Below are positions 1 through 64,000 of a stretch of 64,000 bases of DNA, one piece after another. Under the pieces are notes generated by a model. That model worked only from the letters and a program-made list of their open reading frames with translations. It did not search any database and was not told where the DNA came from. The position numbers and the translations under genes were made by a program. Location: the NCBI RefSeq assembly GCF_000024545.1, contig NC_013947.1, forward strand, positions 868,001 to 932,000, in the 5' to 3' direction. Numbering within the stretch: the stretch's first letter is position 1; every line of letters begins with the position of its first letter. The stretch comes from Stackebrandtia nassauensis DSM 44728 (GTDB lineage: Bacteria > Actinomycetota > Actinomycetes > Mycobacteriales > Micromonosporaceae).

Positions 1-701
1 AGGTGTTGGCGATCGAGCAGGACGAGGAGGTCGTGTCGGTGCACTTCCGCACCCACGCGGGCCGGTTCACCGTCCACGGCGACCACGCCGTGTGCACACT
101 GCCGCTGCCGGTGATGTCCAACGTGGATATCAACCTGTCGCCCGACAAACGCCGCGCCGTCCGGGAGGTGCACTACAACCCCGCCACCGCGGTCCTGCTG
201 CAAGTGCGGCACCGGTTCTGGGAACACCCGAAGTACGACATCGTCGGCGGCACCACCGTGACCGACCTGTCGATCCGCCGGATCGTCTACCCGTCCTATT
301 CGGACCCCGCCACGCCGCGCGGCATCCTGCTGGCCTCGTACACCTGGGGACCCGACGCGCTGCGCTGGGCGTCGATGGACCCCGACACCCGCGTCGAACG
401 CGCCATCGCCGACGTCGCGCGGATCCACCCCGAGATCGTCGAGGAGTTCGAACTGGGCGTCAGCGAGGACTGGCTGAACGACCGGCACGCCGCGGGCGCC
501 CTCGCCCAGTTCGAACCCGGCCAGCTGACCCGGCTGTACCCGCACCTCGTCGCCCCCGAGGGCCGGATCCACTTCGCGGGCGAACACTGTTCCCGCCACC
601 ACGGCTGGATCCAGGGAGCCCTGGAATCGGCGCTGCGGGTCGCGGGCGAGATTCACAGGGCGCCAGTGGCGGCCTCAGCGCGGGCGGGCCGGTCAGGTTA
701 G
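1..701 (+). CDS. Flavin monoamine oxidase, C-terminal part (cut by window start)
   Basis: The reading frame is already open at base 1, so only the last 230 or so residues are present. The protein would oxidise an amine or amino acid with FAD. The C-terminal motif FAGEHCSRHHGWIQGALESA, about 35 residues before the end, is the FAD-contacting segment of the flavin amine oxidase / L-amino acid oxidase family. Upstream residues fit the family's substrate domain. The N-terminal Rossmann motif lies outside the window. It ends 8 bases before the menaquinone decarboxylase start. The family is clear; the substrate cannot be told. Confidence 0.85.
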   Translation, partial: VLAIEQDEEVVSVHFRTHAGRFTVHGDHAVCTLPLPVMSNVDINLSPDKRRAVREVHYNPATAVLLQVRHRFWEHPKYDIVGGTTVTDLSIRRIVYPSYSDPATPRGILLASYTWGPDALRWASMDPDTRVERAIADVARIHPEIVEEFELGVSEDWLNDRHAAGALAQFEPGQLTRLYPHLVAPEGRIHFAGEHCSRHHGWIQGALESALRVAGEIHRAPVAASARAGRSG

Positions 702-709
702 ATGGGGGC

Positions 710-2167
710 GTGGCAGCGAAATTTCCCTACGGCGATCTCGGCGAGTTCCTCGCGGCTCTGGAGGCCGACGGCGACCTCAAGCGCGTGACCGCGCCGGTCG
801 ACACGAACCTGGAGATCAGTGAGATCACCCAGCGGGTGGTCCGCGAAGGCGGCCCGGCGCTGCTGTTCGAGAACCCCACCCGCGGTGACATGCCGATCGC
901 CATCAACCTGTTCGGCACCCCGCAGCGGATGGCCAAGGCGCTGGGCGTCAACGACCTGGACGAGGTCGGCGCCCGCATCGGTGCGCTGGTCAAGCCGGAA
1001 CTGCCGGTGGGCTTCGCCGGGATCCGCGAGGGACTGGGCAAGCTGATGCAGCTCAAGTCCCTGCCGCCCAAGAAGGTCCGCTCGGCGCCGTGCCAGCAGG
1101 TCGTCTACAAGGGCAAGGACGTAGACCTCAACCGGCTGCCCGGCTTGCAGACCTGGCCCGGAGACGGCGGCATCTTCCACAACTTCGGGCTGACCCACAC
1201 CAAGCACCCCGAGACCGGGAAACGCAATCTGGGCCTGTATCGCTTGCAGCAGCACGACAGCAAGACCCTGGGCATGCACTGGCAGATCCACAAGGACTCC
1301 ACCGCCCACCACGCCGTGGCCGAACGGCGCGGCGAGCGGCTGCCGGTGGCGGTCGCCATCGGCGCCGACCCGGTGGTGAACTACGCCGCGGGCGCGCCAC
1401 TGCCTGGCGACATCGACGAGTACCTGTTCGCGGGTTTCCTGCGCGGCGAACGCGTCGAGATGGTCGACTGCCTGACGGTGCCGTTGCAGGTGCCCGCCAA
1501 CGCGCAGATCATCCTGGAGGGCTATGTGGAGCCCGGCGAGCGGCTGCCGGAGGGACCCTTCGGCGACCACACCGGCTTCTACACCCCGATCGAGCCGTTC
1601 CCGGTGCTGCACATCGAATGCATGACCACCCGGCGCGACCCGGTCTACCACTCGATCATCACCTCCAAACCGCCGCAGGAGGACTACGGTCTCGGCAAGG
1701 CGACCGAGCGGATCTTCCTGCCGCTGCTGAAACTGCTGATCCCCGACATCGTCGACTACAACATGCCCGAGCCGGGCGTCTTCCACAACTGCGTCATCGT
1801 GTCGATCCGCAAGCGCTACCCCAAGCACGCGCAGAAGATCATGAACGCGATCTGGGGCGCCCACCTGCTGTCCCTGGCCAAGCTGATCGTGGTGGTGGAC
1901 GAGGACTGCGACGTCCACGACCTCAACGAGGTCGCCTGGCGCGCGTTCGGCAACGTCGACTACAGCCGCGACCTCGTGGTCACCGAGGGACCGGTCGACC
2001 ACCTGGATCACGCCTCGTACCAACAGTTCTGGGGCGGCAAGGCCGGTATCGACGCCACCGCGAAACTGCCGACCGAGGGTTACACCCGCGGCTGGCCGCA
2101 CGAGGCGACCATGCCCTCGGCCATCAAAGCCACAGTAGACTCCCGGTGGGCGGAGTACGGGCTGTGA
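710..2167 (+). CDS. UbiD-family menaquinone biosynthesis decarboxylase (MqnL-like)
   Basis: A 485-residue UbiD-family decarboxylase that needs prenylated FMN. The signature PEGPFGDHTG spans residues 280-289. Glu277 and Glu281 match the acidic active-site pair of UbiD/Fdc enzymes. The GTG start at 710 gives the usual family N-terminus (AAKFPYGDLGEFLAALE); the open frame extends upstream, but only antisense to codon use of the previous gene. It overlaps the prenyltransferase start by 4 bases (GTGA), so the two are translationally coupled. By family knowledge, the actinobacterial UbiD-UbiA pair acts late in the futalosine menaquinone route (MqnL-MqnP). The partner flavin prenyltransferase (UbiX/MqnM) is not in view. 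Confidence 0.9.
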   Translation: MAAKFPYGDLGEFLAALEADGDLKRVTAPVDTNLEISEITQRVVREGGPALLFENPTRGDMPIAINLFGTPQRMAKALGVNDLDEVGARIGALVKPELPVGFAGIREGLGKLMQLKSLPPKKVRSAPCQQVVYKGKDVDLNRLPGLQTWPGDGGIFHNFGLTHTKHPETGKRNLGLYRLQQHDSKTLGMHWQIHKDSTAHHAVAERRGERLPVAVAIGADPVVNYAAGAPLPGDIDEYLFAGFLRGERVEMVDCLTVPLQVPANAQIILEGYVEPGERLPEGPFGDHTGFYTPIEPFPVLHIECMTTRRDPVYHSIITSKPPQEDYGLGKATERIFLPLLKLLIPDIVDYNMPEPGVFHNCVIVSIRKRYPKHAQKIMNAIWGAHLLSLAKLIVVVDEDCDVHDLNEVAWRAFGNVDYSRDLVVTEGPVDHLDHASYQQFWGGKAGIDATAKLPTEGYTRGWPHEATMPSAIKATVDSRWAEYGL

Positions 2168-3099
2168 GCCGGATCCGCGCCTTCCTGCGACTGGTCGTCA
2201 TCGAGCACTCGGTGTTCGCGCTGCCGTTCGCCTACCTGTCGGCACTGACCGCGATGTACCTGTACCCCCGCTCCTGCCCGCCCGGCTCGGGCTCCTGCGG
2301 CTGGTTCGCCTACGCCCCCGCGAACTCCGGTGGGCTGTCGTGGATCCAGTGGGACGTACTGCTGCTGGTCACGGTCGCGATGGTCGCCGGACGCACCTTC
2401 GCCATGGCCGCCAACCGGATCATCGACCGGCACGTCGACGCCCGCAACCCCCGCACCGCCAACCGCGAACTGGTCACCGGCGCCGTGTCACTGCGCACCG
2501 CCTATGTGGGCAGCGCGGTCTCGCTGGTGGTGTTCTTCGGCGCCGCGGCCATGCTGAATCCACTGTGCCTCATTCTGTCGCCGCTGGCGGTGGCGCCGCT
2601 GATCGTCTACCCCTACGGCAAACGATTCACCGACTTCCCGCACGCGATCCTCGCCCTGGCCCAGGCCGTCGCCCCCGTCGGCGCCTGGCTCGCGGTCACC
2701 GGCACCTTCGCCGGTTCGCTGCCCGCGATCGTGCTTGGCATCGCGGTGGGCCTGTGGATCGGCGGCTTCGACCTGATCTACGCCTGCCAGGACGCCGAGG
2801 TGGACCGCAAGATCGGGGTGCGGTCCTTCCCGTCTCGGTTCGGCGTCGCCGCCGCGCTGCACACGTCCTCGGCGGTCCACGTCGTGACCTTCGCGGGCTT
2901 CGTGTGGTTCGGGCTGCTGGTCGGTTTCGGCGCGCTGGCCTGGATCGGCCTGGCCATCACGGCGGTCACCTTCGTGTACGAGCACGCGATCGTGTCACCC
3001 AACGACCTGTCGAAGGTGAACCGGTCGTTCTTCATGGCCAACGGTTTCGTCGGCATCGTCCTGTTCGGATTCACCCTCGCCGATCTGCTGCTGCGCTGA
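2164..3099 (+). CDS. mqnP: UbiA-family prenyltransferase of menaquinone synthesis (MqnP-like)
   Basis: A 311-residue polytopic membrane prenyltransferase that attaches a polyprenyl chain to the aromatic precursor. The first Mg-diphosphate motif NRIIDRHVDARN (NxxxDxxxD) and the second motif YACQDAEVDRKIGVRSFPSR are intact. About eight hydrophobic segments are visible. The GTG start overlaps the upstream stop. An oddity is a hydrophilic insert between helices 1 and 2, near residues 35-55, with two cysteines (PRSCPPGSGSCGW). Pairing with the UbiD gene supports MqnP rather than a ubiquinone enzyme, since actinobacteria use menaquinone. Confidence 0.88.
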   Translation: MSRIRAFLRLVVIEHSVFALPFAYLSALTAMYLYPRSCPPGSGSCGWFAYAPANSGGLSWIQWDVLLLVTVAMVAGRTFAMAANRIIDRHVDARNPRTANRELVTGAVSLRTAYVGSAVSLVVFFGAAAMLNPLCLILSPLAVAPLIVYPYGKRFTDFPHAILALAQAVAPVGAWLAVTGTFAGSLPAIVLGIAVGLWIGGFDLIYACQDAEVDRKIGVRSFPSRFGVAAALHTSSAVHVVTFAGFVWFGLLVGFGALAWIGLAITAVTFVYEHAIVSPNDLSKVNRSFFMANGFVGIVLFGFTLADLLLR

Positions 3100-3108
3100 G
3101 CCCCGCCG

Positions 3109-4182
3109 TCACACGCCCGCGTAGGAGTGCAGGCTGTTGACGACCAGGTTGACGCCGAACAGGTTGAACAGCATCACCGCCCAGCCGATGATGACGATCC
3201 ACGGGGCCAGGGTGCGGCCGGTGGAGCCGGTGTTGCGGGCGTGCAGGTAGGCCGCGTAGACGACCCAGGCGATGAACGCCCACACCTCCTTGGGATCCCA
3301 GCCCCAGTAACGGGACCAGGCCTCGCGGGCCCAGATGGCGCCCGCGATCACACCGAACGTCCACAGTGGGAACGCCAGGACGTGCATCCGCCAGGTCAGC
3401 TTCTCCAGCTTCTCGGCCAGCGGCAGCCGCTGCGCGATCGTGAACGGGAACCGGATCGGCTGACCGGCCGCCGTCTTGCGGTCGTAGCCGCGTTTGAGCA
3501 GGTGCAGGACCGCGGCGACGAAGCCGACCAGGAACACGCCGGTGGCGATGATGGCCGCGAACACGTGGATGGCGATCCAGTACGAGTCCAGTGCCGGGAC
3601 CAGGGGAGCGGCGTCGGTGTAGACGCGGGTGGCGCTGCCCAGCAACAGGACCACGGCCAGCATGGTGAACAGGCCCAGGCGGCGCGAGACCGTGCCGCGG
3701 CCGACCAGGACGATCCACACGATCACGCCGACCAGGGCCACGGCCACGATGAACTCGAACATGTTGCCCCACGGCCAGCGGCCGACGGCGGCGGCGCGCA
3801 GGCCGAGGCTGGCGGTGTGGGCGACGGCGGCCAGCACCATCGCGACGAAGCCGATCCGGCCCGCGGCCAGCGCCTGTTTGGAGGTCACGCCGGGCTGTTG
3901 GGGCCGGGAGTCATCCTCGTCCTCGTCGGAGTCGTCCTCGTCGAGCTCGATGGACAGATGGGATTCGAAGGCGCCGTCGGCTGACTTGTCGGCGTACTCG
4001 CCGGGGACGGTGAACTCGCCGCCCGCTCCCACGGCGGCCAGTTGGCGGTGCTCGGCCGCCTTGGCCTCGCGGCGCCCGAAGGCGTACTCGACGGCGTAGC
4101 CGAACATGGCCACGGCGTACAGGACGATCGTGATGACGAAGGCCGCGTTGGAGGCGTCGGCCAGTCCGGAACTGCTGGGCAT
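3109..4182 (-). CDS. ccsB: Cytochrome c biogenesis protein CcsB/ResC (heme handling)
   Basis: A 357-residue multi-helix membrane protein of system II cytochrome c maturation. With ResB it moves heme across the membrane and attaches it to apocytochrome cysteines. The tryptophan-rich heme motif WGWDPKE lies at residues 293-299, and the C-terminal half has the family's evenly spaced helices and histidines. An unusual, very acidic stretch (DEDDSDEDEDD, residues 81-91) sits in the loop after helix 1. Its ATG shares one base with the resB stop (TGATG), so it is the last gene of the leftward operon. Confidence 0.93.
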   Translation of the reverse strand: MPSSSGLADASNAAFVITIVLYAVAMFGYAVEYAFGRREAKAAEHRQLAAVGAGGEFTVPGEYADKSADGAFESHLSIELDEDDSDEDEDDSRPQQPGVTSKQALAAGRIGFVAMVLAAVAHTASLGLRAAAVGRWPWGNMFEFIVAVALVGVIVWIVLVGRGTVSRRLGLFTMLAVVLLLGSATRVYTDAAPLVPALDSYWIAIHVFAAIIATGVFLVGFVAAVLHLLKRGYDRKTAAGQPIRFPFTIAQRLPLAEKLEKLTWRMHVLAFPLWTFGVIAGAIWAREAWSRYWGWDPKEVWAFIAWVVYAAYLHARNTGSTGRTLAPWIVIIGWAVMLFNLFGVNLVVNSLHSYAGV

Positions 4183-5750
4183 CAGCGCATTCCCATCTCT
4201 TGTGGTTGCCTGCTGTTGGTCTCGATGGCCGAAGCCAGTTTCTCGAACTCCTCGGCGAAACCGTCGTATTCGGTGCGGGCCAGGCCGCCCGCCTCGGCGG
4301 TGCCGTCGTTCAGCCGTACCCAGATCCGGCGTCGGCGCACGGTCAGCGCGGGCAGCAGTCCGATGAGGACGGCCACGGCGGCGGCCAGCACGACCATCTC
4401 ACCCGGGTCGTGGCGGACCTCGAGGGTCGCGTAGTCGCGCACCCCCTTGAAGGTCACCGACATGCCGTCGTCCAGTTCCCAGGTCTCGCCCTTGGTGAGC
4501 AGTTTCGGGTCGGCGTTGACGGGTTTCAAGGCGCCCGAGGCGATCTGGTCCTTGTCGACCGAGTAGACCGACTGCGGTTTGCCGGAGTCCAGGCCGGTGT
4601 CGCCGATGAACGCCGACAGCATCAGCCCGGGTTTCTCGGCCTTCGGCGAGGTCGAGTTGGTGTAGGGCGGCTGGTCGGGGACCGAGGGGATGAACAGTCC
4701 CTCGAAGGCGATCTGGGAGTTCTTGTCCGGCTTGCCGGTGTCGGGGTTGATGTTGGCGTCCGGGAACACCGCCGCGCCGGTGCTGGTCAAGACGCCGTCC
4801 TCGCCGAGGAACGGCGCGATCGTGGTCTGCTTGTTGCCGTACTTGTCGGTGAACTCGATCTCGGCGGCGTAGCCGTGGCCGAGCAGGAAGACGCTGGCGC
4901 CGTCCAGTTCCAGCGGGTGGTTGACCTCCAGCCGGTACTCGTCGGACGGCGCTTGGCCGTTCTGCCCGTACCGGACGTCGGCGGTGTACTGGGTCGGCTG
5001 GCCGTTGTCGAGGAAGTTGGTGGTGAACCTGTCCAGCTGCATGCAGAACGGCGGCAGGTCTTCCGAGCCGATGTTGGGGCCCAGACCGTACTGGTCGTAC
5101 TGCTGCAAGGAGTTGCAGAACGCGCCCTCCTCGCCCTCGACCAGCAGCCGGTTGCCGTGCCAGCCGAACAGCGAACCGAAGGCCATGCCCGCCAACAGCG
5201 CCAGCAGCGAGAAGTGGAACAGCAGGTTCCCGGCCTCGCGGGCGTAGCCCTTCTCGGCGCTGACGGTGACGACGCCGTCCTCGCGTTCCCGGACCGTGAC
5301 GCGGAACCTGTTGCGCCGCAACACGGCCACCACCTGTTCCCGGTCCGGCGCGTCGGTCAGTTCCCGGTGCTGCGGCAGCAGCGACATCCGGGCCGGGGCG
5401 TCGGGGGGACGGCGGCGCAGCGCCTTGACATGGTCGCGGAACCGCGGCACCAGGCAGCCCACCAGCGAGGTGAACAGCAGCAGGTAGATCGCGGCGAACC
5501 AGGGGGAGGAGTAGACGTCGAAGGCCCACAGCCGGTCCAGTACCGGCGCCAGGTCCGGGTTCTCGCTGAAGTACGTGTTGACCTGGTCGACGCTGAGGTT
5601 GCGTTGCGGCAGCAGCGAACCGGGCACGGCGGCCACGGCCAGCCCGAACAGCAGCACCAGCGCGGTGCGCATGCTGGTCAGCTGCCGCCACCAGCGGCGC
5701 GCGGTCGCCTTCACGCGTTGCGGGATCGACCGCCGCGGGGTGGTGTTCAT
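4182..5750 (-). CDS. resB: Cytochrome c biogenesis protein ResB
   Basis: A 522-residue ResB partner of CcsB. Three hydrophobic segments fall in the first 200 residues (including TALVLLFGLAVAAVPGSLLP), followed by a large extracytoplasmic domain and a final helix near residue 455, as in the family. The ATG at 5750 was chosen because it overlaps the ccdA stop as ATGA and begins with the family's basic N-terminus; the frame is open further upstream but reads as ccdA antisense. ResB and CcsB form the heme export/ligation complex on the outer face of the membrane. Confidence 0.92.
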   Translation of the reverse strand: MNTTPRRSIPQRVKATARRWWRQLTSMRTALVLLFGLAVAAVPGSLLPQRNLSVDQVNTYFSENPDLAPVLDRLWAFDVYSSPWFAAIYLLLFTSLVGCLVPRFRDHVKALRRRPPDAPARMSLLPQHRELTDAPDREQVVAVLRRNRFRVTVREREDGVVTVSAEKGYAREAGNLLFHFSLLALLAGMAFGSLFGWHGNRLLVEGEEGAFCNSLQQYDQYGLGPNIGSEDLPPFCMQLDRFTTNFLDNGQPTQYTADVRYGQNGQAPSDEYRLEVNHPLELDGASVFLLGHGYAAEIEFTDKYGNKQTTIAPFLGEDGVLTSTGAAVFPDANINPDTGKPDKNSQIAFEGLFIPSVPDQPPYTNSTSPKAEKPGLMLSAFIGDTGLDSGKPQSVYSVDKDQIASGALKPVNADPKLLTKGETWELDDGMSVTFKGVRDYATLEVRHDPGEMVVLAAAVAVLIGLLPALTVRRRRIWVRLNDGTAEAGGLARTEYDGFAEEFEKLASAIETNSRQPQEMGMR

Positions 5751-6496
5751 ATGCCGACCTCGCCGGGACCGACGGTGGCGCGCAGCCAGTTCATCGCCTC
5801 GGTCCACAGTCCGGTGACCAGGGCCAGGCCGATGAGGACCATCGCGATCCCGCCCACGCGGGTCAGCGTGCGCGAGTGGCGTTTGAAGAAGGTGAACACG
5901 TCCATCATTTTGCGGAATCCCAGGCCGAAGAGCAGGAATGGCAGGCCGAGTCCCAGACAGTAGGTGATGGCGAGGGTGACGCCGCGCGCGGTGCCGTCTT
6001 GAGTGGCGCCCAACGCCAGCACGGCGGTCAGGGTCGGCGACAGGCACGGCGTCCACGACAGCGCGAACACCGCGCCCAGGACCGGGGCGGCGAACAGCCC
6101 GGCGCGCGGCAGCTTCTGCACCCGGATCAGCCGGTCGAAGCCGGGGATGACGCCCAGGAACGCCAGGCCCATCACGATGATGAGCACCCCCGCGCCGCGT
6201 TCCAGCCAGACGGTGCTGGTGGCCAGGGCGTTGCTGAGGCTGGTGACCGCGAAGCTCAGGAACGTGAACACGGCGGTGAACCCGGCGATGAACAGCGCGC
6301 AGCCCGCCGCGACCCGGCCGCGCGAGCTCGGCGTCTCCAGGTCGGCGCCCGACAGTCCGGTCACATAGGACACGTAACCGGGCACCAGCGGCAGGATGCA
6401 CGGCGACAGGAAGCTCACCAGGCCCGCCAGCGCGGCCACGCCCATGGCCACCAGCAGGGGGCCGTTGGTTGCCAGATCGGCGAACGGGGACGTCAT
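5747..6496 (-). CDS. ccdA: CcdA thiol-reductant transmembrane transporter
   Basis: A 249-residue membrane protein that carries electrons from cytoplasmic thioredoxin to the extracytoplasmic TlpA/ResA. The two functional cysteines sit in LSPCILPLVPGY (helix 1) and LSWTPCLSPTLTAVLA (helix 4), the pseudo-repeated motif of CcdA. Six helices are visible, the usual number. It overlaps resB by 4 bases and is separated from tlpA by 112 bases, which contain a small hairpin. Together with tlpA, resB and ccsB it completes a system II set. Confidence 0.93.
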   Translation of the reverse strand: MTSPFADLATNGPLLVAMGVAALAGLVSFLSPCILPLVPGYVSYVTGLSGADLETPSSRGRVAAGCALFIAGFTAVFTFLSFAVTSLSNALATSTVWLERGAGVLIIVMGLAFLGVIPGFDRLIRVQKLPRAGLFAAPVLGAVFALSWTPCLSPTLTAVLALGATQDGTARGVTLAITYCLGLGLPFLLFGLGFRKMMDVFTFFKRHSRTLTRVGGIAMVLIGLALVTGLWTEAMNWLRATVGPGEVGI

Positions 6497-6566
6497 TCAG
6501 AACCCTAGTGTGTCCAGTGTGGGTTTTCCACAGGTTGGGAGTCGTTTCCGGGGGATGGGAACGGTA

Positions 6567-6583
6567 TTCTACCGCCGGTAGAA
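6567..6583. promoter_or_regulatory. Short perfect inverted repeat in the tlpA-ccdA gap
   Basis: TTCTACC and GGTAGAA are separated by three bases. This lies 25 bases after the tlpA stop in an otherwise tightly overlapped operon. It could be a small RNA hairpin protecting or uncoupling transcript halves, or an operator for ccdA-resB-ccsB. No T-run follows, so it is not a convincing terminator. Confidence 0.4.
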
Positions 6584-6608
6584 AACGGCCGTGGTCGCCG
6601 CCCGGCCA

Positions 6609-7148
6609 TCACTTGTCGCCGCGGACGTCTTCGATGGCGTCCAGCAGCGTGTCGGCCGTCAGTTCCTGCCGGAACACGGCCGCGATCCGGTTCTTGTCGT
6701 CGATGACGATCGTCGCCGGGATCGTGTTGGGCGGCACGTCCTTGTACTTCAGCGCCAGCCGCCCCGAGGGGTCGAAGATCGACGGGTAGTCGACGCCGAG
6801 ACCCTTCTCGAAGGCGATGCCCTTGTCGCGGTCGTCGCGGATGTTGATGCCCACGAACGCGACCCCGTCGTCCTTGGTCTTGTCGTAGGCCTCGACCAGT
6901 TCCGGGCCCTCGCGGCGGCACGGCGCGCACCACGAGGCCCAGAAGTTCACGACCGTGACCTCGGCGTCGGGTGCCTCGAACTTCTCGCCGTCCAAGACCT
7001 CGCCCGACAGCGTCGGCGCCTTGGGGCGCTCGGACTCGTCGGTGTAGACGATGGTCTTGCCGTCCTCGGTGGTCGCCTGCGCCTGGTTCCCGGCACAGCC
7101 CGCCAGCATCGTCAGCGCCAGCCCCGCCAGCAGCAGTCGCGTCCGCAT
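6609..7148 (-). CDS. TlpA/ResA-like thiol-disulfide oxidoreductase lipoprotein
   Basis: A 179-residue thioredoxin-fold lipoprotein that reduces apocytochrome cysteines before heme attachment. The lipobox LAGC gives lipidated Cys18. The redox motif WCAPC places active cysteines at 74 and 77, and a cis-proline segment (NTIPATIVID) follows. The ATG at 7148 gives a proper signal peptide and overlaps the phosphatase stop by one base. The open frame continues far upstream but is antisense noise there. ccdA just downstream is its likely electron donor. Confidence 0.92.
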   Translation of the reverse strand: MRTRLLLAGLALTMLAGCAGNQAQATTEDGKTIVYTDESERPKAPTLSGEVLDGEKFEAPDAEVTVVNFWASWCAPCRREGPELVEAYDKTKDDGVAFVGINIRDDRDKGIAFEKGLGVDYPSIFDPSGRLALKYKDVPPNTIPATIVIDDKNRIAAVFRQELTADTLLDAIEDVRGDK

Positions 7149-7795
7149 CAGGCTCCCTTGATCTTCGCGGCGGCGTCGGTCACCAGCGAGGCCGCCGGTT
7201 CCGAGTACGTGACGTCGACCAGCTTGGCGCCCTTGAAGTGCAACGACGTCAGGCTCGCCAGCCCGCACTCGCGTTTGCGCGGGTCGTGCCACAGTCGTCG
7301 TCCGGTGAGAAAGCAGCGCAGCGTCCAGATCGGCAGCTGGTGCGAGACGCACACCGCCTGATGCCCGGCAGCGGCCCGGCGGGCCGCCATCACCGCGGTG
7401 GTCATGCGCCGCGCGATGTGCAGATACGGTTCGCCCCAGGACGGTTTCAGCGGATCGCGCAGCACCCACCAGTTGCGGGGGTCGCGCAGCGCGCCGTCGC
7501 CCACCGAGACCCGTTTGCCCTCGAAGTGGTTGGTCGACTCGATCAGCCGCGCGTCGGTGGCGATGCCGGTCCCGAACAGCCCGGCGAACGGGGCCGCCGT
7601 CTCCTGCGCGCGCTCCAGCGGCGAGGCCACCACGTGGGTCACGTCCAGGCCGTCCAGTGACTTCGCCGCCACCTCGGCCATCTGAACGCCGAGCGCCGAA
7701 AGATGAAAGCCCGGAATCCGTCCATACAGGATCTTTTCCGGGTTGTGCACCTCGCCGTGCCGCAGTACGTGCACGACGGTTCTCTCAACGCTCAC
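7148..7795 (-). CDS. Histidine phosphatase (phosphoglycerate mutase) superfamily protein
   Basis: A 215-residue member of the histidine phosphatase superfamily. The phosphate motif RHGE gives Arg12 and catalytic His13, and a second histidine occurs in CVSHQLPIW. The GTG start overlaps the hemL stop (GTGA) and its own stop overlaps tlpA, so it is translationally coupled between heme synthesis and cytochrome c genes. This position is common in actinobacteria, but the substrate is not known to me. A true phosphoglycerate mutase role in glycolysis is unlikely. Confidence 0.85.
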
Positions 7796-9090
7796 GTATT
7801 CACCCTAGCCGCGGCTTCGGCCGCGAACGGCAAAGCGGCCGCGATGTGCTCCATCGCCGCCTCGTCCAGCGCGGCGGAAACGAACCAGGCCTCGTAGGCG
7901 CTGGGCGGCAGGTACACGCCCCGGTTCAGCATCTCGTGGAAGAACGCCGCGTACGCGGCCGTGTCCTGCTTGGCGGCGTCGGTGTAGTCGCGCACCGGCG
8001 CGTCGGTGAAGAACACGCTGAACATGTTCCCCGCGGCCGACACCCGGTGCGCCACCCCGGCCTTGGTCAGCTCCTGCGAGGCCATCGCCGACAGCCGCTC
8101 GGCGTAGGAGTCCAGGTGGGCGTACACCTCGTCGGTGCACTGCCGCAGCGTCGCCAGGCCCGCGGCGCAGGCCAGCGGGTTGCCCGACAGCGTCCCGGCC
8201 TGGTAGACCGGGCCCTGCGGCGCCAGCTGGTTCATGACCTCGGCGGTGCCGCCGAAGGCCGCGGCCGGGAGCCCGCCGCCCATGACCTTGCCGTAGGTGT
8301 ACAGGTCGGCCTGATCGGCGACCCCGCCCGGCCCGACCCGGAAACCGGTCATGACCTCGTCGAGGATCAGCAGCGCCCCGTTGGCGTGGCACAGCTGGTA
8401 CAGCTTCTTGTTGAAGTCGTCGGCACCGGCGATGACGCCCATGTTCCCGGCGGCGGCCTCGGTGATGACGCAGGCGATGTCGGCGCCGCGCTCGGCGAAC
8501 GCGGTGCGCACCGCCTCGATGTCGTTGTAGGGCAGCACGATCGTGTCGGCGGCGGTCGCGGCCGGGACACCCGGCGAGTCCGGCAGCCCCAGGGTCGCGA
8601 CCCCGGAACCGGCCGAGGCCAGCAGGCCGTCCACGTGGCCGTGGTAGCAACCGGCGAACTTGACCACCAGGTCGCGGCCGGTGGCGCCGCGGGCCAGCCG
8701 CAGCGCGCTCATCGTGGCCTCGGTGCCGGAGTTGACCAGCCGCACCGACTCCACCGGGGTGCGGGCCACGATCTCCTCGGCCAGCGCCACCTCGCCCGGC
8801 GTCGGGGTCCCGAAGCTGGTCCCGGCCACGGCGGCGTCGGACAGCGCGTTGATCACGGCGGGGTGGGCGTGCCCGAGGATCAGCGGACCCCAGGAGCTCA
8901 CCAGGTCGATATATCGTCGGTCGTCGGCGTCGTACATGTGGCAACCCTTGCCGCGCACCATGAAGCGCGGGGTGCCGCCCACGCCGCGAAACGCGCGGAC
9001 CGGGGAGTTGACCCCACCGGGCACCACCCGTCGGGCCCGTTCGAACAGTTCCTCGGAGGCCGGGGCTTCGGCGTCGTACAGTTCTGACAC
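7792..9090 (-). CDS. hemL: Glutamate-1-semialdehyde 2,1-aminomutase
   Basis: A 432-residue PLP enzyme that converts glutamate-1-semialdehyde to 5-aminolevulinate, the C5-route heme precursor. The PLP lysine is Lys268 in [17 protein letters not shown], and the family motif [20 protein letters not shown] is present. The GTG at 9090 gives the normal N-terminus and length; a longer frame to 9162 starts in sequence unlike the family. It heads the leftward operon and is divergent from the DUF2342 gene across 125 bases. Confidence 0.94.
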
Positions 9091-9215
9091 GCCGATCAGC
9101 CTGTCACATTTCCACTTTCGGCCCGGCGCCTGCCCGTCTCGATACCGTTTCGGTCTCATCACCGTCCCGACGTTTAACAGGCGTCACTTGGACGCCATCG
9201 CTTACCGTTGAGTAC

Positions 9216-10253
9216 ATGACGCAGTTCGTTGACTGGGACCTGGCCGCCGCCACCGCCCGCACCATCGGCCGGGCCGGGCCCGACATCGGGCTCGAGGACG
9301 CCACCGAAGCGGTGCACGAGTTGCGCGGCTACGCCGTCGAGGCCGCCGGGCACGTGGCCGAATTCACGGGGATGGAGCCCCGGCAGCAGCCGCCGCTGCG
9401 GGTCGTCGACCGGGCCGGTTGGGCGGCGGCCAACATCGAGGGACTGCGCGGGGTGCTCGACCCGCTGGCCAGCCGTGCCGGCGCCGAGGCCGGAACCGTG
9501 GCCCGGGTCGTGGGCGCGCGGGTCGCCGGAGCCCAGGCCGGGGTGGTGCTGGGCTACCTGTCGGGCAAGATCCTGGGCCAGTACGAGATCTTCAGCAAAC
9601 AGCCCGGTCAGCTGTTGCTGGTGGCGCCCAACATCATCGAGGCCGAACGCCAGCTCAAGGCCGACCCGCGCGACTTCCAGATGTGGATCTGCCTGCACGA
9701 GGCCACCCACGCCGCCCAGTTCGGGGCGGTGGAATGGCTGCGGCCCCACTTCATGTCCGAGATCGAGGCGTTCGGAGCGGCGGCCACCGAGACCAACGCC
9801 GGACTGGTGGAACGGGTGCGCCGCACCCTGGGGGTTCTGGCCGACGCGTTGCGCGACGCCAAGGCGGGCTCCAGCGTCGTCGACCTGGTCACCTCGCCAC
9901 GGCAGCGCGAGATCGTCGACCGGCTCACCGCCATGATGACCCTGATCGAGGGGCACGCCGACTACGTCATGGACGCCATCGGCCCCGACGTGGTGTCCCA
10001 TGTGGAGGAACTGCGGAAACGCTTCGACCGCCGCCGCGCCTCCGGCAGCGCCGCCCAGCGGGTGGTCCGCCGGGCGCTGGGCATGGACCTCAAGCTGAAG
10101 CAGTACACCCAGGGCAAGAAGTTCACCGCCGCCGTCGTCGACCAGGTCGGCATCGACGGCTTCAACGCGGTGTGGGAGCAGCCCTCGCACCTGCCGACAC
10201 TGTCCGAGATCGACGACCCCGACGCCTGGATCGCGCGGGTGGTGCGGTCGTGA
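9216..10253 (+). CDS. Zinc-dependent protease-like DUF2342 protein (F420-biosynthesis-associated family)
   Basis: A 345-residue protein of the DUF2342 zincin-like family, whose members co-occur with coenzyme F420 genes. The metal motif HEATH lies at residues 161-165. A glutamate-rich downstream helix (TLIEGHADYVMDAI) supplies the likely third ligand, as in gluzincin-like folds. The proteolytic substrate is unknown. It overlaps tilS by 4 bases (GTGA). This DUF2342-tilS pairing recurs in actinobacteria by my recollection. The real ATG is at 9216; no strong ribosome site is visible. Confidence 0.85.
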   Translation: MTQFVDWDLAAATARTIGRAGPDIGLEDATEAVHELRGYAVEAAGHVAEFTGMEPRQQPPLRVVDRAGWAAANIEGLRGVLDPLASRAGAEAGTVARVVGARVAGAQAGVVLGYLSGKILGQYEIFSKQPGQLLLVAPNIIEAERQLKADPRDFQMWICLHEATHAAQFGAVEWLRPHFMSEIEAFGAAATETNAGLVERVRRTLGVLADALRDAKAGSSVVDLVTSPRQREIVDRLTAMMTLIEGHADYVMDAIGPDVVSHVEELRKRFDRRRASGSAAQRVVRRALGMDLKLKQYTQGKKFTAAVVDQVGIDGFNAVWEQPSHLPTLSEIDDPDAWIARVVRS

Positions 10254-11284
10254 CCGGACCGCCCGCCGCCGTCGCCCGAGTGCGGGTCGCGGTGCGGCGG
10301 CTGTTGACGGAGCTGTCGCCGTCGGGGAACGCTGACGAGTCGCCGTCGTCCGGCGACCGGCTGGTGCTGGTGGCCTGTTCCGGCGGCCCCGATTCGATGG
10401 CGCTGGCCGCGGCGACCGCGTTCGTGGCCCCCCGTCTGGGAATCCGGGCCGGTCTCGTCACCGTCGACCATGGACTCCAAGCTGGTTCGGCGAAGCGCGC
10501 GGCCACCGTCGCCGACTGGGCCCGTGATGCCGGGTTCGAGCCCGTCGAAGTGGCGACAGTGGAGGTCGATGTCACCGCCGGCGGCCCCGAGGGCGCGGCT
10601 CGTGACGCCCGCTACGCGGCACTGACCGAAGCGGCCCAACGACTCGGCGCGTCAGCCGTCCTGTTGGGACACACGCGCGACGACCAGGCAGAGACGGTGC
10701 TGCTGGCCCTGGCGCGCGGCTCTGGCCCTCGCGGGCTGGCCGCCATGCCCCGCAAGCGCCGCAAGTTCCGTCGCCCGCTGCTCGATCTACCGCGGGCCGA
10801 TACCGTGCGGGCCTGTCGCGATCTCGAACTGCCGGTATGGGACGACCCGCACAACACTGATCCCGCCTACGCGCGATCCCGGCTGCGAGCCGTGATGCCC
10901 GTCCTCGCCGAGACCTTCGGCGAGCGTTTCGTCGCCAACCTCGCCCGCACCGCCACCCTGGTGGCCGCCGACAACGACGCCCTGGACGCCTACGCCGCCG
11001 AGGTGCTCGCCAAGGCCAGCCACGGCACCCTCTCGGCCGAACTGCTGGAACCCAACCTCAAACTCGGCCCGCTCAACGCCGCCCGCCGTGCCGTGCGCAC
11101 CAGGGCGTTGCGCGCCTGGGTGCTGTCGGAGGGCGCCGAGGCCGACGCCCTCTCATACGTCCACATTGAAGCCATGGAGGCGCTGGTGATGAACTGGCGA
11201 GGGCAGGGCCCGGTATTCCTGCCCGGCAATGTCACGGTGTGGCGCGAACGAAACCGGCTGCGGCTGCGCCGCACCGAACCCTGA
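10250..11284 (+). CDS. tilS: tRNA(Ile)-lysidine synthase TilS
   Basis: A 344-residue N-type ATP pyrophosphatase that changes cytidine 34 of tRNA-Ile(CAU) to lysidine, so that it reads AUA. The PP-loop SGGPDS is at residues 44-49, and the motifs VDHGLQ and LGHTRDDQAETVLLALARGS follow. The GTG start overlaps the previous stop. In most actinobacteria hpt, ftsH and folE follow in the same direction. Here a hypothetical gene and a MarR gene intervene and hpt is inverted. Confidence 0.93.
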   Translation: MTGPPAAVARVRVAVRRLLTELSPSGNADESPSSGDRLVLVACSGGPDSMALAAATAFVAPRLGIRAGLVTVDHGLQAGSAKRAATVADWARDAGFEPVEVATVEVDVTAGGPEGAARDARYAALTEAAQRLGASAVLLGHTRDDQAETVLLALARGSGPRGLAAMPRKRRKFRRPLLDLPRADTVRACRDLELPVWDDPHNTDPAYARSRLRAVMPVLAETFGERFVANLARTATLVAADNDALDAYAAEVLAKASHGTLSAELLEPNLKLGPLNAARRAVRTRALRAWVLSEGAEADALSYVHIEAMEALVMNWRGQGPVFLPGNVTVWRERNRLRLRRTEP

Positions 11285-11293
11285 CCCGGCGCT

Positions 11294-12133
11294 TCAGTCC
11301 TCTTCCTCCTGCACCGTCGGGTCCACGCCCTTGACGAACGACTCCGCCATGTCGCGCTGCCGCTCGTACCCGATCGCGTCGGCCCACCGGGCGACCTCGG
11401 TGGCCAGCAACACCGCGCCGCCCTCGTCGCCGTCGTCCCGCGCGCTGACCGCCACCAGCATCAGCTGCGCCAACGTCGAACCGACCAGCCCCGCCCGGGC
11501 CGCGTGGTGCGCCGAGCGCTCCCAACGCTGCCGGGTCAGCGGCAGGTCGCCCGCGTCGTGGTCGTGATCGCCCAGGTGCCGCAGCGCCTCGAAGAGCAGA
11601 TGGTCGTCGGCGTGCTCCTCCCCGGCGCGCAGCGCCTGGGCGTAGTGCGCCGGGGAACCCTCGCGCTCGCTGAAGACGTTGTCGCCGATCAGTCCAAGGT
11701 AGAACTCGGCCCAGCCGCGCCGCCGCCCGTCGGGAGCGTTGTCCCGCAAGGCTTCGGCGCGGGTGCGCAGCGCGTTCATCTCCTCCAGGTCGGGGGCTTC
11801 GACCTTGCGCCACCGCCCCGCCTCGGAGAACAGCCGCTCGCCGTAACCCCGGCGGACGAACAGGAACTCGAGGTCCCAGGCGGTCTCGGCGTCACCGTGG
11901 GCGTCGATGACCCGCTTGGGCTCCGCGAGCGACTCGGGATCGGTGGCCCGTCCGGCGAACCAGTCGGTCGCGATGGTCACCTCGGCGCTGGCCAGCGCCA
12001 GTCGCGGGTCGTCGCCCGCTCCGGTGGCCGAGCCGAGCAGCGCGCCCGCCTCGGCGAACCGGTTCGCCTTCCACAGCGAGCGGGCGGTGTCGACCAGGAC
12101 GGGTACGGGAATCTTCACTGTGTTCTCGTTCAT
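11294..12133 (-). CDS. Hypothetical protein with TPR-like helices
   Basis: A 279-residue soluble protein that I do not recognise. It is all-helical by eye, with alanine/leucine-rich repeat-like helical pairs (RSLWKANRFAEAGALLGSA; WAEFYLGLIGDNVF) resembling tetratricopeptide folds. It has no signal peptide and an acidic C-terminus (QEEED). It is transcribed divergently from the MarR gene across 65 bases that carry a perfect palindrome, so it is probably that regulator's target. It converges on tilS with 9 bases between stops. Confidence 0.7.
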   Translation of the reverse strand: MNENTVKIPVPVLVDTARSLWKANRFAEAGALLGSATGAGDDPRLALASAEVTIATDWFAGRATDPESLAEPKRVIDAHGDAETAWDLEFLFVRRGYGERLFSEAGRWRKVEAPDLEEMNALRTRAEALRDNAPDGRRRGWAEFYLGLIGDNVFSEREGSPAHYAQALRAGEEHADDHLLFEALRHLGDHDHDAGDLPLTRQRWERSAHHAARAGLVGSTLAQLMLVAVSARDDGDEGGAVLLATEVARWADAIGYERQRDMAESFVKGVDPTVQEEED

Positions 12134-12141
12134 GCCCGCAA

Positions 12142-12181
12142 AGATAGTTAGATATAAAACTATCTACCAGAAAACAGTTTT
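12142..12181. promoter_or_regulatory. Palindromic operator between the hypothetical gene and marR
   Basis: AGATAGTT (12142-12149) and AACTATCT (12158-12165) form a perfect inverted repeat with an 8-base spacer. A second palindrome AAAACaGTTTT covers 12171-12181, and a further half-site AAACTATC lies at 12188-12195. The AT-rich block stands out from surrounding GC-rich DNA. MarR proteins usually bind such 16-20 bp palindromes, so this is the likely autoregulatory operator. Confidence 0.6.
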
Positions 12182-12198
12182 CGCATTAAACTATCGAC

Positions 12199-12687
12199 AT
12201 GCGCGATTCCGTCGACGAGCGTCTGGCCATCTGGCTCCGGGAACTGCCCGGCCTCGACCCCATCAAGGAACAGATCATCAGCCGGATCTCCATCGTCGGC
12301 AGGGCCGTGTCCGAGGGCCGTTCGGAATCCCTGGACAGCAACGAACTCGCCTACTGGCAGTTCAAGACCCTGCTGATGCTGCGCCGCCAGGGCCCACCCT
12401 ACGAACTCAGCCCCTCCGAACTGGCCGACATCCTCGGCCTCACCCGGGGCGCGCTGTCGGCCCGGTTGGCGGGGCTGGAGGAACGCGGCCTGATCGTGCG
12501 CGAACACGAGCGCGACGACCGGCGCCGCGTCACCGTCCGGCTGACCGAACCCGGCCGTCACGCCGTCCAAACCCAGCTCGACGGCGAGGACGCCAAGGAG
12601 CAGCGCATCCTGGCAGGCCTCACCGACCGGGAAAAGCAGGTCCTGGCGAACCTGCTGCGAAAGATCGTCGTCGCCGTCGAGACGTGA
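12199..12687 (+). CDS. MarR-family transcriptional regulator
   Basis: A 162-residue winged-helix repressor. The DNA-binding helices are in LSPSELADILGLTRGALSAR, and the wing is EHERDDRRRVTVRLTEPGRH, the classic MarR D-x-R-x-x-x-V pattern. No Shine-Dalgarno sequence precedes the ATG. TAAACT at 12187-12192 could be a -10 that starts a leaderless mRNA at the ATG. Its stop and the hpt stop abut in the hexamer TGATCA. The divergent hypothetical gene is the obvious candidate target. Confidence 0.88.
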   Translation: MRDSVDERLAIWLRELPGLDPIKEQIISRISIVGRAVSEGRSESLDSNELAYWQFKTLLMLRRQGPPYELSPSELADILGLTRGALSARLAGLEERGLIVREHERDDRRRVTVRLTEPGRHAVQTQLDGEDAKEQRILAGLTDREKQVLANLLRKIVVAVET

Positions 12688-13275
12688 TCAGGACGACTGG
12701 TACACCGAGGGCTTCAACACACCCACGAACGGCAGCTCGCGGTAACGCTCGGAGTAGTCGAGGCCGTAGCCGACCACGAACTCGTCCGGCACGTCGAAAC
12801 CGACGTACTTGACGTTGATGCCGGTCTCCAGCGCCTTGGGCTTGCGCAGCATCGACACCATCTCCACCGAGCGGGGTCCCCGCGAGGGCAGGTACTTCAG
12901 CAGCCACGACAGCGTCAGGCCCGAGTCGACGACGTCCTCGACGACCAGGACGTCGCGGTCCTTGATGTCGGTGTCGAGGTCCTTGAGCACCCGGACCACA
13001 CCCGAGGAGGTGACGCGCTGGCCGTAGGAGGACAGCGCCATGAATTCCATCTCAACCGGGATCGTCAGCGCCCGGGCCAGATCGGCCATGAACATGACCG
13101 CGCCCTTGAACAACCCGACCAGCAACAGTCCGTCGGTGTTGGCGTAGTCGGCGTCTATCTGCTTGGCGAGCGCGGCCGTCTTTTCCCGGATCTCCGTCTC
13201 GGAGACGAGGACCCGGTCGATGTCGTTCTCGTACCAGGCAGCCGGTGCCCCGGGGTGCTCAGCGGAAGGCGTCAT
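12688..13275 (-). CDS. hpt: Hypoxanthine phosphoribosyltransferase
   Basis: A 195-residue purine-salvage enzyme that makes IMP or GMP from hypoxanthine or guanine and PRPP. The PRPP loop VVEDVVDSG is at residues 111-119, and the family segments LLLVGLFKGAVMF and KYVGFDVPDEFVVGYGLDY are present. Its direction is odd: the usual actinobacterial order is tilS-hpt-ftsH-folE on one strand, but here hpt points the other way and is divergent from ftsH. Confidence 0.94.
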   Translation of the reverse strand: MTPSAEHPGAPAAWYENDIDRVLVSETEIREKTAALAKQIDADYANTDGLLLVGLFKGAVMFMADLARALTIPVEMEFMALSSYGQRVTSSGVVRVLKDLDTDIKDRDVLVVEDVVDSGLTLSWLLKYLPSRGPRSVEMVSMLRKPKALETGINVKYVGFDVPDEFVVGYGLDYSERYRELPFVGVLKPSVYQSS

Positions 13276-13515
13276 GCTCCAAGCCTGCCATTGACCTCGC
13301 CGAACGCGCGAACCGGCCCGCTACATGATGTTCGCTACAAACGCTGAGACGAAGCTGAGAGCCGAGCCCATGACCTTGGCCGTCGCCTGGCCGGTACCGT
13401 GTACCGTCGAAGACTACCGAAAATCGGTGGCGTGGTCTGCCCTGGGCCAAACCACCGCACCCAACCACGTCGAGTGCAGGAGGGGCCGGGCGCCGCACAC
13501 CGCGCCCGCAACAAT

Positions 13516-15531
13516 ATGGAGCGTACGCGTTTGTTCCGCAGGCCACTGGTCTGGATCATCCTCATCATCCTCGGCGCCGTCATCGCGGGAAGCCTGTTCA
13601 CCAGCGGCAGTGAGTACACCGAGGCCCAAACCGTCGTCGCCGACAAACAGATCGACGGCGACAATGTGAAGAAGGCCGTCCTCAAGGACAAAGAACAGGT
13701 CATCGAATTCGACCTGAAGAAGTCGGTCAAGCTCAACGACGAAGGCAAGCTGGACGACAACGGCGAGGCCACCAAGAAGATCCAGGCCTACTACCCGGCA
13801 CAGGTCATCGGCGACACCTGGGAGGAGATCAACGGCAAGGCCGACAACTCCACCGCCGTCGGTGACTACAACACGGAGGTGACTCAGGAGAGCGTCCTGA
13901 TGGCCTTCCTGATCAACCTCCTGCCCATCGCGATCATCGTGATCCTGTTGCTGCTGTTCATGTCGCAGATGCAGGGCGGCGGGTCCCGGGTGCTCAACTT
14001 CGGCAAGTCCAAGGCGAAACAGATCACCAAGGACACTCCGAAAGCGACCTTCGACGACGTCGCCGGAGCCAACGAGGCCGTCGAGGAACTCCAGGAGATC
14101 AAGGACTTCCTGCAGAACCCCGCCAAGTACCAGGCGCTGGGCGCCAAGATCCCCAAGGGTGTGCTGCTGTTCGGTCCGCCCGGAACCGGTAAGACCCTGC
14201 TGGCGCGGGCCGTCGCCGGTGAGGCGGGCGTCCCGTTCTACTCGATCTCGGGTTCCGACTTCGTGGAGATGTTCGTCGGTGTCGGTGCCTCCCGGGTGCG
14301 CGACCTGTTCCAGCAGGCCAAGGAGAACGCTCCGGCCATCGTGTTCGTCGACGAGATCGACGCGGTGGGCCGCCACCGTGGTGCCGGTCTGGGCGGCGGC
14401 CACGACGAGCGGGAACAGACCCTGAACCAGCTGCTGGTCGAGATGGACGGTTTCGACAACAAGGGCGGCGTGATCCTCATCGCCGCCACCAACCGTCCCG
14501 ACATCCTGGACCCGGCGCTGCTGCGTCCCGGCCGCTTCGACCGGCAGATCCCGGTCGACGCCCCGGACAAGGAGGGCCGCCAGGCGATCCTGCAGGTGCA
14601 CGCGCGTGGCAAGCCCTTCGCGCCCAACGTGGACATGGAGACCATCGCGCGCCGCACCCCCGGTTTCTCGGGCGCCGACCTGGCCAACGTGATCAACGAG
14701 GCCGCGCTGCTGACCGCCCGCGCCAACGAGAAGGCCATCTCGGGCGACGCGCTGGAGGAGTCCATCGACCGCGTGATCGCCGGTCCGGAGCGCAAGTCCC
14801 GGATCATGAGCGACAAGGAGAAGAAGGCCACCGCCTATCACGAGGGCGGCCACGCCCTGGTGGCGCTGGCCCTGCCGCACGCGGCTCCGGTGCACAAGCT
14901 CACGATCCTGCCGCGTGGCCGTTCGCTCGGTCACACGCTGGTGCTGCCCACTGAGGACAAGTACTCGCAGAACCGTTCCGAGATGATCGACACCCTCGCC
15001 TACGCGCTGGGTGGCCGGGCCGCCGAGGAACTGGTCTACCACGACCCGACCACCGGTGCCGTGGACGACATCCAGAAGGCGACCGCGCTGGCGCGAGCCA
15101 TGGTCACCGAGTACGGCATGAGCGCCAAGCTCGGTGCCATCAAGTACGGCACCACCAACTCGGAGCCGTTCCTGGGTCGCGACATGGGTCACCAGCGTGA
15201 CTACTCCGACGAGGTCGCCGCGACCATCGACGCCGAGGTGCGGGCGCTGATCGAGCTGGCCCACGACGAGGCCTACGAGATCCTCGAGCACTACCGCGAC
15301 GTCCTGGACGCGATGGTCGTGGAGCTGCTGGAGAAGGAGACGCTGAACCAGGAGGACCTGGAACGCATCGCCGCCTCGGTGGTGAAGCGGCCGCCGATCT
15401 CGCCGTTCAACGGCACCGGCAAGCGTCGCCCCTCGGAGCGTCCGCCGGTGGACGTGCCGCTCAACGGCGGCAAGAGCGCCGGTGAGACGGTCAACGTCCC
15501 CGACGCCGAGGAAGGCACTCCCGAGAGCTAG
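13516..15531 (+). CDS. ftsH: ATP-dependent zinc metalloprotease FtsH
   Basis: A 671-residue membrane-anchored AAA+ protease that degrades misfolded membrane proteins and short-lived regulators. Two N-terminal helices (residues 9-27 and about 124-144) flank an extracytoplasmic domain. The Walker A motif GPPGTGKT is at 220-227, followed by Walker [12 protein letters not shown], the arginine-finger region [16 protein letters not shown], and the zinc motif HEGGH at 442-446. ATG 13516 was chosen over longer in-frame starts because the basic residues then lead straight into helix 1. A purine-rich AGGAGGGG lies about 30 bases upstream, so a nearer start cannot be fully excluded. A strong hairpin follows. 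Confidence 0.93.
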
Positions 15532-15541
15532 CAAGCGTGTG

Positions 15542-15575
15542 AACGGCCCCGAACCGATCCCGGTTCGGGGCCGTT
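15542..15575 (+). terminator. Hairpin terminator after ftsH
   Basis: A perfect 14-bp stem (AACGGCCCCGAACC / GGTTCGGGGCCGTT) with a 6-base loop lies 10 bases after the ftsH stop. There is no clear U-run, as is common for actinobacterial terminators. It separates ftsH from folE. Confidence 0.7.
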
Positions 15576-15680
15576 GCCGTTGTGGGTAGTGGGGCGGGTG
15601 CGACACGGGTGCTACCACGGTGATCGGAGTCGCAGCGGGAAAATAGGACAGCTGTCATACCGGCCCTTAGGCTTGAGCGC

Positions 15681-16325
15681 GTGAACGAAGAGCTGGACCA
15701 CGAGGCAGCCCGGATCGTCAACGGACGACTGGGTGGCAAGAGCGTGGATACGCAGGTCGATCTGAAGCGGATCGAGACGGCGGTGCGCGAGATCCTGTAC
15801 GCGATCGGGGAGGACCCGGACCGCGAGGGGCTCGCCAAGACGCCCGGCCGGGTGGCGCGGGCCTACGCCGAACTGTTCGCGGGCCTGCGGGTGGATCCGG
15901 CGCAGGTGCTCAAGACCGTCTTCAGCGAGGACCACGACGAGCTGATCGTGGTGCGCGACATCGAGGTGTTCAGCTTCTGCGAACACCACCTGCTGCCGTT
16001 CACCGGTGTCGCCCACATCGGGTACATCCCGGGCGCGCACGGCCGGATCACCGGCCTGTCGAAGCTGGCCCGGCTCGTGGAGGCCTACGCCCGCCGGCCG
16101 CAGGTGCAGGAGCGGCTGACGTCCCAGATCGCCGACCAGCTCCACGAGACGCTGGAGGCCAACGGCGTCATCGTGGTCGTCGAATGTGAACACATGTGCA
16201 TGTCCATGCGCGGCATCCGAAAGCCGGGCGCCCGGACGCTGACCTCGGCGGTGCGCGGAATCCTGCGCGACAACGCGAAATCACGCGCCGAGGCCATGAG
16301 TCTGATCAATGTGTCCAATCGCTGA
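15681..16325 (+). CDS. folE: GTP cyclohydrolase I
   Basis: A 214-residue enzyme that converts GTP to dihydroneopterin triphosphate, the first step of folate synthesis. The zinc and catalytic segments [11 protein letters not shown] and [16 protein letters not shown] carry the expected cysteines and histidine. The GTG start gives the usual length. It lies downstream of ftsH, as in other actinobacteria, but a strong hairpin separates the two, so it probably has its own promoter. Other fol genes are not in view. Confidence 0.95.
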
Positions 16326-16344
16326 GGCGGGCCGGTAGGCGGCC

Positions 16345-16734
16345 CTAAGAGGCACGCGCGATTAAGGTCGTGGCGTTCTCGCGTCGGGAAGCGTTGTCGC
16401 CCTGCGCATCCGGAGCCGTCATCTGATACGACTCGCGCAGCAGAGCGTCCAGTTGCGACCAATCGCAGTTCTCGTCGATCCACGCGCCGATCCAGCCGTG
16501 CTGGCCGACGTACGGAGGCGTGAAGAATCTGCGGTCGTCACCGTTGCTGAGCAGGCGGCTGCGCGTGCGCGGCGATGCCTTGAACCACACCGATTCTCGG
16601 TCTCCCACCCGATGGCACGTGGCAAAGGTTTGCCCTTTCACGCCGAAGGTGGGATCGTCACCGACGCCAACTTCGGTGGTCTCCGGCAATGCCAGGCACA
16701 GTTGGCGGAGCTTAGCGAGGGATGCCACAAACAT
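16345..16734 (-). CDS. MmcQ/YjbR family DNA-binding-like protein
   Basis: A 129-residue protein of the MmcQ/YjbR (CyaY-like fold) family. Typical patterns are LRQLCLALPETTEV near the N-terminus, WFKASP in the middle and GWIGAWIDE near residue 90. ATG 16734 fits the family start best; an in-frame ATG at 16758 adds eight residues and neither has a good ribosome site. No function is established for the family beyond a suspected DNA-binding role. It converges with folE. Confidence 0.75.
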   Translation of the reverse strand: MFVASLAKLRQLCLALPETTEVGVGDDPTFGVKGQTFATCHRVGDRESVWFKASPRTRSRLLSNGDDRRFFTPPYVGQHGWIGAWIDENCDWSQLDALLRESYQMTAPDAQGDNASRRENATTLIARAS

Positions 16735-16836
16735 AAGGGGTTCAGTGTATCGCGTCATTCGTGGGGACGCGACCACCGTTCGCAGTCATGACTGGTAGAA
16801 CTCTTAACTGACTAAATACTTTCCGGATATGCATCG

Positions 16837-17427
16837 TCATCCTTCCGCCCACACTAGATGGATGAGTGCTTCGTCCATCGTGGGCGCCTTTCCGGTGCGC
16901 GCCCAGCGATACCAGTCCCGTTCCGGGCAGACCCGCACCGCGATGTCGCCGCTGGCGTTCTCGTAGGCCTCGGTGACACAGCGCAGATCGAAGGCGAACT
17001 CGCCGCCGCGCCAGTGCCACACCCGACGGCCGACGAGTCCGTACATCTCGCTCGCCGGAACGGGGTAACGGACGCACGGGGTCTCGGTGCTGACGATCCG
17101 TTCGAAGAGGTGCCGCGGCGCGATCTTGCGCTCACTGTCCTCATCGGGCTTCTCGACCCACACCTGGTCGGCGGGATACAACGCCGCCATCGCCTCGGAG
17201 CCGTCGTCCTCGCAGCGGTAGAAGTCGCTTTCGGACAGCACCGGCACCAGTAGCCCGCCCTCGCGCATCAGCGGATCGTCGGCGCGCAGATCGCCGCGCC
17301 AGCCCTGACCCGGCGAACCGATGATCACCCGGGCTCCGCGCATGTCAAAGCACTTCACCGCGGGCACCGGAACCAACGGTGGTGGCGGATCGGGAAACTC
17401 ATAGTTTGGCTCGTCGGCAGTGGGCAC
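16837..17427 (-). CDS. Hypothetical protein
   Basis: An unrecognised soluble protein of about 196 residues. Its N-terminus is proline-rich and charged; the middle and C-terminus are rich in tryptophan, tyrosine and acidic residues (PERDWYRWARTGKAPTM). It has no signal peptide or membrane segment. The frame is open far upstream into fumC antisense. GTG 17427 was picked because codon quality and divergence from fumC begin there, but the start is uncertain. Coding character is good up to the stop at 16837. Confidence 0.6.
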   Translation of the reverse strand: MPTADEPNYEFPDPPPPLVPVPAVKCFDMRGARVIIGSPGQGWRGDLRADDPLMREGGLLVPVLSESDFYRCEDDGSEAMAALYPADQVWVEKPDEDSERKIAPRHLFERIVSTETPCVRYPVPASEMYGLVGRRVWHWRGGEFAFDLRCVTEAYENASGDIAVRVCPERDWYRWARTGKAPTMDEALIHLVWAEG

Positions 17428-17565
17428 CTTCAAACACGTCCTTCGATGCGGACCAGCGTGGCTTAGATTACCCGGTCGGGTGACGTCGAACGTCACTGCC
17501 GCGCCGTGGGTGGCCCCGATGACATTCCCACCGAACCGGAGGTCCCTTTGAGGCAGGATTGCGCT

Positions 17566-18960
17566 ATGGCTGAATCGAATGAGGTCCGCGTCGAACACGA
17601 CACCATGGGCGAGGTCAAGGTGCCCGCGTGGGCGGCGTGGCGAGCGCAAACCCAACGCGCCGTAGAGAACTTCCCGATCTCGGGCGTGCGGTTGGAACGG
17701 ACCCAGATCAAGGCCCTGGCCCTCATCAAGGGCGCGGCGGCCCGGGTGAACGCGGAACTTGGCGTGCTGGACTCCCACATCGCCGAGGCGATCGCCGAGG
17801 CGGCGGCCGAGGTCGCCAAGGGCACCTACGACGAGCACTTCCCGCTGGACGTCTTCCAGACCGGTTCGGGCACGTCGTCCAATATGAACGCCAACGAGGT
17901 GATCGCGACGCTGGCCAGCGCCCGCTGCGGCGTCGAGGTGCATCCCAACGACCACGTCAACGCGTCCCAGTCCTCAAACGACGTATTCCCGTCCTCAATG
18001 CACATCGCCGCGACGGACGGGGTGATGAACGATCTGGTCCCGGCGCTGGCGGTGCTGGAGGGGGCGCTGGCGGCCAAGGCGACCGAGTTCGCCGACGTCG
18101 TCAAGTCGGGGCGCACCCACCTCATGGACGCCACCCCGGTGACGCTGGGCCAGGAGTTCGCCGGCTACGCCGCCCAGATCCGCAACGGGGTCGACCGGCT
18201 GACGTCGGCGCTGCCCCGGGTGGCCGAGCTGCCGCTGGGCGGCACCGCCGTGGGTACCGGCATCAACACCCCGCGCGGCTTCGCCGCCGGTGTGATCGCC
18301 CGGCTCGCCGACGAGACCGGCCTGCCGCTGACCGAGGCCCGCGACCACTTCGAGGCGCAGGGCGCCCGCGACGGCCTCGTCGAGCTGTCGGGTCAGCTGC
18401 GCACCATCGCGGTGGGGATGACCAAGATCGCCAACGACATCCGCTGGATGGGCTCCGGCCCCCGGGCCGGGCTGTCGGAACTGCGGTTGCCGGACCTGCA
18501 ACCGGGATCGTCCATCATGCCCGGCAAGGTCAACCCGGTGCTGTGCGAGGCGGTGCGGCAGGTGGCCGCGCAGGTGATCGGCAACGACGCCGCGATCGCC
18601 TTCAGTGGAGCGTCGGGCGACTTCGAGCTGAACGTGATGCTGCCGGTGATGGCCCGCAACGTCCTGGAGTCGATTCGCTTGCTGGCCAACGTTTCCCGAC
18701 TGTTCGGCGAACGCTGTGTCGCCGGGCTGGAGGCCGACGCCGAGCGGTGCCTGGAGTACGCCGAGGGCTCACCGTCCATCGTGACGCCGCTGAACCGCTA
18801 CCTCGGCTACGAGGAGGCCGCCTCGATCGCCAAGCAGGCGCTGGCCGAACGGGTCTCGATCCGCGAGGTCGTGGTGGCCCGCGGCCACGTCGAGGCCGGG
18901 AAACTCACCGAGGAACAGCTGGACGAGGCGCTCGACGTCCGTCGCATGACCGGGAACTGA
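17566..18960 (+). CDS. fumC: Class II fumarate hydratase
   Basis: A 464-residue iron-independent fumarase that interconverts fumarate and malate in the TCA cycle. The superfamily signature [11 protein letters not shown] is at residues 314-324; the substrate segments [14 protein letters not shown] and [11 protein letters not shown] are also present. The ATG at 17566 gives standard length. It stands alone between divergent and convergent hypothetical genes and ends at a strong two-way hairpin. Confidence 0.95.
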
Positions 18961-18976
18961 CACGCCGACGCGGTGA

Positions 18977-19016
18977 GCGCGTGCCGGTGGGCCCCTGCCG
19001 GACCACCGGCACGCGC
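18977..19016. terminator. Bidirectional hairpin between fumC and the DUF4360 gene
   Basis: A perfect 14-bp stem (GCGCGTGCCGGTGG / CCACCGGCACGCGC) with a 12-base loop lies between two convergent stop codons, 16 bases after fumC and 9 bases from the DUF4360 stop. Its placement suits termination in both directions. Confidence 0.75.
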
Positions 19017-19025
19017 GATGAGTGG

Positions 19026-19682
19026 TCAGGGTTTCGGACACTTCTTCCACGCGAAGTGGTACTTGGTGTTGATGTTGCCGTCGACGGAGTCCATCTGCAT
19101 GAAGCTCTTCTTGGACTTGTCGGTGCCGACCTTCACACGCAGCTCGGTGTTGATGTTGAAGTTGCGTTCCTCGCCACACGGCTTGTAGACGATCTGGCCC
19201 ACCTCGGTCTCGTCGGTGTACTGCCAGTTGTCGCTGTACGCCCCGGACAGCGGGTGTTCGGAGGTGGTGGTCTGCGAATTGCCTTGGAAGTAGTAACTGG
19301 CCTTCTGCAAGCCGCTCGCCTTGGATTCCAGGTGCGCGAAGCCGCGGTAGTCGGCGCTCGCGATGCCGTAGGTGAAGCCCTGTGGCACGTGGACGATCAG
19401 GTTGATCTGGCAGTTCTTGCGGAAGTCGGTCGGATCGGAGTTGCCACCCGCCTGTACCAGGTACACGCTGTAGGTGACGGTGAATGCGGTGTTGTCGGGT
19501 GCCACGGCTACGGCGGCGGTGTCCTTGGGGCAGCCGGAGCCGTTGACGGTCGCGACGTCGATGACGATCTTGTCGTCCGGCGGGTCGTCGAAGTGTTTCT
19601 TCGCCTGCGCCTGAACCGGAAGGGCTGTCAGGGCGAGGCACGCCCCGATCACGGTCCCGATACGCAGGAGGGACTTCCTCAT
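19026..19682 (-). CDS. Secreted DUF4360 family protein
   Basis: A 218-residue exported protein. A Sec signal peptide covers about residues 1-27 and ends near VQAQA. The mature part begins with the family-typical run VATVNGSGCPKDTAAVAVAP and is beta-rich with six cysteines. DUF4360 proteins are secreted actinobacterial proteins of unknown role. The start is an ATG at 19682. It is divergent from the UbiB-like gene across a region with a long inverted repeat. Confidence 0.8.
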   Translation of the reverse strand: MRKSLLRIGTVIGACLALTALPVQAQAKKHFDDPPDDKIVIDVATVNGSGCPKDTAAVAVAPDNTAFTVTYSVYLVQAGGNSDPTDFRKNCQINLIVHVPQGFTYGIASADYRGFAHLESKASGLQKASYYFQGNSQTTTSEHPLSGAYSDNWQYTDETEVGQIVYKPCGEERNFNINTELRVKVGTDKSKKSFMQMDSVDGNINTKYHFAWKKCPKP

Positions 19683-19765
19683 CGTAATCCTCTATTTATC
19701 CTTTTGGGACGGTGCGCATCCGTCCGGGCGGAAAGGGCCCTTATGGGTGCAAATGTATTAATGTG

Positions 19766-19797
19766 CAGAGAGTACGTCAATGGCCACGTACTCTCTG
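19766..19797. promoter_or_regulatory. 12-bp perfect inverted repeat upstream of the UbiB-like gene
   Basis: CAGAGAGTACGT (19766-19777) and ACGTACTCTCTG (19786-19797) are perfect complements around an 8-base spacer. The right arm ends about 20 bases before a candidate -10 (TACTGT, 19817-19822), so a bound protein would cover the -35 position. It could also be read as an upstream operator of the divergent DUF4360 gene. No regulator gene is adjacent. Confidence 0.6.
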
Positions 19798-19829
19798 TGA
19801 ATCACTTATTGACCGGTACTGTCTGTCGG

Positions 19830-21806
19830 ATGTGGTCAGATCAAGACATGCCCGAGCTGACGGGGTTCCAGCTGTTCCTCGGTTACCTGGTCCCGTTCGC
19901 GGTCCTGATCCTCGCGGTGATCCTGGTCAAGACCTGCGCGCGGATGATGGGCCTGCGGGTCGGCCTGCTGCGCGCGGCCCTGTCCAGCTTCATCGGCGTG
20001 GCCGTCGCCGGGATCACCGTCGGCCGGGCCCTGGGCCGGGAGGAGACCTCGCCCGGCGGCGCCTTCGCGATCTTCCTCGGTGTCGCCTTCGTGTCCATCC
20101 TGCTGGTACTGGCGCTCAGCGAGGCGATCATCCCCGGCACCGGCGGCCCGGTGGCGCGGATGCGTTCCGGCTACCGCCGGGTGCGGCGCTCGCAGCGCTA
20201 CACCCGCATCACCGCGATCCTGGTGCGGCACGGCCTCGGCGGTTTCCTGTCCGGACGCGGCGCCTCCCGCGACTCGGCGGTGGCACTGGCCCGCTCCTCG
20301 CGCCGCGCCATGGAACAGGCGGGCGTCACCTTCGTCAAACTCGGGCAGGTGCTGTCGACCCGGCGCGACCTGTTCAGCCCCGAGGTGATCGCCGAACTGT
20401 CCAAACTCCAGGACAATGTGGAACCGGTGCCGTGGGAGAGCATCGAGCCGCAGCTGTGCGCCGACCTGGGAATGCCGGTGTCGCGGGCGTTCGCCAGCTT
20501 CGACCGGGTACCGATCGCCTCGGCCTCGATAGCGCAGGTCTACCGCGCCGAGACCCACGATGGACAGTCCGTCGTCGTCAAGGTGCGCCGCCCCGGCATC
20601 AAGGCACAGGTGGAACGCGACCTCGACATCGTCGCCCGGCTGGCCCGCACCCTCCACAAGCGCGCCGCCTGGGCCCGCGCCATCGGCGTCGTCGACCTGG
20701 CCGAGGGCTTCGCGGTGGCACTGCGCGAGGAACTCGACCTGCGCGTCGAGGCCCGCAACCTGGCCTCGGTCGCCGCGAACACCGAGACCCTGGACGAACC
20801 CGACGCCGACCCGGTCGCCAACCCGGCGGTGTACCCGCAGTACGGCGGCGAACGCGTCCTGGTCATGGAGTACCTGGACGGCGAGACGGTCGCCGACGGC
20901 GCCGAACTGCGCCGCCGCGGCGCCGACCCCAACCGGGTGGCCCGCTCGCTGCTGCGCTGCCTGCTGCGCCAGATCCTGGTGCACGGCATCTTCCACGCCG
21001 ACCCGCACCCCGGCAACATCCTCCTGTTGCGGGACAACCGGATCGCGCTCATCGACTACGGCTCGGTGGGTCGCATCGACACCGGTCTGCAACTGGCGCT
21101 GCAACACGTCCTGCTCGCCGTCGACCAACGCGACCCGGCGGCGCTGCACGACGGCCTGATGGACATCCTGGAACGCACCGACGACATCGACACCGAGAGC
21201 CTCGAACGAGCCCTCGGCCGGTTCATGGCCCGCCACCTCACCTCCGGCGTCGCCCCCGACGCGGAGATGTTCGTCGACCTGTTCAAACTCATCTCCGCCC
21301 ACGGCGTCGCCCTGCCCCGCGAGGTCGCCGCCGTCTTCCGGGCACTGGCCACAGTCGAGGGAACCCTCACCGACCTGGTCCCCGAGTTCCACCTCGTCGC
21401 CGAGGCCAAGTCCTTCGCGGCCCACGAGTTCGCCGCCCTGCTGGCCCCCGAATCGCTGCGCGAGGCGGCCGAGACCGAACTGCGCGCCATGGTCCCCACC
21501 CTGCGCCGCATCCCCCGCCGCCTCGAACGCATCGGCGCGGCCCTGGAGAACGGACGCCTGTCGGCCAACATCCGGCTGTTCGCCGACCCCCGCGACCGCT
21601 CCGTCATCGCCGGGTACCTGGGCCAGATCCTCATGACCGTACTGGCGGCGACCACCGGGATCATGTCCGTCCTGCTGCTCAACAGCAAGGCCGGACCGCT
21701 GGTCAGCACCGACATCCGGCTGTACCAGGTGTTCGGCTACCTGCTGCTGGTCGTCTCCGTCGTGCTGATGGTCCGCGTCCTGGTCGGCGTGTTCCGCAAG
21801 ACCTAA
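19830..21806 (+). CDS. ABC1/AarF/UbiB family kinase-like protein
   Basis: A 658-residue atypical kinase of the ABC1/UbiB family. Two or three hydrophobic helices precede the kinase core and two more end the protein. The core has the family marks KLGQVLSTRRD, the A-rich loop ASIAQVYRAE, the ATP lysine segment VVVKVRRPG, and the catalytic/metal motifs HGIFHADPHPGN and ALIDYGSVG. The family supports quinone or lipid homeostasis with weak ATPase activity; the substrate is unknown. ATG 19830 fits a leaderless start after TACTGT; ATG 19848 is possible. Its stop overlaps the next convergent stop. Confidence 0.86.
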   Translation: MWSDQDMPELTGFQLFLGYLVPFAVLILAVILVKTCARMMGLRVGLLRAALSSFIGVAVAGITVGRALGREETSPGGAFAIFLGVAFVSILLVLALSEAIIPGTGGPVARMRSGYRRVRRSQRYTRITAILVRHGLGGFLSGRGASRDSAVALARSSRRAMEQAGVTFVKLGQVLSTRRDLFSPEVIAELSKLQDNVEPVPWESIEPQLCADLGMPVSRAFASFDRVPIASASIAQVYRAETHDGQSVVVKVRRPGIKAQVERDLDIVARLARTLHKRAAWARAIGVVDLAEGFAVALREELDLRVEARNLASVAANTETLDEPDADPVANPAVYPQYGGERVLVMEYLDGETVADGAELRRRGADPNRVARSLLRCLLRQILVHGIFHADPHPGNILLLRDNRIALIDYGSVGRIDTGLQLALQHVLLAVDQRDPAALHDGLMDILERTDDIDTESLERALGRFMARHLTSGVAPDAEMFVDLFKLISAHGVALPREVAAVFRALATVEGTLTDLVPEFHLVAEAKSFAAHEFAALLAPESLREAAETELRAMVPTLRRIPRRLERIGAALENGRLSANIRLFADPRDRSVIAGYLGQILMTVLAATTGIMSVLLLNSKAGPLVSTDIRLYQVFGYLLLVVSVVLMVRVLVGVFRKT

Positions 21807-23134
21807 GCGCCGCGAGGGTCCCGGCGCCGTGGGGCCCGGCTGGTGAACACCCTGGCCATGAACCCCGGCCGCAGCAGCGCCGAGGGCGGTTCCAGCAGGC
21901 CCGCGACCCGGAAGAAGACCGCGGCCACCCGGGGGTCGCGGGAGGCGGCACGGTGCACCCGGGCGACGTAGCGGTTGAGCAGCCGGATGCGTGGCGAGCG
22001 GTATCCCTCCACTTCGGGCATCGCCAGATCGCCACCGGCTCCCAGGCTCCACGGCACGTCGATCGCCTTGGAGGCGGCGGGGAAGAACCGCCGCGCCAGG
22101 TTGTCGCTCCCCTCGGCCAGGCATTCGCGCAATATGCGCGCCTGCATTCCGGCGACGGTCATGCCCTGGCCGTAGACCGGGTTGAAGCTGCACAGCGCGT
22201 CCCCGACGACCAGCAGACCGTCGGGGAACCGCCGCAGCCGCTCGAAGCGCCGTCTCACGCTGTACGGGTAGTGAAGCGAGACCGGGTCGCTCAGCGGTTT
22301 CGCCTCGCGCAAGGTCTCGCAGAAATCCGGTATCGGCATCGTCTCGGCGAACTCCTGGATGCCCTCGTCGGTGGTGGGAGGCCGAACCCCGGCCATGCCC
22401 GCGAGGGTCAGCATCCACCGGTCGCCCTCCAGGTAGCAGGCCGCCAACAGGTGCGGGAGCCCGGGAGCCGCTCCCACCAGCAGGAAGTGATCGCCGTTCA
22501 GGGCGTCGGCGGGCATGCTCACGAACCGGCTCACGTACCGCACGTCGCACTTGACGCGATCCTCGGCGGGGGCTTCGTATCCCAGCTCGGTCAACCAGGT
22601 CGCGGCCCGCCCGCCCCGGCCCAGCGCGTCCACGACCAGATCCGACGCGAGGGTCTCCACCCGGTTCCCGTCCGCCAGACGCGTGACCCGAGCCGCCGTC
22701 ACCCGTCCGTCCTCATGGACGATCCCGGTCGCCTCGCAGCCCTCCCTGAACTCCACATTCGACAAGCCCTTCACGCGCGACCGTACCGCGTGCTCCAGCA
22801 ACCCCCGCGAAGCGTGGATCAGCTTGGTGTCGCAGTCACCCCGGGCCAACTCGTATCCCGAGAAGACCATCCGCGTCTGCCGCATCATGTCCACATGCGG
22901 GGCACCGGCGCCGAGCAACTCCTCCGTCAGTCCGGGAAGCAGCGACTCGTACTCGCGGGCCCCATGAGCCAGCAGCACATGGTTGTGCTCCGTCTGCGGA
23001 ACCCCCCGCCGCGGACTCGGGCTCGTCGGGAGCGTGTCACGCTCCACGACCACCACTTCCGAATAGAAGTCGGCCAACGCCCGCGCGGCCAGCAACCCGC
23101 TCAGACTGGCACCGAAAACCACTGCTCGCTTCAT
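21803..23134 (-). CDS. FAD-dependent monooxygenase/oxidoreductase
   Basis: A 443-residue flavoprotein. The N-terminal dinucleotide fold has GASLSGLLAARAL with a following acidic residue (VVVER). The C-terminal FAD ribityl motif GDALCSFNPVYGQGMTVAGM is that of p-hydroxybenzoate-hydroxylase-type monooxygenases and geranylgeranyl-reductase relatives. The substrate is unknown. The stop overlaps that of the UbiB-like gene (CTAA), so the genes converge with no spacer. Confidence 0.85.
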   Translation of the reverse strand: MKRAVVFGASLSGLLAARALADFYSEVVVVERDTLPTSPSPRRGVPQTEHNHVLLAHGAREYESLLPGLTEELLGAGAPHVDMMRQTRMVFSGYELARGDCDTKLIHASRGLLEHAVRSRVKGLSNVEFREGCEATGIVHEDGRVTAARVTRLADGNRVETLASDLVVDALGRGGRAATWLTELGYEAPAEDRVKCDVRYVSRFVSMPADALNGDHFLLVGAAPGLPHLLAACYLEGDRWMLTLAGMAGVRPPTTDEGIQEFAETMPIPDFCETLREAKPLSDPVSLHYPYSVRRRFERLRRFPDGLLVVGDALCSFNPVYGQGMTVAGMQARILRECLAEGSDNLARRFFPAASKAIDVPWSLGAGGDLAMPEVEGYRSPRIRLLNRYVARVHRAASRDPRVAAVFFRVAGLLEPPSALLRPGFMARVFTSRAPRRRDPRGA

Positions 23135-23185
23135 GTTCAGTCCAATGTGTCCTGGCCGGGGCTCGCGAAACGTGTGGGCACCGTA

Positions 23186-23395
23186 TCAGAGAACGGAGAT
23201 CCAAAGTCCCTGCGCCACAAACAATTTGGCTACAACGTTCATGGGCCGGCCCCAGTGGACGCCATAGCGGCCTTCGTATTCCTCGATGCGTCGGTCGTCG
23301 TCCGGCTTGTCGCGAGGCCGCGCGATCCCGAGTGCTGACAGTTTCGCGGCCGTGATCGTGTGACCGCTGTGGCACGCCGGCCACAGGAGCGCATG
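23186..23395 (-). pseudogene. Probable remnant of a lost gene (3' fragment without start)
   Basis: Between the monooxygenase and holB, one minus-strand frame reads as coherent protein for about 70 codons (including KLSALGIARPRD and RRIEEYEGRYGVHWGRP) and ends in TGA at 23186. Most codons in its first two thirds end in G or C. No ATG, GTG or TTG opens it: the frame runs back into the holB 3' end, where a stop at 23433-23435 closes it. The simplest reading is a 5'-truncated gene. I do not recognise the parent. Chance coding remains possible in GC-rich DNA. Confidence 0.35.
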
Positions 23396-23408
23396 CGGCA
23401 GGCTCGGC

Positions 23409-24578
23409 TTAGCCCTGCCAGAGTTTGAGCATCATGGACTCGACGGCGATGCGGGGGCGGACGTTGCGGTCGATCGCGATGCGGCACTGGAGGATCGCGT
23501 CGATGCGGCGGATGACGCTCTCGGGGGACCAGCGGGAGGCGGCGGCCGTGACGGCCTCGGCCGCGTCGGGGTGGATCGGGTCGACGCGGGCGCCGAGGCC
23601 CTGGATGAGGACGTCGCGGTAGAAGGCGGCGAGGTCGACCAGGGCGCGGTCGAGGGTGTCGCGTTGGGCCCGGGTGAGGCGCATCTTCTGGCGGCGTTCG
23701 AGTTCCTTGATCTGGCCCGCGTTGCCGCGGGTGGCTTTGCTGGCGCCCTTTCCGGTGCCGCCCTTGCCCAGCGCGGTTTCGAGTTCGGCGATCTCGCGTT
23801 CGGCCTGGCCCTTGGTGGCGTCGGTCGCTTCGGATTCGGAGGCTTCGATGATGGCGTCGGCGGCGGTGAAACAGGCGCCGACGCTGGACAGCTGCCGGGG
23901 CACGCCCAGGACGGTGTCGCGGCGGTCGCGGGCCTGCGGGTCGGTGGCCAGGCGTTTGGCCCGGCCGACGTGACCTTGGGCCGCGGACGCGCAGAGGCGC
24001 GCCAGCGAGGGGTCCACGCCGTCGCGGGTCTCCAGCAGCCGCGCCACCGCCGCGACGGAGGGCTGGCGCAGCGGGACCAGCCGACAGCGGGACCGGATCG
24101 TCACCGAGATCTCGGCGGGGTTGGACGAGGGGGCGCACAGCAGGAAGACGGTGCGCTCGGGGGGTTCCTCTATGGACTTCAGCAGCGCGTTCCCGGCCGC
24201 CTCGGTGAGCCGGTCGGCGTCTTCGATGACGAGGACGCGCCACCGGCCGGTGCCCGGCGCGCGCTGGGCGGTGCCGATGAGGTCGCGCATGACGGACACG
24301 CCGATGGTGACGCCGTCGGGGATGACGTGGGTGACGTCGGCGTGGGTGCCGCCCAGGACGGTGTGGCAGGCCGGGCAGCTGCCGCAGCCCTGGTTCGGGC
24401 ACTGCAACGCGGCGGCGAAGGCCCGCGCGGCCACCGAACGACCCGAGCCGGGCGGCCCGGTGAACAGCCACGCGTGCGTCATTCCGGCGGCGCCGCTGGT
24501 GGCGGCGGCCACCGCGTCGGTCAGGGTCTGGACGGTGTCCTCCTGGCCGATGAGCCTGTCGAAGATCTCGCCGGTCAT
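23409..24578 (-). CDS. holB: DNA polymerase III subunit delta'
   Basis: A 389-residue clamp-loader subunit. The AAA+ domain carries a Walker A variant GPPGSGRS, in which arginine replaces the usual lysine, so ATP hydrolysis is unlikely, as expected for delta'. A zinc module CPNQGCGSCPAC follows, then the VIEDADRLTEAAGNALLKSI Walker B region. An alanine/lysine/glycine-rich linker near residues 265-295 is longer than in E. coli. ATG 24578 is preceded by GGAG and GAGG; an in-frame GTG at 24593 is possible. It follows the MFS-tmk gene by 31 bases, probably in one operon. Confidence 0.92.
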   Translation of the reverse strand: MTGEIFDRLIGQEDTVQTLTDAVAAATSGAAGMTHAWLFTGPPGSGRSVAARAFAAALQCPNQGCGSCPACHTVLGGTHADVTHVIPDGVTIGVSVMRDLIGTAQRAPGTGRWRVLVIEDADRLTEAAGNALLKSIEEPPERTVFLLCAPSSNPAEISVTIRSRCRLVPLRQPSVAAVARLLETRDGVDPSLARLCASAAQGHVGRAKRLATDPQARDRRDTVLGVPRQLSSVGACFTAADAIIEASESEATDATKGQAEREIAELETALGKGGTGKGASKATRGNAGQIKELERRQKMRLTRAQRDTLDRALVDLAAFYRDVLIQGLGARVDPIHPDAAEAVTAAASRWSPESVIRRIDAILQCRIAIDRNVRPRIAVESMMLKLWQG

Positions 24579-24609
24579 GGCCTCATTCTCCACGCGCGAC
24601 CGACACTCG

Positions 24610-26733
24610 TCACAGCGTCGCCTTTCCGGGGGCGAACTTCACGGTCTTGTCCTCGGCGTGCGCGTCCATCGGCGGGTTGGGATCGTCGTCATCGGCGGTC
24701 TCGCCCGGCACCGGCGGCACCACGGCGGCCACCCGTTCGGAGACCTTGGCCGCGATGTCCTCGGGGGACTGGGTCGCGTCCACGACCAGGTAGCGCGACG
24801 AGTCGTCGGCGGCCAGGTCGCGGAACTTCTCCCGCACCGCCTCGTGGAAGGTCAGCGCCTCCTGCTCCAGCCGGTCCCCGGCCGAGCCCTTGGTGGCGCG
24901 CACCAGGCCGACGCGCGGGTCGATGTCCAGCAGCACCACCAGGTCCGGCTTGAGTCCGCCGGTGGCCCAGTGCGACAGCCAGGCGACCTCGTCGGCGGGC
25001 AGTTCGCGTCCGGAACCCTGGTAGGCCAGCGAGGAGTCGACGTAGCGGTCGGAGATGACCACCGCGCCCCGGTCCAGCGCCGGGCGTACCACTTTGGACA
25101 CGTGCTGGGCGCGGTCGGCGGCGTACAGCAGCGCCTCGGTGCGCGGACTGGGCGAGGTCCCCGACTCCGGGTCCAGCAGCAGGGTGCGGATGCGCACGCC
25201 CAGTTCGGTGGCGCCGGGCTCGCGGGTCAGCACCACCTCGTGGCCGCGCTGCCGCAGCCAGGCCGCCAGCTTGACGGCCTGTGTGGACTTGCCGCTGCCC
25301 TCGCCGCCCTCGAACACCACGAAGGTCCCGCCCGCCGGTGACTCGTGCACCAGCGGCCGTCCCCGCATCGAACCCCACAGGTCCTTGATCACCGGCACCC
25401 CCGGTTTGTCGTCCATCTGCCGGAAAGCAATGTAACCGGTCAGCACACCGACGACGGCGGCGATCAGCAGCAGGATGCGTCCGAAGGAGAAGTCGAAGGT
25501 CAGCGGGCCGATGTCGACCTGGCGGGCGGAGCCGTAGCCGCCGATGACCGAGGCGGCCGAGATCGTGACCATCAGGACCACCCGGGCGCTGGTGGAGATG
25601 AACGCGAACATCCGGCCGCGCACCGTGTCCTCGACCTCGCGGCCCAGCAGCGTGATCCCGGACAGGAACGCCATTCCGGCGCCCGCGCCGACGATGAGCG
25701 TCCCGACGATCGCCACCCACAGGTGCGGCGCCAGGCCGTCGACCAGCAGCCCGAAGCCGCCCACCACGATGCTCATGCCGAACCAGCGGCGTCGCGACAG
25801 CTGTCCCACCAGCGCCGGACCCGCGACGATGCCCAGGCCTAGACCGACGAAGACGGTGGCGAACAGGACGGTGAAGGCGGCCTCGCCGCCGCCCAGCGAG
25901 CGCGCGAAGAACTGGCCGGTGCCGATGATGACCCCGGCTCCGGCGAAGGCGCCCAGGATGCCCAGCACCAGGCCGCGCACCATCTTGTTGCGTCCCATGT
26001 GGCGCCAGCCGTCGGCGAAGTCGCGCAGCATGCCGCGCTGTTCCTTCGGCGCCTGCCCGGGTTCGTTGCGGCGCACGCTGATCTCGGGGATCCGGAAGAA
26101 CACCACCGCGGCGGCGGCCAGGAAGGTCAGCGCGTTGAGGTACAGCCCGATCGCGGCCGGGGCCGCCCAGTCGCCGACCTCGCCCAGCGCCCCGGCCATC
26201 CAGTTGGCCTCCAGCACCGACATGACCCCGGCGGCGATCACGGGCGCGAAACCGTAGGTGGTCACGAGCGTCAGCTGGTTGGCGGCCTCCAGCCGGCTGC
26301 GGGGCAGCAGGTTGGGGACGGCGGCCTCCTTGGCGGGCATCCACATCATGCCGACGGCCTCGATGAGGAAGGTCGCGATCGCGGTCCAGCCGGCGGCCTT
26401 GACACCGACGCCGGTCCACATCGCCACCAGCGGAACCGAGGCGAACAGCGCGAACCGCAGCGTGTCGCACACGGCCATGGTGATCCGGCGGTCCCAGCGG
26501 TCGGCGAACACCCCGGCCAGCGGGCCCAGCAGCAGCGAGGGGATCAGCCGCACCACGATGACGAGGCTGAACGCGGCGCCCTGCGCCGTGGTGTTGTCGA
26601 ACTGGGACGCGGCGAACAGCGACATGGCCAGCAGACCCAGCCAGTCCCCGGTCGCCGACAGTCCCAGCACCAGCCACAGGCGCCGGAACGGACGGATGCG
26701 CAGGACCGCTTTGAGATCCGAAACGCCCGACAT
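24610..26733 (-). CDS. tmk: MFS transporter fused to dTMP kinase
   Basis: A 707-residue two-domain protein. Residues 1 to about 435 form a twelve-helix major facilitator. Residues about 467-690 are thymidylate kinase with P-loop GGEGSGKST (476-484), the DRYVDSS substrate loop and a lid region. The kinase makes dTDP from dTMP for DNA synthesis. One uninterrupted frame carries both domains. Such fusions are annotated in several actinomycetes, and the transporter substrate is unknown. holB follows closely, matching the common tmk-holB order. A 12-base repeat GGGTAaaTACCC (26757-26768) lies just upstream. Confidence 0.9.
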   Translation of the reverse strand: MSGVSDLKAVLRIRPFRRLWLVLGLSATGDWLGLLAMSLFAASQFDNTTAQGAAFSLVIVVRLIPSLLLGPLAGVFADRWDRRITMAVCDTLRFALFASVPLVAMWTGVGVKAAGWTAIATFLIEAVGMMWMPAKEAAVPNLLPRSRLEAANQLTLVTTYGFAPVIAAGVMSVLEANWMAGALGEVGDWAAPAAIGLYLNALTFLAAAAVVFFRIPEISVRRNEPGQAPKEQRGMLRDFADGWRHMGRNKMVRGLVLGILGAFAGAGVIIGTGQFFARSLGGGEAAFTVLFATVFVGLGLGIVAGPALVGQLSRRRWFGMSIVVGGFGLLVDGLAPHLWVAIVGTLIVGAGAGMAFLSGITLLGREVEDTVRGRMFAFISTSARVVLMVTISAASVIGGYGSARQVDIGPLTFDFSFGRILLLIAAVVGVLTGYIAFRQMDDKPGVPVIKDLWGSMRGRPLVHESPAGGTFVVFEGGEGSGKSTQAVKLAAWLRQRGHEVVLTREPGATELGVRIRTLLLDPESGTSPSPRTEALLYAADRAQHVSKVVRPALDRGAVVISDRYVDSSLAYQGSGRELPADEVAWLSHWATGGLKPDLVVLLDIDPRVGLVRATKGSAGDRLEQEALTFHEAVREKFRDLAADDSSRYLVVDATQSPEDIAAKVSERVAAVVPPVPGETADDDDPNPPMDAHAEDKTVKFAPGKATL

Positions 26734-26857
26734 ACGTGGTCCGCCTTCGTCACAGTGGGTAAATACCCGCTCGTCTATACGAATGACAGCGTATCGGCGC
26801 GGCCCGGCGAGCCTTTGCCGCCTCGCCTATGGGTGTCGCGGCACTATGCTGAAGAAC

Positions 26858-28057
26858 ATGAGCAAGTTTCACGACAGTGTGGCGTTGCGGCAGCGCTACG
26901 ACACCGCCACCGCCAAACTGGCGGCCCCGCTGGCGATCGTCGATCTGGACGCCTTCGACGCCAACGGCGCCGCGATGCGGGAGCGCGCCGTCGGCCTGCC
27001 GATCCGGGTCGCGTCGAAATCACTGCGCTGTCGGCAACTGCTGCGCCGGGCGCTGGCCGGGCCCGGCTACGCCGGGATCCTGTCGTTCAGCCTCGCCGAG
27101 TCACTGTGGCTGGTGGAGAACGAGGTCAGCCGCGACGTCGTGGTCGGCTACCCCGACGCCGACGCGCTGAGCATCGCGGCGCTGGCCACCGATTCCTCGG
27201 CCGCCGCCGCGATCACGCTCATGGTCGACGACGTCGCGCAGCTGGACCTCGTCGACGCGGTCCTGCCGCCGGTGAAACGCCACCGGCTGCGGGTGTGCCT
27301 GGACCTCGATGCCTCCTATCGGGTGCTGGGCAACCACCTGGGCACCCGCCGCTCACCGGTGCACACGCCGCTGGAAGCCGTCCGGCTGGCTCGCAAGATC
27401 AAGGCCCGCAAGGGTTTCGACCTCGTCGGCATCATGAGCTACGAGGGCCAGATCGCCGGGCTCGGCCAGGGCAGCGGTCCCTCGGCGTCGATGCTGCGAC
27501 TGGTCCAGGACCGGTCGTTTCGCGAACTCGTCGAGCGGCGCGGCAAGGCCGTCGCGGCGGTGCGGCAGGTCGCCGAGCTGGAGTTCGTCAACGGCGGCGG
27601 CACCGGCTCGCTGTCCCGCACCGCCTCCGACCCCTCGATCACCGAGCTCACCGCGGGCAGCGGCTTCTACGGCCCGGCGCTGTTCGACGAGTACGACGAC
27701 TTCCGGCCCCGTCCGGCCGCCGCGTTCGCGCTGTCGGTGGTGCGCCGCCCCGGTCCGGGATTCGCGACCGTCCACGGTGGTGGTTGGATCGCCTCCGGCA
27801 AGACCGGCCCGTCCCGGCAACCGCGCCCGTGGCTGCCGTCCGGCCTGCGGCTGACCGGGATGGAGGCCGCCGGGGAGGTGCAGACGCCGGTCACCGGTCC
27901 CGCGGCCGATTCGCTGCGCGTCGGCGACCGGGTCTGGTTCCGGCACGCCAAGGCGGGCGAACTGTGCGAGCGCGTCAACGAACTGCACCTTGTGGAGGGC
28001 GACCGGATCGCCGACACGGTGCCGACCTACCGCGGCGAGGGCAAGGCGTTCCTGTAA
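26858..28057 (+). CDS. PLP-dependent amino acid deaminase/aldolase (fold-type III, alanine racemase-like)
   Basis: A 399-residue fold-type III PLP enzyme. The alanine-racemase-like N-terminal barrel has PLP lysine Lys54 in RVASKSLRCRQL and the cofactor-phosphate segment FVNGGGTGSL. The C-terminal domain resembles D-serine dehydratase / D-threonine aldolase and ends with HAKAGELCERVNELHLVEG, which contains the His and Cys often used for a metal. The substrate is probably a D- or beta-hydroxy amino acid. ATG 26858 was chosen; ATG 26846 would add four residues. Its 3' part lies fully opposite the open TetR frame. Confidence 0.82.
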   Translation: MSKFHDSVALRQRYDTATAKLAAPLAIVDLDAFDANGAAMRERAVGLPIRVASKSLRCRQLLRRALAGPGYAGILSFSLAESLWLVENEVSRDVVVGYPDADALSIAALATDSSAAAAITLMVDDVAQLDLVDAVLPPVKRHRLRVCLDLDASYRVLGNHLGTRRSPVHTPLEAVRLARKIKARKGFDLVGIMSYEGQIAGLGQGSGPSASMLRLVQDRSFRELVERRGKAVAAVRQVAELEFVNGGGTGSLSRTASDPSITELTAGSGFYGPALFDEYDDFRPRPAAAFALSVVRRPGPGFATVHGGGWIASGKTGPSRQPRPWLPSGLRLTGMEAAGEVQTPVTGPAADSLRVGDRVWFRHAKAGELCERVNELHLVEGDRIADTVPTYRGEGKAFL

Positions 28058-28633
28058 CCCGGTCGCGTCGCGGTCCACATCGTTCGGCCCCCAGAGGATG
28101 TAGTTGGCGGCCCGGAAGAGGATCTCGAGCCGGTCGCGGCCGTCGTGGTCGGCGGCCAGCAGCGGGCTGCCGATCGCCAGGCAGAACGCCAGCAGGCTGC
28201 GGGCCTCGACCTCGACCGGATCGGGGCACACCAGACTGAACTGTTCCCGCAGCAGCGCCAGCCGTCGGTTGTCGACCCGGCGCAGCCGTTCGGCGACCGC
28301 CTCGTCGCGTCGCGCCCAGTCCCGCATGGCCAGGTCGAGCGGCAGCCGGTCGCCGGACAGCGTCAGCTGACCCGCCAGCCGGATCCGGGCCCGCGGGTCG
28401 GCCTCGGTGCTGTCGAGCTGTTCGAGCACGTCGTCGATGCTCTCGCGCTCCCAGGTGTCGAGCATCGCCGTGATGAGCGCGCCGCGGTCGGCGAAGAACC
28501 CGTAGAAACCACCCTTGGTCACCTTGAGCGACTTGGCGAGGCTCTCGATCCGCACCGCGTCCGGGCCGCCGTCGGCCAGGGCCTTCAGGCCCGCGGAGAT
28601 CCATGTCTCGCGAGGGGTGCGCGCTGTCGCCAC
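27353..28633 (-). CDS. TetR-family regulator with an unusually long open C-terminus
   Basis: Residues 1 to about 195 are a normal TetR repressor: helix-turn-helix in IESLAKSLKVTKGGFYGFFADRGALI and a helical ligand domain ending near LFRAANYILWG. GTG 28633 has a ribosome site (GGAAGGGA). No stop codon ends the domain: the frame stays open for about 230 more codons, 705 bases of which are antisense to the PLP gene. The tail is arginine-rich shadow-like sequence. Either the stop was lost or the long overlap is real. It is divergent from a small membrane protein across a perfect palindrome, its likely operator. Confidence 0.6.
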   Translation of the reverse strand: MATARTPRETWISAGLKALADGGPDAVRIESLAKSLKVTKGGFYGFFADRGALITAMLDTWERESIDDVLEQLDSTEADPRARIRLAGQLTLSGDRLPLDLAMRDWARRDEAVAERLRRVDNRRLALLREQFSLVCPDPVEVEARSLLAFCLAIGSPLLAADHDGRDRLEILFRAANYILWGPNDVDRDATGLQERLALAAVGRHRVGDPVALHKVQFVDALAQFARLGVPEPDPVADAQRIGRGTGDRRLHLPGGLHPGQPQAGRQPRARLPGRAGLAGGDPTTTVDGRESRTGAAHHRQRERGGRTGPEVVVLVEQRRAVEAAARGELGDRGVGGGAGQRAGAAAVDELQLGDLPHRRDGLAAPLDEFAKRPVLDQSQHRRRGTAALAEPGDLALVAHDADEVETLAGLDLASQPDGFQRRVHR

Positions 28634-28661
28634 GGTGTGTCCCTTCCCACGTCCCACCATA

Positions 28662-28708
28662 TATACGGAGCCGTATAAATGGGGCTATCGTTTATACGGT
28701 ACCGAATA
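28662..28708. promoter_or_regulatory. Paired palindromic operators between tetR and the membrane protein gene
   Basis: Site 1 is TATACGG-AG-CCGTATA (28662-28677), a perfect 7-bp-arm palindrome. Site 2 is TATACGGTACCGAATA (28693-28708), the same half-site around a perfect CGGTACCG core with one mismatched pair. Centres are 31 bp apart, about three helical turns. Both lie in the short divergent gap, as expected for TetR autoregulation. Confidence 0.7.
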
Positions 28709-28763
28709 TTACCGGCCCGGACCGCGAGGTCCGGACCCCTTCCGCAACGGAGATGAACGTGAC

Positions 28764-29204
28764 ATGAGCACCACAACCGCGCAGCCCACCGACAGCAGAC
28801 CCGCGACACTGACCACGGTGGCGGGCTGGTTCATGGTGGTGACCGCGCTCGCACACAGCATCGTCGGCATCTTCATGTTCGCCGGGGAATGGCCCAAGAT
28901 CCTCACCGGCGAACTGCAGTGGGACATGACCGTCACCCGGGACTTCCAGACCCACCTGGCCTTCTGGTTCGTGCCCGGCAGCTTCGCGCTGCCGACGATC
29001 ATCCTCGGCCTGGTGGCCATCAGCCGGGGCCGCGAAGGCCGCACCCTGCCCGTCTACGTCGCGTGGATTCTGCTGGCCGACGCCATCGTCGGCGGCTGGA
29101 TGGTGTTCCCGTCCGGCCACGTCTGGGGCCTGATCCCGATCACCCTGCTGTTCATCGCCCACCACCGCGCCAAGCGACTCAGGAACGCCACGGCCCTGTC
29201 GTGA
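28764..29204 (+). CDS. Small four-helix membrane protein (DUF6463-like)
   Basis: A 146-residue integral membrane protein with about four hydrophobic helices (TTVAGWFMVVTALAHSIVGI near the N-terminus, others around residues 68-86, 93-112 and 118-135). It resembles small actinobacterial membrane proteins grouped as DUF6463; this is from memory and not certain. ATG 28764 has GGAG 11 bases upstream. It is divergent from the TetR gene and shares its palindromes, so it is the likely repressed target. It overlaps the convergent kinase gene by 26 bases. Confidence 0.7.
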   Translation: MSTTTAQPTDSRPATLTTVAGWFMVVTALAHSIVGIFMFAGEWPKILTGELQWDMTVTRDFQTHLAFWFVPGSFALPTIILGLVAISRGREGRTLPVYVAWILLADAIVGGWMVFPSGHVWGLIPITLLFIAHHRAKRLRNATALS

Positions 29205-29817
29205 TGACCCGCGCGCACCGGTCGCGATCCACTTTGACCAGCTCACCGTTGGGCACGTCATTGTGATGCGCCCGCTCCCGCGCCGCCCGCACACCCCGGC
29301 CACCGGACGAATGCCGCCGCACCAACCGTCGCAGCCGCTCCTCGTCCGGTGTCTCCACATACCACAGTTCAATGGCGAGGTCCGCGATCTCGCGCCAGCC
29401 CTCGGCCGGGCTGGCCAGGTAGTTGCCCTCGGTCACGACCAGCCGCACCCCGGGAGCCACGACGTGCCGGGCCGCGATCGGTTCGTGCAGCGTCCGGTCG
29501 TAGTCGGGCACGTAGACGTCGCGGGAACGCTCCGCCAGCAGTCGCCGCAGCAGCGCCAGGTAGCCGTCCACGTCGAAGGTGAAGATCGCGCCCTTGCGAT
29601 CGGCGACGCCCAGCCGCTCCAGCTGCGCGTTGGACAGGTGGAAACCGTCCAGCGGCACATTGGCCGCGGTGCCGGGCCCGAAGCGCCGGTTGAGCCCGTC
29701 CACCAGCTCGCGTGCCAAAGTGGACTTCCCGGCGGCGGGCGGTCCCGCCAGGCCCAGGACGCGCCGCTGCCCGGCGTCGGGGACCAGGGCCGCGGCGGCG
29801 GCGAGCGTGTCGGACAT
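29179..29817 (-). CDS. Nucleoside/nucleotide kinase family protein (PanK/uridine kinase-like P-loop)
   Basis: A 212-residue P-loop kinase. The Walker A motif GPPAAGKST is near residue 25; the substrate segment VPLDGFHLSN and the YVPDYDRTLHEP loop are those of the uridine kinase / type I pantothenate kinase-like group. It probably phosphorylates a nucleoside, sugar or pantothenate-like small molecule. It stands alone, converging with the membrane protein gene with a 26-base overlap of coding ends. Confidence 0.8.
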   Translation of the reverse strand: MSDTLAAAAALVPDAGQRRVLGLAGPPAAGKSTLARELVDGLNRRFGPGTAANVPLDGFHLSNAQLERLGVADRKGAIFTFDVDGYLALLRRLLAERSRDVYVPDYDRTLHEPIAARHVVAPGVRLVVTEGNYLASPAEGWREIADLAIELWYVETPDEERLRRLVRRHSSGGRGVRAARERAHHNDVPNGELVKVDRDRCARVITTGPWRS

Positions 29818-29885
29818 GACAGCGACCGTAACGCGAAGGACCCCGCCACCGGAGCAAGTGACGGGGTCCTCCGTGTCGGTTCAGG

Positions 29886-30425
29886 TCAGTGCTGCCTGGT
29901 TCCCTCGGGCAGTTCGCCCTTGCCCGCGGGGACCTGCGGATCGCTCCAGCCCAGGTACACGTCGCCGTAGTAGCCCAGGTCGTCGCTGTGACCGATGGCG
30001 CCGCCGACACTGGAGGCCCAGAAGCCCCCGTTGCCGTCGGCGACACCGACGTGGCCGTACTCGCTGGTGTTCCAGAAGACGAACGCGCCCAGCGGCGGGT
30101 TGGTGTCGCCCGGGTGGGCCGTGCCCGCCTCGTTGGTGGCGTTCCAGTGATCGATGGCCGAAGGCCATACTCCGGTGGTGCCGTAAGCGTTCTCGGCCGC
30201 CATCTCGCACATGCCCTCGTACTCGGAGCTGCCTTCCCGCTCCTGGTACCACTCGATGGCGCCCTGCGGGGTCCCGTCGGCGGGACTCTTCTGACTCTGC
30301 TCCTGCTGGTCGACCGTCGTCGCCGGCGACTCAGCCGAGGCGAGAGCGGGGACGAACGCGAGTGCCAGGGCCGCGATCGCCGCCGCAGCGCCGATGACCA
30401 GTCTGGTGACTGCCTTCTTCTTCAT
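29886..30425 (-). CDS. Secreted CHAP/NlpC-like amidase candidate
   Basis: A 179-residue exported protein. A Sec signal peptide (MKKKAVTRLVIGAAAAIAAL to ASAES) is followed by a papain-like arrangement: a cysteine in MCEMAAENAYG, then PPLGAFVFWN and a histidine in YGHVGVADGNG. This is the Cys...His layout of CHAP and NlpC/P60 peptidoglycan hydrolases, so cell-wall cleavage is likely but not shown. ATG 30425 was chosen over 30467 because AGGAG sits 7 bases upstream and the signal peptide then starts correctly. Confidence 0.72.
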   Translation of the reverse strand: MKKKAVTRLVIGAAAAIAALALAFVPALASAESPATTVDQQEQSQKSPADGTPQGAIEWYQEREGSSEYEGMCEMAAENAYGTTGVWPSAIDHWNATNEAGTAHPGDTNPPLGAFVFWNTSEYGHVGVADGNGGFWASSVGGAIGHSDDLGYYGDVYLGWSDPQVPAGKGELPEGTRQH

Positions 30426-30511
30426 GAGATCTCCTGTGGGGCAGGGGAAGAGTGCGGGGACCATCATGCATATGCGGTATACAAACCCTCCATGACTTCA
30501 CAGGGTGATCG

Positions 30512-32890
30512 TCAGGTAGACGCGGACAGTCTTGCCGTGCTTGGCAATCCGGCCCTGCCCCTGGTGTCGACGGTGATCGTCGTCTTAGCACCGTCCATAG
30601 AGACCTTCACGTTCTCGTCCGCCTCGATGACCGCGCTGGTGGCGCGGGCCACGACGACGGTGACGACGACGCCCGACTGCTTCGGATCGCTGACGGCCAC
30701 GGCGATCTCGCCGCCGTCCTCGACCATCACCACCGAGGACGGCTGATCGACGGTGATGACACCGTCCGCCGTCCCCGGGTTCCAGAAGTTGGCGGCCCGC
30801 CGCCCCCGCGCGCCACGCACCGCGTGCACGTCCGCGCTGTTGTCGGTCACCGTGACGGACGGATCGGCGGCGTAGGCCGCCGTCGCCTCGGCATCGGCTC
30901 CCGGCAGCACGGTGTACTCATAGGACGCCGCGCTCGGTGCCGCGCCGTGGTCGAACCACACCGTCGCGAAGTCGCGCGTCACCTCATCGCCCTCGCCGCC
31001 CTCGGGATCGGCGCCGATGTCCGACCAGCGGCCGGTTCGCCTGTCGCCCAAGCCCCGCAGCCCCTCGGTGGAACCGGTGAACACGTATCCGCCCGCGCCC
31101 GGAACGCTCAACCACCCCACCCCCGACAGCGACGCGTCCCAGCCGTCGGAATCGACGCCCTCGCCGTCCACGGTGATGGTGGTACCACCGTCGGGAACCC
31201 TCCGGTTCTCCACAGTAGTCTGAGCCGCCACCTCGCTCGCGGTGATGTCACTCCCCAGCGCCACCACCACATCCCCGACGGTGAACCAGGACTTCTTGCC
31301 CTTCAGGTCGATCGGCGCCTCGGTACCCGGATCGGTCTGGGCCGTGAACGCCATCCCGTAGGCCCCCAAGCCGTCCCCGAGACTGGAACCGCCCACCCAC
31401 TTGTTCGGACCCAGATGCGCCCCGAACCCGGTGTCGGTGGCCGAACGCGGATACGTCGCCTCGGTGGCCACAGTGGTCCCCGCCAGCCGGTAGGGATCGA
31501 CCGTCGGCCAGAAGCCGTCGCTGTACTGCGCCAGATCACCGGTGTACAGATAGGTCATTCCCTCGCCGGTGTAGAACCCGTACAGGTTCTCGCCGTTGCC
31601 CGACTCATACGCCGCGATCCGGTTGCCGCGCGCCGAAACCGTGAACACGTACCCCTCGCGCGCGTGCACCATCCGGTCCATCGCCGCGAACTGCTTGTGG
31701 AACACCGCGTCCCCGGCCGCCGTCGCCCCCGCGACCGCCTTGCGGGTGGCCACGATCGACGGCACTCCGGCATGGTCCTCGAAGGGTTTGAAATCGTCCG
31801 CCTCGATCCAGCCCGCCAGCGTCTCGCCGATCCACTTCCCATCCTCGGTGCCGGCGGCGGGATGCAGGTACGCCGCCGAGGCGATCAGCCCCCGCGCCAG
31901 ATCGTGATCGTCGGAAGCCTTGCGCGCGATCGACCGTCCCCGCACGTGCGCCAGATACTGCCCCCGGAACACCACCGGCGCGAACGCCTCCCGCAACCAC
32001 GCGTAGACGTTGACTCGATCGGCATCGGTGACATCCCAGGGACTTCCCGCCAGCACCGCCAGCGACTTCGCCATGCTCCCGATCAGCACATTGCCGTACG
32101 AACCGGTGTACGCGAAATACGTGTGCTGGACGAACGAGCCGTCCCGATAGAACCCGTCACCACTGTCCACATAGTCGAACACCTGCGACAACGCGTCCCG
32201 GCCCATCGCCAGCACCGCCGCATCCCGGCTCAGCAACCCCCGCACGGCGGTGACGAGCACCTTGTCGGTCCGGTTCGCCCCGGTCTCCTCGATCGACGGA
32301 TTGTTGGTGCGGTACGTCGGATCCGGCACGAAATGCGCCACCGCCCGCATGAGCTTGCCGGTCAGCTCGGCCGGAATCCCGTCCCGCAGCAACGGAACCG
32401 TCGAGGCCACCGCCATCGGCATCCCGATCTCCCAGTGCCACCAGTTCCCCTGCTCCGGCAACCCCTCGTGATAGCGATTGTCATATATCCACGACAGACC
32501 ATCCACAATATCCTCGCGATACCCGGCGTTCCCCTCGTACGCCGAACCCTTGGTGCCGTAGGCGTTCGCCATGGCCTGCAACCGGGTCAGCATCGTGTTC
32601 GCGGTCTGCGCGTCGGTACCCGGCAGGTCCTCCCACAACGTGGTGCGGCCACCGTCCCTGATGAATCCGTCCCGGTACCTCTTCGCCGTCGCGTCCACCC
32701 GCCCGATCGCCGCGGCCAGCTTCTCATCGGCCGGATCGTAGTCACCCCCACCGGTCAACAACCCCCGCCACCGCTCCAACGCGGCGGCGTAGTCGTCGTC
32801 GGCGGCGAAAGCCCCCTTGGCGCCCAACAACACCGGCCCTGTGACAGCGATGGCGGCGGCGAGACTCAGAACCGAACGGCGACGAGGCAT
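30512..32890 (-). CDS. Secreted polysaccharide lyase family 8 protein
   Basis: A 792-residue enzyme that would cut uronic-acid polysaccharides (hyaluronan, chondroitin or xanthan) by beta-elimination. The signal MPRRRSVLSLAAA...AFA has a twin-arginine-like start. The N-terminal alpha/alpha-toroid has the conserved NWWHWEIGMP, the Asn-bearing TGANRTDK, and the catalytic His/Tyr segment DGSFVQHTYFAYTGSYGN. The C-terminal half is beta-rich. ATG 32890 has GGGAG nine bases upstream. A LacI-type operator overlaps its promoter. Exact substrate preference is not readable; no uronate-utilisation genes adjoin. Confidence 0.88.
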   Translation of the reverse strand: MPRRRSVLSLAAAIAVTGPVLLGAKGAFAADDDYAAALERWRGLLTGGGDYDPADEKLAAAIGRVDATAKRYRDGFIRDGGRTTLWEDLPGTDAQTANTMLTRLQAMANAYGTKGSAYEGNAGYREDIVDGLSWIYDNRYHEGLPEQGNWWHWEIGMPMAVASTVPLLRDGIPAELTGKLMRAVAHFVPDPTYRTNNPSIEETGANRTDKVLVTAVRGLLSRDAAVLAMGRDALSQVFDYVDSGDGFYRDGSFVQHTYFAYTGSYGNVLIGSMAKSLAVLAGSPWDVTDADRVNVYAWLREAFAPVVFRGQYLAHVRGRSIARKASDDHDLARGLIASAAYLHPAAGTEDGKWIGETLAGWIEADDFKPFEDHAGVPSIVATRKAVAGATAAGDAVFHKQFAAMDRMVHAREGYVFTVSARGNRIAAYESGNGENLYGFYTGEGMTYLYTGDLAQYSDGFWPTVDPYRLAGTTVATEATYPRSATDTGFGAHLGPNKWVGGSSLGDGLGAYGMAFTAQTDPGTEAPIDLKGKKSWFTVGDVVVALGSDITASEVAAQTTVENRRVPDGGTTITVDGEGVDSDGWDASLSGVGWLSVPGAGGYVFTGSTEGLRGLGDRRTGRWSDIGADPEGGEGDEVTRDFATVWFDHGAAPSAASYEYTVLPGADAEATAAYAADPSVTVTDNSADVHAVRGARGRRAANFWNPGTADGVITVDQPSSVVMVEDGGEIAVAVSDPKQSGVVVTVVVARATSAVIEADENVKVSMDGAKTTITVDTRGRAGLPSTARLSAST

Positions 32891-32918
32891 GGCGACTCCC
32901 TGGTCAGTGAAACACCAA

Positions 32919-32959
32919 TGGCAAGCGCTTACCATCCCAGATTCCCGCACACGGGTCAA
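32919..32959 (-). promoter_or_regulatory. Candidate promoter and LacI-type operator of the polysaccharide lyase gene
   Basis: TGGCAAGCGCTTACCA (32919-32934) is a 16-bp palindrome with one mismatched pair and a perfect AAGCGCTT core with central CG, the hallmark of LacI/GalR operators. On the minus strand TTGACC (32954-32959) is followed after 17 bases by GATGGT, a weak -10 that overlaps the operator. Binding would block transcription. The regulator is not in the window. Confidence 0.6.
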
Positions 32960-33083
32960 CCCGTTCACACATTCACATATCCCTCAACAACCAAGTGTTT
33001 ACCCCGGGTAAGCCAAAGGATGTACCCAAGTTTCGTCCCCGACGCCGATCAAACCACCCCAAACCGGGTGTTGCCTTGACCCC

Positions 33084-33395
33084 ATGACACACAACGGTTC
33101 CGCATCAGCCAAGACAGCCAGACTCAAAGCCAAGTGGTTCTCCCACCTGGGAATCTTCGCCATCGCCCAAGCGGTCTTCGCACTCACCGACAACTCCTGG
33201 GCCCTGGCCTTCCTCCGCGACTCGGTCCCCGACGATCAGTCCATCGCGATGATCGCCAGCCGCATCTGGCTCATCGTCTTCGCCGTCGACACCGTCTGGA
33301 GCTGGTGGTCGATCGCCGACCGCCAAAAGAAAGCCGCCGCCCAGCGCGAGGGCCAACACCACCCCCTCGTCACCCGATACGACGAGAACCGATGA
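33084..33395 (+). CDS. Small two-helix membrane protein
   Basis: A 103-residue protein with two hydrophobic segments (HLGIFAIAQAVFAL and IASRIWLIVFAVDTVWSWW) flanked by basic ends. I do not assign a function. Its stop overlaps the next start (ATGA), so it is coupled to the DUF2306 protein and may act with it in the membrane. A 13-base palindrome TTACCCcGGGTAA (32999-33011) lies 73 bases upstream and may regulate the pair. Confidence 0.7.
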   Translation: MTHNGSASAKTARLKAKWFSHLGIFAIAQAVFALTDNSWALAFLRDSVPDDQSIAMIASRIWLIVFAVDTVWSWWSIADRQKKAAAQREGQHHPLVTRYDENR

Positions 33396-34174
33396 CGGCC
33401 CCGACGAACCGCCGCCCCCGCGTCGCCTGGTGGCGCCGCCCCTGGGTGATACCACTGGGCCTGGGAACCGTCGCGTTCCTGGCCTTTTCCCTCCCGCCGT
33501 ACCTCAGCTATGACCCGGCCCAAACCCGAGTCCCCGCACCGCCGGGCTTCCCCGAGTACTACTGGATCCTGCACACGCACATCATGTTCGGCACCATCGC
33601 ACTGGTGACCTGCTGCCTCCAGGTATGGCCCTGGCTGCGGCAACGCCACCCGAAAATCCACCGCACCAGCGGACGGCTCTACGTCCTGGCGGGAGTCCTA
33701 CCCTCGGGCCTCCTCGCGCTCCCGGTCGCGATCTTCAGCCTCTCGGGCCCCAGCGCCCAGACCAGCTCGGTACTCCAAGCCCTCCTATGGCTGGGCGCCA
33801 CGATCGCGGGATTCCGCGCCGCCCGGGCCCGCCGCTTCCGAGAACACCGCCGCTGGATGGTCCGCAGCTTCGCGCTGACAACCTCCATAGTGGTGAGCCG
33901 CATCTGGCTGGTGGCGGTCGACGCGGCCTTGAAACCCACCCTGGAAACGGGGTTCGACGGCAACGAGCTGTTCTTCGACCAGACGGTGGGCGGCATCGCG
34001 GCCTGGCTGAGCTGGGTGGTGAACCTGCTGCTGGCGGAGTGGTGGCTGAGCCGCAAACCGAAACGGGGAGGCGGACGACGTCCCGCGCCGCGGACGGAGG
34101 GGATCGGCGGGGCGGGAAGTGGGGGCGGGGAACCGAAATCCGCTGAAGTGAGCCTCGCGGCCAAGGTGGACTGA
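33392..34174 (+). CDS. DUF2306 membrane protein
   Basis: A 260-residue polytopic membrane protein of the DUF2306 family. It has about six helices with family histidines (WILHTHIMFGTIALV; KIHRTSGRLYVLAG; FREHRRWMVRSFALT), a pattern suggesting heme or metal ligation, though no role is proven. The ATG overlaps the upstream stop by 4 bases. The C-terminal 35 residues are glycine/proline/arginine-rich and probably disordered in the cytoplasm. Confidence 0.8.
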   Translation: MTAPTNRRPRVAWWRRPWVIPLGLGTVAFLAFSLPPYLSYDPAQTRVPAPPGFPEYYWILHTHIMFGTIALVTCCLQVWPWLRQRHPKIHRTSGRLYVLAGVLPSGLLALPVAIFSLSGPSAQTSSVLQALLWLGATIAGFRAARARRFREHRRWMVRSFALTTSIVVSRIWLVAVDAALKPTLETGFDGNELFFDQTVGGIAAWLSWVVNLLLAEWWLSRKPKRGGGRRPAPRTEGIGGAGSGGGEPKSAEVSLAAKVD

Positions 34175-34212
34175 CGAACTCACGGAACGACATGGACGCA
34201 GCCGGGTACGGT

Positions 34213-34236
34213 CGGTTAGGTTGACGGCCGTAACCG
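34213..34236. promoter_or_regulatory. Inverted repeat just upstream of the SARP gene
   Basis: CGGTTA (34213-34218) and TAACCG (34231-34236) flank a 12-base spacer and end 14 bases before the GTG start, reaching the ribosome site (GGAGG, 34242-34246). It could be an operator or a 5' mRNA hairpin. The evidence is arm complementarity only. Confidence 0.35.
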
Positions 34237-34250
34237 GCTGTGGAGGTGTC

Positions 34251-37200
34251 GTGGAGTATCGGATTCTGGGGCCGCTGGAGGTCGTCCGGGACGGGGTTCC
34301 GATCGCCATCAAGGGGCGGCACCAACCGCGCCTGCTCGCGATGCTGCTACTGGAGGCGGGCCAGACGGTGACGCTTTCGCGGCTGGTGGACGTGCTGTGG
34401 GACGAAGAACCCCCGGAGACGGCCCGGCGCCAAGCGCAGAACTACATGGCGGCGTTGCGCAGAACCCTCGGCACGAGCAACCCGATCGAGGTGGTGGGGG
34501 AGGGATACCGGTTCGCGGCTGGGGACAGCTTTGTGGACTCCGTTCGGTTCGAGGAGCTGAACCACCTGGCGCGTCACGACGCACGCGAGGGCAGACATGC
34601 CAAGGCGTTGCCGAGCTTCGACGAGGCACTGGGCCTGTGGCGAGGACCGACCCTGGCGGGGTTGTCGGCGCGGTGGCTGGAATCGCGGTCAAGGCGACTC
34701 GACGATCTCCGCCTCGGCATGATCGAGGACCGCGCGGCGAGCCTCCTCGAACTGGGGCGACACGCGGACGTGGTGGGGGAGCTGGCGGAACTGTTGGCGG
34801 AGAAGCCGTATCGACAGCAGGCGGCACGACATCTGATGCTGGCGCTGTATCGGTGTGGCAGGGGTGCCGAGGCGCTGGAGGTCTTTGGGGCACTACGGAC
34901 GCGGTTGGCGGAGGAACTGGGGATCGACCCGAATCCGATGGTGCGGGAGCTGCATGGGCGGATCCTGCGGGAGGACGCGTCGCTGGCGGTGCCGCGGCCA
35001 GAGATGTCAATCGTTGCGGCTAAGCCAGAGATTCTGGTGCCCGCACAGCTTCCGGCGGGCGTGGCGACGTTCACCGGCCGGGATGAAGAGCTGGCCGAGT
35101 TGGACAGGCTGTTCGACTCCGGAGCCGCTGTCACCGTATTGTCGGCGATCTCCGGTGGTGGTGGCGTGGGAAAGACTGCGTTGGCGGTCCACTGGAGTCG
35201 GAATCGGACCGAAAGGTTCCCTGACGGACAGCTCTACGTCAACCTGCGCGGTTTTGACCACAATGAACCGTTGAAGCCCATTGACGCGCTATCACGATTC
35301 CTTCGTGCGCTTGGGACTCCGAGCGCCAAAATTCCGGCAGAGACCGAGGAGGCGTCGGCGCTGTTTCGCTCGGTGATGAACGGCCGGAACATGCTGGTGG
35401 TCTTGGACAACGCCCGAACTGCTGAGCAGGTGCGACCGTTGTTGCCGGGCGGCCAGGACAACGCCGTCCTGGTGACGAGCCGCAATCGGCTGGCGAGCCT
35501 GGCGGCGCTCAATGACGCCAAGCTCATGGCTTTGGATGTGCTCAGCCTTACGGAGTCGTTGGAGCTACTGGCCGAGCTGATTGGGGCTGATCGGGTTAAC
35601 GCGGATCCGGATTCTGCCCGTCGGCTGGTCGAATTGTGCGGTCATCTTCCGCTGGCATTGCGGATCGCGGCCGCTAGCCTGGCGGCAAGGTCCGATGGCT
35701 CGATATCCAATTTGGCGTCCGAACTTGACAGCGTTTCTCGGCTGGAGATCCTCAGCATCGAGGGCGACCCGTACTCAGCTGTTACGGCGACGTTTGACCT
35801 ATCAGTCGGCGCTTTGAGCATTGAGGCCCGGGATCTGTTCCTGCGCCTGGGGATGATTCCGGGTGAGGACATTGCGGAAGGACTGGCCGTTGAGGTTTCG
35901 GGCCACCAGGAGGATCGAGCCAAGGACCTGTTGCAGGGTCTGGTTTCTGCACACTTGCTCGAGACGCATGTTCCAGGGAGGTACCGCTTCCATGACCTGG
36001 TGAGAATCTATGCGCATCGTTGCGCAATTGACAAGTTGAGTAGCTCAATTTGTGAATCGATTATCGATACGCTCGTCGCTTGGTACTTCCAGAATCGTGG
36101 TCGAATCAGTCCCGATGAAATTCCAAATGTGGTTACCACCTGCAAGTTGCTGAACAAACATCCGGAGATGTGGCGGGTGGCATACACCTTGAGCATGATC
36201 ACGCACCACGGGCTCGGTTTGAAAGTCGCCCGTGACCAATGTGAGATCGCTTTGAGGATCGCTGAGGTGTATAACGACAGGCATGGCCAAGCACGCATGC
36301 TGTCTGCACTTGGGGGGATTCAATATGCACTAGGGGAAACGGAGCTTTCCATTGAATTGTCCCGGAAATCCGTAGCCACAATAGATCCTAATGTGGACTC
36401 ACGGACATACGGCGACTTGTGTAACAACCTCGGAATTCGGCTTAGTTGGAGCGGTCGGTATCGGGAAGCCGAGGAGTGGCTGGTGAAGTCATTGCAGCCG
36501 GGTTATATGGCTGAAGGCGTTCATTTTGAACTGGTGCGCGTGCTTAATTTGGGAACTGTGTACAGGGCGTTGGGGCGTTATGGTGATGCATTGGCATACC
36601 TGGATCGAAGTGCGGCACTTTTGTCGAAGCTCGAAAGCCGATCAATCGCCGCGAGCATTTATCTCGCCAGAGCGCTATTGGAGAACGATCGAGGTCGCCA
36701 CCGTAAAGCTTGGGCCTATGCCCAGGAGGCATTGCTTGCAGGTCAGCAGTGCAAGTCTGTTCGTTCGATAGTGATCGCGCTCCAGCAACGAGGTTTGGCA
36801 GAGTTTGGGTGCGGGAAAATCGAGCGAGCGCGTGAGGACTATCTTGCGTCTACAGTACGAGCAAATGAACACGGAATGTCTACAGTAGAGCGTCGCAACT
36901 ACTGTTTTCTCGCGGACCTCGAATGTTTCGCTGGCGACAATAGTCGAGCAGTGAAGTATCTGGAGTCAGCAGCAGCAGTGGAAGTCTTGCAACCTCCTAG
37001 ATACCTGGTTGCAGAGATGCTGCGCGTGGACAGCAACGTTCGTTTGAAACTGAACGCGTATCGGCATGCTGTAAGTACGGGACGCAAGGCCGCAGCCTTG
37101 TTCGCCTCAATGCCTGATCCGCTGCGCCATGCGCGTTCGTTGGTGATAGTCGCTAGGGCATATGAGGGCTTGGCCGACTACAACAAAGCAGCAGACGCTC

Positions 37201-37283
37201 GCCAAGAAGCCCTAGCCATCTTCACTCGTCTGGGAGTCCCCGAAACCGCAGTGCTGCGGGCCGAAATCGACGCTCACAGCTGA
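34251..37283 (+). CDS. SARP/AfsR-type regulator (BTAD + NB-ARC + TPR)
   Basis: A 1010-residue pathway-type activator. Residues 1-95 are the OmpR-like winged helix (VEYRILGPLEVVRDG...), about 96-245 the bacterial activator (BTAD) helices, 275-560 an NB-ARC ATPase with P-loop GGGGVGKT (302-309), and about 640-1000 TPR-like repeats. This is the AfsR architecture; the ATPase/TPR part senses a signal and the N-terminus binds heptamer direct repeats. GTG 34251 has GGAGG close upstream. The 3' half is near 50% GC in sampled 60-base lines, far below neighbours. No biosynthetic cluster adjoins, but SARP-like repeats lie 0.6 kb downstream. Confidence 0.9.
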   Translation: MEYRILGPLEVVRDGVPIAIKGRHQPRLLAMLLLEAGQTVTLSRLVDVLWDEEPPETARRQAQNYMAALRRTLGTSNPIEVVGEGYRFAAGDSFVDSVRFEELNHLARHDAREGRHAKALPSFDEALGLWRGPTLAGLSARWLESRSRRLDDLRLGMIEDRAASLLELGRHADVVGELAELLAEKPYRQQAARHLMLALYRCGRGAEALEVFGALRTRLAEELGIDPNPMVRELHGRILREDASLAVPRPEMSIVAAKPEILVPAQLPAGVATFTGRDEELAELDRLFDSGAAVTVLSAISGGGGVGKTALAVHWSRNRTERFPDGQLYVNLRGFDHNEPLKPIDALSRFLRALGTPSAKIPAETEEASALFRSVMNGRNMLVVLDNARTAEQVRPLLPGGQDNAVLVTSRNRLASLAALNDAKLMALDVLSLTESLELLAELIGADRVNADPDSARRLVELCGHLPLALRIAAASLAARSDGSISNLASELDSVSRLEILSIEGDPYSAVTATFDLSVGALSIEARDLFLRLGMIPGEDIAEGLAVEVSGHQEDRAKDLLQGLVSAHLLETHVPGRYRFHDLVRIYAHRCAIDKLSSSICESIIDTLVAWYFQNRGRISPDEIPNVVTTCKLLNKHPEMWRVAYTLSMITHHGLGLKVARDQCEIALRIAEVYNDRHGQARMLSALGGIQYALGETELSIELSRKSVATIDPNVDSRTYGDLCNNLGIRLSWSGRYREAEEWLVKSLQPGYMAEGVHFELVRVLNLGTVYRALGRYGDALAYLDRSAALLSKLESRSIAASIYLARALLENDRGRHRKAWAYAQEALLAGQQCKSVRSIVIALQQRGLAEFGCGKIERAREDYLASTVRANEHGMSTVERRNYCFLADLECFAGDNSRAVKYLESAAAVEVLQPPRYLVAEMLRVDSNVRLKLNAYRHAVSTGRKAAALFASMPDPLRHARSLVIVARAYEGLADYNKAADARQEALAIFTRLGVPETAVLRAEIDAHS

Positions 37284-37470
37284 CCAGCCGTTGTGGGCCA
37301 ACCCAGAAGTACGGCATCGCGGCGCGTGACGCGGCCACCGCGATGCCGTACGGTTTCGCCAGCCTCGCCGCGAGCGGCTTGCTGGCGAGGACCTGGTTCC
37401 CGTTTCCAGGCCTCGCTCGCTTCGGCCGGTTCCGCGTTCCCGTCGCGGAAGCGGTCGAAGACGGGTGGGT

Positions 37471-37507
37471 AGACGCGCGCCCCCGATGTTGCCGGCGCGC
37501 GTCTTTT
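37471..37507 (+). terminator. Rho-independent terminator between SARP and ybaB-like genes
   Basis: A perfect 11-bp stem (AGACGCGCGCC / GGCGCGCGTCT, 12-base loop) is followed by TTTT on the plus strand. It sits between two convergent genes and can also form on the minus strand, only 7 bases after the YbaB-like stop. A second inverted repeat, TCGCCAGC (37356-37363) with GCTGGCGA (37381-37388), lies nearer the SARP gene. The rest of 37284-37470 shows nothing. Confidence 0.8.
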
Positions 37508-37514
37508 GAAGTAC

Positions 37515-37850
37515 CTATACGGCGGGCTGTCCGGCCAGTTTGTCCAGGAGGTTGTGGAGGCGGGTTTTCCCGTTGGCGACTTCCTCCGGTTTGACCTTTA
37601 CTCCGCACAGGTCCATGAACTGGGCGACCGTCGCTTCGCGGAGCGCGGTCACCGCCGTTTGGTAGGTGGTGGTGACGGTGGTGGACAGTTGTTTGGGGGT
37701 CAGGTACGAGTAGGCGTCGGGCTCGATGGTGACGTCGCGCAGGATCCCGCCCGGGCCGACCGTGACCGTGACGAGGCGGCGGGGGTCCCAGGCGGTCATT
37801 CCGTCCGCTTCGGCTCGGTGGTTGGCTTCCTTCAGTACGGTTTCACCCAT
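37515..37850 (-). CDS. YbaB/EbfC-family protein
   Basis: A 111-residue protein of the YbaB/EbfC type, small dimeric DNA-associated proteins. It has the helix - three-strand - helix layout with the telltale VTVTVGPGGILRDVTIEPDAY strand pair. Actinobacterial versions often sit beside WXG or regulator genes rather than dnaX. ATG 37850 was chosen; AGGAG lies about 15 bases upstream and a GTG at 37910 is in frame but would overlap the promoter elements. Its upstream region has three 11-bp-spaced heptamers, so it is the best candidate target of the neighbouring SARP. Confidence 0.78.
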   Translation of the reverse strand: MGETVLKEANHRAEADGMTAWDPRRLVTVTVGPGGILRDVTIEPDAYSYLTPKQLSTTVTTTYQTAVTALREATVAQFMDLCGVKVKPEEVANGKTRLHNLLDKLAGQPAV

Positions 37851-37891
37851 AGCTAGTGCGTCCTCTCCTCGCTCTTGCTTGGCGGACACAA

Positions 37892-37935
37892 CGATTACTC
37901 GCGGTTGCACGAGTTCGGCACGAGTCGTGCACGAG
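37892..37935 (-). promoter_or_regulatory. SARP-like heptamer direct repeats and -10 of the YbaB-like gene
   Basis: GCACGAG occurs perfectly three times at 37907, 37918 and 37929, each separated by four bases: an exact 11-bp period. On the minus strand the units read TCGTGCA, TCGTGCC, TCGTGCA. Eight bases after the last unit comes TAATCG (37892-37897), a candidate -10. SARP activators are known to bind heptamers at 11-bp pitch with the last repeat 8 bp from the -10, and their classic unit TCGAGCC is similar. The middle/third units also form a palindrome GCACGAgTCGTGC, an alternative operator reading. Confidence 0.65.
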
Positions 37936-38072
37936 GGGTGGGTCGTTACGAAGCTGTGACCAGTCGGGGCATTCCCCAGTTACTGGTGAGTTCGCTAAGC
38001 TGCCCTGATCAGCCGGACGCCCCGTATTTCATACCGGCTTCCCTATGGTGTCTGGCGGGAAGGTCAACGCAC

Positions 38073-38894
38073 ATGGGCGTGGGTGCCGAAGTCGTTGGGC
38101 TTACCAAGTCCTTCAACGGCAACAAACCCGTATGGTCGGACGTGTCGCTAACGGTACCGTCCGGCGATATCACCGTGCTGCTCGGACCTTCCGGTACCGG
38201 TAAGTCGGTGTTCCTCAAGACGCTCATCGGGTTGTTGCGTCCGGACCGGGGCAAGGTGTTCATCGATGGTCAGGAGTTGACCGCGATGAGCGACCGGGAG
38301 TTGTACGCGATCCGGCAGCGATGTGGGGTGTTGTTCCAGGATGGGGCCCTGTTCGGGTCGATGAACATCTACGACAACATCGCGTTTCCGTTGCGGGAGC
38401 ACACGCGGAAGACGGAGCGGGAGATCCGCCGGATCGTGATGCAGCGGCTGGACGTCGTGGGCATGGTCGGCGACGAGGACAAGCTGCCCTCGGAGATATC
38501 GGGCGGTATGCGCAAGCGCGCCGGACTGGCGCGGGCGCTGGTCATGGACCCCGAGCTGATCCTGTGCGACGAACCCGACTCCGGTTTGGACCCGGTGCGG
38601 ACCGCGCTGCTGAGCAAGACCATCGCGGAGCTGAACGCCGAGACCGGGGCGACGTTCCTGATCGTCACGCACGACATCAACACCGCGCGGACCCTGCCGC
38701 ACCACATCGGGATGCTCTACCTGGGGCAGCTGGTCGCGTTCGAGCGGCGGGAACAGATGCTGGCCTCGGACAAGCCGGTGGTCCGGCAGTTCCTGAACGC
38801 CTCGATCGAGGGGCCGATCGGGATGACCGAGGAGAAGGACGCCAACGGGCAGAACGGACAGACAGCGCAGCAGCCGTTCGGGGTCGCCCAGTGA
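38073..38894 (+). CDS. Mce/Mla-type ABC transporter ATPase (MlaF/Mkl-like)
   Basis: A 273-residue ATPase of the lipid-transport ABC group. Walker A GPSGTGKS is at 38-45; signature SGGMRKRAGLARAL and Walker B LILCDEPDSGLDP follow. These are the MlaF/Mkl variants, with the R-K-R signature flank. The C-terminus (about 25 residues, Gln/Asn-rich) is extra and resembles the tails seen in Mkl proteins. GGGAAGG lies about 10 bases before ATG 38073. It overlaps the first permease gene by 4 bases and energises the YrbE-Mce lipid importer encoded next. Confidence 0.9.
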   Translation: MGVGAEVVGLTKSFNGNKPVWSDVSLTVPSGDITVLLGPSGTGKSVFLKTLIGLLRPDRGKVFIDGQELTAMSDRELYAIRQRCGVLFQDGALFGSMNIYDNIAFPLREHTRKTEREIRRIVMQRLDVVGMVGDEDKLPSEISGGMRKRAGLARALVMDPELILCDEPDSGLDPVRTALLSKTIAELNAETGATFLIVTHDINTARTLPHHIGMLYLGQLVAFERREQMLASDKPVVRQFLNASIEGPIGMTEEKDANGQNGQTAQQPFGVAQ

Positions 38895-39709
38895 CGACCC
38901 AGGCCGCCGAACCGCAGCAAGCCACCCCGCCGCCCGCACCCGGGCCGATGGGGAGGATGTTCGCGGGGGTCGGCCGGTTCACCGGGTTCACCATCGACAC
39001 CTTCAAGGCGGTGCCGCGGCGGCCGTTCCAGTGGTCCGAGGCGATCAAGCAGGCGTGGTTCATCGCGAGCGTGTCGATCCTGCCGACGGCGTTGGTGGCG
39101 ATCCCGTTCGGCGCGGTCATCGCGTTGCAGCTGGGCTCGCTGTCGAAGCAGATCGGGGCGGAGTCCTTCGCCGGGGCCGCCAGTGTTCTGGCCGTGGTCC
39201 GCGAGGCCGGGCCGATCGTGACCGCGCTGCTGATCTCGGGCGCGGGCGGGTCGGCGATGTGCGCCGATCTGGGGGCGCGCAAGATCCGGGAAGAGCTGGA
39301 CGCGATGGAGACGCTCGGCGTCGACCCGATCCAGCGGCTGGTGGTGCCGCGCATGTTCGCCGGTGCCGTGGTGGCGTTCTTCCTCAACGGGGTGGTCTCG
39401 GCGGTGGGTATCGCCGGTGGCTACATCTTCAACGTGTACATGCAGGACGGGACGCCGGGCTCGTACCTGGCGTCGTTCGCCGCGCTGGGGCAGGTCGCCG
39501 ACGTGGTGTCGGCGCAGCTGCGCGCCATCGTGTTCGGCATGGTGGCGGCGCTGATCGCCTGCTATCTGGGCATGAACGCCAAGGGCGGCCCCAAGGGGGT
39601 CGGCCAGGCCGTGAACGTGTCGGTGGTCGTGAACTTCATGGTGCTGTTCGCGTTCAACTTCGTGATGGTGGCCCTGTACTTCCAGCTGGTTCCGCAGAAG
39701 GGTTCGTGA
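38891..39709 (+). CDS. YrbE/MlaE-family permease A
   Basis: A 272-residue MlaE-type permease with five or six helices. The family coupling region EAGPIVTALLISGAGGSAM and ARKIREELDAMETLGVDPI is intact. It pairs with the next YrbE to form the membrane part of a Mce lipid transporter. The GTG start overlaps the ATPase stop (GTGA). The first 35 residues are a proline-rich cytoplasmic extension. Confidence 0.92.
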   Translation: MTTQAAEPQQATPPPAPGPMGRMFAGVGRFTGFTIDTFKAVPRRPFQWSEAIKQAWFIASVSILPTALVAIPFGAVIALQLGSLSKQIGAESFAGAASVLAVVREAGPIVTALLISGAGGSAMCADLGARKIREELDAMETLGVDPIQRLVVPRMFAGAVVAFFLNGVVSAVGIAGGYIFNVYMQDGTPGSYLASFAALGQVADVVSAQLRAIVFGMVAALIACYLGMNAKGGPKGVGQAVNVSVVVNFMVLFAFNFVMVALYFQLVPQKGS

Positions 39710-39710
39710 C

Positions 39711-40499
39711 ATGTTGACGTCCCTGGGAACCCAGTTGCAGTTCTACGTCCGCGCCATCGCGTGGATGCCCAAGGCCGTGGTGCGCTACCGCAAGGAGGTC
39801 GCGCGGCTGTTGGGCGAGGTCAGCTTCGGCGCCGGTGGCCTGACCGTCGTGGGCGGCACCGTCGGCGTGGTGGTGTTCCTGACCTTCTTCACCGGCACCG
39901 AGGTCGGCCTGCAGGGCTACCAGGCCCTCAACCAGGTCGGCACCAGCGCCTTCACCGGGTTCATCTCGGCGTACTTCAACACCCGTGAGATCGCGCCGCT
40001 GGTGGCGGGTATCGCGCTGTCGGCGACGGTCGGCGCGGGTTTCACCGCCCAGCTGGGCGCCATGCGGGTCAACGAGGAGGTGGACGCGCTCGAGGTCATG
40101 GGCGTGCGTTCGCTGCCGTACCTGGTGACGACCCGGATGCTGGCCGGGCTGGCCGCGTGTGTGCCGCTGTACGTGCTGGCGCTGTTGTCCAGCTACGTCG
40201 CCACCCGCGGCGTCGCGATCTTCTACTTCGGTCAGTCCTCGGGGACCTACGACCACTACTTCTCGACCTTCCTGGTGCCCGGCGACGTGCTGTGGTCCTT
40301 CGGGAAGGTGCTGTGCTTCTCCGTCATCGTGATCGGCGTGCACTGTTACTACGGCTACCACGCCTCGGGCGGTCCCGCCGGTGTCGGTGTCGCGGTCGGC
40401 CGGGCCGTCCGGACGGCTATCGTCGCAGTTAACATTGTCGATTTCTTTGTGTCGCTTGCCGTGTGGGGAGCAACCACGACAGTCAGGATCGCCGGATGA
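39711..40499 (+). CDS. YrbE/MlaE-family permease B
   Basis: A 262-residue second MlaE-type permease. It shares the coupling region (REIAPLVAGIALSATVGAGF, AMRVNEEVDALEVMGVRSLP) with permease A but lacks the proline-rich N-terminus. The ATG is one base after the permease A stop, and the gene overlaps the Mce gene by 4 bases (ATGA). Mce systems use an A/B heterodimer, so both permeases likely assemble around one channel. Confidence 0.92.
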   Translation: MLTSLGTQLQFYVRAIAWMPKAVVRYRKEVARLLGEVSFGAGGLTVVGGTVGVVVFLTFFTGTEVGLQGYQALNQVGTSAFTGFISAYFNTREIAPLVAGIALSATVGAGFTAQLGAMRVNEEVDALEVMGVRSLPYLVTTRMLAGLAACVPLYVLALLSSYVATRGVAIFYFGQSSGTYDHYFSTFLVPGDVLWSFGKVLCFSVIVIGVHCYYGYHASGGPAGVGVAVGRAVRTAIVAVNIVDFFVSLAVWGATTTVRIAG

Positions 40500-41854
40500 A
40501 GCAGCGAATCGCCGGTCTCGGCTTTCTTCTCGTCCTCGCGGCGCTGCTGGGTCTGTGCGTGGCGTCCTATATGAAACTGTTCAGCCCCAAGGTGGACGTG
40601 ACCGTGCAGGCCGCCACGGCGGGACTGCAGATGTCCCGGGGCGCCGACGTGAAGCTGCACGGCGTGCTGGTCGGCGAGGTCCGCGACATCAACTCCACAG
40701 GCGACGGCGCCGAGCTGGATGTGGCGCTGGACCCCGATTCCACCGCCTCGATCCCGGCCGGGGTCACCGCCCGGCTGCTGCCCAAGACGCTGTTCGGCGA
40801 GAAGTACGTCGAACTGATCGCCCCCAAGTCCGACACCGGTGGTTCGATCCAGCCCAACACCGTCGTCAAGGAGGACAAGTCCAAGGAGGCCGTCGAACTG
40901 AACGACGTCCTGGACGGGGCGCTGCCGCTGCTGCGGGCCGTCCCGCCGGAGAAGCTGTCGGTGACGCTGTCGGCCATCGCCGGCGCGCTCGACGGCCGTG
41001 GTGACGAACTGGGCGACACGATCGTGAAGCTCGGCGACATCGTCCGCACCCTGAACAAGGAGATGCCGACCATCGAGGCCGACATCGACGAGCTGGCCAA
41101 GGTGCTGGACAACTACCGGGGCGCGCTGCCCGACCTGACGAAGGTCCTGGAGAACCTGACGGTCACCAACAAGACCATCACCGACCAGGAGGACGAGCTG
41201 CAGGCGATGTGGATGTCGACGCAGGACTTCAGCGACGACACCCGGGTGTTCCTGGACCGCTACCAGGGACGGCTGATCCAGTTCGGCGAGGTCACGCAGC
41301 CGTTCATCGAGCTGCTGGCGACCTACTCGCCGGAGTATCCGTGCCTGTTCCAGGGCCTGACCGAGCTTCAGCCCGACATCGAGGAGGCCTTCTCGGGCGG
41401 GCGGCTGCACATCACGCTGGAGATCACCCAGAACAACGGCAAGTACGAGTCCGGCCGCGACGAACCCGAGTGGACCAGCCAGTACGGGCCCAACTGCCGG
41501 GGCCTGCCGGAGGGCAACTCGGAGGCCGCCGAGAACCAGTTCGGCAACGGCTACGACTACGACGGTGAGCGCAGCAACCTGCCGATCGAGATCCCGGGGC
41601 TGACCGACGCCCCGGCGCAGGAAGACGACGAGGGCACCAACGCCGAGAACAAGGACGATGAGGACGAGGACGGTCCCGGCGTCGAGCTGCCGTTCGATCC
41701 GATGATGGGCTACGCCGGTACCGAGGAGGAACAGTCGGTGTTCACGCCGATGGTGGCCGCCTCGACCGGTTCCGACGTCACCGACCTCAACGGCGACCTG
41801 GTCTCGTTGCTGTACGGACCGATCTTCCGGGGTGCCACAATTTCTGCCCGTTAG
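40496..41854 (+). CDS. MCE-family substrate-channel protein (single Mce)
   Basis: A 452-residue MCE protein. One N-terminal membrane anchor (RIAGLGFLLVLAALLGLCVA) is followed by the MlaD/MCE beta domain (VDVTVQAATAGLQMSRGADVKL) and a helical needle region. The C-terminus has an acidic low-complexity stretch (NKDDEDEDGPG). It would form the lipid tunnel outside the membrane. Canonical actinobacterial operons carry six mce genes (A-F); here the operon ends after this first one, and a GDPD gene with its own leader follows 132 bases later. Confidence 0.9.
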   Translation: MKQRIAGLGFLLVLAALLGLCVASYMKLFSPKVDVTVQAATAGLQMSRGADVKLHGVLVGEVRDINSTGDGAELDVALDPDSTASIPAGVTARLLPKTLFGEKYVELIAPKSDTGGSIQPNTVVKEDKSKEAVELNDVLDGALPLLRAVPPEKLSVTLSAIAGALDGRGDELGDTIVKLGDIVRTLNKEMPTIEADIDELAKVLDNYRGALPDLTKVLENLTVTNKTITDQEDELQAMWMSTQDFSDDTRVFLDRYQGRLIQFGEVTQPFIELLATYSPEYPCLFQGLTELQPDIEEAFSGGRLHITLEITQNNGKYESGRDEPEWTSQYGPNCRGLPEGNSEAAENQFGNGYDYDGERSNLPIEIPGLTDAPAQEDDEGTNAENKDDEDEDGPGVELPFDPMMGYAGTEEEQSVFTPMVAASTGSDVTDLNGDLVSLLYGPIFRGATISAR

Positions 41855-41986
41855 CGGCGAAATCGTCAACATTGTGGCCGGTCGGCCAGTTCTCCCACTG
41901 TTTTCCCGGGGGTTACCTACCAAGGTCTTGCGCGCAAGCCGCGCGGTCTTGGATCATGTCCGTACCCCTACAGAATGGAGAGAACC

Positions 41987-43057
41987 GTGAGACGAAAGCT
42001 AGTGGCCACCGCTGCCGCGGTGGGCGTGCTGGCCGGTTGCCTCGCGCTGGCTCCGTCGGCGAATGCCGAGCCCGCCAAGGACAAGAAATCGGCGGCCTGC
42101 GATGTCATGGTGACCGGTCACCGCGGTGCCAGCGGTTACCGTCCCGAGCACACCATCGAGGCCTACACCGTCGCGGTGACGCTGGGAGCCGACTACTTCG
42201 AGCCCGACCTCGTGCCCACGAAGGACGGGCAGCTGGTGGCCCGCCACGAGAGCGAGATCTCTCAGACCACCAACGTCGCCGACAAGCCCGAGTTCGCCAG
42301 CCGCAAGACCACCAAGGTGATCGACGGTGTCTCCTACACCGGCTGGTTCACCGAGGACTTCACCCTCAAAGAGCTGAAGACCCTGCGCGCCAAGGAACGC
42401 CTGCCCGAGCTGCGTCCGTACAACAAGGACCACGATGGTCTGTACCCGATCATGACCATCGAGGAGATCATCAAGCTCCGCAAGGACCTCTCGTTCCAGA
42501 ACAAGCGCGAGGTCGGGATCTACCCGGAGCTGAAGCACCCCACCTACTTCAACTCGATCGGCCTGAAGGTCGAGGAGCTGCTGGACCAGAAGCTGGGGGC
42601 GGCGGACCTGGATGACGCGGACGACCCGGTGCTGATCCAGTCCTTCGAAGAGGGCGCGCTGAAGAAGATGGACTCGCTTGTGGACAACAAGCTGGTGTTC
42701 GTGATCGGCGACAAGGCGGCCACGCCCGACAAGCTGAAGGAATACGCGAAGTGGCTGCACGCCGTCAGCTACGCCAAGGACATCATCATCCCGCGTAAGT
42801 CCGACGGTTCGCTGGGCACGCCCTCCACGGCCGTGAAGGACGCCCACACCGCCGGTCTGGACGTCCACAGCTGGACCTTCCGCAACGAGAACTTCTTCCT
42901 GCCCACGAACCTGCGGATCGGCGACTATCCGCCGGACTGGGGCAACTACCAGGAGGAGTACCGGCTGTTCATCAACACCGGTATCGACCAGATGTTCAGC
43001 GATTTCCCGGACAAGGCGATCGACGCCCGGGAAGAGTGCTCCAAGAAGAAGAACTGA
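41987..43057 (+). CDS. Secreted glycerophosphodiester phosphodiesterase
   Basis: A 356-residue exported GDPD, which would release glycerol-3-phosphate from deacylated phospholipids or teichoic-acid-like polymers. The catalytic segments GHRGASGYRPEHTIEAY, the metal pair in FEPDLV and the HESEIS histidine are present. The signal peptide offers either a lipobox (VLAGC) or signal peptidase I cleavage after SANA, so anchoring is uncertain. GTG 41987 has GGAGAG five bases before; an in-frame ATG at 41975 lies inside that ribosome site. A U-tailed terminator follows. Confidence 0.88.
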   Translation: MRRKLVATAAAVGVLAGCLALAPSANAEPAKDKKSAACDVMVTGHRGASGYRPEHTIEAYTVAVTLGADYFEPDLVPTKDGQLVARHESEISQTTNVADKPEFASRKTTKVIDGVSYTGWFTEDFTLKELKTLRAKERLPELRPYNKDHDGLYPIMTIEEIIKLRKDLSFQNKREVGIYPELKHPTYFNSIGLKVEELLDQKLGAADLDDADDPVLIQSFEEGALKKMDSLVDNKLVFVIGDKAATPDKLKEYAKWLHAVSYAKDIIIPRKSDGSLGTPSTAVKDAHTAGLDVHSWTFRNENFFLPTNLRIGDYPPDWGNYQEEYRLFINTGIDQMFSDFPDKAIDAREECSKKKN

Positions 43058-43072
43058 CGCAGGCTTCACCGT

Positions 43073-43110
43073 CCGGGCGGCGCGGGCTCCCCCGCCGCCC
43101 GGCACTTTTT
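43073..43110 (+). terminator. Rho-independent terminator after the GDPD gene
   Basis: A 10-bp perfect GC stem (CCGGGCGGCG / CGCCGCCCGG) with a 10-base loop, followed three bases later by TTTTT (43106-43110). It lies 15 bases after the GDPD stop and isolates it from the next small gene. Confidence 0.85.
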
Positions 43111-43136
43111 CGTCCGCATCGCGTTAGGCTAAGCCA

Positions 43137-43418
43137 ATGCAACGTCCCGTGGATCTGCGCGAACTGTCCAACCGGCTCGCTACAGACATCCAACGCTTTG
43201 AGCGCGAAGAGATCCCGGTAACCGAGCACAACCTCAACCGGCTGCGATCGATGGAGGACCTCCTCAAACGGCAGCGACTGGCCTATAAGGAGCTGTACGT
43301 CTACTTCTGCCACCAGCTGGAGCAGGCGCTGACGGCGGTGGACGACAAGATCACCCGGCTGGAGGCGCGGCTTCCGGAACTGCCGGAGGGACTCGAGGAT
43401 CCGGAGGACCGGAACTAG
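43137..43418 (+). CDS. Small helical hypothetical protein
   Basis: A 93-residue protein, highly charged, leucine-rich and almost fully helical (RLRSMEDLLKRQRLAYKELY; LEQALTAVDDKITRLEARLP), so probably a coiled coil. No signal or membrane segment is visible and I do not recognise a family. Its stop codon overlaps that of the convergent binding-protein gene in the tetramer CTAG. Confidence 0.65.
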   Translation: MQRPVDLRELSNRLATDIQRFEREEIPVTEHNLNRLRSMEDLLKRQRLAYKELYVYFCHQLEQALTAVDDKITRLEARLPELPEGLEDPEDRN

Positions 43419-44188
43419 TCCTCACCGATCCACTTCTGGTAGATCTCCTCGAAGTCGCCGTTCTTGCGGCTCTTGGCGAGCACCTCGTTGATGGTGGACA
43501 GTAGTTCGTCGTTGTCCTTGGCCACCGCGTAGCCGTATTCCTCGCCGGTGTCGTACTTCTCGATGATCTCCAGCTTGCGCTGGTCGTCGGTCACCTTGGA
43601 AGTCCATAGTGGGACATCGTTGATGGCGGCGTCGACCTGGTCGTACAGGACGGCCTCGCGCAGCTTGCCCAGGTCGTTGTACGTCTTGAGGTCGTACTCG
43701 TACTTGTCCTGGTTCTCGTCGGCGTAGGCGAAGCCGGTGGAGTCGCGCTGGACGCCCAGCACCTTGCCCTTCATGTCCTTGAGCGTCTTGATCTTCGAGC
43801 CGGGCTTGGCGCCGAGCGCCTGCTTGGCGTCGTAGTACGGATCGGAGAAGGACATGACCTCCTCGCGGGGCGGCGTGATGGTCAGCGCGGCGGCGGCCAC
43901 GTCGCAGGTGCCCTCCTCGAGGGCCTGGCCCGAGTCGATCTGCTCGAACCCGATGTCCACGATCTCCTGCTTGAGGTCCAGTTCCTTGGCGACCAGGTCC
44001 ATGATGTCGACGTCGAAGCCGACGACCTTGTTGTCCTGCCAGGAGTCCTTGAACTGGAACGGTTCATAGGGGATGGACGTGCACACCGTGAGGGTGTCCT
44101 GACTGGAGCATGCGGCGAGACCGAGGGTAAGTGTGAGCGCGGTGCCGATCGCGGTCAACGATCGCACCGGCGTGGACGAGCGTGTCAA
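43415..44188 (-). CDS. Amino-acid-type ABC transporter substrate-binding lipoprotein (orphan)
   Basis: A 257-residue family 3 periplasmic-type binding protein. The lipobox LAAC lipidates it to the membrane. Family marks include YEPFQFKD, VVGFDVDIMDLVAKELDL and SFSDPYYDAKQALG, typical of glutamine/glutamate/polar amino acid receptors. The start is a TTG at 44188, supported by AGGAG seven bases upstream and by the signal peptide. No permease or ATPase adjoins, so it must work with a distant transporter. Upstream, CACAATTAACTGTG (44304-44317) is a near-palindrome. Confidence 0.85.
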   Translation of the reverse strand: MTRSSTPVRSLTAIGTALTLTLGLAACSSQDTLTVCTSIPYEPFQFKDSWQDNKVVGFDVDIMDLVAKELDLKQEIVDIGFEQIDSGQALEEGTCDVAAAALTITPPREEVMSFSDPYYDAKQALGAKPGSKIKTLKDMKGKVLGVQRDSTGFAYADENQDKYEYDLKTYNDLGKLREAVLYDQVDAAINDVPLWTSKVTDDQRKLEIIEKYDTGEEYGYAVAKDNDELLSTINEVLAKSRKNGDFEEIYQKWIGED

Positions 44189-44411
44189 GGGGAGGCTCCT
44201 GATTCGCTGCGCGCGTCGGGCGGGCGCCGCCTATCGTGCCATACGGATTGACCGAAAGGCGAGGTGTAGAAAGGCTTTTCGGAGGATTCACATATAGGTA
44301 TTCCACAATTAACTGTGTGTCCGCGGCCACCACGTGGCGCTGCGTGAGCGCCCGCCCGCTACTGTTGAAGATCCCTCGTTTTCGCCGAGTGAGAGAAGTG
44401 CCGAGCCGCCC

Positions 44412-45044
44412 ATGTCGTCCTATATTGCCGCCGTGTTGTGCGCGCTGGTGCTGCTGATTCTGGCGGTGGGTCTGGGCATCGGGATAGCCCTGATAGTGGT
44501 GAGGCGACGCGAGGCCAAACGAAAGGCCGAACTGGCCGCGGCGCCCAAGGACCCGTTCGCCGATCTCGACTCCGACATCCTGCGCGGCGACCCGCGCGCC
44601 CTCAAGGCGGGCGACATCTTCGACACCCACGGTGAGACCCTGACCGTGCGCGGCAGCCTGCGGCTCAAGCAGGGCGGCTACTACTGGAGCGAACACCTCA
44701 TCGACACCGGCGAGGGCGTCAAGCGCTGGCTGTCGGTCGAGGAGGACCCGGACCTGGAGCTGTACCTGTGGACGTCGGTGACCGACACGGTGCCCGCGCC
44801 CGGCCCCAAGACCATCGAGTACGACGGGAAACGCTTCAGCTCCAAGGAATCCGGACGCGCCCGCTACACCAGCGAGGCCACCACCGGACTGGGTCCGTCC
44901 GGCAACCTCAGCTACCACGACTACGAGGCCGCCGACGGCTCCCGGCTGTCGTACGAGGACTTCGACGACACCGGCCGCTCCGAGGTCGCGCTGGGGCTGC
45001 GCATCCTGCGCAACGAGATCACCATCTACCCGCAGTCGCCATGA
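44412..45044 (+). CDS. DUF4178 membrane-anchored protein
   Basis: A 210-residue protein with one N-terminal helix (YIAAVLCALVLLILAVGLGI) and a cytoplasmic basic run, then a DUF4178 beta domain (LKAGDIFDTHGETLTVRGSL; YYWSEHLI; KRWLSVEEDPD). The role of DUF4178 is unknown. ATG 44412 was chosen because the helix follows at once; an in-frame ATG at 44334 is possible. It overlaps the DUF2617 gene by 4 bases and starts a five-gene run that ends in an aminopropyltransferase. Confidence 0.8.
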   Translation: MSSYIAAVLCALVLLILAVGLGIGIALIVVRRREAKRKAELAAAPKDPFADLDSDILRGDPRALKAGDIFDTHGETLTVRGSLRLKQGGYYWSEHLIDTGEGVKRWLSVEEDPDLELYLWTSVTDTVPAPGPKTIEYDGKRFSSKESGRARYTSEATTGLGPSGNLSYHDYEAADGSRLSYEDFDDTGRSEVALGLRILRNEITIYPQSP

Positions 45045-45583
45045 TCCTCGACCTCGACGTCCCGTTCGCGGACTCCTCCGTCAATGACCTGCGCTTTCTC
45101 GACCGGGCCCCGGCGCTGCCGGTGCTGGGGGCGCTGGAGTTCCCGCACCCGGTCCCCGGCGGTCACCTGACGCTGCGGCTGTTGGGCGCCAGCCACCAGG
45201 CCGAGGTGTGGACCCCGGAGGGCGGCGTCTACGCCGAGACGGTCGCGTGCCTGCCCGGCGAGGGCAGCCCGGTGCCCGCCAGCCACACCACCACGGTGGG
45301 CCCGTGGAGTTTCTGGTTCTCCTCGCAGGTGCGGGCCCTGTCCGCCGAGGAGTTCTCGGCCCGCTGTGCCGAGTTGCGGAGCCGGGCCCGCGACTGGGAG
45401 AACACCATCCTGGTGGGGGAGTTCCCCGGCCACCCCGACGCGATGACCTTTCTGGACGCGTCCTCGCAACTGCCCGGTTACGGCCGCGGCTGGTCCACGG
45501 TGCACTGCTATCCGGAGGAACAGCGGATGGTGCTGACACACACCGTGGCCATGCCCGTGACGGAACCGGCGTTTCCGCACTGA
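45041..45583 (+). CDS. DUF2617 family protein
   Basis: A 180-residue soluble protein assigned to DUF2617 by its overall pattern (LEFPHPVPGGHLTLRLLGASH; TLDVPF-like start; HCYPEEQRMVLTHT near the end). It has no known function. The ATG overlaps the DUF4178 stop (ATGA), so the two are co-translated. Its place before DUF4247, DUF350 and an aminopropyltransferase matches an arrangement I recall from streptomycetes. Confidence 0.78.
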   Translation: MILDLDVPFADSSVNDLRFLDRAPALPVLGALEFPHPVPGGHLTLRLLGASHQAEVWTPEGGVYAETVACLPGEGSPVPASHTTTVGPWSFWFSSQVRALSAEEFSARCAELRSRARDWENTILVGEFPGHPDAMTFLDASSQLPGYGRGWSTVHCYPEEQRMVLTHTVAMPVTEPAFPH

Positions 45584-45631
45584 TCTTGGTACCGTTTCTC
45601 GCACCCCTTTGAGTTATCCCCAGGAGTCATG

Positions 45632-46162
45632 ATGAGCAGCAAGGCATCGGGTTGGGCGGTCTTCGGCGTCATCGCCGTGACCGGTGTCGTGATCGCGTCG
45701 TGCGCGATCGCGTCGAGTTCGGCGAGCCCGCGTAAGTTCATCGGCAAGAACTACTCCTGCGACGTCGACCCGACCGAGCACGACACCGCCAGCTGCGACG
45801 ATTCCGACAGCCCGGCCAACGTGGCCACGGCCATCGCGGCCGACACGCAGCCGGTCGACACCCAGCGTCCGGCCGACAACGTGTCCAGCGTCGAGTGCGA
45901 CGACACCACCACCGCCGACTCCGAATACGGTCCCGACGCCGATCTGTGCGCCGACGCCGACCTGCCCCGCGACGACCAGACCGTCTACATGCAGTACGAG
46001 GACGACCTCGTCGTGGTCTCCAAGGCCGACACCGGTTGCACTGTGGACGTCTACGACTACGACGAGGGCTACCGGCGCCACGGCGCCTTCTTCGCGGTGG
46101 TCGGCTGGACCTCCACCCGCCCCTCCTCGCGCGGCGGCGGCTTCAGCGGCTTCGGAAAATAG
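45632..46162 (+). CDS. DUF4247 exported protein
   Basis: A 176-residue protein with an N-terminal hydrophobic segment (WAVFGVIAVTGVVIASCAIA) that may be a lipoprotein signal (VIASC). The mature part is acidic with several cysteines, and the C-terminus is Gly/Ser/Arg-rich (SSRGGGFSGFGK). This fits the DUF4247 family, of unknown role. Two ATGs occur at 45629 and 45632; the second has the better spacing (5 bases) from AGGAG at 45622-45626. Confidence 0.76.
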   Translation: MSSKASGWAVFGVIAVTGVVIASCAIASSSASPRKFIGKNYSCDVDPTEHDTASCDDSDSPANVATAIAADTQPVDTQRPADNVSSVECDDTTTADSEYGPDADLCADADLPRDDQTVYMQYEDDLVVVSKADTGCTVDVYDYDEGYRRHGAFFAVVGWTSTRPSSRGGGFSGFGK

Positions 46163-46194
46163 ACTTCGCCCTCCAAACAGGAAAGACAACTGAC

Positions 46195-46620
46195 ATGTTG
46201 AAGGAACTGCTCAACGAGACGGTCTCCGTCCTGGCGTTCAGCGGCGTCGGCATCGTCCTGATGGTGCTCGGCTTCGTCCTCGTCGACGTCATCACCCCGG
46301 GCAACCTGCGCAAGCAGATCTGGCTGGAACGCAACCGCAACGCCACCGTCCTGCTGGCGTCCAACCTGCTGGCCGTGGGCATGATCGTGTTCGCCGCGAT
46401 CAGCGCCTCCTCCGACAACCTCGTCGTCGGCATCTCCTACAGCTTCGTGTACGGCGTCATCGGCCTGATCGTCATGGGCGTGGCCTTCGTGCTGCTCGAC
46501 CTGCTCACCCCGGGCAAGCTCGGCGCGATCCTCGTCGAGGAGAACAACCACCCGGCGGTGTGGGTCACCGCGGCCACCCACATCGCGGTGGCCCTGGTCG
46601 TCATGGCCGGTCTGTCCTAA
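46195..46620 (+). CDS. DUF350 membrane protein
   Basis: A 141-residue membrane protein with four helices arranged as two similar pairs. LVDVITPGNL and LLDLLTPGKL are the repeated family motif. DUF350 proteins are small inner-membrane proteins often paired with an aminopropyltransferase; their role is unproven. ATG 46195 is preceded by AGGAAAG. The next gene begins directly after its TAA with no spacer, so the two are tightly coupled. Confidence 0.82.
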   Translation: MLKELLNETVSVLAFSGVGIVLMVLGFVLVDVITPGNLRKQIWLERNRNATVLLASNLLAVGMIVFAAISASSDNLVVGISYSFVYGVIGLIVMGVAFVLLDLLTPGKLGAILVEENNHPAVWVTAATHIAVALVVMAGLS

Positions 46621-48168
46621 ATGTCGTCAGTTTCACGGGGGAAACTGGCACGCACGGGCCTGCTGGCGACGGTGTTCATCTGCGCCGCCTGCGGTCTGGT
46701 CTACGAACTGGCGCTGGTCGCGCTGGGCAGCTACCTGATCGGCAACACCGCCCAGCAAGCGTCCATAGTGCTGGGTCTGATGGTCTTCGCCATGGGCGCG
46801 GGCGCCCTGGCGGCCAAACCGCTGCAGAAACGCGCCGCCGCGGCCTTCGCTCTCATCGAACTGCTGCTGGCCCTGTTCGGGGGCCTGAGCGTCATCGCCC
46901 TGTACGCCGCCTTCGCCTGGCTGCACCTGTACACGGTGGCCATGGTCGGGGTGGCGCTGTTGCTGGGCGTCCTCATCGGCGCCGAGATTCCACTGTTGAT
47001 GGTCCTGCTTCAGCGGCTGCGCAAGCAATCCGCGGGCAGCGCCGTGGCCGACCTGTTCGCCGCTGACTACATCGGCGCCCTGCTCGGCGGACTGGCCTTC
47101 CCGTTCCTGCTGCTGCCGGTCTTCGGCCAGATCAAGGGCGCCCTGATCGTCGGCGCCGTCAACGCCCTGGCCGGGCTCATCCTCGTGTTCACGCTGTTCC
47201 GTCGCGACCTGCGGCGCCGCACCCGCTGGATCGTCGGCGGCTTCGCCGCCCTGGTCGCCGTCACCCTGGTCGGCGGCTACGCGTACGCGGGCCGCTTCGA
47301 GGCCGAAGCCCAGCAGGCCCTGTACGCCAACCCCATCGTCTACAGCGAACAGACGCAGTACCAGCGCATCGTGATGACGCAGTCGATCTCGCCGTTTCGC
47401 GACACCGACACTCGCCTCTATCTCAACGGCGACCTACAGTTCTCCTCAGTGGACGAATACCGGTACCACGAGGCCCTGGTCCACCCGGCGCTCGCCGGTG
47501 ACCGCGACGACGTCCTCGTCCTGGGCGGCGGTGACGGCCTGGCCCTGCGCGAGATCCTCGAATACCCCGACGTCGAGAACGTGACCCTCGTCGAACTCGA
47601 CCCGGCGATGACCGATCTGGCCCGCGACAACCCGGTCCTCAACCGGCTCAACGGCGACGCCTTCGCCGACCCCCGCGTCGACACCGTCAACGCCGACGCG
47701 TTCAACTGGCTGCGCGGCAACACCGGCCGCTACGACGCGATCATCGTCGACATGCCCGACCCCGACGAGACCGCCACGGCCAAGCTGTACTCGGTGGAGT
47801 TCTACGGCCTGGCTTCCCGGCTGCTGGCCAAGGACGGCCGGATGGCTGTCCAATCAGGATCCCCGTACTTCGCGCCGAAGTCGTTCTGGTGCGTCAACAA
47901 GACGCTCAAAGAGGCCGGAACCAAACCCGTCCCGTACCACGTGACCGTGCCCAGCTTCGGCGACTGGGGCTTCAACCTGGTCGGGGCGAAGTCCACACCT
48001 GAGCTCGCACTCGACCCGCCCGGGGACCTGAAGTCCCTGGACGGGCCGACCCTTGACGCGGCCACCGTCTTCCCGCCCGACCGCCCCGAACGCGACGTCC
48101 CGGCGTCCACGCTCATGGACCCCGTCATCCTCGAGTACGCGCAGTCCGAATGGGACAGCTACGGCTGA
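46621..48168 (+). CDS. Membrane-fused polyamine aminopropyltransferase (spermidine synthase family)
   Basis: A 515-residue protein. The first 220 residues form about seven membrane helices; the rest is a spermidine synthase fold. It has LNGDLQFSSVDEYRYHEALV, the nucleotide-like loop LGGGDGLALREIL (from residue 301), the acidic LVELDPAM and the proton-acceptor region VDMPDPD. It would transfer an aminopropyl group from decarboxylated S-adenosylmethionine, though many membrane-fused homologues have no proven substrate. No S-adenosylmethionine decarboxylase gene is in view. ATG follows the DUF350 stop directly. Confidence 0.85.
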   Translation: MSSVSRGKLARTGLLATVFICAACGLVYELALVALGSYLIGNTAQQASIVLGLMVFAMGAGALAAKPLQKRAAAAFALIELLLALFGGLSVIALYAAFAWLHLYTVAMVGVALLLGVLIGAEIPLLMVLLQRLRKQSAGSAVADLFAADYIGALLGGLAFPFLLLPVFGQIKGALIVGAVNALAGLILVFTLFRRDLRRRTRWIVGGFAALVAVTLVGGYAYAGRFEAEAQQALYANPIVYSEQTQYQRIVMTQSISPFRDTDTRLYLNGDLQFSSVDEYRYHEALVHPALAGDRDDVLVLGGGDGLALREILEYPDVENVTLVELDPAMTDLARDNPVLNRLNGDAFADPRVDTVNADAFNWLRGNTGRYDAIIVDMPDPDETATAKLYSVEFYGLASRLLAKDGRMAVQSGSPYFAPKSFWCVNKTLKEAGTKPVPYHVTVPSFGDWGFNLVGAKSTPELALDPPGDLKSLDGPTLDAATVFPPDRPERDVPASTLMDPVILEYAQSEWDSYG

Positions 48169-48174
48169 CGCTCG

Positions 48175-49467
48175 CTACTTGAGCCGCACCAGGCTGAGCC
48201 ACAGCCGATCGGTGGTGCCGTGCGGGTAGGAGTACTTGCCGCCGCAACCCCAGCCGGACTGGCAGTTGTCGCCCATGATGTACGCGCTGGTGGGTGAGGT
48301 GACCGCGACTCCCATGTAGCCGCTGGAACCCAGGTCGCTGCACGGATGGCCCTTGTAGCCGGTGCCGCAGTTGGTGGGGATGTTGCGGTAGAAGTCGTGG
48401 GTCGCGGTCCACGACACGCCGCCGTCGTAGCTGAACGCGATCTTGTTGCCCGGTCGTCCGAAGACCAGCATCAGCACGCCACCGCTCATGGTGTGCACGA
48501 CGGGAGCGACGCCGCGCACCACCGTCTTGTCCGTCGCGCCGGGCACCACCACGGCTTTGGCACCGGTCCACTTGGCCTTGGCCAGGTCCGCCGCCGAGTT
48601 CACCGCCGAGGTCGTCACCCGGTAGGACAGCTTGCTGTAGGTCAGGCCGTTCTTGACGACCTCGTAGCGGGAGATCATGAGCAGTTTCTTGTCGGCCCTT
48701 CGGGTCACCGAGGATTCGCTGTAGGTGTTGCTGTCCGACTTGAACACGGTGGCGGTGCGTTTCCAGGACGAACCGTCCTTGCCGCCCACCAGCAGATGGG
48801 CCGCCGACCAGGTTTGCTTGTACTTGCCGTCGGAACCCTTGACGCCCTTGTGAGCGGCGTAGTACGGCACCACGCGATTGCCGTCCGGCAACGTGATCAC
48901 CCGCTGGAACGACTGCCCCGCGGCTCCCGGGAGGATCGCGCCACCGTTCATGTCGAGTTTGGACCGGCTCGGTTTCCAGGACTTCCCGCCGTCGCCGGAG
49001 GTCCACTGGTAGAAGTACCGGCCCGAGGAGTCATTGTGGGCCCGCAGCTCCACGGCGACCAGATCGCCGCCGGAATTCTTGAACACGTTGTTCACCGACA
49101 CGTTCTGGGCGTCGGCGGACTGCATCAACGGCTTCTTGGTGCGAGCGTCCAAAGCCGGATGCCAGACACTGTTGGCGTCCTGGTATTCGACCCGTGACTT
49201 CACCGGGTTCTGGCCGTCGGGGCTGACCAGGAAACTGCGAATGAACCGGCGATGGTCGCCGCCGCCATCGGTCCACGACACGTGTTGCAGTGACGGCATC
49301 GCCCGGTACTGCCGGTTGGGATCTTCCTTCTCGACCTGAGCCGCCGCGTAAACGGGCTTCAGTGCCGACGTCTGCGACTCGCCGACCGCGAGGCCGACAC
49401 CGACTCCCAGACTCACCACCAGCGTGCCCGCGACCGCGATCAACGCCGAACGCTTACTCAACTTCAC
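48175..49467 (-). CDS. Secreted sialidase/BNR-repeat-like protein
   Basis: A 430-residue exported protein. The signal anchor is KRSALIAVAGTLVVSLGVGV. The mature part is a probable six-bladed beta-propeller with Asp-box repeats SGDGGKSWKP and SYDGGVSWTA, the sialidase hallmark. The sialidase arginine triad cannot be confirmed by eye, so it may be a non-enzymatic propeller. GTG 49467 was chosen: GGAG lies seven bases upstream, whereas ATG 49479 lies inside that site. It converges on the aminopropyltransferase gene with 6 bases between stops. Confidence 0.75.
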   Translation of the reverse strand: MKLSKRSALIAVAGTLVVSLGVGVGLAVGESQTSALKPVYAAAQVEKEDPNRQYRAMPSLQHVSWTDGGGDHRRFIRSFLVSPDGQNPVKSRVEYQDANSVWHPALDARTKKPLMQSADAQNVSVNNVFKNSGGDLVAVELRAHNDSSGRYFYQWTSGDGGKSWKPSRSKLDMNGGAILPGAAGQSFQRVITLPDGNRVVPYYAAHKGVKGSDGKYKQTWSAAHLLVGGKDGSSWKRTATVFKSDSNTYSESSVTRRADKKLLMISRYEVVKNGLTYSKLSYRVTTSAVNSAADLAKAKWTGAKAVVVPGATDKTVVRGVAPVVHTMSGGVLMLVFGRPGNKIAFSYDGGVSWTATHDFYRNIPTNCGTGYKGHPCSDLGSSGYMGVAVTSPTSAYIMGDNCQSGWGCGGKYSYPHGTTDRLWLSLVRLK

Positions 49468-49579
49468 ATTCGTCTCCATAACGTCTGTTTTGGACCGACC
49501 GAGACCAGCGAGGTCGGCCAGAAACAAACTATAGAAACGTGAGGATATTTGCAAGTATCCTCATATTTGGCACCGGTGC

Positions 49580-50344
49580 TCAACGGTGTTTCGCGGTGCG
49601 CAGCTTGGCGTCGACCAGCGCCGACAACCGCGCCCAGGTCGGTGAGCCCTCCGCCTGCCGGTCGTTGACCAGCCCGTAGCGGGTCGCGGTGTCGGACTTG
49701 CCGTGCAGGCTCGTCGACACCTCCAACAGCTCGGGGTTGGCCAACAGGTACTCGGCCGCGGCCACCGCCAGTTCATCCACCCGTGGGTCGTCCGGTTCCC
49801 AGTCGCTGGCGGCGACGGAGCGCTTGTGCAGCTCCACGTACTGTGGATCGTCGAAGGACCGCTCGACCCCGGTGAGGTAGTCGTCGAAGTCTCCGGGCAC
49901 CAAAGCCCGGGCCAGGATGAAACTCTCCTGCGACTGCGCCACGTAGTCCGGTGGGAAACCGAGTTCGATGGCCTTGTCCAGGATCGCGAACGCCCGCTCG
50001 GGCAACAACAACCGGTTGCCGGTGGCGAGCCGGTCCAGCATGTCGCGCCGGGCGACCAGTTCGTCGATCCGCTCGGTCAGCCGTCGTTTGACGTCGGCCA
50101 GATCGGCGGCGAACGCCTCCGGGTCGGCGTCCAGCAGCGCGGCGATCTCGGCCAACGGCACTCCCGCCTCGGCGAGCGTCCGCACCTGGACCAGCCGGAT
50201 CAGCTCGGCCGACCCGTACCGCCGGTACCCGGAACCGTCGCGGCGCGGCTCGTCGACCAGGCCGAGCCGGTGGTAGTGCCGCACGGTCTTGACCGTGACC
50301 CCGGCGAAGCTCGCCGCCTGGCTGATCGTCAGCGCACTGTTCAT
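49580..50344 (-). CDS. MerR-family transcriptional regulator
   Basis: A 254-residue regulator. The MerR winged helix is ISQAASFAGVTVKTVRHYHRLGLVDEPRR, followed by the recognition wing YRRYGSAELIRLV and a dimerisation helix. The long C-terminal effector domain is helical and lacks cysteine clusters, arguing for organic ligands rather than metals. ATG 50344 gives the family N-terminus; a GTG at 50362 is in frame. Its target is not evident; the next gene upstream on the same strand ends 49 bases away. Confidence 0.86.
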   Translation of the reverse strand: MNSALTISQAASFAGVTVKTVRHYHRLGLVDEPRRDGSGYRRYGSAELIRLVQVRTLAEAGVPLAEIAALLDADPEAFAADLADVKRRLTERIDELVARRDMLDRLATGNRLLLPERAFAILDKAIELGFPPDYVAQSQESFILARALVPGDFDDYLTGVERSFDDPQYVELHKRSVAASDWEPDDPRVDELAVAAAEYLLANPELLEVSTSLHGKSDTATRYGLVNDRQAEGSPTWARLSALVDAKLRTAKHR

Positions 50345-50393
50345 GTCCACAGCGTCTCCCACCGCCGAAGCCGCCGCGCCCAGGGGGCCGGGT

Positions 50394-50729
50394 TCAGACG
50401 GGACCGCGTCGGTGTCGCTTCAGATTGCGCCACACGCGGTCGAGGCGGCTCGTGGGTTTGGGGAGCTGTCGGGTGATGTCCTTGAGTTCGGCGGTGATGT
50501 CGACCGTCCAGCCCAGGTTTCGGCGCAGGTGCCGTTTGACGGTGCCGCAGGGCCAGCGTTCGCCGCAGGCGCAAGTCGTTATGGCCCATAGCATCGGGAG
50601 CAGCCCGGCATGGATCACGAGCCGCAGGCTCCGGTCGGCGGGTCGGTGGATGTCGAACACGGACGGCTTCGGCGGCGGCCAGGGGCCGGGTTCGTTCGAG
50701 GAGTTGAGGTAGCCGGTCAGTACGGCCAT
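50394..50729 (-). CDS. Small hypothetical protein with CxCGxxWPC motif
   Basis: A 111-residue basic protein. A compact cysteine motif, CACGERWPC, follows a conserved-looking helix (LRLVIHAGLLPMLWAITT) and precedes a basic region. The motif suggests a small metal-binding knuckle; similar CxxCGxPWPC patterns occur in short actinobacterial proteins of unknown role. ATG 50729 was chosen; the frame opens to 50813. The upstream gap 50730-50982 shows only an inverted repeat GATGGCCG...CGGCCATC. Confidence 0.55.
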   Translation of the reverse strand: MAVLTGYLNSSNEPGPWPPPKPSVFDIHRPADRSLRLVIHAGLLPMLWAITTCACGERWPCGTVKRHLRRNLGWTVDITAELKDITRQLPKPTSRLDRVWRNLKRHRRGPV

Positions 50730-50982
50730 GACGGTGTTCGTCCTTAGAACTGGGGGTGGTGCGGGGTGGGCGGTCGGCAAGCGCGGGCCCGACGGCTCGC
50801 GAAGGAGCGACACGGCGTCGGCTTATTCGGGAGGCCCCGCGACAATCCGCCCACCCCGCGAGAGTCCGATGGCCGACCGTGCCGCGGCCATCAAACCCGG
50901 AAGCCGACCGGTGTCGGCTTCTCATAAGGACTTCGTAGCCGGTGGCACCCCGGATGGGTCCCTATTTCGGATCGCGGACCGG

Positions 50983-51498
50983 CTAGTCGTCGTCGGTGTC
51001 GTGTTGCCGGTACATGGTGACCATGACGCCGTAGCGGGGGTCGTGGTCGGAGTCGGGTTCCAGTTCGTCGAGCGACTCCTCCAACAGCGCGCGCAGTCGT
51101 GCCGCCTTGGCGGGGCTCAGCCGGAGGTGGCGCAGCACCAGCAGTGGGTCGTCGGCGGCGCCGATCAGTTCCTGGGCGACGGCGGCCAGGCTCGCCGCGG
51201 TCGTCGTCTCCGCGGCCTCGGACGCGAAGTCGAGCCGGGCCGCGGTGCGTTGGTAGTACTGCTCGGTGCCGCCTCGGACGGTGCGGGTGGACACGACGTG
51301 GACCATTCCCGCCTCGGTGAGGACCTTGATGTGGTGGGCGATGTTGCCCTTGCCGGTGGCCAGTCGCTTGGCGAGCTGGCTGATGGTGGCGGGCTCGCCC
51401 AGGGCGAACATGAGGCGGTGGCGCAGTGGATGGGCCAGGGCCTTGAAGTGGTCGGGAGTGGAGACGTCGAAGGCCGGTTTGGCGAAGGACGGTGACAT
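50983..51498 (-). CDS. ArsR-type winged-helix regulator
   Basis: A 171-residue regulator. The helix-turn-helix is in HPLRHRLMFALGEPATISQLAKRLATGKGNIAHHIKVLTEAGMV (split here: recognition helix GKGNIAHHIKVL), and the wing VSTRTVRGGTEQYYQRT follows. The long helical C-terminus could bind a ligand or mediate dimers. No metal-binding cysteines are seen. It is divergent from an S41 protease-like gene, and a perfect palindrome lies in the 56-base gap, so it probably represses both genes. Confidence 0.85.
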   Translation of the reverse strand: MSPSFAKPAFDVSTPDHFKALAHPLRHRLMFALGEPATISQLAKRLATGKGNIAHHIKVLTEAGMVHVVSTRTVRGGTEQYYQRTAARLDFASEAAETTTAASLAAVAQELIGAADDPLLVLRHLRLSPAKAARLRALLEESLDELEPDSDHDPRYGVMVTMYRQHDTDDD

Positions 51499-51517
51499 GA
51501 ATCAAGCGTCTAATACT

Positions 51518-51547
51518 CTTGACACTTTGTCAAGTCGCGTGTTTACT
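51518..51547 (+). promoter_or_regulatory. Operator-promoter of the S41 protease-like gene
   Basis: CTTGACA-CTT-TGTCAAG (51518-51534) is a perfect 7-bp-arm palindrome. Its left arm contains a consensus -35, TTGACA (51519-51524). After exactly 17 bases comes TTTACT (51542-51547), a good -10. Transcription would begin at or next to the ATG at 51555, giving a leaderless mRNA. ArsR-type repressor binding would block RNA polymerase directly. Confidence 0.75.
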
Positions 51548-51554
51548 CGTGGCC

Positions 51555-52457
51555 ATGGATAACCCCGAGATCATCAACCGCACCCGTGAACTTCTCGTCG
51601 ACCACTATGTCTTCCCCGATGTGGCCTCCCGGGTGGTCGCCGTGCTGACCGAGGCTGAAGCCGCCGGACGCTACCGCGACGCGACCGAACCCGCCACGCT
51701 CGGCAAGATCGTCACCGAGGACCTGCAATCGATCAATCAGGACAAACACCTGCGACTGAAATTCCACGCGGAGGAGCAGCCCGATCTGCCCAGCGAGGAG
51801 CTGATGGCCGCCGAGGCCAGGCGGGACGCCCAACGCGGCATGCACGGCATCGGCAGGGTGGAACGGTTGGAGGGCAACATCGCCGTGGTGGACGTGGATC
51901 GGCTGCATCCCACGTCGATCTCGGGGGAGGTGTTCGCGGCGGTGATGACGCTCATCGCTGACGCCGACGGGCTCGTCATCGACCTGAGGAAGTGCAGTGG
52001 CGGGCATCCGGGGACCGTGGCCCTGGTCTGCAGCTACCTGTTCGGGGACGAGCCAGTGCACCTGAACGGCATGTACGAGCGCCACAGCGATCGCACGACG
52101 CAGTCATGGACGCTGCCGTTCGTCCCCGGGAAACGTTATGGGCCGGACAAACCGATCTGTGTGCTGACCAGCGCTGTCACGTTCTCCGGTGGCGAGGAGC
52201 TGGCCTACGATCTCCAGCAGCTGGGCCGGGCCACCATCGTGGGGGAGTCGACCGGCGGCGGGGCGCATCCGCGGGTCGGGTTCCGGTTGCATCCGCACCT
52301 GGAGCTGACCGTCCCGGTAGCCCGGTCGATCCACCCGGTGACCGGGACCAACTGGGAGGGTGTGGGTGTGGCCCCGGACGTGGCGGTACCCGCCGAGGAC
52401 GCGCTCGAGACCGCGACCGGGCTGCTGCGCGAGCGGCTGGCGGAGGCCGCGGCCTAG
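51555..52457 (+). CDS. S41-family (IRBP/tail-specific protease-like) peptidase
   Basis: A 300-residue soluble protein of peptidase family S41. The N-terminal helical region (NRTRELLVDHYVFPDVASRV) is typical of IRBP-like members. The catalytic core has the GLVIDLRKCSGGHPG turn and nucleophile Ser211 in AVTFSGGEELAYDL. It has no PDZ domain or signal peptide, so it should act in the cytoplasm. A strong promoter places the transcript start at the ATG. It converges with the Fic-like gene, their stops overlapping in CTAG. Confidence 0.85.
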   Translation: MDNPEIINRTRELLVDHYVFPDVASRVVAVLTEAEAAGRYRDATEPATLGKIVTEDLQSINQDKHLRLKFHAEEQPDLPSEELMAAEARRDAQRGMHGIGRVERLEGNIAVVDVDRLHPTSISGEVFAAVMTLIADADGLVIDLRKCSGGHPGTVALVCSYLFGDEPVHLNGMYERHSDRTTQSWTLPFVPGKRYGPDKPICVLTSAVTFSGGEELAYDLQQLGRATIVGESTGGGAHPRVGFRLHPHLELTVPVARSIHPVTGTNWEGVGVAPDVAVPAEDALETATGLLRERLAEAAA

Positions 52458-53197
52458 CGGCCGTTGCAGATCTCGGTGGTGATCTCGGCTCCCAGCGACA
52501 GGGCCAGACCGCAGTGCTTCAGCCAGGAGCGCAGCCCGTCCGGCGTGCCGGTGGCGAAGGTGCCGCTGGCGCCGGTGTACTCGGGACCGCGACCGGCGTG
52601 GCCCGCGTCGATGGCGATGAGCAGGTTGGGATCGAGACCGCGGGCGGCGAGGGTGAGCCGGGCCGCCGCCCGCGCGACCACTCCCGCTGCCTGCGGGAAC
52701 GGACGCAGTGCCAGCAGCTCGCCGTGCACGACCGCCGCCACCAGGGCGGCGGGCAGCCGGGACTCGGCGGTGATCAGGGCGCACAGCGCGTCGAGGCGGG
52801 CCGCCTTGTGGGGGTCGGCGTCGGGACGGCCCAGCTGGTCGACGTCGGCGAGGTCGCGGGCGGCCAGCAGGTGGAGTTTGGCCAGTACCTGGCGCGGCGC
52901 CTTGGGCCACAGCGTGACCAGAGACGGCAGCTCGGTGCTGACCCGCAGCGCCCCCTGGACGACCGGGTCGGTGACGGTTCCGGCGCGCACCTCTTCGATC
53001 GGGTACTCGGCGCCGTCGAGGGTGGCCGAGGCGACGGCACACCGCAGCGACACCTCGGTCGCCACTTGGGCGCCCTCGCGGCGTAGCCGCCGGTGCCACA
53101 GTGTCCGGTCTACCGCGGCTCGGGCGTTTTCCAAGGAGTCGGCGACTTCGGCGAGCTCCAACAGGGGCGAAAGGGGATCGCTCACGCGGGAGACCAT
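52454..53197 (-). CDS. Fic-fold protein with degenerate active site
   Basis: A 247-residue helical protein whose centre resembles a Fic domain: [20 protein letters not shown] aligns with the Fic core HxxLxxIHPFxDGNGR. The catalytic His is Arg here, and GNGR is replaced by AAGVVAR-like residues, so AMP transfer is unlikely. Related genes beside acs in actinobacteria are often called oxidoreductase without support. The ATG at 53197 or a GTG at 53185 could start it. It is divergent from acs, so co-regulation is possible. Confidence 0.6.
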
Positions 53198-53351
53198 ACC
53201 GCTTATGCCTGAACGGTTATTTGGCGGTTTGCGTAAAGCTGATCGCAGCTGGATTCAACTGACTATGAGCGAGCAGCCGGGTGCACTCGACGACCACGAC
53301 GTGAGAAGGCTAGGGTCTTGCCTATTACGGCCCTTACGCAAGGAGGAGACG

Positions 53352-55319
53352 GTGAACGAGACCCCGAAGTCGCAAGAGACTCTCGCTAATCTGCTCAACG
53401 AGACGCGGCATTTCGACCCGCCCGCGGAATTCGCCGCCCAGGCTACCGTCACCGCTGACGAGTACGACCGCGCGGGTGCCGACCGGCTGGCGTTCTGGGA
53501 ATCGAAAGCCGAGCGCTTGCACTGGGCCGCCAAGTGGGACCGGACCCTTGACTGGGACAACCCGCCGTTCGCGAAGTGGTTCGTCGGCGGCAAGCTCAAC
53601 GTCGCCTACAACTGTCTGGACCGGCACGTCGAGGCCGGAAACGGCGACCGGGTGGCGATCCACTGGGAGGGCGAGCCGGGCGACACCCGCACCATCACCT
53701 ACGCCGAGCTGACCAGCGAGGTCAAGAAGGCCGCCAACGCGCTCACCGCGCTGGGCGTCACCGCCGGGGACCGGGTCGCCATCTACATGCCGATGATCCC
53801 CGAAGCGGCGATGGCGATGCTGGCCTGCGCCCGCATCGGCGCCACCCACTCGGTGGTCTTCGGCGGCTTCAGCGTCGCGGCGCTGTCGGGCCGGATCCAG
53901 GACGCTGACGCCAAGGTCGTCATCACCGCCGACGGCGGCTACCGGCGCGGCAAGCCCAGCGACCTCAAGGGCATTGTGGACGATTCGGTGGCGCAGTGTC
54001 CGTCGGTGGAGAAGGTGCTCGTGGTGCGCCGCACCGGCTCCGACGTCGCCTGGACCGACAAGGACCTGTGGTGGCACGACGTGGTCGACTCCGCGTCGGA
54101 CGAACACGAGGCGCAGCCCTTCGACGCCGAGCACCCGCTGTTCATCCTCTACACGTCGGGAACCACCGCCAAGCCCAAGGGCATCCTGCACACCTCCGGC
54201 GGCTACCTGACCCAGGCCTCATACACCCACCAGGCCGTGTTCGACATCAAGCCCGACAACGACATCTACTGGTGCACCGCCGACATCGGCTGGGTCACCG
54301 GCCACTCGTACATCGTGTACGGTCCGATGTCGAACGGCGTCACGCAGGTCATGTACGAGGGCACCCCCGACACGCCCCACAAGGGACGTTTCTGGGAACT
54401 GGTGCAGAAGTACAGGATCACCCAGATCTACACCGCGCCCACCGCGATCCGCACCTTCATGAAGTGGGGCGACGACATCCCGGCCGGGTTCGACCTGTCG
54501 AGCCTGCGGGTCCTGGGTTCGGTGGGCGAGCCCATCAACCCCGAGGCGTGGATGTGGTATCGCAAGCACATCGGCGGCGACCGCTGCCCGGTCGTGGACA
54601 CCTGGTGGCAGACCGAGACCGGCGCGATGATGATCTCGCCGCTGCCGGGCGTCACCTCCACGATCCCCGGCTCGGCCCAGACCCCGCTGCCGGGCATCAG
54701 CGCCGACGTCGTCGACGACGAGGGCAAGTCGGTGCCCAACGGCGGCGGTGGCTACCTGGTGCTGCGCGAGCCGTGGCCGTCCATGCTTCGCACCATCTGG
54801 GGCGACGACCAACGCTTCCTCGACACCTACTGGTCCAAGTTCGACAACATGTACTTCGCCGGTGACGGCGCCAAACGCGATGCCGACGGCAACATCTGGC
54901 TGTTGGGCCGCGTCGACGACGTCATGCTCGTGTCCGGCCACAACATCTCGACCACCGAGGTCGAATCGGCCCTGGTCTCGCACCCGAAGGTCGCCGAGTC
55001 GGCGGTCGTCGGCGCCACCGACCCGGTCACCGGCCAGGGCATCGTGGCGTTCACGATCCTGCGCGGCGACGCGGACGGCGGCGAGGAACTGATGACCGAA
55101 CTGCGCAACCACGTCGCCAAGGAACTCGGCCCGATCGCCAAGCCGCGCCAGATCATGGTCGTCCCCGAGCTCCCCAAGACCCGCTCGGGCAAGATCATGC
55201 GCCGCCTGCTGCGCGACGTCGCCGAGAACCGTTCCCTGGGCGACGTGACGACGCTCCAGGACTCGGCCGTCATGGACCTCATCTCCAAGGGCATGTCCTC
55301 CGGCAAGGACGAGGACTGA
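53352..55319 (+). CDS. acs: Acetate-CoA ligase (acetyl-CoA synthetase)
   Basis: A 655-residue enzyme that makes acetyl-CoA from acetate, ATP and CoA in two steps. The ANL motifs [15 protein letters not shown] and [10 protein letters not shown] are present, with hinge/C-domain [19 protein letters not shown]. The regulatory acetylation lysine is Lys614 in [14 protein letters not shown] 53352 is set by AGGAGG five bases upstream; the frame is open far upstream but reads as antisense of the Fic-like gene. A U-tailed terminator follows. Confidence 0.95.
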
Positions 55320-55332
55320 GCCAGCCGACCAC

Positions 55333-55373
55333 GCCGTGGCCCCTGACGACACGTCCGGGGCCACGGCTTTTTT
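55333..55373 (+). terminator. Rho-independent terminator after acs
   Basis: A perfect 11-bp stem (GCCGTGGCCCC / GGGGCCACGGC) with a 13-base loop is followed by six Ts. It starts 14 bases after the acs stop and insulates acs from the WXG-like cluster. Confidence 0.9.
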
Positions 55374-55468
55374 CGCGCACCCTGACCGTTTGGAGGAGGC
55401 GACGCACGTCACAGCTGTTTAGCCTAGGTTGCTCAGGCATGTGGGCGACGACAGGAAGCCACCCATCG

Positions 55469-55864
55469 ATGAGCGGACAGATTCAGGTAGACCGGCAGGC
55501 CTTGCGGCAGTTCGTGGAGACGATGCGGCAGACCGCCTCGGACATGGCCGCGGTGCGCGACAAGGCGACCGCGGCGTTCACCGGCAACTACCTCGACACC
55601 AACCGCACAGCCCGGTGGAACGGCGGGGTCAAGGTGACCCTCGGCGTCGTCAACCACGCGCACCCGGGCCGTGACGCCGGCGAGGTCATGGCCAACCGGA
55701 TCGTCAACACGGTGAACTTCGTCGTCAGCATGGAGGAGGGGACCAGAGCGATGGGTGGAATCGCCGAGGCGATACTCAACGCTCTGGACAACCAGGACCA
55801 GATCGGCTCCGCCGAACTGGAGGCCATCTTCGCGCAGTCTCCCTCGAAACCGCTGGGAGCGTGA
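55469..55864 (+). CDS. Hypothetical helical protein, first gene of WXG-like cluster
   Basis: A 131-residue, mostly helical protein (QALRQFVETMRQTASDMAAV; GGIAEAILNALDNQDQ) with a tryptophan-glycine turn (TARWNGG) between helices. This is reminiscent of but not a clear WXG100 protein. No signal peptide is visible. ATG 55469 has AGGAAG about 11 bases upstream; an in-frame ATG at 55439 could serve a leaderless mRNA. It precedes the next gene by four bases, so the pair resembles the small-partner/large-partner layout of type VII substrates. Confidence 0.6.
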   Translation: MSGQIQVDRQALRQFVETMRQTASDMAAVRDKATAAFTGNYLDTNRTARWNGGVKVTLGVVNHAHPGRDAGEVMANRIVNTVNFVVSMEEGTRAMGGIAEAILNALDNQDQIGSAELEAIFAQSPSKPLGA

Positions 55865-55868
55865 GTGA

Positions 55869-57326
55869 ATGAACGGCTATTACGATCGCTTCACCGGTCT
55901 GAACCTGGACGAGATCCTGGAGATCACCGGGACCGACTCCGCGCACTCCGACGAGTTGCGGCGGCAGGGCGCGGGGCTGAAGGCACTGTCGGACAAGCTG
56001 GACGAGAGCATCGGTGCCATGGCGTCCGCCAACAACGGCGTCGAGTCCACCTTCGACGGCGCGTCGGCGCGGGCGCTGATGGAGTCGATGCTCACGCTGA
56101 TGCGGCGCGGCAGCGAGGGCCACCAGGCACTGCGCGCCCAGCCGGACGTGTTCTTCAACCTGTCGGCCGAGTCCAACGCGACCCACCGGCACATGCTCGC
56201 GTTGCGCGAGGAGCGGGAGGACTGGCTGGACCGGTGGCGACGCAACCCCGCCGATCCCAAGGTGCTGGCGAAGTTCGGCGGCAAGGCCGGGGCGGACGGG
56301 ATGTACCACGCGATCCGCGACGAGTACGACGTCGAGGCGCGGCAGTTCATGCGGCGGACCACGGGGGGCTATGTGGACTCCGTCAAGAGCCTGCAGTCGA
56401 TGCAGCCCTACGACGGTCCCCGGTTGCCGCGCGAGGACGAGGCGAACGGGCCCAGGGGCTTCCGGGATCTCACGACGGCCGGGCCGTCGCTGGGCACGCG
56501 CGGCGCGGTCGACAGCGAGCCGACCCTGCAGAGCGCCGCCACCCTGGTTCCCGAGGCGACGAGTGCGCAGGGTCCCGCCCAGGCGCAGGTGCGTCAGCCG
56601 ATCATGACCACCGACATGGGAATGCTCGGCGCCGGTGGCCCCAAGCCGCCGAAGGCGAAGAAGAAGGACCGCAAGGACGACGACAAGGACGAGAACAGGA
56701 ACTCCCTCGAACCCGCCACCCAGCAGACGACCGCCCCGGTCATCGGTTCCCGGGAGGGGACGGCGGCGGAGAACCGCGAGACCACGCCGGTACAGCGCCA
56801 TGATGGGCTGCTGCCACCGGTCATCGGCGCCCGGCCTGGCGCCATCGGCGTGACAGGACGGGCGGCGGGAGTGCCCGGCGGTGGTAAACCCACCCCGCCG
56901 CCGCCCCAAGTTCCACGTCGGACATTCACCGGGAACGTCTCCGGGGTGCGAGCCGTGGCGCGCCAGTATCCGGCGGAGGGCCGGATCTTCCGCGGCGGCA
57001 CCACAGACGGTGGCGGCGGCCAGGAACGGCCCGCGCCCGGATACACCCGGCAGCCCAAGGCCGTGCACGGCGACACCGACAACCCCAACCGCGCGGTGGT
57101 GCGCAATTCGCGGGCGTTCGGCGCCGAGGCGGCGCCCCCGCCGGTGGAGCCGCAGCCCTTCGAGCCGACGGCTGAGAGCTCGCGTCCGTCGTCGGAGCGG
57201 GAGTGGCAGACCAGCAGACCCGTTGTGGCGCCGGTGATCCGGTCGCGCCCGCACGTCGAGCCGGAGGAGGTCGAGCACGAGCCCGGACCGTTCCTGACGC
57301 ACTACAACCTGGGACGCGAACGGTGA
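55869..57326 (+). CDS. WXG100-like protein with long disordered C-terminus
   Basis: A 485-residue protein. Residues about 25-120 form a helical hairpin like WXG100/PPE proteins, with FDG (in VESTFDGASARALMESM) in place of WxG. From about residue 195 the chain is Pro/Gly/Arg/Lys-rich, low complexity and probably disordered (PKAKKKDRKDDDKDENRN). The last 20 residues (HVEPEEVEHEPGPFLTHYNL) look ordered again. It could be a type VII secretion substrate or scaffold; there is no signal peptide. It starts four bases after the upstream gene. Confidence 0.6.
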   Translation: MNGYYDRFTGLNLDEILEITGTDSAHSDELRRQGAGLKALSDKLDESIGAMASANNGVESTFDGASARALMESMLTLMRRGSEGHQALRAQPDVFFNLSAESNATHRHMLALREEREDWLDRWRRNPADPKVLAKFGGKAGADGMYHAIRDEYDVEARQFMRRTTGGYVDSVKSLQSMQPYDGPRLPREDEANGPRGFRDLTTAGPSLGTRGAVDSEPTLQSAATLVPEATSAQGPAQAQVRQPIMTTDMGMLGAGGPKPPKAKKKDRKDDDKDENRNSLEPATQQTTAPVIGSREGTAAENRETTPVQRHDGLLPPVIGARPGAIGVTGRAAGVPGGGKPTPPPPQVPRRTFTGNVSGVRAVARQYPAEGRIFRGGTTDGGGGQERPAPGYTRQPKAVHGDTDNPNRAVVRNSRAFGAEAAPPPVEPQPFEPTAESSRPSSEREWQTSRPVVAPVIRSRPHVEPEEVEHEPGPFLTHYNLGRER

Positions 57327-57381
57327 CGTCCGCGCGCTGTGGTGCCCGTTGTCCAGCTGCCAATCGCCTGACGGGGTTGAG

Positions 57382-57903
57382 ATGGGGATACTCGCCGATC
57401 GCCTCAACACGATGACGGTGCGGGTGACCTCGCCCGACGACACGGTCCGGCTGTACCTCACCGGCGGCGACCAGCTCCACCTGGAATTCGCCAAGGGGTC
57501 GCTGGACCAGCACACCGAAACCTCATTGTCCAAACAGCTCAGTCATGTGTGCACCGCCGCGCTGCGGAAGCGACGCCAGACCATGGCCGCCACCGCGCGC
57601 AAACTCATCGTCGACATGGACGCCGACGAGGACGACACCTTCGCGAGGCGACCGCGGCGGCCGATGGCCCGACCGGCGGCGGCGAACCTCGCCATCACGG
57701 CCAAGGGCCGCTCGCCGCGGTCCCTCATCACCATCCGGCGCATCCCCGGCGACATCTTCGACGTGAAGATCCGCAAGGGAAGCCTGGGACGCTTCAACGG
57801 CGATCAGCTGACCGTCGAGTTCCACGGCGCGCTGCGCGCCACCGCCGCCGACTACCAGCGGCAGCTGGCCGAACTGCGAGAGAAGCAGGGGGGTCCATCG
57901 TGA
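57382..57903 (+). CDS. Tandem YbaB-like protein
   Basis: A 173-residue protein that looks like two YbaB/EbfC-like halves: strands VRVTSPDDTVRLYLTGGD then a helix with LSKQLSHVCTAALRKRRQ, and strands LITIRRIPGDIFDVKIRKG then a helix ending ATAADYQRQLAEL. YbaB-like proteins commonly neighbour WXG genes in actinobacteria. It overlaps the next WXG gene by 4 bases (GTGA). The start at ATG 57382 is preferred; a GTG at 57349 is also in frame. A distant paralogue ends this cluster on the opposite strand. Confidence 0.6.
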   Translation: MGILADRLNTMTVRVTSPDDTVRLYLTGGDQLHLEFAKGSLDQHTETSLSKQLSHVCTAALRKRRQTMAATARKLIVDMDADEDDTFARRPRRPMARPAAANLAITAKGRSPRSLITIRRIPGDIFDVKIRKGSLGRFNGDQLTVEFHGALRATAADYQRQLAELREKQGGPS

Positions 57904-59024
57904 ACGGAATGTCGGTGACGCCGGGCCTGCTGATCGAGTACGTCCGCAGGCATCACGACGACGCGGGTGCGGCCGGTGAGCTGGCCGGGTACCTTTCCCG
58001 GCTCAGGGTACCCGGCACGGCCTGGGGCGAGCTGCCGTTCGCCACCGAGCTCGACGAGCGGGTCGCGACCGCGATCGAGGAGCGGGTCACGAAGCTGAAC
58101 CGGTCGCGAGGGCGGCTGTCCGGGGTCCCGGACTGGCTGCGCCGCGCCGCCGCCGACTTCGCCGCCTCCGATGTGGAGGCCACCCGGCTCCTGCGCGCCG
58201 CCGCGGGCGAGTACTCATCCGATGTGGATCCGGTGGAACCCGTCGACGGCCACGAGACCGTGGGCGCCACGGCCGACGCCCACGCGATCCTGGCCGAGAT
58301 CGCCGCCACCGCAGGGCTTGTGTCGCTCGCCGGCCCGCCCGCCGACCGTGAATCACCCGGAAGCGAAGAGCTGATGTCCTGTCGCGCCGAACACATATCC
58401 ACTCTGGAGCAGGCCGAGGGACTGCTGCGGCAGCGGGGCCTGCTGGACTTCACCGCCCCCAGTCAGTACCTGCGACAGCTGGCGACGGTGCGGCCGGGGA
58501 CCGTCGGTGGCCGGGCCGAACCGCTGTCCACCCTGTCGGGCTATGTGGACGGTATGGGCGCGCGCCTGACCGCCGACGCCGCGAGGCTGTCACGGCAGTG
58601 GGAGGGCGAGACCGCCGCCGCGTTCGACGACAGCACCACCGGCACCGCCGAGGCGCTGACCGACACCGCCGCCGACCTGTCCTGGCTGGCCTCGGAGACC
58701 GAGGCGCTATGGCGGCTGCTCGACACCCTTATGCACGACGTCGCCGAGGCGGTCTGGAGCCGGGTGGAGACCGTCGGCGACTCCCGCATCGCCCGGATCC
58801 GCACCGCCGTGGACCTGGTCGAGGACGCCAACGTCCTGGCCGCCGAGACCGACGCGACGGTGCTGTGGGGCGGACTGTCCGATGAGGAGGTCGACGCCGC
58901 GCTTCAGGTGCTGTACAAGCGGGTGTGGTACCTGGCCAACGCCATGACGGGGCTGGTGAGCACCGCCCGCGACGACGCGGCCCGGCTCTTCGAGCCCGGT
59001 GAGCGGCCCCCCGTCGGCGAGTGA
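57900..59024 (+). CDS. WXG100-domain protein
   Basis: A 374-residue helical protein. Its second half contains a full WXG100-like hairpin: helix LSGYVDGMGARLTADAARLS, turn QWEGE (Trp234-Gly236), then TAAAFDDSTTGTAEALTDTA. The N-terminal 200 residues are helical with an acidic, Pro-containing linker. It is probably an ESX-type exported or partner protein, but no ESX ATPase or membrane core gene is in the window. GTG 57900 overlaps the YbaB-like stop; an in-frame ATG at 57909 is possible. Confidence 0.65.
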   Translation: MNGMSVTPGLLIEYVRRHHDDAGAAGELAGYLSRLRVPGTAWGELPFATELDERVATAIEERVTKLNRSRGRLSGVPDWLRRAAADFAASDVEATRLLRAAAGEYSSDVDPVEPVDGHETVGATADAHAILAEIAATAGLVSLAGPPADRESPGSEELMSCRAEHISTLEQAEGLLRQRGLLDFTAPSQYLRQLATVRPGTVGGRAEPLSTLSGYVDGMGARLTADAARLSRQWEGETAAAFDDSTTGTAEALTDTAADLSWLASETEALWRLLDTLMHDVAEAVWSRVETVGDSRIARIRTAVDLVEDANVLAAETDATVLWGGLSDEEVDAALQVLYKRVWYLANAMTGLVSTARDDAARLFEPGERPPVGE

Positions 59025-59155
59025 TCCGCCGAACGGCCGCGAATCGCGAAGTCTGGCCGAACGGTCCGATTGCGGTTTCGTCGCGTGCCCGCCGCCGTCG
59101 GCCGGGTTAAGGTCCGAATTCTCCGAGACCGTACGACCCCCCCCAGGAGTACCGC

Positions 59156-60421
59156 ATGAGCGCCATCATGGACAAGGCCTACGAGGTGCAGGAGGCCGCT
59201 GCCGCCGCCGCGCTCGTGGAGATCGACGGCGACGGATACATCGACTACGTCTTCGACAATCCGTCCTATGTCCACGACTGGCCCGCCGACCCCTACGACA
59301 GTTCCACCATCTCGGGGATCCCCGGTGCCTTCGCCTGGATCGGCTACCGCGACCCCGGCGGCCTGCCGGACAAACGCGCCGCCGTCGAACGCGGCCAGTC
59401 GGTGCTGGAAGCCTCGCAGGGGGAGTTCTTCCGGCTGAAGAACCTGCTCCACGACGACGAGAAGTTCAGCGGCTCGACGGTGAACACGTTCATCGACTAC
59501 CTGGACGTCATCGCCGATGCCGCCGAGGACCAGGCCGGGCTCGCCGACGAGCTGTCCCTCGCCGTGGAATGCGTCGAAGGGCTCGTCAAGGCCGCCGAGA
59601 ACGACGTCATCGACATCGCCGACAAGACGATCGCGGCGCTCAACGCGATGGCCGCCGAGGACGACGTCCCCAACAGCGAGATGCTGCTCAGCGTCACCGC
59701 CGCGCTGATCGGCGTCGTCGGCACCGTCGCCACCGGCGGAACCGCCACGGCGATCACCTTCGCGTTGATCAGCGGCGGCCTGTCGGTCGCGACGACGGCG
59801 GGGACGGACACCCAGGGCAGCACGGACTTCGACAACGTCTACCACCTGATCGAGTACTCGCTGTACCCGGCGCTGGACTACCGGCGCGGGAAACTGGAGG
59901 AGAAGGAAGGCGAGATCGTCGACGGCCTCAACGCCGACCTGAGGGCCCTCGACGGCCAGGGCGGGCACGACGTCCGCGACAGCCTGGACCCCCGGCCCGG
60001 CGGGCTTGTCAACGGCCGCGGCAACTTCCGCGCCACCGGCGCCACCGCCGCCGACCTGAAGGAACTGTACGGTCTGGCGACCGGCGAGGTGCCCGCGCTG
60101 GCCGGTGACTTCGCCACCGCCTCCGGCGATTTCAACGCCGCCAACGGCACCGAGACCGCCGCGATGGGCGACGTCTCGGCGCCGTGGGAGCGGCTGCTGG
60201 ATCTGCTGCAACGCATGTCCGCCAAGGCGAGTGAGGCCCTGTACGACGGCGGCACCGTGCTGGCCAACGCCGCGCAGGACTTCGCCAAGCAGGACGGCGT
60301 GCACGCCGAGTGGGTCAACCGCAGCGGCGAGGAGCTGTTCGACCGGCACGAGGCGGTGTTCCCGGCGCCGGTTCCCGACCCGCTCAGCCGTCGCTACCCC
60401 GACATCGGGCCCACCTTCTGA
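59156..60421 (+). CDS. Large hypothetical protein of the WXG-like cluster
   Basis: A 421-residue acidic, mainly helical protein. YEVQE near residue 9 fits the loose type VII YxxxD/E pattern, but by position it may be chance. A glycine/alanine-rich hydrophobic hairpin lies at about residues 182-220 (ALIGVVGTVATGGTATAITF), able to insert in membranes. The C-terminus is WVNRSGEELFDRHEAVFPAP. I recognise no enzymatic or toxin domain. AGGAG six bases before ATG 59156 fixes the start. It has its own leader, so it may be a separate transcript. Confidence 0.6.
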   Translation: MSAIMDKAYEVQEAAAAAALVEIDGDGYIDYVFDNPSYVHDWPADPYDSSTISGIPGAFAWIGYRDPGGLPDKRAAVERGQSVLEASQGEFFRLKNLLHDDEKFSGSTVNTFIDYLDVIADAAEDQAGLADELSLAVECVEGLVKAAENDVIDIADKTIAALNAMAAEDDVPNSEMLLSVTAALIGVVGTVATGGTATAITFALISGGLSVATTAGTDTQGSTDFDNVYHLIEYSLYPALDYRRGKLEEKEGEIVDGLNADLRALDGQGGHDVRDSLDPRPGGLVNGRGNFRATGATAADLKELYGLATGEVPALAGDFATASGDFNAANGTETAAMGDVSAPWERLLDLLQRMSAKASEALYDGGTVLANAAQDFAKQDGVHAEWVNRSGEELFDRHEAVFPAPVPDPLSRRYPDIGPTF

Positions 60422-60427
60422 GGAGCG

Positions 60428-60456
60428 GGGCTGGCCGCCGCTCCGGCGGTCAGCCC
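60428..60456. terminator. Hairpin between the convergent ends of the WXG-like cluster
   Basis: GGGCTGGCCGCC (60428-60439) pairs with GGCGGTCAGCCC (60445-60456) with one G-U wobble and a 5-base loop. It lies just after one stop and overlaps the opposite stop, as expected for a two-way terminator. No U-run. Confidence 0.5.
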
Positions 60457-61001
60457 TGGCGGGACTGCCGTCGCGCCTCGCGGACGGCCTCGCGCATGTC
60501 GGTGCGGAACTTGGCGGACAGCTCGTTGAGGACCTGCGCGATCTCGGTGGCCAGCTGCTCCCGGTGCGAGTCGTTGACCGCCGCGATCTTCAGGCTCACA
60601 CCGTCGGTGGCGCTCCAGGTGCCGCGCACCAGCCGACTCGCCGAGGTCGCCTTGACCGAGACCGCCTCGCGGGCCCGGTTCACCCGCTCCTGTTCGGCCT
60701 CGGCACGGGGTTTGGGCTGGTGCGGCCGCACCTCCCGGTACTCGGCGAGGATGCGCTGCTCCTGCTGCCGGTGACCCCGCAGCGTGCCGTTGAAGGCGTG
60801 CGTCACCTCCTCGGCCAGCAGCTTCGGGTCCAGTTTCTGGAAGCCCTCCGGACGCAGCTCGACGCTGTGTCGCCCGCCCTGCAACGTGACCCGGGCCCGC
60901 CCCTGCGGTGAGGTCGCGGTGATGCGGGCGTCGGTGAGCTTCGACAGCCGCTCCAGGGTGCGCATCGCCGTGACCGGTTCGGCCGCTTCGTCGTTCGCCA
61001 T
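60450..61001 (-). CDS. Tandem YbaB-like protein, convergent with the WXG-like cluster
   Basis: A 183-residue basic protein with the same two-half layout as the protein at 57382: strands ITATSPQGRARVTLQGG then helix PKLLAEEVTHAFNGTLRGHR, a charged linker, strands VSVKATSASRLVRGTWS then a helix LATEIAQVLNELSAKFRTDM. This suggests an internal YbaB-fold duplication. ATG 61001 was chosen because coding character begins there. It probably acts with the WXG-like proteins, as YbaB/WXG neighbours are common, but the function is unknown. Confidence 0.6.
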   Translation of the reverse strand: MANDEAAEPVTAMRTLERLSKLTDARITATSPQGRARVTLQGGRHSVELRPEGFQKLDPKLLAEEVTHAFNGTLRGHRQQEQRILAEYREVRPHQPKPRAEAEQERVNRAREAVSVKATSASRLVRGTWSATDGVSLKIAAVNDSHREQLATEIAQVLNELSAKFRTDMREAVREARRQSRQG

Positions 61002-61167
61002 GCGCCCTATCGTCGGACGGTCGCCGGTTCCCGTCATCCGCCGAACGGCCAGGTCCCGCGAAAACCTCCCGGAGCCCCAGGTCACTATCGGAGCGACACG
61101 CCCCGAAACCCGTGACCGTTATGACAGGGTTGGGGCATGTTCGTCCAGGTGACCCGGAAGATCCACA

Positions 61168-62373
61168 ATGGCTCGTAAGCTGGTGCGCAAGGTCGCCGCG
61201 GTGCCCGCCGAGGTGGTCCGGTACCTACGGGTCGAGGCCACCGGCGGTCTGATCCTGCTGGTCGCCACCGCCGCCGCGCTCATCCTGGCCAACCTGTCGG
61301 TCACCGCTGAGGGGTACCGGCGGCTCACCGAGACCACCGTCGGACCCGAGGCGCTGCACCTCAACCTGACGCTGGGCGCCTGGGCCAACGACGGGCTGCT
61401 GGCGATCTTCTTCCTGGTCGCGGGACTGGAACTCAAACGCGAACTCGTGTCGGGGGAGCTGTCCAGCCCGCGCAAGGCGATGCTGCCGCTGTTCGCCGCC
61501 GTCGGCGGCATGGCGGTCCCGGCGCTGGTGGCCTTCGGCGTCGCCTTTGACGCCCCCGGCGGCGGCGAGGTGTGGCCGGTGCCCACCGCCACCGACATCG
61601 CGTTCGCGCTGGCGGTGCTGGCGGTCGTCGCCTCCAACCTGCCGTCCGGGGTGCGGGTGTTCCTGCTGTCGCTGGCGGTCGTGGACGACCTGGGCGCCAT
61701 CACGCTGATCGCGGTGCTGTACACCGACGGCATCAAACTCGTGCCGCTGGCGGTCAGTCTCGCCTGCGTGGCCGCGTACTGGCTGCTGCAATCGCGCGGC
61801 ATCAGGTTCCTGCCGCTGTACATCGTGCTGGGCTTCATCGCCTGGATGACGATGCACGAGGCCGGGGTGCACGCCACCATCGCCGGGGTGCTGCTGGCCT
61901 TCGCCACCCGGGTGAAACCGCGCGCGGGCGAGAAACACGCCCCGGCGCTGCGGCTGGAGCACGCCCTGCAACCGCTGTCGGCGGGCGTGTGCGTGCCCGT
62001 GTTCGCGTTCTTCGCCGCCGGGATCTCGCTGGAGGAGGACGCGATGGGCGCGTTCCTGGCCGACCGGGCCGCGCTGGCGGTGGTCGCCGGACTCGTCATC
62101 GGGAAGTTCATCGGCGTGTACGGCGGTTCCCGGCTGGCGGTGTGGCTGGGCGCGGCCCGGCTGCCGTCCGGCCTGCTGTGGCGCGACATCGCCGCGGTGG
62201 CGTTCCTGACCGGCTGCGGTTTCACCGTCAGCCTGCTGATGGCCGAACTGGCGTTCAGCGACCCGGCCCAGCAGGCCAACGTCAAGGCCGCGGTGCTGAT
62301 CGGTTCGCTGCTGGCGGCGCTGATCGCCGCGACAGTACTGCGTATCCGGGTCAAACGACGCGCCGAAACGTGA
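61168..62373 (+). CDS. nhaA: Na+/H+ antiporter NhaA
   Basis: A 401-residue antiporter that exports Na+ or Li+ in exchange for protons. About twelve helices are visible. The ion-binding Asp pair is Asp173-Asp174 in SLAVVDDLGAITLIA, and the unwound-helix segment PTATDIAFALAVL carries the upstream aspartate. The pH-sensing N-terminus (ELKRELVSGEL) is conserved. It stands alone, with no obvious regulator beside it. The ATG at 61168 gives standard length. Confidence 0.95.
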   Translation: MARKLVRKVAAVPAEVVRYLRVEATGGLILLVATAAALILANLSVTAEGYRRLTETTVGPEALHLNLTLGAWANDGLLAIFFLVAGLELKRELVSGELSSPRKAMLPLFAAVGGMAVPALVAFGVAFDAPGGGEVWPVPTATDIAFALAVLAVVASNLPSGVRVFLLSLAVVDDLGAITLIAVLYTDGIKLVPLAVSLACVAAYWLLQSRGIRFLPLYIVLGFIAWMTMHEAGVHATIAGVLLAFATRVKPRAGEKHAPALRLEHALQPLSAGVCVPVFAFFAAGISLEEDAMGAFLADRAALAVVAGLVIGKFIGVYGGSRLAVWLGAARLPSGLLWRDIAAVAFLTGCGFTVSLLMAELAFSDPAQQANVKAAVLIGSLLAALIAATVLRIRVKRRAET

Positions 62374-62397
62374 CGCCGATCCACTAACGTGGACATT

Positions 62398-63321
62398 ATG
62401 GGCAGACGCAGCATCGACGAGTCCACCGTCCTGACCGACGGACCCTGGAAACACCGCTACGTCGACGCCAACGGGGTGCGCTTCCACGTCGCCGAGATGG
62501 GCCACGGCCCGCTCATCCTGCTGCTGCACGGATTCCCGGAGTTCTGGTGGGCCTGGCACCGCCAGCTCCCGGCGCTGGCCGACGCCGGTTACCGGGTCGC
62601 CGCGGTCGACCTGCGCGGCTACGGCGCCTCCGACAAACCGCCGCGCGGCTACGACGCCTACACGATGGCCTCCGACATCACCGGACTGATCCGCTCACTG
62701 GGCGAACGCGAAGCCGTCCTGGTCGGGCACGACCTGGGCGGCATGCTCGCCTTCGCCGCCGCCGCGTTCCACCCCGGCAGCGTCCGGCGGCTGGTCATCC
62801 TGTCGGCGGCCCATCCGCTGCGGCAGCGCGCCGCCCTGGCCGTCGACCCGCGCGGCCAACTGTCGGCCAGCCGACACATTCTCGCGTTCCAGCTACCCCG
62901 ATTCGAACACGTCCTCACAAAGAACGACGCCGCCATGGTGGGGAACCTGATGCGGCACTGGGTCGGCCCCGACCATGCCGACGAGGCCGAGTTCGCCGAC
63001 TACCTGCGCGTGTGCCGCGACGCCATCCAGCTGCCCCAGGTGGCGTTGCGCGCCCTCACGGCGTACCGGTGGGCACTGCGATCGGCGCTGCTGCCGTCGG
63101 GACGCCGGTTCGTGAAACTGTTGCAGGAACCGATCAAGGCCCCCACGCTGCAGTTGCACGGTTCGGCCGACACCGCCGTACTGCCCCGCACCGCCCAAGG
63201 TTCCGGACGTTATGTAGCCTCCAGCTACGAGTGGCGGGTTCTGGAGGGCGTCGGTCACTTTCCCCAGCTAGAGGCCCCCGAAACCGTCACCGGCGAGATC
63301 CTGCGCTGGGCGAAGGAATAG
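62398..63321 (+). CDS. Alpha/beta hydrolase, epoxide hydrolase-like
   Basis: A 307-residue alpha/beta-hydrolase. The nucleophile elbow is GHDLGG with Asp112, the oxyanion motif HGFPEFWWAWH is intact, and the charge-relay His is in GVGHFPQLEAPE. Aspartate nucleophile plus HGFPE indicates epoxide hydrolase (or haloalkane dehalogenase relatives). Cap-domain tyrosines cannot be assigned surely. ATG 62398 was chosen; TAACGT at 62385-62390 could be the -10 of a leaderless mRNA. A GTG at 62389 is also in frame. Confidence 0.85.
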   Translation: MGRRSIDESTVLTDGPWKHRYVDANGVRFHVAEMGHGPLILLLHGFPEFWWAWHRQLPALADAGYRVAAVDLRGYGASDKPPRGYDAYTMASDITGLIRSLGEREAVLVGHDLGGMLAFAAAAFHPGSVRRLVILSAAHPLRQRAALAVDPRGQLSASRHILAFQLPRFEHVLTKNDAAMVGNLMRHWVGPDHADEAEFADYLRVCRDAIQLPQVALRALTAYRWALRSALLPSGRRFVKLLQEPIKAPTLQLHGSADTAVLPRTAQGSGRYVASSYEWRVLEGVGHFPQLEAPETVTGEILRWAKE

Positions 63322-63460
63322 CAACCGTTTTCAGCGCTCCATAAGAGACAAATACTCCGATAGCGGTTTGGTAACACCTAGGTAATGAACCTTGACAACT
63401 CCACCCAAACGCGGAAGCGTCTGTTTGAAGTTGTTCACTTAATTAGGTATTGGAGGCACC

Positions 63461-64000
63461 GTGAAACGACGCGGTTTCGTAGCGCTGGCGGCGGCGCCCG
63501 CGCTGGCCCCGCTGCTGGCCTCGTGTGGTGGCTCGGAATCCGACGCGAAGAAGGTCGAGATCTTCAGTTGGTGGTCCGGGCCCGGCGAGAAAGAGGGCCT
63601 CGAAAAACTCATCAAGATGTACGAGGACGACAACTCCGGCGTGAAGGTCGTCAACAACGGCATCGCGGGGGGCGGCGGCAGTAAGGCCAAGGACCAGCTC
63701 GCCACCCGGTTGAAGAACCAGGACCCGCCGGACTCGTTCCAGGGCCACGCCGGAGCCGAACTCTACGACTACATCGACAACAAGGTCCTCGAGGACATCA
63801 CGAAGTTCATCAAGTCCGAGAAACTCGACGGCGTGCTGCACCCCGAGATCTTTAAGGGCGTGACGGTCGACGGCAAGACCTACTCGGTCCCGGTGAACGT
63901 GCACCGCGCGAACCTGATGTGGTACAACCCGAAGGTGCTCGAAGAGGCCAAACTGGAGCCTCCGAAGTCCTGGACCGAGCTGATCGAACAGAACAAGAAG
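63461..64000 (+). CDS. Sugar ABC transporter substrate-binding lipoprotein (cut by window end)
   Basis: The first 180 codons of a family 1 (COG1653-type) binding protein; the frame is open at the last base. The lipobox LASC lipidates it (Cys22), and a twin-arginine-like RRGF precedes the hydrophobic core. The mature N-terminus VEIFSWWSGPGEKEGLEKLI and the hinge region YSVPVNVHRANLMWYNPKVL are typical of carbohydrate receptors. GTG 63461 has GGAGG four bases upstream. TTGACA (63392-63397) in the leader may be a -35. Permease genes would be expected to the right of the window. Confidence 0.88.
   Translation, partial: MKRRGFVALAAAPALAPLLASCGGSESDAKKVEIFSWWSGPGEKEGLEKLIKMYEDDNSGVKVVNNGIAGGGGSKAKDQLATRLKNQDPPDSFQGHAGAELYDYIDNKVLEDITKFIKSEKLDGVLHPEIFKGVTVDGKTYSVPVNVHRANLMWYNPKVLEEAKLEPPKSWTELIEQNKK

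Follow-up and report, generated by a model that had tools for sequence, protein, structure and literature searches.

A putative SARP-type operator of three heptamer repeats reading toward a YbaB-like gene in Stackebrandtia nassauensis

We identified an array of three heptamers that, judged from its sequence and spacing, is probably (at a probability of about 0.7) a SARP-type promoter of a YbaB-like gene, whichever SARP binds to it. The array lies in a 64,000-nucleotide stretch of the Stackebrandtia nassauensis genome, hereafter the window (868001-932000 of the single 6,841,557-bp contig), between the YbaB-like gene (37515..37850, minus strand) and a divergent Mce-type operon. Direct reading of the plus strand confirmed the three exact GCACGAG repeats that an earlier note on this DNA had placed at 37907, 37918, and 37929; they occupy 37907-37913, 37918-37924, and 37929-37935, with TTCG and TCGT as spacers. 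On the minus strand, the proposed SARP operator (37907..37935) reads as three CTCGTGC units at 11-bp pitch (37935-37929, 37924-37918, and 37913-37907), the first spacer being ACGA and the second CGAA. In the S. nassauensis genome, both the exact triple and the exact pair CTCGTGC-N4-CTCGTGC occur solely in this array.

Direct repeats at a pitch of 11 bp (or 22 bp) are the hallmark of a SARP operator-promoter that we took from the excerpted text of PMC10936776, which treats AfsR at the afsS promoter (the afs box) of Streptomyces coelicolor (structures 8HVR, 8K60, and 8JKE), and the window array has this pitch. Our calibration set comprised 80 Streptomyces AfsR loci, searched with a pattern of the two repeats only, the hexamer being excluded from it; this gave 77 afs boxes, of which one, truncated at a contig end, was dropped to leave 76 full-length boxes, and at least 3 of the 80 loci are without a box under the pattern used. 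In every full-length box, the distance from the first base of the second repeat to that of an xAxxxT hexamer is exactly 17 nt, whereas any other distance from 6 to 25 nt gives xAxxxT in at most 3 of the 76; the commonest hexamers are CACTCT (30) and CATGCT (11). The same hexamer form stands at 17 nt in the window as well as in five related sites described below, namely, G004a, G004b, and three sites in G001. This geometry, as in 76/76 afs boxes, supports the earlier proposal of a SARP-type operator that reads toward the YbaB-like gene and lies outside an antibiotic cluster.

In the window, the -10-like hexamer, putatively the -10 element, is AATCGT (37891..37896, minus strand), 17 nt on from the first base of the last CTCGTGC. 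The earlier note had set TAATCG 8 bp past a unit written as TCGTGCM; this distance holds, but the hexamer common to the related sites is AATCGT (37896-37891), which starts one base later. The -10-like hexamer thus sits at the fixed distance from the last repeat with a unit edge that is free by about one base, and exact equality with the AfsR register is therefore partly a choice; the equal hexamer position among the mutually aligned CTCGTGC sites is independent of that choice. If AATCGT is the -10, transcription would start at about 37884 (minus strand), and the units would then begin near -29, -40, and -51, an overlap with the -35 position that follows from the spacing. In a random-quadruple test on the window, G004a, G004b, and one G001 array, with draws from the same loci, only 2 of 200,000 quadruples had a common hexamer at one of 11 offsets, the window and G004a being homologous, so that three sites are independent. 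Among 38 distinct sites with two or fewer mismatches, xAxxxT was present at offset 10 in 7 and at eleven other offsets in 6 summed, in an offset test whose loci were partly fetched with the motif itself.

The related sites lie in the sister species G004 and G001. A DNA search with 70 bases gave a clear match besides the window solely in G004, and none of the ten weaker matches that we inspected combines good units with an xAxxxT hexamer. G004 carries two arrays. The first, G004a, matches the window array at all but one motif base and in both spacers, within 52 bp of similar sequence (86.5% identity; E 1.2e-10). It is flanked by an alpha/beta hydrolase on one side and a solute-binding protein on the other; the corresponding region of the window (∼63317-63461) is without the array, and behind G004a we found no YbaB-like gene, just an open reading frame (ORF) without a family match 41 nt on. 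The second, G004b, has three 11-bp repeats 40 nt upstream of a weakly WXG100-like gene (22.2 bits; cut-off 44.85), after which comes a YbaB-like gene (27.4 bits). Just upstream of G004b, a short ORF (L148, 7108-7320) encodes a cysteine-containing peptide that may be a RiPP precursor.

In G001, a weaker array with the units ACTCGGTC, ACTCGGTT, and ACTCGTGC starts 24 bases past the stop of a SARP paralogue and is followed by (i) a 40-aa ORF, (ii) a YbaB-like protein (22.7 bits, below the cut-off), and (iii) a small protein without a family match. The hexamers at the equal position are AATCGT (window), GATGGT (G004a), GATGCT (G004b), and CAGAGT (G001), and the first ATG follows the hexamer by 40, 41, 40, and 35 nt, respectively; since the window and G004a are homologous, these four sites amount to three independent cases. 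Two further G001 sites, each with 2 mismatches (the fewest for G001 in our genus scan), have CATGGT and CAGACT at the equal hexamer position; one lies 154 nt upstream of a YbaB-like gene (35.5 bits) and the other ∼0.24 kb upstream of an Imm1-type gene (43.9 bits). When we looked for the triple in 354 family genomes, allowing up to two mismatches, 14 matched, among which G073, G329, and G034 are accounted for by long 11-bp tandem repeats, and no match was found in G001 or G002.

A second type of array, with a different unit, is conserved in G003 (AATGAGGA; L278, 1193-1510) and G004 (ATCGAGGA; L282, 1213-1510). It has three units at 11-bp pitch and, in both species, is flanked by a SARP gene and by divergent, short, repeated ORFs of MKKIQ type. 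These resemble RiPP precursors, although the one that we searched has no Pfam match. CACACT stands at 17 nt in both, and an overlapping CACTGT at 19 nt fits equally. The arrangement is reminiscent of classic SARP loci and lends weight to our interpretation of such arrays in this genus.

Repeats alone were rejected as a regulon marker. The genome scan suggested in the earlier note found the exact pair confined to the array, and at two or fewer mismatches it gave no genome-wide excess (46 rows vs. 69 for the reversed pattern); a genus scan likewise gave 193 vs. 229. Once the hexamer was required as well, the five genus genomes yielded 22 rows; the reversed pattern gave 3, and shifting the hexamer by 3 nt gave 11 and 8. 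Without the rows of the window, G004a, and G004b, there were 16, compared with 3 for the reversed control and 6 and 8 for the shifted ones; without the rule-defining G001 array also, 15 against a control mean of 5.67 (Poisson P 0.0008); and with two homologous pairs collapsed, 13 against the same mean (Poisson P 0.006). The pairs counted as one each are L392 with L396, which have a common promoter and signal peptide, and L395 with L382, which look homologous. About one third of the rows with repeats and hexamer may still be chance, and those inside long open frames (e.g., L395, L398, and L387) probably are. The better rows in the S. nassauensis genome lie upstream of two Tat-signal proteins (2980739 and 3777584), a membrane-anchored protein (3048244, whose hexamer would be out of place by one base), and another (5166753); a Pfam search of the proteins after these rows gave no telling function, save a propeller domain in one. 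In the two Tat-signal loci (L392 and L396), which encode different exported proteins, the Tat signal peptide and the promoter region are near-identical, as though the pair had been copied jointly.

Generic 11-bp arrays near SARP genes were also rejected as a signal: we counted 25 at 11 bp, and five other pitches gave 24 to 40. Under stricter criteria, 77 SARP loci yielded 20 overlapping rows at 11 bp vs. 2-8 at seven other pitches, all 20 stemming from three loci (the window, L063, and L278). The flanks of 21 other SARPs (700 bases upstream and 1200 downstream) contained no triple with 6/8 constant columns and one perfect pair (L083); a weaker array at L091 surfaced in the generic 11-bp scan and not in this flank scan.

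The proposed target encodes a 111-aa protein that scores above the cut-off for the YbaB/EbfC family (PF02575, 27.5 bits vs. 25.5) and gave no match in an NCBIfam search. A purine-rich stretch that may be its ribosome-binding site, GAGGAGAGG, lies at 37862..37870 on the minus strand. Among 60 relatives we found no clear orthologue, but 17 weak matches, the best with 39% identity over 62 residues. Our upstream scan took 48 of the 53 YbaB-like rows of the genus, five being omitted as partial, doubled, or adjacent. Sites with two or fewer mismatches lie upstream of 3 of the 48 (the window, G004b, and G001 C4:194318); because the other 45 are without such a site, most YbaB-like genes are evidently controlled otherwise. 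At four or fewer mismatches, the scan gave 9 two-unit sites, vs. 4 in the reversed control. Separately, the S. nassauensis genome has four YbaB-like matches in a row (2656832-2657948; L188 and L254); a gap separating two of them contains a degenerate two-unit site with 3 mismatches, the hexamer being absent at the right place.

In the mechanism that we propose, SARP protomers would bind the three repeats side by side on one DNA face at the -35 position, and the bound SARP would recruit RNA polymerase to the weak -10 AATCGT (37896-37891), so that transcription would start near 37884 and read the YbaB-like gene at 37850; binding, activation, and start site are all inferred. SARP genes adjoin arrays twice, ending 0.6 kb from the array in the window and 24 bases from it in G001. 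Against this reading stand the lack of enrichment of hexamer-less repeats and of generic 11-bp arrays near SARP genes, the absence of a YbaB-like gene behind G004a, the 45 YbaB-like matches of the genus that lack an upstream site, and the poor match of AATCGT to a -10 element.

The first candidate for the binding protein, at slightly less than even odds, is the neighboring large SARP (34221..37283, plus strand), which comprises an OmpR-type domain, BTAD, NB-ARC, and TPR, and which may start at GTG 34251, its paralogues beginning with MEFRILG-like sequences. It has the domain order of the SARP family, with an OmpR-type domain (PF00486, 29.4 bits; cut-off 26.2) followed by BTAD (PF03704, 143.8 bits; cut-off 22.1), whereas it falls short of the NCBIfam equivalog for AfsR itself (517.1 bits vs. 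a cut-off of 1430). In its favor are its adjacency and the fact that, in all three array-bearing species, the Mce operon is closely preceded by a SARP. According to the excerpts of PMC10936776, T88 and R92 of AfsR contact bases; by our own count on the alignment, these residues correspond to N74 and A78 in the neighbor, and therefore a unit other than the afs box would be expected for it.

The S. nassauensis genome has 45 SARP-like matches at E ≤1e-15 (with the DNA-binding part of another SARP as query), and it is possible, if rather doubtful, that the operator is bound in trans by one of these paralogues instead of the neighbor, e.g., the SARP at 4426906-4429857. This is a variant of our best explanation, and the probability given above is common to both. 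A clade with support 100/98, comprising that paralogue (4426906), a G001 member (C4:257436), and a G004 member (4927565), spans the three array-bearing genomes and matches the array data roughly as well as the neighbor does; its G001 member is the SARP that ends 24 bases ahead of the array, and both other G001 sites are on contig C4 too. Moreover, 8 of the 10 aligned paralogues from the same genome share the QN recognition-helix type of the neighbor, while the array is unique. On the other hand, the helix varies inside the clade (RH in S. nassauensis and G001, QN in G004), and the SARP tree included one G003 sequence and none from G002, so that the distribution of the clade is partly tested. 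The free tree groups the neighbor with its own-genome paralogues, apart from the Mce-adjacent SARPs of G001 and G004, but an AU test did not reject a clade of the neighbor with these other Mce-adjacent SARPs (p-AU 0.188 and 0.148). The view that the arrays are read by an RH-helix SARP alone lost ground, as the two G004 proteins most similar to that SARP (45% and 48% identical) are of the QN type, although G004 has arrays; helices were read in 6 of the 22 G004 SARP matches, and an RH helix is possible among the remainder. Two observations concern the flanks of other SARP genes: ∼0.2 kb after the S. nassauensis SARP gene at 4149424 (L086) there is an inverted repeat, GCACGAGTTcccgggcgcAACTCGTGC, which presents the array motif in opposite orientations, and a short tandem repeat, GACCGGGCGGGGACCAAGCGC, follows the Mce-adjacent SARP of G001 (L090, 8830-8895).

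An OmpR/PhoP-type response regulator, whose DNA-binding domain has the same fold and also recognizes 11-bp direct repeats, is an improbable alternative occupant. At afsS, PhoP and AfsR recognize overlapping 11-bp repeats (PMC10972967, in part), but the spacing to the -10 is exactly that of the afs box, and SARP genes adjoin both the window array and one G001 array.

We consider it very unlikely that the triple arose by chance or is a functionless, drifting repeat. From composition, ∼0.002 exact triples of any heptamer at 11-bp pitch are expected per 64 kb and ∼0.25 in the whole genome, and none appeared in 150 Markov sequences of 64 kb; with three or fewer mismatches, the triple occurs once in the window, and a single shuffle out of 100 gave a match. 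On both strands of the 64 kb, it is the sole 3-unit array with at least 5/8 constant columns plus an xAxxxT hexamer. On its own, the triple is unusual, yet possible by chance, and the homologous G004 copy sits at a different place, without a YbaB-like gene. Two findings disfavor chance: a sister species carries this near-copy, and the -10-like hexamer stands at a fixed distance; furthermore, nonhomologous analogous arrays keep the equal hexamer distance, and the gene context recurs.

Control of the divergent Mce operon (38073..41854, plus strand; an ABC ATPase, two MlaE permeases, and an MlaD/Mce protein), which the earlier note had entertained, is no better placed, and we think that the operon is no target. 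The array adjoins, just upstream, its promoter core (37944..38015, plus strand), which consists of CGTTA....TGTG and a GCTAAGCTGCCCTGATCAGCC-like element and is conserved, independently of the array, in four species. However, three of these are without the array at this place, and every site described points either at the gene on the opposite side or along its own strand. G001 and G002 gave no match to the triple, and G004 has it at a different location, so the array is dispensable for the Mce promoter. Least probable of all is a dyad operator of a dimeric regulator, as the 13-bp palindromic dyad within the array, GCACGACTCGTGC, recurs among the sites described only in the homologous G004a copy and is missing from the other four (G004b and the three G001 sites), which retain the direct repeats and the hexamer.

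Among known systems, EmbR of Mycobacterium tuberculosis serves non-antibiotic genes, and we know of no operator of three-heptamer form for it. Like the neighboring SARP, EmbR (2FEZ) joins an OmpR-type DNA-binding domain to BTAD; unlike the neighbor, which has NB-ARC and TPR, it has an FHA domain. The AfsR/afsS system shares with the window (i) 11-bp direct repeats at the -35 position, (ii) xAxxxT at 17 nt, counted from the first base of the last repeat, and (iii) a regulator homologous to the neighbor. It differs in the number of repeats (two in the afs box, three here), in the unit (CGTTYATC vs. CTCGTGCM), and in the proposed target, here a YbaB-like gene, and the neighbor is far below the AfsR equivalog cut-off. 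Three-heptamer SARP sites, including that of PimR, are already known and have the same 4-bp spacers (PMC3367932 and PMC10972967, both in part); in the same excerpts, the PimR-type unit is CGGCAAG, 55 nt separate the PimR site from the -35 box downstream of it, and the targets are antibiotic regulators. EspL, an ESX-1 YbaB-type protein tied to type VII secretion (excerpts of PMC6319747), is likewise a small protein with a YbaB-type domain, but no secretion gene stands beside the YbaB-like gene of the window.

What is new is the repeat unit, the kind of target, and the use of the 17-nt spacing rule as a filter. In the open-access literature that we searched, no paper connects SARPs to type VII secretion or to Mce and YbaB, and nothing was found on a polymorphic toxin with YbaB and WXG or on SARP heptameric repeats with RiPPs.

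Most of what is known about SARPs concerns their role as switches of antibiotic clusters. We tentatively suggest, while holding it less probable than not, that a Stackebrandtia SARP has shifted from antibiotic control to scattered secretion-like, toxin-immunity, and exported-protein genes (YbaB-like, weakly WXG100-like, Imm1, and Tat-signal), acting via CTCGTGCM repeats 17 nt before xAxxxT. If this is true, the large SARP expansion of Stackebrandtia genomes would partly serve such modules. A promoter of SARP geometry before YbaB-like genes and genes of secretion or immunity type makes other roles of the large SARPs of rare actinomycetes testable, and the 17-nt rule, which holds in 76/76 afs boxes, is a usable filter for SARP targets in GC-rich genomes, where repeats alone say little.
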